From contig QBLU01000020.1 in the NCBI GenBank assembly GCA_003241875.1, forward strand, positions 1-38,162: 38,162 nt of DNA, in the 5' to 3' direction. Position numbers and translations under genes: made by a program. Below are positions 1 to 38,162 of this stretch, piece by piece. The notes under the pieces are model-generated. The model worked only from the letters and a program-made list of their open reading frames with translations, did no database searches and was not told the origin of the DNA. The stretch's first letter is position 1; each line of letters begins with the position of its first letter. The DNA comes from Alphaproteobacteria bacterium. GTDB lineage: Bacteria; Pseudomonadota; Alphaproteobacteria; Sphingomonadales; Sphingomonadaceae.

Positions 1-1506
<1,506 letters not shown>

Positions 1507-2400
1507 TTAAAGCGCTTCGGCGCCCGAGATGATCTCGATCAATTCCTTGGTGATCGCGGCCTGTCTCGTGCGGTTATAGGTGATGGTGAGCTTCTTGATC
1601 ATCTCGCCGGCGTTGCGCGTGGCATTGTCCATCGCGGTCATGCGGCTGCCTTGTTCGCTGGCGGCGTTCTCGAGCAGCGCGCGGAACACCTGGACGGCGA
1701 GGTTGCGCGGCAGCAGTTCGGCGAGGATGGCTTCCTCGTCGGGCTCGTATTCGACGGCGGCAGGGGCGGCGTCGCTGGGCTTGGCCTCGACAGCGGCAAC
1801 CGTCGGCAGCGCGGCGGGAATCAGCTGGATTTCGGTCGGTTCCTGGACCAGCGCCGAACGGAAACGCGCGAAGAACAGGTGGGCGACGTCGAACTCACCG
1901 GCCTCGAAGCGCGCGGTAATGTCGTCGGCGATGGCCTTGGCGTCGCTGAACGCGGCGTTCTTGATGTGGCTCTGGTCGACATAGCCGACGATCAGCTCCT
2001 TGTGGGTCCGCATGAACGGCGCACGCGCCTTCTTGCCGACGAACAGCAGCTTGACCGTCTTGCCCTCGGCAAGGAGCGTTTCCATCGTCTTGCGGGCCAG
2101 CCGCGCGATGTTGGTGTTGAAACCACCGGCGAGGCCACGCTCCGACGAGGCGATGACGAGCAGATGCACCTGGTCCTTGCCGGTGCCGGCGAGCAGGCGC
2201 GGCGATTCGGGGCCGACGGTGACCCGGCTGCCCAGTGACGCCATCACGGCGGCCATGCGCTCCGAATAGGGGCGCGCGGCCTCGGCGGCTTCCTGCGCCC
2301 GGCGCAGCTTCGCCGCGGCGACCATCTTCATCGCCTTGGTGATCTTCTGCGTCGACTTCACCGAGGTGATGCGATTCTTCAGGGCTTTGAGGCTTGCCAT
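1507..2400 (-). CDS. atpG: ATP synthase F1 subunit gamma
   Basis: This is the central rotor shaft of F1, which transmits rotation of the c-ring to the catalytic beta subunits. At 297 residues it has the family hallmarks: the N-terminal helix ([15 protein letters not shown] then [13 protein letters not shown]) and the C-terminal helix ([17 protein letters not shown]) that pair as the coiled coil inside the head. Residues about 195-225 form an Ala/Pro/Glu-rich stretch typical of the longer alphaproteobacterial gammas. The ATG is preceded by AAGAAGG. It sits between atpA and atpD. The gap to atpA is unusually long (129 bases) because a palindromic repeat is lodged there, whereas the gap to atpD is 12 bases. 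Confidence 0.98.
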
Positions 2401-2422
2401 GGGGCCTTCTTGTCTTCCTTCC

Positions 2423-2518
2423 TGTCATGCCAGCGAAGGCTGGCATCCAGTCGTGCCGCTGGACGCGGCGTTCAGTCCTTTGCGCCGCGGCTGGATGCCA
2501 GCCTGCGCTGGCATGACA
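2423..2518. repeat. Palindromic dispersed repeat inside the atp operon (atpA-atpG gap)
   Basis: Two 28-base arms, 2423-2450 and 2491-2518, are reverse complements with one mismatch and are separated by 40 bases. The arm starts TGTCATGCCAGCGAAGGC and is itself partly palindromic (GCCAGC..GCTGGC). It shares 22 of 27 aligned bases with the arm of the repeat at 15824-15928, so both belong to one family of dispersed elements. Transcribed within the atp operon it would fold into a long hairpin between the alpha and gamma cistrons, where it could influence mRNA decay or relative expression; that effect is inference. Confidence 0.9.
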
Positions 2519-2529
2519 GTGCGGATCAA

Positions 2530-4062
<1,533 letters not shown>

Positions 4063-4063
4063 C

Positions 4064-4600
4064 TTAATTTGAACCCTTCAGTGCCTGGCCGAGCGAATCG
4101 AGCCGGGTCTTCAACGAGGAATCGATCATCCGCGAACCGACGCGGACGACAAGGCCGCCAAGGATGGCGGGGTCGACCGTGATGTCGAGCGCGACGTCGC
4201 GCCCCATCCCGGCCTTCAACTTTGCGCTGAGCGCCTGCTGCTGCTCGGCGGTGAGTGGATGCGCCGCGGTGACGCGCGCGGTGATCTCGCCGCGGCGGGC
4301 GGCGGCGAGCGCCTGGAAATCGCGGATGACATTAGGCAGCGAGGCCAGCCGGCGGTTCTGGGCGAGGACACCCAGGAACGATGCCGTCAGCTTGTCGAGG
4401 CCGAGCGCACCGGCGACACCGGCGATCCCGGCGGCGGCGGCCTTGCGGCTGACCATCGGGCTGGTCGTCAGCGTCTTCAGGTCATCGGACTGGCCGAGCG
4501 CGTCCTTCAAAGTGGCGAGGCTGGCCGAGACGGTCTCCAGCGCCTTGCCGTCGATGGCGAGGTCGAACAGCGCCGTCGCATAACGACCCGACAGACCCAT
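4064..4600 (-). CDS. atpH: ATP synthase F1 subunit delta (OSCP)
   Basis: The delta subunit is the peripheral-stalk cap that ties the b subunits to the top of the F1 head. Starting at the ATG at 4600 the protein is 178 residues ([15 protein letters not shown]...), the usual family length, with the conserved C-terminal part ([23 protein letters not shown]). The open frame continues upstream to 4801, but that 67-residue extension has no family character and is probably untranslated. No Shine-Dalgarno precedes the chosen ATG. A GTG two codons upstream or a TTG thirteen codons upstream are possible alternatives. It is the first gene of the operon and abuts atpA. Confidence 0.95.
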
Positions 4601-4828
4601 GGCCACATTGGCCGCGGCGATTGCAGATGTTGGTTCCAACGGACAGGGTCCAGCGACAAGAGGTTGCGGCAATAGAATATCGGGGGCTTGTGGCCCCTCA
4701 GACGCGGCGGCGGCTAGCACGAGGCCGCGAATGTTGCAAGGCAGCAAGGCCGAAAAGGCTGCTGGCGGCGGATGGCACAAGTGCCCCCGAAGCCGCCGCA
4801 TGACGGCCGCTTCGAGGGCAATCGTCGT
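4601..4828 (-). promoter_or_regulatory. Leader region of the atp operon
   Basis: This is the 228-base stretch between the PEP-CTERM gene and atpH. On the minus strand a weak promoter candidate is TTGCAA (4739-4734), 17 bases, then TAGCCG (4716-4711). A small hairpin, GGGGC-CACAA-GCCCC, lies at 4697-4683 and is followed by an AT-rich GATATTCTATT. Either the promoter is weak by consensus or another one is used. No small gene or RNA was recognised. Confidence 0.35.
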
Positions 4829-5413
4829 TCAGGCCAGGGCGGCGCGGCGTCGGCGCAGCGCAGCGCCGCTGAGGCCGAAGCCGGTCACCAGCAGCGCCCA
4901 GCTCGCCGGCTCGGGGACGGCGGCAGCGTTGATGGCACCGATGGCAATCGAGGCGCCCGGCACGGTTTCATAGCGGATACCGAACAGCTGGCCGCCGGCA
5001 AGGTCGGCAATGCCGTACTGAAAGCCGTTGCCGGGGTCGAAGCGCAGCCCGATGATGCCGCGCGCGAGCGAGAAGGGAATCGCCGCCGGCGTCGCATAGC
5101 CAGCAAAGACGCCCAGGCTGTCGGCACCGATGCTGCCGCCCCGGTCGGTGAAGAACGACGTCGGCCGCGGCGGATCGAAGAAGGGCGCGCCGAGGCTGAG
5201 CACCTGGGTCGTGCCGGCGGTCGAAACACCCGCTGGATCAAAGGCAAAGGCGCCCCCGTTGACAATGGCGAAGGTGATCGCGTTGCCGCCGCCGAAATCA
5301 TGGGTGAACGGTGCGGCCGAAAAATCCTTGTTGGTGGCGACGGTGACGACGGCGGCCGAGACAACAGCCGGGGTGGCCAGCGCCAGTGCGGCGCAGGCGA
5401 TAGGAATGCGCAT
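4829..5413 (-). CDS. PEP-CTERM sorting domain protein
   Basis: This is a 194-residue exported protein of unknown role. It has an N-terminal signal peptide (MRIPIACAALALATPAVVSAA) and ends with the tripartite PEP-CTERM tail: VPEPASWAL, a hydrophobic segment (LLVTGFGLSGAAL) and an arginine cluster (RRRR). Such tails are recognised by exosortase/EpsH-type enzymes that handle surface or matrix proteins. The middle is Gly/Ala/Phe-rich with no catalytic motif. The ATG at 5413 has AAGGA just upstream; a TTG six codons earlier is in frame but overlaps that ribosome site. No exosortase gene lies in the window. The PEP-CTERM assignment is strong and the function unknown. Confidence 0.9.
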   Translation of the reverse strand: MRIPIACAALALATPAVVSAAVVTVATNKDFSAAPFTHDFGGGNAITFAIVNGGAFAFDPAGVSTAGTTQVLSLGAPFFDPPRPTSFFTDRGGSIGADSLGVFAGYATPAAIPFSLARGIIGLRFDPGNGFQYGIADLAGGQLFGIRYETVPGASIAIGAINAAAVPEPASWALLVTGFGLSGAALRRRRAALA

Positions 5414-5498
5414 CAGGAACGTCCTTTCCAATGTGCCACCCCGCTTTGTAATTACGGCGCGCTGCCGGCCGCCGATGCAGGCAGAAACGCCGGCGAAA

Positions 5499-5888
5499 CT
5501 ATCGGCGCTGCAGCACGGGCAGCGCCGCGAACAGCAATTGCCCGGCGAGACCGATAAGGCCGGCGGCCGTCGCGCGATTCGCCCATTGCGTCGTCAGGTC
5601 CTGGCCGAACAGCGTGGCCCCCAGCACCGTCTCTGCCAGCATCAACAACCCGAATGCCGTCGTTCCCATGGCAAGGCGCGGCGCCAAACCGGGCGGCACC
5701 CGGTAGCGCCGGAGCAGGGCACCGCAGATCGGCCACGCCAACGCCAGCATGACGGGCACCTCCACCGCCACCGCGGCCAGTTCGCCAAGGCGCGGCGCGA
5801 CAGCCAGGACGCGCAGCGTGCCGAGCACGAAACCGATGGCGAACATCGCCAGGAAATACAGCAGCCCTGCGATGATCGGGCGCGTCAT
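5499..5888 (-). CDS. Small four-helix membrane protein, unknown
   Basis: This is a 129-residue, very hydrophobic protein with about four predicted membrane segments, beginning MTRPIIAGLLYFLAMFAIGF. The segments are separated by short basic loops (RRYRVPPGLAPR), and the protein ends in LLFAALPVLQRR. I do not recognise a named family with confidence. It is transcribed divergently from the membrane protein at 5960 and could share the intervening 71 bases as promoter. Composition matches its neighbours. Confidence 0.75.
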   Translation of the reverse strand: MTRPIIAGLLYFLAMFAIGFVLGTLRVLAVAPRLGELAAVAVEVPVMLALAWPICGALLRRYRVPPGLAPRLAMGTTAFGLLMLAETVLGATLFGQDLTTQWANRATAAGLIGLAGQLLFAALPVLQRR

Positions 5889-5959
5889 TGCGGCGCCCGC
5901 GGGGCTTGCGGTCCGCCTGTCGTTGGCACAATGTCACGACCGGTTCTTGCGGGGGGACT

Positions 5960-6688
5960 GTGCGTCATCTCATGCCCTGGCTGTTTACCCTGATCCTTGC
6001 CGTCCATGTCGGGGCCGGCGTCGTCGCGCTGACCAGTCTCTGGGGTGCCGTGGCCACGCGCAAGGGCGGACTTGCTCATCGCCGCTGGGGCACGGCGTTC
6101 AGCGCCTCGATCTATGCGGCCGGCATCATGGCGCTGGGCATGGGGCTGCTGTCGCTGCGTTGGCCGCTGGCGATGCACCCGGGGCTGACCGATTCGCCGC
6201 TGTATCGCGGGCTGTTCGGCTGGATGATGATCTATCTGGCGCTGCTGACGATCAGCATGACCCGCTATGGCCTGAAGATGGTCGCCAACAAGCGGGATCA
6301 TGCCGCCAACCGGCACTGGACGATGGTGACGTTGCAGCTGGTCGTGCTGGTCGCCGCGGTCAACTGCGCCGTCCACGGTCTGCTGCTGCGCCAGCCGCTG
6401 ATGGTCGGGGTGTCGGTGATCGGGTTCGGCACCACGCTGACGTACCTCGCTTATATGTTCCGCCCTGATCCCGGTCGCGCCGACTACATCCCGGAGCATC
6501 TGAAGGCGATGGTGGCGACGGGCATCGCCGCCTATACCGCCTTCCTGTCGGTGGGGCTTGTCGAGCTGGTTCCGGCCCACGCCTTCAATCCGGCGATCTG
6601 GGCGTTGCCGACCGTCGCCGGCATGGCGATCATCGCGTATTTCTTGCGCCTGCAGCGCGGCCAGCGGCGGCCGGGATTACCCGGCTGA
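5960..6688 (+). CDS. DUF2306-like multi-pass membrane protein
   Basis: This is a membrane protein of about 242 residues with roughly six to seven hydrophobic segments. Its start region has a helix with His (LAVHVGAGVVALTSLWGAVA) followed by a basic loop and HRRWGTAF. That His-containing first helix plus LxHRRWG pattern recalls DUF2306 membrane proteins of unknown function. GTG at 5960 is chosen because GGGGGGA lies just before it; ATG at 5972 (MPWLFTLIL) is the alternative. The longer open frame starting at 5888 has no credible N-terminus. It faces away from the small membrane gene at 5499-5888. Confidence 0.75.
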   Translation: MRHLMPWLFTLILAVHVGAGVVALTSLWGAVATRKGGLAHRRWGTAFSASIYAAGIMALGMGLLSLRWPLAMHPGLTDSPLYRGLFGWMMIYLALLTISMTRYGLKMVANKRDHAANRHWTMVTLQLVVLVAAVNCAVHGLLLRQPLMVGVSVIGFGTTLTYLAYMFRPDPGRADYIPEHLKAMVATGIAAYTAFLSVGLVELVPAHAFNPAIWALPTVAGMAIIAYFLRLQRGQRRPGLPG

Positions 6689-6832
6689 TCGCGGTCGCGG
6701 CGCAATCGATTGCTGCAGCGGCATCGCGTTTCCGAATTGTAAATTTTCGCACCGCGACGACGTAACAAAATTGCGCGATCGTTAATATCGGCCGTATTAG
6801 CGACTGAAATCACGATTCTTTCCGGCTTTTCG

Positions 6833-6847
6833 CAATAGTTACTATTG
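6833..6847. promoter_or_regulatory. 15-bp perfect palindrome in an AT-rich gap, possible operator
   Basis: CAATAGT-T-ACTATTG is a perfect palindrome with a one-base centre. It lies in the 286-base gap 6689-6974, whose 6731-6860 part is clearly richer in A and T than the surrounding DNA. It lies 128 bases upstream of the ATG of the choice-of-anchor A gene. It could be a regulator binding site overlapping the promoter. I cannot name the regulator, and no convincing -35/-10 pair was found. Confidence 0.4.
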
Positions 6848-6974
6848 TGTAAAAACGACCCTCGACCTACATGGTCTCCAACGGCATCGCGGCGTGAAAG
6901 CGCCCCTACCCCCCCTTGGACGCGGCTCCCCCCAGTCGCGTGCGATGCCGAACATTTCAGGTCCAGGAGCAATC

Positions 6975-7913
6975 ATGTCCGTGAGCAAGCTCGCCGGTGC
7001 GCTCGTCCTTTTCGCCAGCGCCATTCCCGCCACCGCCGCCACGCTGGTCGACTATTCGCTGATCAGTCTCGGCAACTTCACCGATGCCGGCGGCTCCAGC
7101 TATGGCACCCGCATCGCCGTCGCCGGCAACGCCGCGATCAATTCGACCGCCATCGGCACGCGCCTGGCGGCGGACAGCAACAACAGCGATGTCGTCGTCG
7201 TCGGCGCGAACATCACCTATGACAATGCCACGCTGCGGCACGGCAACGTCGTTTACGGCGGCACCAACGGCAGCGGCCGCTACACCCAGGCGCAGACCCC
7301 CGGCGGCAGCTTTGCGCAGGGCGGCTCGCTCGATTTCGCGGCGATCGGCACCGGCCTGCTCGATCTGTCCAGCGCCTATGGCGCGCTCGCGGCGACCGGC
7401 AGCTTCACCAATCTTTACGGCAGCGGCACCCTGTCCGGCGCGACGACGGTGGGAACCGATGTCTTCACGCTGACGACGGCCGAGCTTGGCAGCCTCCACG
7501 CCCTGCGGCTCGTCGGCACCGCCGGATCGACGGCGATCATCAACGTCATCGGCAGCAGTTTCGGCTCCTACCTCGGCTTCGATCGCGGCAACTATGCGGT
7601 CGCCGACGTGACCTTCAATTTCCTCGATGCGCAGACGCTGGGCTTCGGCGGCATCGATCTCGGCGCCTCGCTGCTGGCGCCGCTGGCGACGCTGACGCAG
7701 AACGGCGGCATCATTCGCGGCAGCGCCGCTGTCGGCAATTTCTTCGGCGCCGGTGCCAGCATCGTCGGGGGCGGCAGCTTTGCCATCCTCGACCCGGTGT
7801 CCGACGGCGCGGGCAGCACGGTGCCGGAGCCGGCAAGCTGGTTCATGCTGGTCGCCGGTTTCGGCATCGTTGGCGTAGCCCAGCGTCGCCGCTGGCGCAG
7901 CGTCGCGGCCTGA
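6975..7913 (+). CDS. Choice-of-anchor A family protein with PEP-CTERM tail
   Basis: This is a 312-residue secreted protein. It has a signal peptide (MSVSKLAGALVLFASAIPATA), then a domain that fits the choice-of-anchor A family: LISLGNFTDAGGSSYGTRIAVAGNAAI, repeated Gly-rich beta stretches and GNVVYGG. It ends in a PEP-CTERM tail: VPEPASWF, a hydrophobic segment, then QRRRW. Members of this family carry varied C-terminal anchors and are thought to be surface proteins. The ATG at 6975 has AGGAG seven bases upstream; an in-frame start at 6894 lacks a ribosome site and would bury the signal peptide. The promoter region is AT-rich and contains a 15-bp palindrome. Confidence 0.9.
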   Translation: MSVSKLAGALVLFASAIPATAATLVDYSLISLGNFTDAGGSSYGTRIAVAGNAAINSTAIGTRLAADSNNSDVVVVGANITYDNATLRHGNVVYGGTNGSGRYTQAQTPGGSFAQGGSLDFAAIGTGLLDLSSAYGALAATGSFTNLYGSGTLSGATTVGTDVFTLTTAELGSLHALRLVGTAGSTAIINVIGSSFGSYLGFDRGNYAVADVTFNFLDAQTLGFGGIDLGASLLAPLATLTQNGGIIRGSAAVGNFFGAGASIVGGGSFAILDPVSDGAGSTVPEPASWFMLVAGFGIVGVAQRRRWRSVAA

Positions 7914-7930
7914 ACGCCGGATGCGCGGCC

Positions 7931-10234
7931 TCAGGCGTCGGCGATGGCCGCGTCGAGCGCATCGAGCAACGGGCCGACTTCGCCCAGAAACGGCCGTTCG
8001 GCGGCAACGATGGCGGCAAAGGCCCGGTACTTCAGCACGCGCAGCCGCTCGGCGGACAGCATGGCGCCATCGGGCAGCGCCGAGCAGACGATGTCGATCA
8101 TGCGCTCGGCGCCGTGCAGGCGCCCCCACAGATAGTCATGCTCGCGATAGGCGCGGCTGAAGAACGCCCCGAAGGCGTTGAACTGCGAGCCCTTGAGCGC
8201 GCCGCCGCCGGCAGCGCGCAGCGACAGCGCGTCCTCGGGTGACAGGCGATCGACGAGGATCTCGTCGAATTCGTCGATGCCGTCGCCCTGCAGCAGCGGC
8301 AGCATCGCGATGTCGTAGAACGGAAACCCTAGGTAGCTGCTGAGCAGCGGCCGCCGCAGTTCGCGTGGCCAGGGCCCGGCGAACAGGTCGACCAGCGCCG
8401 CATCGCTGTCGCCATCGAGCCCTTTCAGGTCGAGCGCCTGCGCCATCGCCGCCAGCGCCGCGGCGGGGTCCTCGATCACGGCGGCTGCCGCTTGGCGCAT
8501 GTCGGGACCGAAAAACGTCGATTGGCGGCGCTGCAGATGTGGGTTGAGGATGGTGTAGAGGCCGGTCTTGATGGCTTCGAGCGCCTGCCGCGCCGCGTCG
8601 TCGGCGGTCTCCCCGGCCAGCGTGTTGACCCGGCGGATCAGGAAGCGCAGCCGCCGCACCCGGAATTCGAGATCGAAGCTGCGCAGGAAGCCGACATAGT
8701 CCGAGGCGGCGCCGCCGCGCGCCAGGGCCTGCGACGGATGATCGAGGCCCAGGGTTCGAACATGGCGCCAGACGGCGCTGCGCACCGATTCGAGCGCCAC
8801 CCCGCCGATGCTAGCCAGCCGGATTGCCTGGGCCTCGACGATCTGCGCCATCTTCAGCTGGCCATAGGCGGCATAGGCATAGCCGGCCTCGCGCGCGGCC
8901 TGGCTCTGGGCGCGCGATCGCCAGTCGGCCAGCCGTTCGCGCGTCGGCTTGAAGATGAAGACGCGCAAGCCCGCGGCGCGTTCGATCGCGGCATCGACCT
9001 CGGGCGTCATGCCGTCGACGACATAGCGCAGCCGGCGGACCCGCGCCGACAGCGCATCGATGGCGGCGAGATTGTCGTTGATCGGCTGCTGGCGCGGAAT
9101 ATCGGCGAGGCTGCGCAGCACCGTGGCGAAAAAGCCCGGCAGCACCGGCGAATCGAGCGGCTGGTCGCCGTGCATGCCGGGTTTCGGATCGACATAGACA
9201 AAGCGCCGATCGACCTCGCGGTGCGCCGGGCGGCGGGCCAGCGCCTCGATCGCCGGGCCGAACGGCCGGCTGTTGAGCACCGCGCCGTCGATCAGCGTCG
9301 CGGTATCGGGCGTGGCGCGGCCGGGGAAGATGCGCGCCAGGAACGCCGCGCGCCCTGGCCAGGCGGTGCCGCGCGCCGCGATGACGCGATCGACCTCCCC
9401 GACCCGCGCCGGCGGAAAGGCGCCCGGGAACGATGCCGTGGCCCGCGCCGCGAGCACCAGCTCGGGCAGTTCGGCGAGATGGCGGCTGCCGTCCGGACCC
9501 GGGCCCTCGTCGGTAAAGCCGATGATGAGCCGATGCTCGTTCTCGATGATGACGGGGGGCGAGTGCAGCCGCAGCTTTTCGGGGGCGCCGTGGTAATCGG
9601 TCACCGTCACGAACAGGTCGAGCGGCTGCAGCGGCGGAATCAGCGCCGGCGTGCGGGTTCCCGCCGCCATGGCGACCAGCGCATCGTGCAGCATGGCGGT
9701 GAAGATCTCGCCCGAAAACGGCGGCTTGAACCAGCGTGACCGCATCAGCCGCGACAGTTTCGCCGACACTTCGGTGCGCGCGCCGGGCTCCTGCATGTCG
9801 TCCATGACCAGGCCCTTGTTGCGCGCCCACCAGACCAGCGGCGACGCCCACCATTTCGAGAACCGCGTCGAGGCGCCTTCGGGTTCGAGCAGCTTGTCGC
9901 TGTCGGCGCCGGCGAGCCACAGGTCGCGCAGCGGCTCCATGTCCGACCCCTGCGAGATCGCCTGGGCGAGCAGGATGCCGTTGATGCCGCCCGCCGAGGC
10001 ACCGGCGACGATATCGACGAGGATGCGCAGGTCGAGCTTTGGCGCCAGTTCCTCGAGCAGCGCCAGGTAGACGCCTTCCGAATCGTCGGCCGGCGGCAGG
10101 TCGCTGCTGGTGGCGTGGCGGCGCATGGAAGCGCGGGCGAGCTTCCACACCTCCTTGGTCATGCCGTGCATGTAGACCGCAAGGCTGACGCCACCATAGC
10201 AGACGAGGGCGAGGCGGAGTTCCTTTTCGCGCAT
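7931..10234 (-). CDS. Patatin-like phospholipase (TIGR03607/DUF3376 type)
   Basis: This is a large cytoplasmic patatin-like protein of 767 residues. The lipase nucleophile elbow GASAGG is at residues 78-83 (Ser80), and the catalytic dyad Asp is in DGA at 316-318. The N-terminal oxyanion region reads CYGGVSLAVYMHG instead of the common DGGGxRG, a feature of the long DUF3376-containing subfamily. The C-terminal half (about 400-767) is alpha-helical with no second enzyme motif. The ATG at 10234 has AGGGGAGA immediately upstream; the 14-residue upstream extension is unlikely. The probable role is acyl-ester hydrolysis of phospholipids, with substrate unknown. It converges on the choice-of-anchor A gene with a 17-base gap. 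Confidence 0.9.
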   Translation of the reverse strand: MREKELRLALVCYGGVSLAVYMHGMTKEVWKLARASMRRHATSSDLPPADDSEGVYLALLEELAPKLDLRILVDIVAGASAGGINGILLAQAISQGSDMEPLRDLWLAGADSDKLLEPEGASTRFSKWWASPLVWWARNKGLVMDDMQEPGARTEVSAKLSRLMRSRWFKPPFSGEIFTAMLHDALVAMAAGTRTPALIPPLQPLDLFVTVTDYHGAPEKLRLHSPPVIIENEHRLIIGFTDEGPGPDGSRHLAELPELVLAARATASFPGAFPPARVGEVDRVIAARGTAWPGRAAFLARIFPGRATPDTATLIDGAVLNSRPFGPAIEALARRPAHREVDRRFVYVDPKPGMHGDQPLDSPVLPGFFATVLRSLADIPRQQPINDNLAAIDALSARVRRLRYVVDGMTPEVDAAIERAAGLRVFIFKPTRERLADWRSRAQSQAAREAGYAYAAYGQLKMAQIVEAQAIRLASIGGVALESVRSAVWRHVRTLGLDHPSQALARGGAASDYVGFLRSFDLEFRVRRLRFLIRRVNTLAGETADDAARQALEAIKTGLYTILNPHLQRRQSTFFGPDMRQAAAAVIEDPAAALAAMAQALDLKGLDGDSDAALVDLFAGPWPRELRRPLLSSYLGFPFYDIAMLPLLQGDGIDEFDEILVDRLSPEDALSLRAAGGGALKGSQFNAFGAFFSRAYREHDYLWGRLHGAERMIDIVCSALPDGAMLSAERLRVLKYRAFAAIVAAERPFLGEVGPLLDALDAAIADA

Positions 10235-10380
10235 CGTCTCCCCTTTCCCCTGCTTTATAGGTGGCTCTCGTCGCATCCGATAGCGGCAGCACCGCGGCGA
10301 AGTTGCGGCGGCGGCAGGGTGCCTTTGCGGGGGTGCCTGCGGGGGATTGCCGACGGCGGTGGCGTCCCCATATCGGCACC

Positions 10381-10698
10381 ATGGCCATCACCACCGTCGA
10401 CATTCCGCACAATCTCGGCCGCGACGTCGCCCGCCGGCGCCTGCGCGACAATGTCGGCGATCTCGGCCGCCATATTCCGGGCGGGGTTGCCTCGCTGGAG
10501 ACCCGCTGGCCGATGGAGGACCAGCTCGTCATCGACCTGACCGCGATGGGGCAGAGCGTCGGCGCCACCATCGACATCGAGGACAGCGTCGTCCGCGTCA
10601 GCTTCGTGCTGCCGGGCATGCTGTCGTTCATGGGCGGCGCCATCGCCGCCGCGGTGCGCCGCGAGGGCAGCCAGCTTCTGCTGCCCGGGAAAAGCTGA
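10381..10698 (+). CDS. Polyhydroxyalkanoic acid system family protein (PHA_gran_rgn)
   Basis: This is a 105-residue protein starting MAITTVDIPHNLGRDVARRR. It matches the short PHA-system protein family (PF09650) by length and by pattern: an N-terminal strand with HxLG, an ARxR helix, WPxEDQLVIDLTAMGQSVGATI, and a C-terminal MLSFMGGAI helix. Members lie near polyhydroxyalkanoate granule genes in some proteobacteria; their molecular role is unproven. No PHA synthase or phasin is visible here. The stop codon directly abuts the stop of the convergent M20 peptidase, with zero bases between. It is divergent from the patatin-like gene, and the 146-base gap is GC-rich without a clear promoter. Confidence 0.8.
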   Translation: MAITTVDIPHNLGRDVARRRLRDNVGDLGRHIPGGVASLETRWPMEDQLVIDLTAMGQSVGATIDIEDSVVRVSFVLPGMLSFMGGAIAAAVRREGSQLLLPGKS

Positions 10699-12201
10699 CT
10701 ACCAGTCGAGCCCGCCGATCATCGCCGCATAGGCGCTGATCCCGTCCCACAGGTTCTGCAGCCGCAGGTTTTCGTTGGCCGCGTGCTGGTTGTTGTCGTG
10801 ATTGGCGATGGGCAGGCCGATGATCGGCACGCCGAAGACGGTGTCGAACATGTGCAGCGGTACGCTGCCGCCCATCATCGGCAACACCCCGACGGGCGCC
10901 GTGGCCGCCGATCGGGCGGCGGTGATGACGGCGGCGGCGGCGGGTGTCGTCATGTCGGCCCGCAGCGCCGGATAACCCATTTCCCAGTCGAGACGAACGA
11001 GCCGTGGCCGGGCCGCGCGTGCCGCGGCGTCGGGTTCGCGATCGGTGATGGCCCAGCCGCGCGTGGCCAGGAACGCCTCCACCTTGCGGCGCACGCCCGC
11101 CGGGGTCTGGCCCGGCACCAGCCGGAAATCGAGCGAGACGACCGCCTGGGTCGGAATGGCGTTTGCCGCCGTGGCCCCGGTCTGGCCGGCGCTGATGCCC
11201 CGCACATTCAGCGCCGGTCGCATCGTGCTCAGCGTCAGGCCGTCCTTGCCTTCGCTGCGGCCCAGCGCCAGGCTGCGCCGCAGATCGGCCTCCACCGGCG
11301 GCAGCGCGGCGATGGCGGCAGTTTCGGCGGCCGTCAGCGGCCGCACATCGTCGCCGAAGCCGGGGATCAGGATGGTGCCGTCGTCGTCGCGGATCGCCGC
11401 CACCAGATTGGCCGCCATCGCCGCCGGATTCGGCACCCAATTGCCGTAATGGCCATCATGCAGCGCCCGCGCCGGGCCATAGAGAGTCATCTCCAGCCCC
11501 ATCACGCCACGGGCGCCGAAACTGACCAGCGGCCGCCGCGACTGGTGCACCGGGCCGTCGCCGATCAGCCACAGATCGCTTGCCAGCAGCGTCTTGTTGG
11601 CGGCCAGCACGGCTTCGAGATGCGGCGACCCGGCCTCCTCCTCGCCCTCCCAAACGACCTTGATGTTGACGCTCGGCTTGCGCCCGCTCGCCCTGATCGC
11701 ATCGAAGCCGGCGAGGAAAGCCGCGATCGCTGCCTTGTCATCGCTGGCGGCGCGGCCGTGCAGCCGCCATTCGGGATCGAGCCTGGCACCGCGCCAGGTC
11801 ACCATCGTGCCGCTCGCGTCACGCATCGCCGGCTCGAACGGCGGCGTCGCCCATTGCGCCGGCACGACCGGCTGGCCGTCGTAATGGGCATAGAACACCA
11901 CCGTCCGCCGCGCGCCGGGGGTCGCTAGCGCGCCGAACACAACCGGCGGGCCGCCCTTGCCGTCGAGCAGCTGCGCCTTGAATCCGCGCGCCTGGAGCGC
12001 TGTGAGCAGCGCATCGGCCTGGCGCCGCAGGCCAACGGGACTGGCGGCGATGCTGTCGATGGCGATCATGCCGGCAAGCTGGGCAACGACGGCCTTGCCA
12101 TGGGCGCTGCGCCATTTGGCGACGTCGGCTGCCAGCGTTGCCGGCGCGGCGAGCGCCGGCCCGCCGATGAACAACGCCAGTGCCGTGTACCCGATCCGCA
12201 T
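10699..12201 (-). CDS. Exported M20/M28-superfamily metallopeptidase
   Basis: This 500-residue protein has a signal peptide (MRIGYTALALFIGGPALAAP), so it is exported, probably to the periplasm. The di-zinc M20 signature is complete: YAHYDGQP for the first His and Asp, LHGRAASDDKA for the bridging Asp, WEGEEEAGSPH for the catalytic and metal Glu pair, and a late His in GGSVPLHMF. A dimerisation domain follows the Glu pair (AVVSLDFRLVPGQTPAGVRRK). It resembles dipeptidase/carboxypeptidase-type M20 enzymes, but the substrate cannot be read from sequence. It converges with the PHA-system gene with no spacer, and no obvious terminator separates them. Confidence 0.93.
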   Translation of the reverse strand: MRIGYTALALFIGGPALAAPATLAADVAKWRSAHGKAVVAQLAGMIAIDSIAASPVGLRRQADALLTALQARGFKAQLLDGKGGPPVVFGALATPGARRTVVFYAHYDGQPVVPAQWATPPFEPAMRDASGTMVTWRGARLDPEWRLHGRAASDDKAAIAAFLAGFDAIRASGRKPSVNIKVVWEGEEEAGSPHLEAVLAANKTLLASDLWLIGDGPVHQSRRPLVSFGARGVMGLEMTLYGPARALHDGHYGNWVPNPAAMAANLVAAIRDDDGTILIPGFGDDVRPLTAAETAAIAALPPVEADLRRSLALGRSEGKDGLTLSTMRPALNVRGISAGQTGATAANAIPTQAVVSLDFRLVPGQTPAGVRRKVEAFLATRGWAITDREPDAAARAARPRLVRLDWEMGYPALRADMTTPAAAAVITAARSAATAPVGVLPMMGGSVPLHMFDTVFGVPIIGLPIANHDNNQHAANENLRLQNLWDGISAYAAMIGGLDW

Positions 12202-12331
12202 GTCGGTTTCCTCAAAAGCTTCCGTCGCCTATCGACCGCTGCCGCGGGCGGCGTCAAGCGACGGCGCCATGGCTTGCGGCGACGGCACCGCCGCTCTATG
12301 TTCCTGCCCTGTTCCTCATTCCGGAGCCGCC

Positions 12332-13732
12332 ATGGCCCGCGCCGCCACCCGTTATGTCTGCCAGTCGTGCGGCGCCGTCAGCAGCCGCTGGCAGGGCCAG
12401 TGCGCCGATTGTTCGAGCTGGAACACCATCCAGGCCGAGGCGGCGCCGGCGGCGACGCCCTTTGCCGCCAAGCACTCGCTGGGCAGCGGCGGGCGCAAGT
12501 TCGCCATGGCCTCGCTGGCCGATGATGTCGCGCTGCCCGACCGGCTGTCGACCGGCATCGGCGAGCTCGATCGCGCGCTCGGCGGCACCGTCGGCGGCCC
12601 GGCGGCGGGCAGCGGCGGGCTGGTGCCGGGCAGCGTCATCCTGATCGGCGGCGACCCCGGCATCGGCAAATCGACGCTGCTGCTGCAGGCCGCCGGCCGC
12701 ATGGCGCGCGATGGCCATGCCGTCGCCTATGTGTCGGGGGAGGAAGCCGCCGACCAGGTTCGGCTGCGGGCGCGCCGGCTCGGGCTGGCGCGCGCCGATG
12801 TGCAGCTGGCCAGCGAGACCAATGTCCGCGATATCCTGACGACGCTGGCCGCGGGCAAGCCGCCGGCGCTGCTCGTCATCGATTCGATCCAGACCATGCA
12901 TTCGGACACGCTGGAGGGCGCGCCCGGCACCGTCAGCCAGGTGCGGGCGAGCGCGCAGGAGCTGATCCGCTACGCCAAGACCACCGGCACCGCGCTGATC
13001 CTCGTCGGCCATGTCACCAAGGACGGCCAGCTGGCGGGCCCGCGCGTGCTCGAGCACATGGTCGACACCGTGCTTTATTTCGAAGGCGAGCGCAGCCACC
13101 AGTATCGCATCCTGCGGCCGGTCAAGAACCGTTTCGGCGGCACCGACGAGATCGGCGTGTTCGCGATGGGCGCCGAGGGGCTGGAGGAGGTCACCAATCC
13201 GTCGTCGCTGTTCCTGACCGATCGCGACAGCGCCGTCACCGGTGCGGTGGTGTTTCCGGCGATGGAGGGCACGCGCCCGGTGCTGTGCGAGATCCAGGCG
13301 CTGGTGGTGCGGCTGCCGTCGGGCGCCACGCCGCGGCGCGCCGTCGTCGGCTGGGATTCGGGGCGGCTGTCGATGCTGCTGGCGGTGCTGGAGGCGCGCT
13401 GCGGGCTGGGGTTCGGCAATCACGAGGTCTATCTGAATGTCGCCGGCGGCCTCAAGGTATCTGACCCCGCCGCCGACCTGGCGGTTACCGCGGCGCTGGT
13501 TTCGGCGCTCACCGACCGCCCGGTGCCGGGTGACGCGGTGGCGTTCGGCGAAGTCGCGCTGTCGGGCGAATTGCGCCCCGCGGGCCTTGCCACCCTGCGG
13601 CTGAAGGAAGCCGCGAAGCTGGGCTTCAAATCGGCGTTTGCGCCCAAGGGCACCGCCAGCGGCGCGCTGCGCGTGGAGGCGCTGCCGACGCTGGCGGCGC
13701 TGGTCGACCGGCTGGCCCCCGGCGCCGATTGA
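12332..13732 (+). CDS. radA: DNA repair protein RadA
   Basis: RadA is a RecA-related ATPase that promotes branch migration during recombination repair. The 466 residues show the full layout. A zinc finger has Cys at 10, 13, 24 and 27 (CQSC...CADC). Walker A GGDPGIGKST is at 106-115. The KNRFG motif diagnostic of RadA/Sms is present (KNRFGGTDE), and a C-terminal Lon-like domain follows (GLKVSDPAADLAVTAAL). The ATG at 12332 is chosen because it starts directly before the zinc finger; the frame is open a further 125 codons upstream but that part has no family character. It is divergent from the M20 peptidase and upstream of the CvpA-family gene. Confidence 0.98.
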   Translation: MARAATRYVCQSCGAVSSRWQGQCADCSSWNTIQAEAAPAATPFAAKHSLGSGGRKFAMASLADDVALPDRLSTGIGELDRALGGTVGGPAAGSGGLVPGSVILIGGDPGIGKSTLLLQAAGRMARDGHAVAYVSGEEAADQVRLRARRLGLARADVQLASETNVRDILTTLAAGKPPALLVIDSIQTMHSDTLEGAPGTVSQVRASAQELIRYAKTTGTALILVGHVTKDGQLAGPRVLEHMVDTVLYFEGERSHQYRILRPVKNRFGGTDEIGVFAMGAEGLEEVTNPSSLFLTDRDSAVTGAVVFPAMEGTRPVLCEIQALVVRLPSGATPRRAVVGWDSGRLSMLLAVLEARCGLGFGNHEVYLNVAGGLKVSDPAADLAVTAALVSALTDRPVPGDAVAFGEVALSGELRPAGLATLRLKEAAKLGFKSAFAPKGTASGALRVEALPTLAALVDRLAPGAD

Positions 13733-13813
13733 TGGCGGCGATCGCGACGCCGGCAGTTACGGGGGCGAGAAGGCTTTGAGCGGCGGCGCAATGTCGGCTA
13801 AGGCGCGGGGACC

Positions 13814-14452
13814 ATGGATGCCCTGACCAGCTTCGACATCATCGTTCTCATCCTCGTCGTTCTGGCGGCGCTGGCCGGGTTGGCGCGCGGTTTCGTCGGC
13901 GAAATCGTCTCGTTGCTGGCCTGGGCGGCGGGCATCATGGCGGTGCGGTTCTTCTACACGCCGGCCAAGGCCATCGCGATGGGCCTGATCAGCACCGAAT
14001 CCGGGGCCGCCATCCTGGCGCTGGTGGTGTTGTTCCTCGGCGCCTTCATCATCGTGCGGGTGGCCGGCGGCCGGCTGTCGCGCAGCACCAAGGCGTCGGT
14101 GGTCGGCCCGGTCGATCGTGTCCTCGGCCTGGGCTTCGGCGCCGCCAAGGGCGTGCTGGCCGCGGCGCTGGTCTTCCTCCTCGTCAACCTCACCTTCGAC
14201 ACCATCGATCCCGGCGAGCCGTCGCCCGACTGGCTGGCCAAGGCCCGCACCGCGCCGACGCTGGCGATGGTATCCAAGGCGCTCGTCGACTTCGTCGAGG
14301 AACATCGCCGCGTCGCCCCCGATACCGCCGCCGTCGGCGACCCCCATGCCGGGCTGCGGCGCGGCGGCTCGGGCTATGCGCCCGCCGACCGCAGTGCGCT
14401 CGACAAGCTGCTCGACGCCCAGGAAAAATCGACCCCGTCGACGCCGATCTGA
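13814..14452 (+). CDS. CvpA family membrane protein
   Basis: This is a 212-residue integral membrane protein with four hydrophobic segments. It begins [22 protein letters not shown] and includes the typical [19 protein letters not shown] loop and [18 protein letters not shown]. These are hallmarks of the CvpA (colicin V production) family, linked in various bacteria to envelope homeostasis. The C-terminal 60 residues are hydrophilic. Its TGA overlaps the ATG of cysS by one base (TGATG), so the two are likely translationally coupled. It lies 81 bases after radA. Confidence 0.9.
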
Positions 14453-15768
14453 TGACCATTCGCCTCTACAATACGCTGACCCGGCAAAAGGACGTCCTCG
14501 TCCCGGCCGATCCCGCCCGCGTCACGATGTATGTCTGCGGGCCGACGGTCTATTCGCGCGCCCATATCGGCAATGCCCGGCCGGCGGTGGTGTTCGACGT
14601 GCTGCGCCGGCTGCTGCGCCACCAATATGGCCCCGACCATGTGCTGTATGCGCGCAACATCACCGACATCGACGACCGCATCATCGCCGAAAGCGCGGCG
14701 ACCGGCGTGCCGATCGCCGAGATTACCGCCCGCACCGAGCAATGGTATCTCGACGACATGGGCGCGCTCGGCGTGGCGCCGCCCGACATCGCGCCCCATG
14801 CGACGACCAGCGTTCCGGCGATGGTCGCGATGATGGAAACGCTCGTCGCCAAGGGCCATGCCTATGCCGCCGAGGGCCATGTGCTGTTCGATGTGCCGAG
14901 CTTTGCCGGCTATGGCGCGCTGTCGCGGCGGCCGCTCGACGAGATGATCGCCGGCGCGCGGGTCGAGGTCGCGCCGTACAAGAAATCACCGGCCGATTTC
15001 GTGCTTTGGAAGCCGTCTAGCGACGACCAGCCCGGCTGGGACTCACCCTGGGGCCGCGGCCGCCCCGGCTGGCACATCGAATGCTCGGCGATGATCGCGG
15101 AAGCGCTGGGCACCACCATCGACATCCACGGCGGCGGCCAGGACCTGATCTTCCCGCACCACGAGAACGAACTGGCGCAGTCCGCCTGCGCCCACGACGG
15201 CGCGCCGTTGGCGCGGATCTGGATGCACAACGGCTTCCTCAACATGGGCAGCGACGTGAAGATGTCGAAGTCGCTGGGCAATGTGATGGGCGTCGACGAG
15301 CTGCTGGCGCAGGGCTGGCACGGCGAGGTGCTGCGCCTGGCGCTGCTCAGCGCGCATTACCGGCAGCCGCTGGAGTGGACCGAGGAGTTGCTGGCGCGGA
15401 CCCGCGCGACATGGGAGCGTTGGCAGCGTCGCCTCGATGCGGATGTTGCCGGTCGCGAGGCCGACGCCCACCCGAGCGTCGTCGCGGCGCTGGCGGACGA
15501 CCTGAACACGCCGGCCGCGATGGCGGCGCTGGCGGCGCTCGACAAGGATGGTGACTTTGCCGGGCTGGCTGGATCGCTGGCGCTGCTCGGGTTCCGGATG
15601 CCGCGCGCTGTGGCGAACGATGCCGGCGTCGATGCGCTGGTCGCCGCCCGCACCGCCGCCCGCGCCGCCAGGAACTTCGCCGAATCCGACCGCATCCGCG
15701 ATGAACTCGCCGCCGCCGGCATCGTTCTCGAGGACGGCCCCGCCGGTACCACCTGGCGGCGGGGCTGA
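14452..15768 (+). CDS. cysS: Cysteinyl-tRNA synthetase
   Basis: This class I aminoacyl-tRNA synthetase charges tRNA-Cys in the cytoplasm. The HIGH-type motif HIGN is at 38-41 and KMSKS at 270-274. Zinc ligands are visible: Cys29 (VCGPTVY), the Cys of HIECS near 211, and the His pair of HHENE near 236-237. The 438 residues are somewhat shorter than the E. coli enzyme (461), mainly through a compact C-terminal anticodon-binding part. The last residues ([22 protein letters not shown], split here by family helix boundaries) end in the usual [13 protein letters not shown]. The start overlaps the CvpA-family stop. Confidence 0.98.
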
Positions 15769-15823
15769 CCTGGCGGCGACCCTACGAATCGCCGTCGATG
15801 CCCGGAGCTTTCACCAACCGCCT

Positions 15824-15928
15824 TGTCATCCCGGCGAAGGCCGGGACCCATGAATCGGCCCTGCGGGGGTCGGGCGCTCGCGTTCCCGGGCTTGTGGTTC
15901 ATGGGTCCCGGCCTTCGCCGGGATGACA
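15824..15928. repeat. 31-bp perfect inverted repeat, same family as the atp repeat
   Basis: Bases 15824-15854 are an exact reverse complement of 15898-15928, with a 43-base spacer. The arm begins TGTCATCCCGGCGAAGGCCG, continues GGACCCATGAA, and matches the arm of the 2423-2518 element at 22 of 27 positions. The element occupies much of the 260-base gap between cysS and the DUF3298 gene. It would form a strong hairpin and could double as a terminator for cysS, although no T-run follows. Confidence 0.92.
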
Positions 15929-16028
15929 CGTTGGGGTAACCGCTGCCACCGGCGTTCGTGCCGGCAGGATAGCCATTTGTCCGCCACGCAACGCCGTGTA
16001 TTCTCGCGGAAATTCGGGGGTTCCACAG

Positions 16029-16760
16029 ATGATTTCGCGCTGCCTGCTCATCGCTGCCCTGCTTGGCGCACCGGCGCTGGCGGCACCGCGGGTCATCCCG
16101 GCGTCCGACCTGCTCATCCGCCAGACCTCGGCCAATCTGACCTGGCGCTGGCGCGCGCCGCCCGAAACCGCGACCCAGCCGGCGCTGCTCCGGCAACTCC
16201 GCGCCACGGCGCTGAAGGATGCCGCCAAGGCCGGCGCCGATGCCGGGCGCGACGCCGCCAGCGCGAAAAAGGACGGCTTTCCCTTTCGCCGCTATGAATT
16301 CGTCACCGACTGGTCGCTCGCCGCCGATACGCCGAACCTGCTGGCGCTGTCGGGGCTGGTCTACAGCTTCACGGGCGGCGCCCATGGCAACACCGGCTAT
16401 GCGTCGAAAATCTGGGACAAGCAGGCGAAGAGGGCGATCTCCATCGATGCGCTGTTCACCGACTGGCCGCGTGCCCGGCGGCTGATCGAGCCGGCGTTCT
16501 GCCGCGCCCTGGCCGAGGAGCAAAAGCGCCGCATCGGCAACGCCGGCCCCGATTCGGCCTGCCCGAAACTGGCGGAACAGCCGATCGTGCCCTGGGGGGA
16601 ATTCGGCGCCCGCGCGCCGCAGCTGCGCGTGCTGCTCGGCCCCTATGTCGCCGGCTCCTACGCCGAAGGGTCGTACCTGATCACCTTGCCCTGGCCCCAA
16701 GGGGTGAAATCCCTCGTCAAGCCAGCCTATCGCAACGATCTGTTCGCCGACAACGGCTGA
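16029..16760 (+). CDS. Exported DUF3298-domain protein (RsiV-like fold)
   Basis: This 243-residue protein has a short signal peptide (MISRCLLIAALLGAPALAAP). The C-terminal half carries LVYSFTGGAHGNTGY and the following DWPRAR and LGPYVAGSYAEG elements, the pattern of DUF3298, preceded by a DUF4163-like segment. These domains occur in RsiV-type anti-sigma factors and in PdaC-like envelope proteins, but no transmembrane anchor or sigma-binding part is seen here. The chosen ATG places the signal peptide at the N-terminus; the earlier in-frame start at 15996 does not. The cellular role is unknown, most likely periplasmic. Confidence 0.8.
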   Translation: MISRCLLIAALLGAPALAAPRVIPASDLLIRQTSANLTWRWRAPPETATQPALLRQLRATALKDAAKAGADAGRDAASAKKDGFPFRRYEFVTDWSLAADTPNLLALSGLVYSFTGGAHGNTGYASKIWDKQAKRAISIDALFTDWPRARRLIEPAFCRALAEEQKRRIGNAGPDSACPKLAEQPIVPWGEFGARAPQLRVLLGPYVAGSYAEGSYLITLPWPQGVKSLVKPAYRNDLFADNG

Positions 16761-16800
16761 CGCCCTCGCCAGCCGGCCCGCCAGGCCCTATATCGGTGGC

Positions 16801-17235
16801 ATGTCGGAAACGCTCTACAACACGCGCATCCTGCGCCTCGCCGCCGAGACCTCCGCAGCCGCGCGGCTGAGCGATCCGCAAGGCTCCGCGACCAAGGTGT
16901 CGCCGGTGTGCGGCAGCAAGGTCACCGCCGATATCGACCTCGATGCCGCCGGCCGCGTCGCCCGCCATGGCCAGGAGGTGCGTGCCTGTGCGCTCGGCCA
17001 GGCCGCGGCGACCTTGGTCGGGGCGGGCATCATCGGCAAGGAGGCCGCCGAACTCGACCGCGCCCGCGCCGAACTCGCCGATTGGCTGGCCGGGCGCAGC
17101 GAGACGCCCCCCGCATGGCCGGGCATGGACGTCTTTGCCCCGGCGCGGCCGCACCGTGCCCGCCATCCGTCGATCCTGCTGGCGCTCGACGCCGCCATCG
17201 CCGCAACCCGCCTCGCCGGCCCGGCTGCAGCCTAG
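16801..17235 (+). CDS. Iron-sulfur cluster scaffold-like protein (NifU/IscU N-terminal fold)
   Basis: This is a 144-residue protein with the IscU/NifU-N pattern: MSETLYNTRILRLAAE, VSPVCGSKVTADIDLD with Cys37, and RACALGQAAATLVGAG with Cys63. Canonical IscU has a third cysteine after a His (HC); here the equivalent place appears to read HPSI, so only two of the three scaffold cysteines are present. It may still bind a cluster or a metal with other ligands. The stop codon is followed directly by the GTG of the antiporter at 17236, so they form one transcription and translation unit. A function linked to that antiporter is inference. Confidence 0.8.
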   Translation: MSETLYNTRILRLAAETSAAARLSDPQGSATKVSPVCGSKVTADIDLDAAGRVARHGQEVRACALGQAAATLVGAGIIGKEAAELDRARAELADWLAGRSETPPAWPGMDVFAPARPHRARHPSILLALDAAIAATRLAGPAAA

Positions 17236-19038
17236 GTGGCATCGCCGCACGTCCCGACGCTGCTGCCCGAGGCGGTCGTGTACCTCGGCGCCAGCGTCGT
17301 GCTGGTGCCGCTGTTCATCCGGGCGCGGCTCGGCGCCGTGCTCGGCTATCTCGCCGCCGGCATCATCATCGGGCCGTCGCTGCTCGGGCTGGTGACCGAG
17401 CCCGAACGCGTGCTGCAATTCGCCGAATTCGGCATCGTGCTGCTGCTGTTTGTCATCGGGCTGGAGCTGCAACCTTCGCGATTATGGGCGCTGCGGCGCG
17501 ATATCTTCGGCCTCGGCGCGGCCCAGGTCATCCTGTGCGGGCTGGGGCTGACCGGGCTGATCATGCTGCTGACGAGCCTGACCTGGCAGGCGGCGCTGGT
17601 CGTCGGCCTGCCGCTCGGCCTGTCATCGACGGCGCTGGTCATGCAGCTGCTCAACGAACGTAATATTACCGGCACGGCCTTTGGCGAGCGCAGCTTTTCG
17701 GTGCTGCTGTTCCAGGATCTGGCCATCGTGCCGCTGCTGACCATCGTCGCGGCGCTCAGCCGGGTGCCCGATCCCGATGCCCGGCCCGGCTGGGAACTGG
17801 CGGCGATGACCGTGGCGGCGCTGCTGTTCCTGATCGTCGTCGGGCGCTTCGTGCTGCCGTCGGTCTTCCGCATCATCGGCACGCTGGGCGCCCGCGAGGC
17901 CTTTGTCGCGGCGGCGCTGCTGTCGGTGCTGGGCAGTGCGCTGCTGATGGCGTCGCTCGGCCTGTCGATGGCGCTCGGTGCCTTCGTCGCCGGCGTCATG
18001 CTCGCCGAATCGCCGTACCGTCACGCGCTCGAGGCCGATATCGAGCCGTTCCGCGGGCTGCTGCTCGGGCTGTTCTTCATGGCCATCGGCATGTCGCTGG
18101 ACCTGACCATCGTGCGCGACCAATGGCTGCTGGTGCTGTCGCTGGTGGTCGGCGTCATGGCCTTGAAGACGCTGGTCGTCTTTGCCCTGGCGATCGGTTT
18201 TGGCACCGGCGCGACGCGAGCCTTCCAGATGGGCCTGCTGCTCAGCCAGGGCGGCGAATTCGGTTTCGTACTGTTTGCCGAGGCCCAGCGCGGGCTGTTG
18301 ATCAGCGGCCCTGCGGCGCAACTGTTCGGCGCTGTCGTCACCGTGTCGATGGCGCTGACGCCGCTGCTGTTCCTGCTCGCCTCGCGGTTGCAGCCGCCGG
18401 CAGGGACTGCCGACCAGCCCGCCGGTCCGGAAACCGCGCTGCACGGCGATGGCGTCGATGGCCGCGCCGTCATCGTCGGCTCCGGGCGGTTCGGCCAGGT
18501 CATCGGCCAGATGCTGCGCGCCCGCGGCATCGAGGTGACGGCGATCGACCTCGATTCCGAACTGATCGAGGTGTCGCAGCGGTTCGGCGCCAAGGTCTAT
18601 TTCGGCGACGGCCGCCGCATCGACATCCTGCGCGCCGCCGGCATCGACCAGGCCGGGCTGCTGGTCTTTGCCATCGATGGCGACTGGGATCCCGAGGTGA
18701 CGCTGGGTCCCATCCGCGGCCAATGGCCCGAATTGCCGATCATCGCCCGCGCCTTCGATCGCACCCATTTGCTGGCGCTGCGCCGCGCCGGGGTGGAGAC
18801 GGTGGTGCGCGAGACGTTCGACAGCGGCGTCCATCTCGGCCGCGAGGCGCTGGCGGTGCTGGGCACGCCGGTCGGCGTCATCGACGCCATCGAGGCGGAA
18901 TTCCGCCGCCGCGACAGCGAGCGGCTCGACCTGCAGCTGTGCAGCGACGATGCCACCGCCGGTTCCGACCGGCTGATCCGCAGCCGGCTGAATTTCGATC
19001 CGGTCGCGCTCGGCGAGATTCCGATGGAAGAGGCCTGA
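17236..19038 (+). CDS. CPA2 cation:proton antiporter with RCK domain (KefB/KefC-like)
   Basis: This 600-residue inner-membrane transporter exchanges K+ (or Na+) for H+. Residues 1-385 hold about twelve hydrophobic segments of the Na/H-exchanger fold, including LGAVLGYLAAGIIIGPSLLG and LLLFVIGLEL. Residues from about 409 form a TrkA-N/RCK nucleotide-binding domain with the Rossmann loop VIVGSGRFGQVIG and the acidic end of strand two (IDLD). KefB/KefC, the glutathione-gated efflux systems, share this layout, but the exact ligand cannot be told. The start is a GTG that abuts the stop of the scaffold gene with no intervening base. Confidence 0.93.
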   Translation: MASPHVPTLLPEAVVYLGASVVLVPLFIRARLGAVLGYLAAGIIIGPSLLGLVTEPERVLQFAEFGIVLLLFVIGLELQPSRLWALRRDIFGLGAAQVILCGLGLTGLIMLLTSLTWQAALVVGLPLGLSSTALVMQLLNERNITGTAFGERSFSVLLFQDLAIVPLLTIVAALSRVPDPDARPGWELAAMTVAALLFLIVVGRFVLPSVFRIIGTLGAREAFVAAALLSVLGSALLMASLGLSMALGAFVAGVMLAESPYRHALEADIEPFRGLLLGLFFMAIGMSLDLTIVRDQWLLVLSLVVGVMALKTLVVFALAIGFGTGATRAFQMGLLLSQGGEFGFVLFAEAQRGLLISGPAAQLFGAVVTVSMALTPLLFLLASRLQPPAGTADQPAGPETALHGDGVDGRAVIVGSGRFGQVIGQMLRARGIEVTAIDLDSELIEVSQRFGAKVYFGDGRRIDILRAAGIDQAGLLVFAIDGDWDPEVTLGPIRGQWPELPIIARAFDRTHLLALRRAGVETVVRETFDSGVHLGREALAVLGTPVGVIDAIEAEFRRRDSERLDLQLCSDDATAGSDRLIRSRLNFDPVALGEIPMEEA

Positions 19039-19113
19039 GGGCGGAGGGGTGACGGGCCGCGCCCGCCGGGTTAGACGGGCCGGGCAGCCAGATCGGCGCC
19101 AAGGAGCCCCAGC

Positions 19114-20115
19114 ATGACCCAATCCCGCGAAATCCGCCTGACCTCGCGTCCCGTCGGCACCCCGGCCGCCGCCAATTTCGAGATCGCGACCGTCCAGGTC
19201 AAGGCGCCCGGGCCCGGCGAGGTGATGGTCCGCAACACCTGGATGTCGGTCGATCCCTATATGCGCGGCCGCATGTACGATCGCCCCAGCTATGTGCCGC
19301 CGTTCCAGGTCGGCGAAGTGCTGCAGGGCGGCGCGCTCGGCGAGGTCGTCGAATCGAACGCCGAGGGCTTTGCCAAGGGCGATCTGGTGTCGTCGTTCTT
19401 CGGCTGGCGCGAGGCCTTCACCGCCCCGGCGTCGACGCTGGAACGGCTGCCCCGCGTCGCCAATGTGCCCGACGAGGCGTTCCTCGGCGTGCTTGGCATG
19501 CCCGGGCTGACGGGCTATGCCGGCTTGCTCGAGATCGGCCAGCCCAAGGAAGGCGAGACCGTCTTCGTCTCAGGCGGCGCCGGCGCGGTCGGTTCGGTGG
19601 TCGCCCAGGTCGCCAGGATCAAGGGCTGCAAGGTCGTCGCGACCGCCGGCAGCGATGCCAAGTGCGACTGGCTGCGCTCGCGCGGCGTCGACCATGCCAT
19701 CAACTACAAGACCTGCGGCAACCTGCTCGACGCGGTCCGCGCCGCGGTGCCCAAGGGCATCGACGTCTATTTCGACAATGTCGGCGGCGAGCATCTGGAA
19801 GTCGCCATCGAGATGGCCCGGCCCGGCGCGCGCTTTGCCGAATGCGGCATGATCGCCAGCTACAACGACACCGAGCCGACCCCCGGCCCGCGCAACATCA
19901 TCCAGGTGGTGGGGAAATCGCTGCGCATCCGCGGCTTTATCGTCACCGAATTCGCCGCGCTGCGCCCGCAGTTCCTGAAGGACATGATGGGCTGGATTGC
20001 CGACGGCAAGCTGGCCTGGGAACAGACGGTAATGGACGGTGTCGACAAGGCGCCCGACGCATTTGCCGGCCTGTTTTCGGGCGGCAACACCGGCAAGATG
20101 CTGGTCAAATTGTAA
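19114..20115 (+). CDS. NADP-dependent oxidoreductase, MDR family (CurA/PTGR-like)
   Basis: This 333-residue enzyme is a zinc-independent medium-chain reductase that uses NADPH to reduce activated double bonds. The NADP-binding loop reads GGAGAVGSVVAQVA near residue 152. The subfamily marker YMRGRMYD lies near residue 49, with VDPYMRGR as in prostaglandin/leukotriene reductases, and YFDNVGGEHLE follows. No zinc-binding Cys/His set is present. The ATG has AAGGAG upstream. It lies 75 bases after the antiporter gene. The physiological substrate is unknown; enones or quinones are plausible. Confidence 0.92.
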   Translation: MTQSREIRLTSRPVGTPAAANFEIATVQVKAPGPGEVMVRNTWMSVDPYMRGRMYDRPSYVPPFQVGEVLQGGALGEVVESNAEGFAKGDLVSSFFGWREAFTAPASTLERLPRVANVPDEAFLGVLGMPGLTGYAGLLEIGQPKEGETVFVSGGAGAVGSVVAQVARIKGCKVVATAGSDAKCDWLRSRGVDHAINYKTCGNLLDAVRAAVPKGIDVYFDNVGGEHLEVAIEMARPGARFAECGMIASYNDTEPTPGPRNIIQVVGKSLRIRGFIVTEFAALRPQFLKDMMGWIADGKLAWEQTVMDGVDKAPDAFAGLFSGGNTGKMLVKL

Positions 20116-20135
20116 GGATTGTATGAACGCCCGGC

Positions 20136-20161
20136 GGAACCTTATCCGTTGGGGGGCCGTT
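20136..20161 (+). promoter_or_regulatory. EcfG-type general stress response promoter
   Basis: GGAAC (20136-20140), a 17-base spacer and CGTT (20158-20161) match the alphaproteobacterial sigma-EcfG consensus GGAAC-N16/17-CGTT. It lies 37 bases upstream of the ATG at 20199, directing the Ala/Thr-rich exported protein. Expected transcription start is about 20168. A 10-bp inverted repeat (20159-20168 with 20184-20193) overlaps the -10 and the ribosome site. Confidence 0.75.
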
Positions 20162-20193
20162 CCTTCCGCGACCAATACGGTTACGGAAGGAAC
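20159..20193. repeat. 10-bp inverted repeat between promoter -10 and ribosome site
   Basis: GTTCCTTCCG (20159-20168) and CGGAAGGAAC (20184-20193) are exact reverse complements with a 15-base spacer that itself contains ACC/GGT. The right arm includes the Shine-Dalgarno GGAAGGA of the gene at 20199. The left arm overlaps the EcfG -10, so only the right arm is likely in mRNA from that promoter. It could be an operator, or a hairpin only in longer read-through transcripts from the oxidoreductase gene. Confidence 0.6.
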
Positions 20194-20198
20194 ATTCC

Positions 20199-20804
20199 AT
20201 GCGTTCTATCAACCAGATCATCCGCGGCATCGCCATTTCCGCCACGCTCGCGCTGGCGCTGCCGGGCGTCGCCCATGCCGGCCAGAAGGACAATGCCCAA
20301 CGGGCCATCGCCGAAGCCCGCGGCAAGATTTCGGCCGGCGATTCGATCGGCGCCTCGGGTGAAGCGCTCGGCCTGCAGACCCGCGCCAAGGCGACGCTGA
20401 ACGACGCCGAATATCTGCTGTCGAAGGGCAAGAAGGAAGAATCGGTCGCCGCCGCCAACCAGGCCGCGCTGCTCGCCGACCAGGCCATCGCGATGACCAG
20501 CAACAACAAGAACGCCGCTGCCAGCGCCGCCGTCGGCAACGCCGAAGCCGCCGCCGCATCGGCGCAGCAGTCGGCCGCCGTCGCTGCCGAGCAGGCCGCA
20601 TCGGCCAATGCCCGCGCCGACATGGCGATGCAGGCCCCCGCCGTGGCCCCGACCCCACCGACCACGACCACCACGACGACGATCGCCAGCGCGACGCCGA
20701 TGGCGGCACCGGTGGTGAAGCAGACGACGCAGAAGAAGACCTATCGCAAGTCGACGCAAAAGCCGGCCGTCAAGACGACGACGACGGTCACCACCAACCA
20801 GTAA
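20199..20804 (+). CDS. Exported Ala/Thr-rich protein under a stress promoter, unknown
   Basis: This 201-residue protein has a signal peptide (MRSINQIIRGIAISATLALA ... AHAG). Its mature part (about 28-140) is a long Ala-rich, Gln/Glu/Lys-containing helix that looks coiled-coil-like. The last 60 residues are Pro/Thr-rich with threonine runs and a basic cluster (KQTTQKKTYRKSTQKP), as in proteins that contact cell wall or polyanions. No enzyme motif is seen. The Shine-Dalgarno GGAAGGA is six bases upstream of the ATG. The EcfG-type promoter predicts induction in general stress or stationary phase. A strong terminator follows the stop. Confidence 0.85.
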   Translation: MRSINQIIRGIAISATLALALPGVAHAGQKDNAQRAIAEARGKISAGDSIGASGEALGLQTRAKATLNDAEYLLSKGKKEESVAAANQAALLADQAIAMTSNNKNAAASAAVGNAEAAAASAQQSAAVAAEQAASANARADMAMQAPAVAPTPPTTTTTTTIASATPMAAPVVKQTTQKKTYRKSTQKPAVKTTTTVTTNQ

Positions 20805-20810
20805 TCGACA

Positions 20811-20840
20811 CGCCCCCGGCAGCGATGCCGGGGGCGTTCT
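20811..20840 (+). terminator. Rho-independent terminator between convergent genes
   Basis: An 11-bp perfect stem (20811-20821 with 20826-20836, CGCCCCCGGCA / TGCCGGGGGCG) is closed by a GCGA tetraloop and followed by TTCT. It begins seven bases after the stop of the stress protein gene. The convergent DUF2948 gene ends at 20839, so the same hairpin may also serve the minus strand, though no T-run follows on that side. Confidence 0.85.
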
Positions 20841-21266
20841 ATACCGCGTGCTGCGGCCGGCGCGATGTCGCCCACGGCGCGTCGATATCCTCGAGCACCA
20901 CCTCGATGACCTCGACCCGGGCGCGCAGCGCGGCGCCGCCGGCAAAGGTCAGCACCAGGAACTCGCCATCCTGCGTCAGCGCCAGCAGGTCGAGCACCGC
21001 GTCCGCCGTCGCCGGCCAATGCTGCCGCTGCACCGCCGTCACCGTCTCCAGCCGCAGCGCCGCCCGCACCCGGCTGCCGCCGCCGGCCTCCCAGCGATAG
21101 CGGTTGAGGATCACCGCCAGCCGCCGCGCCCGGCGATCATAGCCGATGTCGGGCACCCGCACCGTCGCGTCCTGCAGCAACGCCGACAGCGCCGGCAGGT
21201 CGGCGGCATCCTGGCCGAGCAGCGTCAATCGTTCATCGGGAAGGGACATGTCGGGACTTACGCACA

Positions 21267-21267
<1 letters not shown>
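20839..21267 (-). CDS. DUF2948 family protein
   Basis: This protein of about 142 residues (136 if it starts at the ATG at 21249, MSLPDERLTLLGQD) contains DLPALSALLQDATVRVPDIG, RRARRLAVILNRYRWE and a C-terminal LTFAGGAALRARVEVIEVVLEDID. This is the pattern of the alphaproteobacterial DUF2948 family. The function is unknown, and in relatives the gene is commonly close to murA. The ATG at 21267 overlaps the murA stop codon as TGATG, suggesting coupling. It is the last gene of the dcd-acyltransferase-rarD-murA run and ends against a terminator hairpin. Confidence 0.85.
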
Positions 21268-22547
<1,280 letters not shown>

Positions 22548-22556
22548 CGCCCGGGT

Positions 22557-23444
22557 CTAGCGACTGTCCCGGGCGATGGAAAGCGGCGCCGGGCGGAGCA
22601 GCGAGACGCTGTAGATGGCGAGGCCGAGCCAGATGCAGCCGAAGGCGAGCAGCCGCCAGGGATCGAGGGTTTCGCCGAACAGGAACACCGCCAGCAGGAA
22701 CACCATCGTCGGCGCCAGATATTGCATCAGGCCGATGGTCGACAGCTTCAGCCGGCGGGCGGCAAAGCCGAACAGCATCAGCGGCAGCACAGACGCGACG
22801 CCGCCGGCGGCGAGCACGCCGATGGTCGGCACGGGCAGGTCGAAGCCGCCATTGGGCCGGGTCAGCAGCCAGAGGAGTGCGAGCGGTACCAGCACGACGG
22901 TTTCGATGAACAGCCCGGTGATTGCATCGACGGCGGCCTGCTTGCGGATGAGACCGTAGAGGGCGAACGACAGCGCCAGCGCCAGGCTGACCAGCGGCAG
23001 GTCGCCATGCCCGATGGTCAGCACCAGCACGCCGGCGAGGGCGCAGCCGACGGCGACCCATTGCAGCGTGGTCAGCCGCTCCCCGAGCAAGACGACGCCG
23101 AAGACGACGCTGATCAGCGGGTTGATGAAATAGCCCAAACTCGTGTCGAGGACATGGCCGTTGAGGATGGCCCAGGTATAGACCAGCCAGTTGGCGGCGA
23201 TGCAGATGGCGCTGGCGGTGAGCAGCAGCAACAGCCGCGGCCGGGCCAGCGCCGCCAGCAACCGCCCGCCGCCGCGGCTGATGGCGACCACGGCAGCGGC
23301 GACCAGCACCGACCAGCAGATGCGATGCGCCAGCACGTCCGCCGCCGGCAGGCCGACGAGCAGCCGCAGGTACAGCGGCATCAGGCCCCAGAACAGATAG
23401 GCGCCGAAGCCGGCGACCAGCCCGTTGCGCGTTTCAACGGGCAT
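22557..23444 (-). CDS. rarD: EamA-family transporter RarD
   Basis: This is a 295-residue drug/metabolite transporter with ten predicted membrane helices in two EamA halves. The N-terminus NGLVAGFGAYLFWGLMPLYLR and ADVLAHRICWSVL match the RarD subgroup closely, with GYFINPLISVVFGVVLLGERL in the middle and PTMVFLLAVFLFGETLD in the second repeat. The transported compound is unknown; chloramphenicol sensitivity was the original phenotype. The start overlaps the end of the acyltransferase gene by 11 bases, and murA follows nine bases later. Confidence 0.93.
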   Translation of the reverse strand: MPVETRNGLVAGFGAYLFWGLMPLYLRLLVGLPAADVLAHRICWSVLVAAAVVAISRGGGRLLAALARPRLLLLLTASAICIAANWLVYTWAILNGHVLDTSLGYFINPLISVVFGVVLLGERLTTLQWVAVGCALAGVLVLTIGHGDLPLVSLALALSFALYGLIRKQAAVDAITGLFIETVVLVPLALLWLLTRPNGGFDLPVPTIGVLAAGGVASVLPLMLFGFAARRLKLSTIGLMQYLAPTMVFLLAVFLFGETLDPWRLLAFGCIWLGLAIYSVSLLRPAPLSIARDSR

Positions 23445-24471
23445 GGCGGTTCCGAGCCAAGCTCATTCCGGGCTGCTCGATCCAGCGATACGACAGGACC
23501 GCCAGCGGCAGCGTCACCGCCAGCGTCAGCGCCATGAGCAGCAAAGCCGCCGGATCGGGGCCGAGGCCGGCGAACAGCGGCAGCGTCGACAGCGCGACAA
23601 GGATCGGGAAATGCAGCACATAGAGGCTGTACGAGATGTCGCCGAGCCCGACCAGCGGCGCCGTCACCAGCCAGCGCGGCGCCGGCGCGCGGGCGAGATG
23701 GGCGACGACGACGGCGGCGGCGAGGCTTTCGACCAGCGTCGGCACCACCGCGCCGAAGTCGACCTCGAACCGCCAGGCCGGGTCGAGCCGGCGGAACAGC
23801 AGCAGCACCAGCGCCGCGAGGACGGCGGCAACGCGGCCCGGCGTCGGCGCGTCGCCGCGGGCCAGCGCCGCGCCGGCGACAAAGGCAAAGCCGTTGGCGA
23901 GGACGGCATGACGATCGCCGAGGCCGAGGCAGACCGCCGCCGTCACCGCCAGCAGCGGCCACAGCAGCCGCCCGCGCGCCAGCAGCCAGATCAGCGGCAT
24001 CAGCAGTGACATGACAAGCTCGACCCGCACCGACCACAGCGGCGGCACCAGCGTCGTCTTCAGCACGAAAAGGTTCAGCGCGACCTCGGCTGGATCGAGC
24101 CGCGCCGGCGCGAGCATGGTCGTGAACCAGGCCGACGCATGGGGCGTCGGCCTCCCGGCCAGTAACGCCAGCACTCCGGCCGCCAGCAGCACCGCGACCA
24201 GCGCGGCCGGGTAGATGCGCGCCGCCCGCCGCAGCCAGAAGCGCCAGGTCGCCGCCGGTGTCAGCGGATGCGCCGCCAGTGACCGGCACAGCACGAACCC
24301 GCTGAGCACGAAGAACAGCACCACGGCGGCATGGGCATTGAACGCCGTTTCGAGCGCGCCGCGCAGCCCCGGCGATGTCGCGAAGACGAAGGACGCGTGA
24401 TGCAGCAGCACGACCAGCGCCGCGATACCGCGCAGGGATTGCAGCGCCGGGATGGTGCCGCGAGCGACCAA
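23434..24471 (-). CDS. Membrane acyltransferase, acyltransferase-3 family
   Basis: This 345-residue protein with about ten hydrophobic segments belongs to the Acyl_transf_3 family, which O-acetylates sugars of surface polysaccharides or other carbohydrates. The hallmark N-terminal motif ALQSLRGIAALVVLLHHASF with the catalytic-type His is present, followed by VLFFVLSGFVL and a conserved Arg-rich loop FWLRRAARIYPA. The only upstream start that keeps this motif is a TTG at 24471, one base before the dcd stop codon. The acceptor molecule is unknown. Confidence 0.92.
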   Translation of the reverse strand: MVARGTIPALQSLRGIAALVVLLHHASFVFATSPGLRGALETAFNAHAAVVLFFVLSGFVLCRSLAAHPLTPAATWRFWLRRAARIYPAALVAVLLAAGVLALLAGRPTPHASAWFTTMLAPARLDPAEVALNLFVLKTTLVPPLWSVRVELVMSLLMPLIWLLARGRLLWPLLAVTAAVCLGLGDRHAVLANGFAFVAGAALARGDAPTPGRVAAVLAALVLLLFRRLDPAWRFEVDFGAVVPTLVESLAAAVVVAHLARAPAPRWLVTAPLVGLGDISYSLYVLHFPILVALSTLPLFAGLGPDPAALLLMALTLAVTLPLAVLSYRWIEQPGMSLARNRHAR

Positions 24472-24472
24472 C

Positions 24473-25027
24473 CTACAGCTTGGGCAGGGTCACGCCGCGC
24501 TGCCCCATGTATTTGCCGGCGCGGTCGGCATAGCTGACCTCGCAGGGCTCGTTGCCCTTCAGGAACAGGAACTGGCAGGCGCCTTCATTGGCATAGACCT
24601 TGGCCGGCAGCGGCGTCGTGTTGGAAAATTCCAGCGTGACATGGCCCTCCCAGCCGGGCTCCAGCGGCGTCACGTTCACGATGATGCCGCAGCGCGCATA
24701 GGTCGATTTGCCGAGGCAGATGACCAGCACGTCGCGCGGGATACGGAAATACTCGACGGTCCGCGCCAGCGCAAAGCTGTTGGGCGGGATGATGCAGCAA
24801 TCGGTCTTGCGGTCGACGAAGCTGTTCGCCTTGAAATCCTTGGGGTCGACGATCGCCGAATCGACGTTGGTGAAGATCTTGAACTCGTCGGCCACCCGCG
24901 CGTCGTAACCATAGGACGACAGGCCATAGCTGATGCAGCCGCCGCGCTGCTGCCGCTCGACGAACGGCTCGATCATGCCCGTCGTTACGGCTTGTTCACG
25001 AATCCAGCGGTCGGACAGTACTGACAT
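24473..25027 (-). CDS. dcd: dCTP deaminase
   Basis: Dcd deaminates dCTP to dUTP, feeding thymidylate synthesis via dUTPase. The 184 residues match the trimeric family. The conserved [10 protein letters not shown] (about 106-115) is present, and Glu133, the catalytic base, sits in [11 protein letters not shown]. The C-terminal [14 protein letters not shown] is the flexible nucleotide-closing tail. It leads the minus-strand run that ends with DUF2948. The start faces the gene at 25077 across a 49-base AT-rich promoter region. Confidence 0.98.
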
Positions 25028-25049
25028 CGCGGGCGACCTCGTTTATAGA
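25021..25049 (+). promoter_or_regulatory. Sigma-70-type promoter for the gene at 25077
   Basis: CTGACA (25021-25026), a 17-base spacer and TATAGA (25044-25049) are close to the housekeeping consensus TTGACA-N17-TATAAT. The spot lies 28 bases before the ATG at 25077 and overlaps the first codons of dcd on the other strand, so the two divergent genes share the region. Minus-strand TATAAA in the same segment may serve dcd. Confidence 0.6.
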
Positions 25050-25076
25050 TTGTTAAATATTGCGACAGGGAAACCG

Positions 25077-25472
25077 ATGACCGATTCGTTGCTGTATAGC
25101 GATACCGAGGAGCATCTCGCCAATCTCGATCATTGCGGGTCGCGCGATCTGCGCCGCGCCTATGTGGCAATCGTTATTGCGGCGTTGCGCGCCGGATACC
25201 AGGCCATTCCCCGGCCCAAGGGCGCCATTCGCGAACTGCAGATCCGCGAACCCGAGGGGGCCCAGCCCTTTGCCGTCATCGTCAACCAGAACAGCCTGTT
25301 GTTCTACCTGCGCCAGCCCGCGTTGCGCGCCGATCCCGATCTTGCCGAAAAGGCGCGGGCGAAATTCGCCGAACGGCTTCTCGACGATGGCAACAGCAGC
25401 AACGAAGTCCGCATTCCGCTGCGCAACGAGCGCGATGCCGAAGACGTCGTCGAGTGGTTGTTCAGCGCCTGA
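25077..25472 (+). CDS. Small conserved-looking cytoplasmic protein, unknown
   Basis: This is a 131-residue soluble protein, MTDSLLYSDTEEHLANLD..., with no signal peptide or membrane segment. It has a mixed alpha/beta look: PKGAIRELQIREPEG, AVIVNQNSLLFYLRQPALR, an Ala-rich helix, then NEVRIPLRNERDAEDVVEWL. The last stretch is typical of a strand followed by an amphipathic end helix. I do not recognise the family. The ATG lies five bases after AGGG in a well-placed leader, and the sigma-70-type promoter upstream supports it as a real gene. It converges on the UPF0262 gene with a 15-base gap. Confidence 0.75.
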   Translation: MTDSLLYSDTEEHLANLDHCGSRDLRRAYVAIVIAALRAGYQAIPRPKGAIRELQIREPEGAQPFAVIVNQNSLLFYLRQPALRADPDLAEKARAKFAERLLDDGNSSNEVRIPLRNERDAEDVVEWLFSA

Positions 25473-25487
25473 TCGCAACGGCCGTCG

Positions 25488-25976
25488 TCAGCCCCGGATG
25501 TGCAGCACGCAGATCAGCGTGAACAGCCGCCGTGCCGTGTCGAAATCGACGATGACCTTGGGCTCCAGCCGTTCCTTCAGCGCTTCGGCGGCGTCGTTGT
25601 GGATGGCGCGGCGGGCCATGTCGATAGTTTCGATCTGCTGTGGGGTTGCCTGGCGGATGGCCTGGTAATAGCTGTCGCAGATGGCGAAATAGTCGCGCAC
25701 GGTCCGGCGAAACGGCGCCAGCGGTAGCACGAACGCCTCCAGCTCGGCATCGTCGGCGCCGTTGATGGCGACGGTCAGCCGGCCTTCCTCGACCCCGAGC
25801 ATGACCTTGTACGGCCCGTGGTTGCCATGCGCGTCGAGCCCGACCGGCTGGAAGACATTGCCCTCCAGCAGGTCGAAGATGGCGACGCGGCGTTCCTGTT
25901 CGATATCGGCGTTGCGCCACAGGATGGTGCGTTCATCCAGCTTGATGTCGAGGATGCGATAATCAGGCCCGCTCAC
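25488..25976 (-). CDS. UPF0262 family protein
   Basis: This 162-residue protein follows the UPF0262 pattern closely: an N-terminal ILDIKLDE with ERRVAIFDLLEGNVFQP, a middle LPLAPFRRTVRDYFAICDSY with YYQAIRQATPQQIETIDMARR, and the C-terminal DFDTARRLFTLICVLHIRG. The family is alphaproteobacterial and of unknown function. The start is GTG at 25976 (VSGPDYRIL), overlapping the TGA of the serine hydrolase gene (GTGA). Translation coupling with a beta-lactamase-fold hydrolase is unusual for this family. Confidence 0.92.
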   Translation of the reverse strand: MSGPDYRILDIKLDERTILWRNADIEQERRVAIFDLLEGNVFQPVGLDAHGNHGPYKVMLGVEEGRLTVAINGADDAELEAFVLPLAPFRRTVRDYFAICDSYYQAIRQATPQQIETIDMARRAIHNDAAEALKERLEPKVIVDFDTARRLFTLICVLHIRG

Positions 25977-27109
25977 GGCGCCGGCGCCGGTGGGATGCTG
26001 TTGACCAGCCGGCCAAGCGCCGTGCGCAGCGGCGCCAGCCGGTCGTCCTGGGTCTTGCCGAGGCGGACGACCACCAGCCGCCGCGACGGCACGATGATGA
26101 CATATTGGCCGAGATGGCCGATCGCCGCATAGGCGTCGGGCGGCCCGGCGGCCGGAAACAGCGCCGCTTCGCTGCCGGCCGGGCGCGGGCGGTTGAGCCA
26201 GAAATGCCCGCCATAGCCGCCATCGACCGCGGCCGGCGTCCGCACGAAGCGCACCCAGTCCGGCGCCACCACCTGGCGGCCGGCGACCATGCCGTTGTCG
26301 AGGTACAATTGCCCGAAATTGGCCCAGTCGCGCGCCGAGGCATGGCACAGCGAGCCGCCGAGCAGCGTGCCGGCCGGGTCGAACTCGCACAGCAGCGACG
26401 GCATGCCCGCCGGCCCCGAAATGCGATCGATGATGAAGCGGCGCATCGCGGCGCGGCGCTCGGCCGGCGTTTTCGCCGTCGGCGCCAGCGTGCGCACCGC
26501 GATATCGGCGAGGATATGCGTCGTCAGCGTCGAATATTGGTACTTCGTGCCGGGTCTGGACGCCAGCGGCGCCGACACGGCATGGGCGACGATGTCGCCG
26601 CTCTTGTCGGCGAACAGCGCGCGATTGGTATCGGCGCGCTCGGGCGGGTCGGATTCGATGTGCTGCAGCCCCGATGCCATGTGCAGCAGCTGCCGCAGCG
26701 TGATGGCGGCGCGCGGATCGTTCGGCGTCGCGTGCCAGGCCGGCACCGGCGCCGGGCCGTCGAGCTCCAGCTTGCCGTCGGCGACCAGCTCTCCGATGAT
26801 CGTCGCCGTCAGCGATTTCGCCATCGACCAGCTGATGAAGCGATTGCCGGGGCCATAGCCCGGCGCATAGCGCTCATAGATGCGCTTGCCGTCCTGCAGG
26901 ACGATCAGCGCCCGGGTTTCGGCCAGGCGCGGATCGGTGAAAAAGGCGTCGGCAACAGCGGCGGGCGCGACGGTGGCCGGCGCCACGGCAGCCGGCGCCG
27001 CGGCCCCTGCCGGGACCGCCAGCGCGACGCCCAGCGACACCGCCACGGCGGCGGCACCCAGAAACAGGCTTGATCGCATGGCGCTGATGGCGTTTCGTTT
27101 CCCCGGCAT
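25973..27109 (-). CDS. Serine hydrolase, beta-lactamase/class C-like
   Basis: This exported protein of up to 378 residues has a long Ala-rich signal region (MRSSLFLGAAAVAVSLGVAL). The active-site SMAK is at 95-98 in FISWSMAKSLTA, a later YQYST fills the usual Tyr-x-Asn/Ser position, and GHLGQYV lies near the C-terminus. This layout suits the serine-hydrolase branch of class C beta-lactamases and D-amino-acid peptidases, so an esterase or peptidase is likelier than a beta-lactamase. Two starts are possible, 27109 and 27079; neither has a good ribosome site. The stop overlaps the GTG start of UPF0262, and the neighbour at 27136 is divergent with only 26 bases between starts. Confidence 0.9.
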   Translation of the reverse strand: MPGKRNAISAMRSSLFLGAAAVAVSLGVALAVPAGAAAPAAVAPATVAPAAVADAFFTDPRLAETRALIVLQDGKRIYERYAPGYGPGNRFISWSMAKSLTATIIGELVADGKLELDGPAPVPAWHATPNDPRAAITLRQLLHMASGLQHIESDPPERADTNRALFADKSGDIVAHAVSAPLASRPGTKYQYSTLTTHILADIAVRTLAPTAKTPAERRAAMRRFIIDRISGPAGMPSLLCEFDPAGTLLGGSLCHASARDWANFGQLYLDNGMVAGRQVVAPDWVRFVRTPAAVDGGYGGHFWLNRPRPAGSEAALFPAAGPPDAYAAIGHLGQYVIIVPSRRLVVVRLGKTQDDRLAPLRTALGRLVNSIPPAPAP

Positions 27110-27135
27110 GATGCAACGTTAGAAGGGGGCGCCAC

Positions 27136-27492
27136 ATGAACGCAAGCACGGCGGGCCCCGACGGCCGCAAGACGCGGCTGCTGCGGCGCTGGTGGTTCTG
27201 GCTGCCGCTGGTCCTGTGCCTCCTCGCCGGCGCCTGGCTCGGCCTCAAATACAGCACGACCGGCAAGCGCGCCGACCTGGCGGCGGGCTATATCGCCCAT
27301 GTCGTCTGTTCGTGCCGCTATGTCGGCAATCGCGACATGCCGAGTTGCGAGACCGATCGCGAGCCGGGCACCGAGATCGTCCGTGTCACCGACGACACCG
27401 CCCGGCGCCGCGTCACCGCCAGCGTGCCGCTGCTAGCCAGCCGGACGGCGCGCTTCGATCCAGAATATGGCTGCACTTTGGATAGGCCGTAG
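27136..27492 (+). CDS. Small single-pass membrane protein with cysteine cluster
   Basis: This 118-residue protein has one N-terminal membrane anchor (RRWWFWLPLVLCLLAGAWLG) and a short extracytoplasmic domain with a CSC pair (VVCSCRYVG) plus single cysteines in SCETD and YGCTL. These four cysteines suggest two disulfides in the periplasm. The ATG has AAGGGGG upstream. Its start is divergent from and very close to the serine hydrolase gene, hinting at co-regulation; a role as partner or inhibitor of that hydrolase is only a guess. Confidence 0.75.
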   Translation: MNASTAGPDGRKTRLLRRWWFWLPLVLCLLAGAWLGLKYSTTGKRADLAAGYIAHVVCSCRYVGNRDMPSCETDREPGTEIVRVTDDTARRRVTASVPLLASRTARFDPEYGCTLDRP

Positions 27493-27511
27493 GATCGACT
27501 GCTTTCGAACT

Positions 27512-27624
27512 GGTCCGCTCAGGCTGAGCTTGTCGAAGCCCCAGCAAGCACCGCCCTGCGACACGGCTTCGACAAGCTCAGGCGCCCTGCGACACGGCTT
27601 CGACAAGCTCAGCCTGAGCGGGCC
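27512..27624. repeat. Composite inverted and direct repeat (GCTTCGACAAGCTCA type)
   Basis: An arm at 27512-27540 (GGTCCGCTCAGGCTGAGCTT then GTCGAAGCC) is the reverse complement, with one mismatch, of 27596-27624. Between them lies a partial extra copy: a 30-base unit at 27552-27581 is repeated exactly at 27583-27612, a 31-base period, both containing GGCTTCGACAAGCTCAG. This fills the gap between the convergent gene ends at 27492 and 27652. The inverted arms can form a hairpin that would terminate either transcript. The word is a familiar dispersed repeat in high-GC proteobacterial genomes. Confidence 0.88.
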
Positions 27625-27651
27625 CTGTTGTTCGACCAAACTGCAATCACC

Positions 27652-28629
27652 CTAAAGCCAGCCGCGCCAGCGGAAGAACAAATACGGCAGCACCGCCGAC
27701 AACAGCATCAGCACCAGCGCCCAGGGATAGCCGAGCTGCCATTGCAGTTCCGGCATGTGGACGAAGTTCATGCCATAGACGCCGGCGATCAGCGTCGGCG
27801 GCATGAAGACGATCGCGCTCACCGAAAAGATCTTCAGCACGGCATTCTGCTCGATCGAGATCAGCCCCAGCGCCGCGTCGAGCAGGAAGGTTATGGTGCT
27901 GGCCATATAGCTGGCATGGTCGGTCAGCGACGCCAGATCGCGCGTCAGGCTCTTGATGTGCGGGCCGAGATTGGCGTCCTTGGGGGCGGTGAAGGCAAGG
28001 TAGCCGATCGCCCGCGACAGGCTGACCGCCGATTCCCGCGCCTTCGACAGCGCATCCTGGGTCGATCCCAGCCGCACCAGCAGCGACTGCAGCGCCAGGT
28101 TGGAGATGCGCTGCTGTTCCTTGGTGCGGACGCGGCGGAACGCCTGGCGCGAGATCGCATCGACGTCCTTGCCCAGATGCTCGATGCTGTCGGCGAGCCG
28201 GTCGACGATCGCATCGAGCAGGTGGACCAGCGCCATCGCCGAGGATTCGCACAGCGCCGGCGCGCGTTCGGACTGGCTGGCAAAGCGTTCGAACGACAGC
28301 ACCTCGACATAGCGCAGGGTAACCAGGTGCGTCGGCGTCAGGATGAAGCTGACGGCATGGGTCTCGGCATTTTCCTTCATGATGCCGGTGGCCAGCGTCG
28401 CGGTCATGTAGATGGCGCCCTGGTCGGTATAGAGCCGGCTGGTGCTCTCGATCTCGTCCATTTCCTCGCGGGTCGGCACCTCGATGCCCGTCGCCCGCTC
28501 GACGAACAGTTCCTCGTCGCGGGTCGGGCTGATCATGTCGATCCAGACGGTGCTGGCCGGCAGCACCGCGTCGGCGGCGCTGATCTCGGTCAACAGTCCC
28601 GTCCCGGCGGGCGAAAAGACACGCAGCAT
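27652..28629 (-). CDS. CorA-family magnesium/cobalt transporter
   Basis: This 325-residue pentameric-channel-type transporter has a large soluble N-terminal domain with long helices, ending in two membrane helices. The signature GMN is in YGMNFVHMPELQW at the end of the first helix, and the second helix reads WALVLMLLSAVLPYLFFRW. The acidic GxE loop and the sequence LARR/ERE-type helices before the membrane fit CorA. CorA subgroups also move Ni2+ or Co2+. The frame starts with ATG after AGGAAG-like sequence at 28640. It converges with the small membrane gene across the composite repeat. Confidence 0.92.
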   Translation of the reverse strand: MLRVFSPAGTGLLTEISAADAVLPASTVWIDMISPTRDEELFVERATGIEVPTREEMDEIESTSRLYTDQGAIYMTATLATGIMKENAETHAVSFILTPTHLVTLRYVEVLSFERFASQSERAPALCESSAMALVHLLDAIVDRLADSIEHLGKDVDAISRQAFRRVRTKEQQRISNLALQSLLVRLGSTQDALSKARESAVSLSRAIGYLAFTAPKDANLGPHIKSLTRDLASLTDHASYMASTITFLLDAALGLISIEQNAVLKIFSVSAIVFMPPTLIAGVYGMNFVHMPELQWQLGYPWALVLMLLSAVLPYLFFRWRGWL

Positions 28630-28798
28630 AGGCTTCCTTTTGCCCGTCGATGTAGCCGCTGCGCGCCGGCTTGCGAAGCCCGGCGACCGCGGGCGGCGCC
28701 AAGTCTTGCCGCAAATTCACCTTTGCCGGGCCAGCGACATCACGCCCGCTGTAACCTTGCCGGCATTTGTCCCGTATAGCAGCAAGGGACGGCGAGGG

Positions 28799-29686
28799 AT
28801 GAACATGGCCAGCATTGCAGCGAGCGACGTCGACGCGCCCAGACCGGAACTGCGCCCGGAGCCGGCGCGATCCTATCTGTTCCCCCGCCACGCGCTCGTC
28901 GTCCGCATCACCCATTGGGTCAACGCGCTCGCCATCCTGTTCCTCGTCGGCACCGGGCTCAACATCTTCAACGCCCATCCCAGCCTTTACTGGGGCCAGT
29001 ACGGTGCCAACGCCGATATCGAGCGCCGCTGGCTGGAGATCGGCGCCACTGGCGGTGCGCAGCCGCAGGGCTTTGTCCGCATCAGCGGGATCACCATCTC
29101 CACGACGGGTGTGCTCGGCGTTTCGAACGGCGCCAATGGCCGGCCCCAGGTCATCCCCTATCCGTCCTGGGCGACCTTTCCAAGCTATCGCGACCTCGCC
29201 ACGGCGCGCAATTTCCACTTCTTCTTCGCCTGGGTGCTGATCCTCAACGGGCTGCTTTACCTCGGCTACAGCCTCGTCACCGGCCATCTGCGCCGGGACC
29301 TGCTGCCGCGGCTGGCCGAGCTGTCGCCGCGCCACATCCTTCACGACATCGCCCAGCATGTCCGGCTGAAATTCCCCAAGGGGGAGGCGGCCAAGCGCTA
29401 TCACATCCTCCAGAAACTCGCCTATGCCGGCGTCGTCGTCGTGCTGGTGCCCGGCATCATCTTCACCGGCCTGACCATGTCGCCGGCGATGAATGCCACC
29501 TGGCCGTGGCTGCTCGACCTGTTCGGCGGCCGCCAGTCGGCGCGATCCTTCCACTGGATCATCGCCAACTTGATCATCCTGTTCACCCTCGTCCACCTGC
29601 TGATGGTCGTGCTGGCCGGGCCCTATAACGAGATCCGGTCGATGATCACCGGCAAGTTCCGCGTCGACCCGGAGGTGGCGAAGTGA
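28799..29686 (+). CDS. Membrane cytochrome b subunit (FdnI/b561-like)
   Basis: This 295-residue integral protein has four hydrophobic helices holding heme-type histidines: RITHWVNALAILFLVGTGL, RNFHFFFAWVLILNGLLYLG, a YH-containing third helix, and FHWIIANLIILFTLVHLL. This is the diheme cytochrome b/b6 pattern of formate-dehydrogenase gamma and related subunits, which pass electrons between the quinone pool and a periplasmic oxidoreductase. A long insertion between helices one and two (about 55-130) faces the outside. Its TGA overlaps the GTG of the molybdenum protein (GTGA), so the pair forms one enzyme. Confidence 0.9.
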   Translation: MNMASIAASDVDAPRPELRPEPARSYLFPRHALVVRITHWVNALAILFLVGTGLNIFNAHPSLYWGQYGANADIERRWLEIGATGGAQPQGFVRISGITISTTGVLGVSNGANGRPQVIPYPSWATFPSYRDLATARNFHFFFAWVLILNGLLYLGYSLVTGHLRRDLLPRLAELSPRHILHDIAQHVRLKFPKGEAAKRYHILQKLAYAGVVVVLVPGIIFTGLTMSPAMNATWPWLLDLFGGRQSARSFHWIIANLIILFTLVHLLMVVLAGPYNEIRSMITGKFRVDPEVAK

Positions 29687-30456
29687 ACGGCATGTCACGG
29701 CGCGGGCTGTTCACTGCGGGCGGTGGCCTGCTGCTGGCCGGTTGCGACCAGCTTGCCAGCCCCGGCAAGCTGAAATCCATCGTGCAATCGGCCGAAATGG
29801 CCTCGCTGCGCTGGCAGCGGCTCGTCGGCCGTGACGCGCTGGCACCCGAATTCAGCGCCGCCGACCTGTCGCCGGTGTTCAAGGTCAACGGCACCCGCGA
29901 ACCGATGGAGGCCGAATACCAGCAGCACAAGGCCGAGAATTTCGCCAACTGGCAGCTGGCGATCACCGGCCTTGTCGACAATCCGATGCGGCTCGGCCTC
30001 GACGAATTGCGCCGGATGCCGGCGCGCACCCAGATCACCCGCCACGATTGCGTCGAAGGCTGGAGCGCCATCGGGCAATGGACCGGCGTGCCGCTCGGCC
30101 TGCTGCTCAAGGCCGCCGCCATGAAGACCAACGCCCGCTATGTCGTCTTCCGCTGCGCCGACAATTACGGCGGGGAAGTCGCCAAGGGCGGCGCCCAGTC
30201 GAAATCCATCTATTACGAGAGCATCGACCTCATCGACGCCTTCCACCCGCAGACGATCCTGGCGCACAGCATGAACGGTGCGCCGTTGAGCGTCGGCCAT
30301 GGCGCGCCGGTGCGGATGCGCATCGAGCGCCAGCTCGGCTACAAGCAGGCAAAATATGTCATGGGCATCGACGTCGTGGCGTCGCTCGCCGGCTATGGCA
30401 GCGGCAAGGGCGGTTACTGGGAAGACCGCGGCTATGAATGGTACGCGGGCATCTAG
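29683..30456 (+). CDS. Molybdopterin-dependent oxidoreductase, sulfite-oxidase-like
   Basis: This 257-residue periplasmic protein belongs to the sulfite oxidase/YedY fold. The Moco-ligating Cys is at 123 in RHDCVEGWSAIGQWTGVPL, a family hallmark, and PVRMRIERQLGYKQAKYV fits the C-terminal part. The N-terminus carries a twin-arginine motif (SRRGLF) followed by a hydrophobic run ending LLAGC, so it may be a Tat-exported lipoprotein (Cys21). GTG at 29683 or ATG at 29692 can start it. It is coupled with the upstream cytochrome b, which likely supplies or takes its electrons. The substrate may be sulfite, a sulfoxide or another oxyanion. Confidence 0.92.
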   Translation: MNGMSRRGLFTAGGGLLLAGCDQLASPGKLKSIVQSAEMASLRWQRLVGRDALAPEFSAADLSPVFKVNGTREPMEAEYQQHKAENFANWQLAITGLVDNPMRLGLDELRRMPARTQITRHDCVEGWSAIGQWTGVPLGLLLKAAAMKTNARYVVFRCADNYGGEVAKGGAQSKSIYYESIDLIDAFHPQTILAHSMNGAPLSVGHGAPVRMRIERQLGYKQAKYVMGIDVVASLAGYGSGKGGYWEDRGYEWYAGI

Positions 30457-30509
30457 GGGCCGACGGCGGCGGCGTTTGACGGCGGCCTGAACTGGTTTAC
30501 GGTCGCGAC

Positions 30510-31877
30510 ATGAAAATGCTTGCCGCGACCCTGTCCATCCTCCTCGCCACATCGGCGGCAGCTGCTCCCGGCGACGCCGATTTCGCCAAGGGCCTGCTGA
30601 AAAAGGGCGTCGCCTTCGACACCGTCAAGGGGCGCGGCAAGGTCCCGGCCTATGCCGCCTATCTGAAGACCGTGCTCGTCGACGGCGGCTTCGCGGCGAG
30701 CGACATCGCCATCGAGCCGGTCGGCGAAACCGCCAACCTCCACCTGGTCTGGAAAGGCAGCGGGAAAAAGCCGCCGATCGCCGTTGCCGGTCACATGGAT
30801 GTCGTCGAGGCCGACCCCAAGGACTGGATACGCGACCCGTTCACCGCGGTTGAGGAGGGCGGCTATGTCTTTGGCCGCGGCGCCGGCGACAACAAGTTCG
30901 ACGTGTCGATGGTCATCGCGACGCTGGTCGCGCTGAAGGCCGAGGGCTTCAAGCCGGGCCGCGACATCCACCTGTTCCTGTCGGGCGACGAGGAAACCGA
31001 GGGCGTCACCGCCGACCTGCAGGCCAAGCAGGCCAAGGCGGCGGGTGTCGAGCTGCTGCTCAACAGCGATGGCGGCGGCGGCGGTCTCGACGACGCCGGC
31101 AAGCCTGTCGGCTATTCGCTGTCGGCGGCCGAAAAGACCTATGCCGACTATACGCTGACCGTCGTCGATCCGGGCGGCCACAGCAGCCGGCCGACGGCGA
31201 CCAACGCCATCGCCGCGCTGGCGGCGGCGACGGCGCGTGTCGCGGCCTATCGCTTCCCGGCCCAGATCAACGAGATCACCCGCGCCTCGCTGGTCGCGGC
31301 GGCGAAGGAAACGCCGGGCCAGCTCGGCGATGCCATGCGGGCCTTTGTCGCCAACCCGCAGGATGCCACCGCCATCGCCATGCTGCGCACCGACCCGGGC
31401 AGCGTCGGCCAGATCGGCACGACCTGCGTGCCGACGATGGTCAGCGGCGGCCATGCGCCGAACGCGCTGCCGCAAAAGGCGGCGCTGACCGTCAATTGCA
31501 GGATCTTTCCGGGTGTCACCGTGGCCAGCGTGCGGGGCGACCTCGAACGCGCGGTCGCCGATCCGGCGGTCAAGGTCGCGATCGGGCAGGAATGGGTCAG
31601 TACCCCGGCCTCGCCGCTGCGTCCCGATGTCGTCGCCGCGGTCACCAAGGCCGTCGCCGCCGCCCATCCCGGCATCACCCCGACCCCGGCAATGGACGCC
31701 GGCGCCTCCGACAGCGTCTATTACCGCGCGCTCGGCATCCCGTCCTATGGCGTCAGCGGGCTGTTCATGAAGGAAAGCGACGCCTTTGCCCATGGCCTCA
31801 ACGAGCGCATTCCGGTTTCCGCCATCGCCCCGGCGCTGGTGCACTGGCGGGCGCTGCTGACGGAACTGGCCAGGTGA
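30510..31877 (+). CDS. Exported M20 metallo-hydrolase
   Basis: This 455-residue protein has a signal peptide (MKMLAATLSILLATSAAAAP). M20 zinc ligands are in place: AVAGHMDVVEADPKDW, FGRGAGDNKFDVSM, and the Glu pair in LSGDEETEG; later HSSRPT and GASDSVYYRA fit the dimerisation and substrate region. It may be an amidohydrolase or dipeptidase. Its TGA overlaps the GTG of the Rieske oxygenase (GTGA), tying it to that catabolic gene rather than to general peptide turnover. It lies 53 bases after the molybdenum protein. Confidence 0.92.
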   Translation: MKMLAATLSILLATSAAAAPGDADFAKGLLKKGVAFDTVKGRGKVPAYAAYLKTVLVDGGFAASDIAIEPVGETANLHLVWKGSGKKPPIAVAGHMDVVEADPKDWIRDPFTAVEEGGYVFGRGAGDNKFDVSMVIATLVALKAEGFKPGRDIHLFLSGDEETEGVTADLQAKQAKAAGVELLLNSDGGGGGLDDAGKPVGYSLSAAEKTYADYTLTVVDPGGHSSRPTATNAIAALAAATARVAAYRFPAQINEITRASLVAAAKETPGQLGDAMRAFVANPQDATAIAMLRTDPGSVGQIGTTCVPTMVSGGHAPNALPQKAALTVNCRIFPGVTVASVRGDLERAVADPAVKVAIGQEWVSTPASPLRPDVVAAVTKAVAAAHPGITPTPAMDAGASDSVYYRALGIPSYGVSGLFMKESDAFAHGLNERIPVSAIAPALVHWRALLTELAR

Positions 31878-33034
31878 CCGCCCGGCTGCGATCCGTCCCC
31901 GCAGCCGATCCGGATGCCGGCCTCAGCCTGCCGGTCTGGACCTATCGCGATCCCGAATTCTTCGCCGCCGAACAGGCGCTGGTGCTGCGCGCCGCCTGGC
32001 AAATCGTCTGCCATGTCAGCGACATCGCCGCCCCGGGGGATTGGCACACGCTCGAATTCATTGGCGAATCGATCATCGTCATCCGCGGCGACGATCATGA
32101 AATTCGCGCCTTCACCAACGTCTGCCGCCACCGCGGCGCGCGGCTGGTCGATGGCGCCTCGGGCTGTGCGCACAAACTCGTCTGCCCCTATCATGCCTGG
32201 AGCTATGGCCGCGACGGCCGGCTGACCGGGCTGCCCGGGCGCAGCCAGTATCCGGGGCTGCGGCTGGAGGATCATGGCTTGGCGCCGGTCGCGCTGGAGA
32301 TCTGGCAGGGCTTCGTCTTCGTGCGGCTGGAGGACCAGGGGCCGTCGGTGGCGGCGATGATGCACGACGACCTCGCCGCGGTGCTGCCCTACCGCTTTGC
32401 CGATCTGCGCGCGCTCGGCCGGGTGACGCTGCGGCCGCGCGCCGTTAACTGGAAGATCATCGCCGACAATTACAGCGACGGCCTGCACATCCCGGTCGCC
32501 CATCCGGGCCTGAAGCGGCTGTTCGGCACCAGCTATGGCATCGCGGCCGGCGCCCATGTCGACCGGATGTGGGGCGATATCGAGCCCGGCGGCGGATCGT
32601 GGAGCGAGCGTGGCTATCGCACATTGCGCCCCCGCGTCGACCATCTCGACGACGCGGCGCAGAACCGCTGGCTGTACTTCAAGCTCTGGCCCAACGTCGC
32701 CTTCGACATCTACCCCGATCAGGTCGATTTCATGCAGTTCCTGCCGATCTCCGCCACCGAGACGGTGATCCGCGAGATCAGCTATGCGCTGCCCGACGAC
32801 CGCCGAGAAATGAAGGCGGCGCGCTATCTCAACTGGCGCATCAACCGGCTGGTCAACGCCGAGGACACGGCGCTGGTGGCGCGCGTCCAGGCCGGCATGG
32901 CGTCAGCCTCCTACACGCAAGGCCCGCTGGGCAACAGCGAGGTCTGCCTGCGCGCCTTCGCCGCCAAGCTGCGCGCCGCGATTCCGGCGGCGCGGTCACC
33001 GCAGCGGCCGGCGCCGGGGTGGTTCCGAAGCTGA
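31874..33034 (+). CDS. Rieske non-heme iron oxygenase alpha subunit
   Basis: This 386-residue oxygenase component has the Rieske [2Fe-2S] ligands CRH (Cys84, His86) in TNVCRHRGARL and CPYH (Cys104, His107) in VCPYHAWSYG. The catalytic domain has the mononuclear iron pair His205 and His210 in NYSDGLHIPVAHPG, and FDIYPDQVDF later. Such subunits use O2 and electrons from a separate reductase to hydroxylate aromatics or N-demethylate quaternary amines. No reductase or ferredoxin gene is seen in the window. The GTG start overlaps the M20 stop, and the isochorismatase-like gene follows after 150 bases. Confidence 0.93.
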   Translation: MTARLRSVPAADPDAGLSLPVWTYRDPEFFAAEQALVLRAAWQIVCHVSDIAAPGDWHTLEFIGESIIVIRGDDHEIRAFTNVCRHRGARLVDGASGCAHKLVCPYHAWSYGRDGRLTGLPGRSQYPGLRLEDHGLAPVALEIWQGFVFVRLEDQGPSVAAMMHDDLAAVLPYRFADLRALGRVTLRPRAVNWKIIADNYSDGLHIPVAHPGLKRLFGTSYGIAAGAHVDRMWGDIEPGGGSWSERGYRTLRPRVDHLDDAAQNRWLYFKLWPNVAFDIYPDQVDFMQFLPISATETVIREISYALPDDRREMKAARYLNWRINRLVNAEDTALVARVQAGMASASYTQGPLGNSEVCLRAFAAKLRAAIPAARSPQRPAPGWFRS

Positions 33035-33184
33035 CCCGGGGTTACCGCGGCGGCACCGTGCCGGGCTCTGACAGGCAGTGGCCCGAGCCTTTCGACGGCA
33101 ATCGCACAAAGCGGCGCGATTGCCCGGCCCCGGGATGACAAGCCGCCCCCGGGCTTTTATGCCGGCGGGACAGGAGACGCGCCA

Positions 33185-33874
33185 ATGCCCGACATCATCG
33201 GAACCCGCATGAGCGACGACGGCCGCACCGCACGCCAGGTTTTCGACGATGTCATGGCCAATCCGGCGCGGGCGCGCTTCGGCTTTGGTGATCGGCTGGC
33301 GATCGTCAACGTCGACTTCCAGAACGCCTATACCCGCATAGATCGCTACAAGACGGCGTACGAGACCGACCCGCGCCAGATCGAGCATGTCAACCGCATC
33401 TCGGGCCTGGCCCGCGCCGCCGGGATGCCGGTGGTGTGGAGCCGCGTCGGTTATGCCGACGATGCCAGCGACGCCGGCGTCTGGGGCACCCGCACCGACA
33501 CGCCCGACAGCCTGCAGAACATCAAATACGGCAGCGACCGCCATGCCTATGACGACCGCTGCGACATCCACCCCGGCGACACGCAATTCACCAAGCGCAT
33601 GCCGTCGGCGTTCTTCGAAACCCCGCTGCAGTCGCTGCTGGTCTGGCACCGTGTCGATACCGTCGTCGTCACCGGCGGCAGCACCTCGGGCTGCGTGCGC
33701 GCCACCGCCGTCGATGCCCTGTCGCGCGGTTATCGCACCATCGTCCCGATCGAGACGACCGCCGACAAGCTGGCCAGCTATCACTGGGCCAACCTGACCG
33801 ACCTGCAGCTGAAATATGCCGATGTCGTGGCGGTGGCCGAGGTCGACGACTGGTTCGCGCAGGCCAGCGGCTGA
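33185..33874 (+). CDS. Isochorismatase-like hydrolase (N-carbamoylsarcosine amidase-like)
   Basis: This 229-residue cysteine hydrolase has the isochorismatase-fold triad: Asp44 in VNVDFQNAYT, Lys137 in FTKRMPSAFF and Cys170 in TSGCVRATAVDA. The N-terminal extension (RTARQVFDDVMAN) and the RAT..AL end of the motif resemble N-carbamoylsarcosine/N-carbamoyl amide amidases. It therefore probably cleaves a C-N bond in a small amide or urea derivative. AGGAG sits 8 bases before the ATG. The 150 bases upstream are non-coding with a GC-rich palindrome (CCCGGG) and no clear promoter. Confidence 0.9.
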   Translation: MPDIIGTRMSDDGRTARQVFDDVMANPARARFGFGDRLAIVNVDFQNAYTRIDRYKTAYETDPRQIEHVNRISGLARAAGMPVVWSRVGYADDASDAGVWGTRTDTPDSLQNIKYGSDRHAYDDRCDIHPGDTQFTKRMPSAFFETPLQSLLVWHRVDTVVVTGGSTSGCVRATAVDALSRGYRTIVPIETTADKLASYHWANLTDLQLKYADVVAVAEVDDWFAQASG

Positions 33875-33947
33875 AATTTTTTCGGCGGCCTGTTAACCTT
33901 AATCGCGCCCGGCCGTGACCCTGGATGAACCGTCCGGGAGAACGCCG

Positions 33948-34676
33948 ATGAACACCGCCGTCAACAAGCCTGCCCTTGCCGCCGCCATCGTCGGTGCCAG
34001 CTTTGCCCTGTTCCAGGCCTTTGGCCCGGCACCGGCGCGCGGCGACACGGCCACGCTGCACACCACCGCCCGCCTCGGCGCCGCCGCGCCGGCAGCGAGC
34101 CGTGCGACGCCCCCCGCGGTGCGTTTCTCGTCGCTGGCGGAGGCCGGCGACGTCCGTCCGCTGGCGATCAAGCTGCCGCCGGCGCATGCGCCCGGTTTCG
34201 GCCCGGCCGGCACCGCGCGGTTCGACTCGCTCGTCGATGCCGACAGCATCGCGGCGCTGGCCGGCGTCGGCAGCCCCGACAGCGATGCCGCGGCATTGGC
34301 TGCAGCGGCGGTGCTGCGCAGCCTGCAACCGGCCGATCCCTGGGCCACGGCCGGCGGCATTGCATCCCCGCCGATGTCCGACGGTCCCGGCTTCGGACCC
34401 GCGTCCGCAGCAGCATCCGGATTCGGCTCGGTCGCCCTGTCGGGCGGCGAAGCCATCGTCTTCGTGCCGCTCGCCGAAGTGCCCTCAGCCACCGAGGCAC
34501 CGGCCGCAACCGCCGGACAACCGGCGCCGGCCGGCAATACCACCGCCATCATGCCAGAGCCGGGCCTGGCGGTCGGCACGGTGCCGGAGCCGACGACCTG
34601 GGCGATGCTGATCGCCGGCATGGCCATGGTCGGCATCAACCTGCGCCGCCGCGGCCCCCGCGACGTGCTCGCCTGA
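33948..34676 (+). CDS. PEP-CTERM sorting domain protein, Ala/Pro-rich
   Basis: This 242-residue exported protein starts MNTAVNKPALAAAIVGASFA and is extremely rich in Ala, Pro and Gly, with a repeated PGFGPA element (residues near 83 and 149). It ends in the sphingomonad PEP-CTERM tail: GTVPEPTTWAMLIAGMAMVG followed by NLRRRGPR. No enzyme motif is present. GGGAG lies eight bases before the ATG at 33948. It sits between two metabolic genes without obvious functional link, so its position looks incidental. The leader 33875-33947 has a T-rich stretch and GTTAACC. Confidence 0.88.
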   Translation: MNTAVNKPALAAAIVGASFALFQAFGPAPARGDTATLHTTARLGAAAPAASRATPPAVRFSSLAEAGDVRPLAIKLPPAHAPGFGPAGTARFDSLVDADSIAALAGVGSPDSDAAALAAAAVLRSLQPADPWATAGGIASPPMSDGPGFGPASAAASGFGSVALSGGEAIVFVPLAEVPSATEAPAATAGQPAPAGNTTAIMPEPGLAVGTVPEPTTWAMLIAGMAMVGINLRRRGPRDVLA

Positions 34677-34717
34677 TCGCCCGCGAATGCCTTTCCCCAA
34701 GCCGGTGAAAACCGCTA

Positions 34718-34729
34718 TTGTCCGGACAA
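34718..34729. promoter_or_regulatory. Palindromic operator directly before the deacetylase operon
   Basis: TTGTCCGGACAA is a perfect 12-bp palindrome ending exactly one base before the ATG at 34730. TTGT-N4-ACAA is the kind of site bound by GntR-type regulators of catabolic operons. A repressor here would block the start of the operon 34730-37322. No regulator gene is seen in the window. Confidence 0.5.
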
Positions 34730-35626
34730 ATGTCCACGGCTCCGCAAGACCCCGGCCTGAACGACCCGGGCCTGTATGACCCTAACCCCGCCGGGCCGCC
34801 GCTGCGCTGGCCCGGCGGCAAGACCTGCGCGGTTTGGGTGGCGCCCAACCTCGAATACTACGAGATCGACCCGCCCGCGCATCCGCGCCGCAAGAGCTGG
34901 GCGAAACCGCACCCCGATGTCGTCGGCTACAGCCATCGCGACCATGCCAATCGCGTCGGCCATTGGCGGATGGCCGACGCCATGTCGCGCCACGGCTTTC
35001 CGGGCAGCGTCAGCCTGTCGGTGGCGCTGTGCGACCATATTCCCGAGGTCGTCGCCGACGGTGTCGCGCGCGGCTGGGAATTCTTCAGCCACGGCATCTA
35101 CAACACCCGCTACGCCTATGACATGGACGAGGCCCAGGAACGCGCCATCATCGAGGACAGCATCGCCACGGTGCAGCGTGCCACCGGGCAGCGCATCCGC
35201 GGCTGGCTGGCGCCGGCGCTGACCCACACCGTCCGCACCATGGACCTGATCGCCGAATACGGCCTCGACTATACCTGCGACCTGTACCACGACGACCGGC
35301 CCGGCCGGGTCCGCACGGCAACCGGCGACCTGATCTCGATGCCCTACAGCCTCGAGGTCAACGACCACTACGGCTTCTTCATCTACAACATGAGCCCGCG
35401 CGACTATGCCGACGCGCTGATCCGCCAGTACGACCGGCTGGCGCGCGAAGGCGAGGCCAGCGGCACCGTCATGTGCATCCCGCTGCACAGCTACCTCATC
35501 GGCCAGCCGCACCGCATCGGGCCGTTCGAACGCGTGCTCGAACACATCGCCGCCGATGGCCGGGCGTGGATCACCACCGCCGGCGCCATCGCCGACGCGT
35601 ATCGGGAGAAGGACCGGCAGCCATGA
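34730..35626 (+). CDS. Polysaccharide-deacetylase-fold protein, PuuE-like (first copy)
   Basis: This 298-residue cytoplasmic protein is of the NodB/polysaccharide deacetylase superfamily. It has NLEYYE where NodB enzymes have the metal-binding Asp pair, SHGIYNTRYAYD for the HxxxH region, and MCIPLHSYLIGQPHR near the end. This resembles the allantoinase PuuE branch, whose substrates are cyclic amides and ureides rather than chitin. ATG is chosen at 34730, after the operator palindrome; an in-frame TTG at 34718 lies inside it. Its stop overlaps the next start as ATGA. A second, more distant copy follows at 36390. Confidence 0.9.
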   Translation: MSTAPQDPGLNDPGLYDPNPAGPPLRWPGGKTCAVWVAPNLEYYEIDPPAHPRRKSWAKPHPDVVGYSHRDHANRVGHWRMADAMSRHGFPGSVSLSVALCDHIPEVVADGVARGWEFFSHGIYNTRYAYDMDEAQERAIIEDSIATVQRATGQRIRGWLAPALTHTVRTMDLIAEYGLDYTCDLYHDDRPGRVRTATGDLISMPYSLEVNDHYGFFIYNMSPRDYADALIRQYDRLAREGEASGTVMCIPLHSYLIGQPHRIGPFERVLEHIAADGRAWITTAGAIADAYREKDRQP

Positions 35627-36393
35627 TCCAATCGATGCCGACGCAGCTTGCGGCCTGGACCGAATTCGTCGCCGCCGTCGCCCAGTTGCTATGGCCCCTG
35701 ATCGTCCTCGCCGCGCTGCTGGCTTTCCGGCGACCAGCGCTCCGCGCGCTCGGTCAGGTATCGCAGAACGGTGGAACAATCGAAGTATTTGGGGTCAAGG
35801 TCAACGTCAGCAAAGCCGCGGAGGAGCAACAAGTTCTGATTGGAGACCTTCAGAAACAAATAGCCGTCATTCGTGAGTCGCTACAGCGGTCGTCATCGTT
35901 AACGCACGCCGAGAACATTGCCACCGCCACGAAAGATGAATTCGGCGAAAGCGTGGATATTCACAGTTCGACCGATATGTCTTTCAGCGGTACCGGAACT
36001 CGGTTGTCAGAATTACCGCCTCCGCAATTGCTTTGGGTTGACGATGTCCCGGAGAACAACGCGTTGCTTATGGCTTCACTTGAAAAGCGCGGCATAAGCG
36101 TTGTGCAGGCTCTCGACACGGCGACAGCACTCGGCAAGTTCAAGCCCGGCCGCTACGCAGCGGTGATCAGCGACATGGGCCGCGACACGCCTGATGCCGG
36201 TGTTTTTCTGACAAAGGCACTCCGCGCAGTAGACGACCATGTGCCCGTGTTCATCTTTTGCAGCTTGGGTGCGAAGCGCAGGTTTGGCGACGCGGCCATG
36301 CACGCCGGGGCAACCGCCGTCACCGACTCCGCGACGGAGTTGCTCGAAATGCTCGACACTCTGGGTCTTGACGTGTGGCGTAAACGTCGATGA
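35623..36393 (+). CDS. Membrane-anchored receiver-like (REC) protein, foreign-looking
   Basis: This 256-residue protein has a single N-terminal membrane helix (about 14-36), a short coiled region (65-90), then a CheY-like receiver domain from about 134. The domain reads LLWVDDVPENN (Asp140, Asp141), VISDMGRD (Asp184, the phosphoacceptor position) and FIFCSLGAK. The lysine expected near residue 235 is replaced (AVTDS), so it may not switch by phosphorylation. GC falls to about 50% over 35761-36000 (hand count) against about 70% around it. The start and stop overlap the flanking genes by ATGA. Such D..NN and SDMGR receiver domains occur near signalling and conflict modules; the role here is unknown. 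Confidence 0.85.
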   Translation: MIQSMPTQLAAWTEFVAAVAQLLWPLIVLAALLAFRRPALRALGQVSQNGGTIEVFGVKVNVSKAAEEQQVLIGDLQKQIAVIRESLQRSSSLTHAENIATATKDEFGESVDIHSSTDMSFSGTGTRLSELPPPQLLWVDDVPENNALLMASLEKRGISVVQALDTATALGKFKPGRYAAVISDMGRDTPDAGVFLTKALRAVDDHVPVFIFCSLGAKRRFGDAAMHAGATAVTDSATELLEMLDTLGLDVWRKRR

Positions 36394-37322
36394 GCCTCGA
36401 TCCCGCCTATCTCGAATACCCGCGCCGCCGCCGCGGCATGGACCACGACCTTTATCCCTGGTCGAACATCGCCGAGCGACCGCCGATCGCCTGGCCCGGT
36501 GGCAAGCGCGTCGCCGTCGTCATCGTCATCTCGTGCGAATTCTTCCCGCTGACCCCGGTCGACGCGCCGTTCCGCGCCCCCGGCCACATGCAGACGGCGT
36601 TTCCCGATTACCGGCATTTCACGGCGCGCGACTATGGCTCGCGCCTGGGCGTGCCGCGGCTGGTCGAGGCGCTGGCAGCGGTCGGCGCCCATGCCGGCTT
36701 TGCGATGAACAGCCGCTGGGCGGAGCGATTTCCCGATCTCGCCCGCGCGATCGTCGCCGCCGGCCACGAGGTCATCGCCCATTCGACCGACATGAACGGC
36801 ACCATCGCCACCGGGCTGCCGGAGGACGACGAACGCGCGCTGATCGCCGACAGCCTCGATGGCCTCCACGCCGTGACCGGCCGACGCCCGACCGGCTGGC
36901 TGTCGATCGCCCGCTCGCAAAGCTGGAACACGCCGCGGCTGCTGGCGGCGGCGGGGCTGGGCTATTGCCTCGACTGGGTCAACGACGAGCTGCCGTACCG
37001 GATGACGACGCCGGCGGGGTCGATCGTCAACCTGCCGCTCAATCACGAGCTCAGCGATCGCCAGGTCATCGCCACCTGCCAGCAATCCGCCGACAGCTAT
37101 GCCGAGCAGCTTCGCGACGCCTATCTGTGGCTCGATGGCGAGGTCGACCAGCGAGACGGCTGGAATGGGGGGGGCCGCATGCTGCCCATCCACCTGACGC
37201 CCTATATCAGCGCGCTGCCCTATCGCATCGATGCCATTGCGGCGCTGCTGCACTGGCTGGCGGCGCAGCCCGGCGCCTGGTTCGCCCGCCCCGACGCGGT
37301 GGTGGCCGCCGCCCGCGTCTGA
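36390..37322 (+). CDS. Polysaccharide-deacetylase-fold protein, PuuE-like (second copy)
   Basis: This 310-residue protein is a distant paralogue of the one at 34730. It begins MSLDPAYLEYPRRRRGMDHD and has WPGGKRVAVVIVISCEFF where the metal Asp pair would be. It continues with RDYGSRLGVPRLVEAL, EVIAHSTDMNGTIA for the His region, and PTGWLSIARSQSW. This fits the allantoinase/PuuE-type branch of the NodB superfamily. The ATG overlaps the stop of the receiver-like gene. The two deacetylase-fold genes and the receiver gene form one unit under the palindromic operator. A substrate such as an N-carbamoyl or cyclic ureide compound is inference from the neighbours. Confidence 0.88.
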   Translation: MSLDPAYLEYPRRRRGMDHDLYPWSNIAERPPIAWPGGKRVAVVIVISCEFFPLTPVDAPFRAPGHMQTAFPDYRHFTARDYGSRLGVPRLVEALAAVGAHAGFAMNSRWAERFPDLARAIVAAGHEVIAHSTDMNGTIATGLPEDDERALIADSLDGLHAVTGRRPTGWLSIARSQSWNTPRLLAAAGLGYCLDWVNDELPYRMTTPAGSIVNLPLNHELSDRQVIATCQQSADSYAEQLRDAYLWLDGEVDQRDGWNGGGRMLPIHLTPYISALPYRIDAIAALLHWLAAQPGAWFARPDAVVAAARV

Positions 37323-37383
37323 CCGGCGGTGGCGAATCGCCGCGAAATCGTGTCAGGTATCGCGCAGGGGACAGGGGGCGGCG

Positions 37384-38162
37384 ATTACGGCACATCTGGT
37401 CATTCGCACCGTGCGCGGCCGGCTGATCCTTGGCCGCACCGCCAGCTTTCCGGTGGCCGTGCAACGTGTCGCCGATCTCGGCCAGCGCAGCGCGCTGGCG
37501 ATGCTGGCGCGTGACGACGACGGCCTGACGCGGATCCGCACCTGGCCCGGCCGCGGCGATCTCGGCAGCGATATCACGGGCCTCGACGACCATGAACTGA
37601 TGCGCGTCGTGCGGCGCGCGGTGGCCGGTCGCCGGCTGCTGATCCTGGCGATGGACGATGCGGTGACGACGGTGGCGGTGCCGCCGCCCCCCGTCGGCCG
37701 CCCGGTGGCCGCCAAGCCGCCGCCGGGGCTCAAGCTGTCGCCGGCGCAGGAAAAGGATGCCGCCGTCGCCGCCCTGGACATGATGGACAGGGTCGTCGCG
37801 GCGCTGCAGCGATCGGCGAAATACATGGGGCCGGAACTCGCCAACGCCTTCTTGCAGCTGTTCACCCTCGACAATCTGAAGGTCCTCGCCGCCTTCATCA
37901 TCGCCGGCGCCATCGCCAACACCAATCCGCTGTCGGCGGCGGTGTTCGACGGCGCGATGCTGGTGATGGTCTTCTACCTCGCCGGCAGCGCCGGGATCGA
38001 GGCGCTGGGGCTGCTGATCACTACGACACTGGCGGTGATCGACGCCAAGTCGGAGGCCGACCTCGACCGCGCCGGGGAGCAATATGCCAAGGCCTTCGTC
38101 GGGCTGGGCGGGGCGGTGTTCATGGCCTGGCTGGCACGGCGGATCATCAGGGAGCGGAATAC
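37384..38162 (+). CDS. Incomplete gene, hydrophobic module like pre-toxin membrane domains
   Basis: An open frame runs unbroken to the window end. Its reading gives TAHLVIRTVRGRLILGRTAS, a soluble N-part of about 120 residues, a Pro-rich linker (VPPPPVGRPVAAKPPPG), a helix (LDMMDRVVAALQRSAKYMG), then two to three hydrophobic segments from about residue 165. After the second segment comes a SEADLDRAGEQYAKAF helix. This resembles, from memory, the membrane module found before toxin tips in some T6SS/PAAR and polymorphic toxins. No ATG fits. The choices are ATT at 37384, five bases after AGGGGG, or GTG at 37411. The C-terminus is beyond the window. Confidence 0.7.
   Translation, partial: MTAHLVIRTVRGRLILGRTASFPVAVQRVADLGQRSALAMLARDDDGLTRIRTWPGRGDLGSDITGLDDHELMRVVRRAVAGRRLLILAMDDAVTTVAVPPPPVGRPVAAKPPPGLKLSPAQEKDAAVAALDMMDRVVAALQRSAKYMGPELANAFLQLFTLDNLKVLAAFIIAGAIANTNPLSAAVFDGAMLVMVFYLAGSAGIEALGLLITTTLAVIDAKSEADLDRAGEQYAKAFVGLGGAVFMAWLARRIIRERN

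Follow-up and report, generated by a model that had tools for sequence, protein, structure and literature searches.

Why does a gene for a receiver-like protein lie between two deacetylase genes of a catabolic operon? The question is raised by 38,162 nucleotides of DNA from an alphaproteobacterium of the Sphingomonadaceae; this whole stretch is what we call the window. An earlier note had described the gene as captured between the two deacetylase genes and had suggested that its product could be a new sensor or a conflict component. The features that matter for the argument are the following:

34718-34729, no strand: 12-bp perfect palindrome TTGTCCGGACAA just 5' of the first deacetylase gene (from the sequence).
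34730-35626, forward strand: first polysaccharide-deacetylase-fold gene, likely ATG at 34730, stop at 35624-35626 (Pfam PF01522, scanned from 34748; orthologues).
35623-36389, forward strand: inserted segment of 767 bp with the direct repeat ATGA at both edges (empty-site comparison with 15 relatives, repeat search).
35623-36393, forward strand: receiver gene, membrane-tethered, 256 amino acids, ATG at 35623, stop at 36391-36393 (open reading frame, Pfam, alignments).
35665-35721, forward strand: transmembrane helix, residues 15-33 (hydropathy 2.41 over 19 residues).
36025-36357, forward strand: receiver domain, residues 135-245, with the motifs LLWVDDVPENN and SDMGR (Pfam, alignments).
36390-37322, forward strand: second polysaccharide-deacetylase-fold gene (Pfam PF01522, orthologues in the 15 relatives that have the adjacent pair).

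The first deacetylase gene has orthologues in 15 relatives (60-95% identity). Its reading frame can be started at 34718, which is a TTG within the palindrome, but translation more likely begins at the in-frame ATG at 34730. The palindrome also stands 5' of the first deacetylase gene in two of the 15 relatives, unchanged in G007 and with one base altered in G018 (by eye). Further upstream, the window encodes PEP-CTERM, isochorismatase, Rieske oxygenase and M20 peptidase proteins (Pfam). The PEP-CTERM gene (33948-34676) separates the isochorismatase gene from the first deacetylase gene; because an isochorismatase-like end precedes the first deacetylase in several other relatives (by eye), it may be another insertion. 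A scan of 18 window proteins revealed no kinase, the receiver gene adjoins no gene for a TIR protein, a nuclease or a kinase, and nothing within the window connects it to defence. A patatin/DUF3376 gene lies at 7931-10276, about 25 kb upstream, with no link shown.

How the receiver gene came to lie here is best seen in genomes that lack it. The comparison covered 60 genomes including the window's own, leaving 59 relatives, and none of the 59 has a full-length match to the receiver. Weak partial matches in six of them are ordinary receivers by profile (four of the six confirmed by Pfam on the protein). The second deacetylase is present in 16 relatives and the two deacetylase genes are adjacent in 15. 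These 15 are the kind of genome the earlier note had proposed to look for, with the pair adjacent and the insert missing, and in none of them does a receiver gene separate the two. Where the junction is empty, the two genes overlap by 4 bases in 11 of the 15 (ATGA in ten, GTGA in G006), overlap by 1 base in G034 and are 4 bases apart in G055. Compared with these empty junctions, the window carries a 767-bp insert with ATGA edges, whose flanks are 76-88% identical to three close relatives. The receiver gene overlaps the first deacetylase gene by ATGA at 35623-35626 and the second by ATGA at 36390-36393; the note had read these overlaps as a capture that left translational coupling intact. The sequence shows that the receiver gene entered precisely where the two catabolic genes overlapped in ATGA, and that a new ATGA now links it to the second of them.

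In the window, GGAGAAGG precedes the receiver ATG at a distance of 10 bases, and a comparable GGGAG precedes the second deacetylase in G018 and G006 (by eye). This placement suggests that the insert now uses the ribosome-binding site that once served the second deacetylase. In the two other relatives with the adjacent pair (G008 and G014; L023 and L024) the deacetylase junction carries a palindromic repeat roughly 135 bases long (CCTCCCCAAAC...GTTTGGGGAGG), so that the receiver gene is not the only thing to have interrupted it. A similar element is also found 5' of the first deacetylase in both genomes.

Two other accounts of the insertion were rejected. A mobile-element cargo with its own transposon-like ends should be bracketed by terminal inverted repeats, and the repeat search found none, only the 4-base ATGA at the edges; none of the inverted repeats that it listed brackets the insert. 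A receiver gene conserved in this operon is incompatible with its absence from all 15 relatives that have the adjacent pair.

The low GC content ascribed to the receiver gene is real. The whole gene has a GC content of 58.5%, versus 68.5% and 70.0% in the flanking genes, and the 240 bases from 35761 reach only 51.2%. Past codon 44, 136 of 212 third codon positions are G or C, compared with 1472 of 1682 in five pooled host genes (64% versus 88%, p = 9e-16), which marks the captured segment beyond that codon as foreign. The further claim that the first 130 or so bases match the host stands in part: the first 132 bases have 68.2% GC, and their third positions (36 of 44) do not differ from those of the host (p = 0.25), but they are only weakly distinct from the remainder of the gene (p = 0.02). 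Relatives of the protein carry a similar W-P-x-x-V transmembrane segment, and hence the host-like start need not be borrowed host sequence. A chimera with the first 130 bases derived from the host was rejected for the same reason, together with the weakness of the third-position split (p = 0.02 only). Elsewhere in the window, positions 6661-7020 and 24901-25200 are also low in GC (53-57% versus a window mean of 68%).

The protein shows a single strong hydrophobic peak at residues 15-33, followed by a linker and the receiver domain at residues 135-245. An RR directly follows the transmembrane helix, and the receiver domain should hence be cytoplasmic. According to the alignments, the acidic pair (D140, D141) and the phospho-acceptor aspartate (D184) are retained. 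The switch lysine is absent, with a serine in that alignment column (read by eye). Both the missing lysine and the membrane tether had been pointed out before; both hold up, and both are common to the relatives. Against the Pfam model Response_reg the window receiver scores 29.3 bits, narrowly under the cut-off of 30.2, which the relatives L071, L058 and L070, unlike the window protein, exceed.

These relatives form a sparsely distributed family with the signature LWVDDxPxNN...SDMxR and a lost lysine. Pattern scans found members in 4 of 385 genomes of the class, 7 of 398 of the phylum and 2 of 369 of another class, which makes ten distinct genomes across the three scans, the window's own included. 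L008 and L009 were recovered by peptide patterns from the window protein. Viral contigs gave 13 pattern matches, corresponding to eight distinct receiver proteins, and one more by profile. Independently of the motif, a protein search of plasmid records recovered relatives from E. coli and Proteus, and these carry WVDDRPENN and WVDDNPSNN. The plasmid-record matches number three, all in chromosome-sized records filed as plasmids, and the best reaches about 44% identity in the receiver portion alone. A protein search of phage records with the window receiver returned no match. The relatives in alignment A2 are 20-34% identical across the whole protein. L041, L044, L046 and L049 represent a single protein of the E. 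coli type and enter the counts as one; L038 and L047 were dropped as chance occurrences of the motif in long phage proteins (by eye). Conservation of WVDDxPxNN is partly by construction, since most members were baited by that pattern or by peptides containing part of it. The lost lysine was never bait, and the SDMxR stretch was bait only as one peptide among those used.

In a tree built from 21 family domains of 20 proteins (the broken L062 was left out) and six ordinary receivers from related genomes, the two groups split with support of 100/99, a grouping partly helped by the motif-based choice of members. The lysine is present in none of the 21 family domains versus five of the six ordinary receivers (by eye; L042 is poorly aligned there). 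The phospho-acceptor aspartate is kept in 20 of the 21, the exception being L076, which like L062 looks broken. The alignments and the tree indicate that the window copy and the conflict-linked proteins belong to one receiver family, separate from ordinary receivers. In a literature search, limited for subscription papers, we found no publication naming this family, which is not proof of absence.

Within the family the N-terminal part is exchanged around one receiver type, which suggests a sensor with interchangeable effectors. It can be a single transmembrane helix, two hydrophobic segments (the E. coli type, by eye), a TIR domain (L071, PF13676) or a winged helix with a membrane helix (L063 and L072, by eye). 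Large family proteins of 1211 (L058) and 1815 amino acids (L070) occur in caspase/MoxR loci: the first beside a caspase and a MoxR-like AAA gene, the second, with two receivers and GAF domains, beside a caspase/VMAP-C and a MoxR-like AAA gene.

On a prophage-like contig (L052), a Cap12/PCTIR TIR gene overlaps a membrane receiver gene, with an Eco57I-type methylase nearby. L009 has SIR2_2 and nSTAND1-WD40 genes as neighbours, and L073 a patatin gene. In E. coli the receiver gene stands beside an AAA_15/AAA_21 ATPase gene; each of the two is found in 26 of 5426 genomes, and in three annotated records (L032, L077, L078) they lie together between yfgI and guaA. On three phage-like contigs, where it is encoded on the opposite strand, the receiver gene separates the small terminase gene from the large one (L050), separates the large one from the portal gene (L059) or lies beyond tail and terminase genes (L060). 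Adjoining genes elsewhere encode a phage-type methyltransferase (L051), an acetyltransferase (L053) and a cyclase (L057). In the last case, a protein with an alpha/beta-hydrolase and a class III nucleotide cyclase (L057:8735-10078) follows the membrane receiver gene, and the two may form a Pycsar-like pair. The share of prophages is inflated because a viral collection was searched.

The ten genomes from the genome scans weigh against a conflict role. Only three have a conflict module, fused to the receiver or adjacent to it (G635, G529, G795), two have the winged-helix form, three a stand-alone receiver (the window's genome included) and two a broken-looking copy. No conflict neighbour was recognised beside the window copy, L008, L033/L061, L074, the winged-helix L063 and L072, or the broken-looking L062 and L076 (the neighbours of L008, L061, L062, L063, L072, L074 and L076 were judged by eye only). 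The proposal of a conflict component gains indirect support from some relatives, which are fused or adjacent to TIR, Cap12-type TIR, SIR2/nSTAND1, caspase/MoxR, patatin or AAA genes, and none from the neighbours of the window copy. Likewise, of the partners it had been suggested to look for next to homologues, TIR genes were found in some relatives, and no kinase among the neighbours scanned. The six ordinary receivers, taken as a control, have classical contexts only: NtrC-type, hybrid kinase, chemotaxis, efflux and channel (10 proteins scanned).

Two further observations concern the surroundings of family members. REP-associated (Y1-type) transposase-like genes lie near two of them (L071:9998-10267 and L076:6845-7387, by eye). 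The gene guaA, which we take to be an integration hotspot, adjoins two quite different members, the E. coli protein (L032, L077, L078) and L063 (G384, guaA by eye).

Among PDB structures, the closest matches to a profile of 12 members were the receivers of RcsC and CheY, and the best NCBIfam matches were ordinary two-component proteins, with the RcsC model in 9 of the 12. PADLOC-DB 2.0.0 held no family for the window protein at E values up to 1; for the 12 members it gave weak matches for a few, the best being LeoBC at 1.9e-5 (one of 12), with PDC-M43A in two of 12. In PHROGs no named family appeared for the window receiver.

The protein shares the domain, the acidic pair and the phospho-acceptor aspartate with ordinary two-component receivers (PF00072). 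It differs in having no lysine, a membrane helix in place of an output domain, no adjacent kinase and a separate branch in the tree. A normal two-component regulator was rejected on the lack of an adjacent kinase, the missing lysine and the separate branch. Detocs is an operon of kinase, receiver and effector, whereas both neighbours of the window's receiver gene encode deacetylases, and its 18 scanned proteins include no kinase. A Cap12/Pycsar TIR effector gene (PF10137) overlaps the receiver gene in L052, but none lies next to the window copy.

In the accessible parts of two papers, receivers without histidine kinases are described in the VMAP, iSTAND2 and TERNS3 ternary conflict systems (PMC8195603, PMC7159879), and nucleotide-responsive switching is predicted for such kinase-independent conflict receivers (PMC8195603). 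L058 and L070 lie in look-alike caspase/MoxR loci with no kinase near; the window copy, compared by description only, is unlike these systems in being a stand-alone membrane protein without a ternary partner. Phages encode cRec, a cyclic-phosphate processing receiver which the available text proposes to be an enzyme beside RNA-repair or ADP-ribose genes (PMC7824862). Likened by description only, both are divergent receivers that retain the conserved aspartates, stand apart from two-component systems and are linked to NAD/ADP-ribose enzymes (here TIR and SIR2 by some relatives); the proposed enzymatic role and the RNA-repair or ADP-ribose neighbours set cRec apart. No cRec family appeared in Pfam for the window protein at E values up to 0.1, although Pfam may hold no such model. 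In the part of the DefensePredictor paper available, a receiver is mentioned in one figure legend (PMC13092281). Kinase-independent conflict receivers have thus already been predicted in print (PMC8195603), and what looks new is the variant that stands alone and is tethered to the membrane.

What, then, is the gene doing between the deacetylases? We give an even chance to the reading that it encodes a horizontally acquired, kinase-independent receiver of the conflict type with a membrane effector, from a family found in prophages and suspected conflict systems. The gene may hence be a stray component of a defence system and not a regulator of the ordinary kind. Against this reading stand the lack of a conflict gene beside the window copy, the small share of conflict modules in the genome scans, the low identity among relatives, the use of the motif as bait, the viral collection behind the prophage locations, the absence of a PADLOC match for the window protein and the ordinary two-component proteins among the best NCBIfam matches. 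Under this reading, the receiver, with its two acidic residues and D184 but no lysine, would bind a metal and a phosphate-bearing signal. The signal would come from an infection-linked nucleotide or phosphodonor, not from a dedicated histidine kinase. Via the linker, binding would alter how the protein associates with itself, and the effector would be the membrane helix, which would either perturb the membrane or keep a partner at it. Among the relatives, other effectors (TIR, caspase-locus proteins) are joined to the receiver in the helix's place.

A bolder version is possible but doubtful. It holds that the family is a widespread, so far undescribed class of one-gene membrane immune switches, in which a lysine-less receiver binds an infection-made phosphorylated ligand, needs no kinase and fires its own membrane helix. 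Such switches would be accessory genes in prophage packaging regions, would lodge scarlessly in overlapping host operons and would share their sensor with proteins of the TIR, winged-helix and caspase types.

One could also argue that the protein is an orphan response regulator, phosphorylated by another host kinase or by small phosphodonors, that positions or controls a membrane partner and has no role in conflict. The intact D140, D141 and D184 and the domain's match to ordinary receivers fit such a regulator, and the membrane winged-helix proteins L063 and L072 (by eye) have the architecture of one-component transcription regulators. What makes this rather unlikely is that the lysine is missing from 21 of 21 family domains versus present in five of six ordinary receivers, that 59 of 59 relatives have no full-length match, and that several family members sit with TIR, SIR2, caspase or prophage genes and without a kinase among the neighbours scanned.

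Quite unlikely, in our estimate, is a stray gene kept merely since its landing at a coupled junction spared the operon. It has no partner gene nearby and no close relative was found, the broken-looking L062 and L076 imply that copies do decay, and in G008 and G014 this junction is occupied by a palindromic repeat. A mere passenger is harder to reconcile with a reading frame and family motifs that are intact in the window, and with ATGA at both overlaps. That the protein serves this catabolic operon as its sensor or regulator is very improbable: the overlaps imply co-transcription, but the gene is absent from all 15 relatives with the adjacent pair, and the sensor idea of the earlier note found no support in the 27 scanned neighbour proteins of relatives, among which there was no deacetylase family (four of the 27 gave no match at all).

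If the conflict reading is true, a receiver, a domain known mostly for being phosphorylated by histidine kinases, would double as a stand-alone, kinase-free immune sensor. One sensor would be swapped between membrane, TIR and caspase-type effectors, and its signal could be sought most simply in the single-gene membrane form. The junction offers a clean and directly testable case of a foreign gene that entered a translationally coupled pair with overlaps on both sides.
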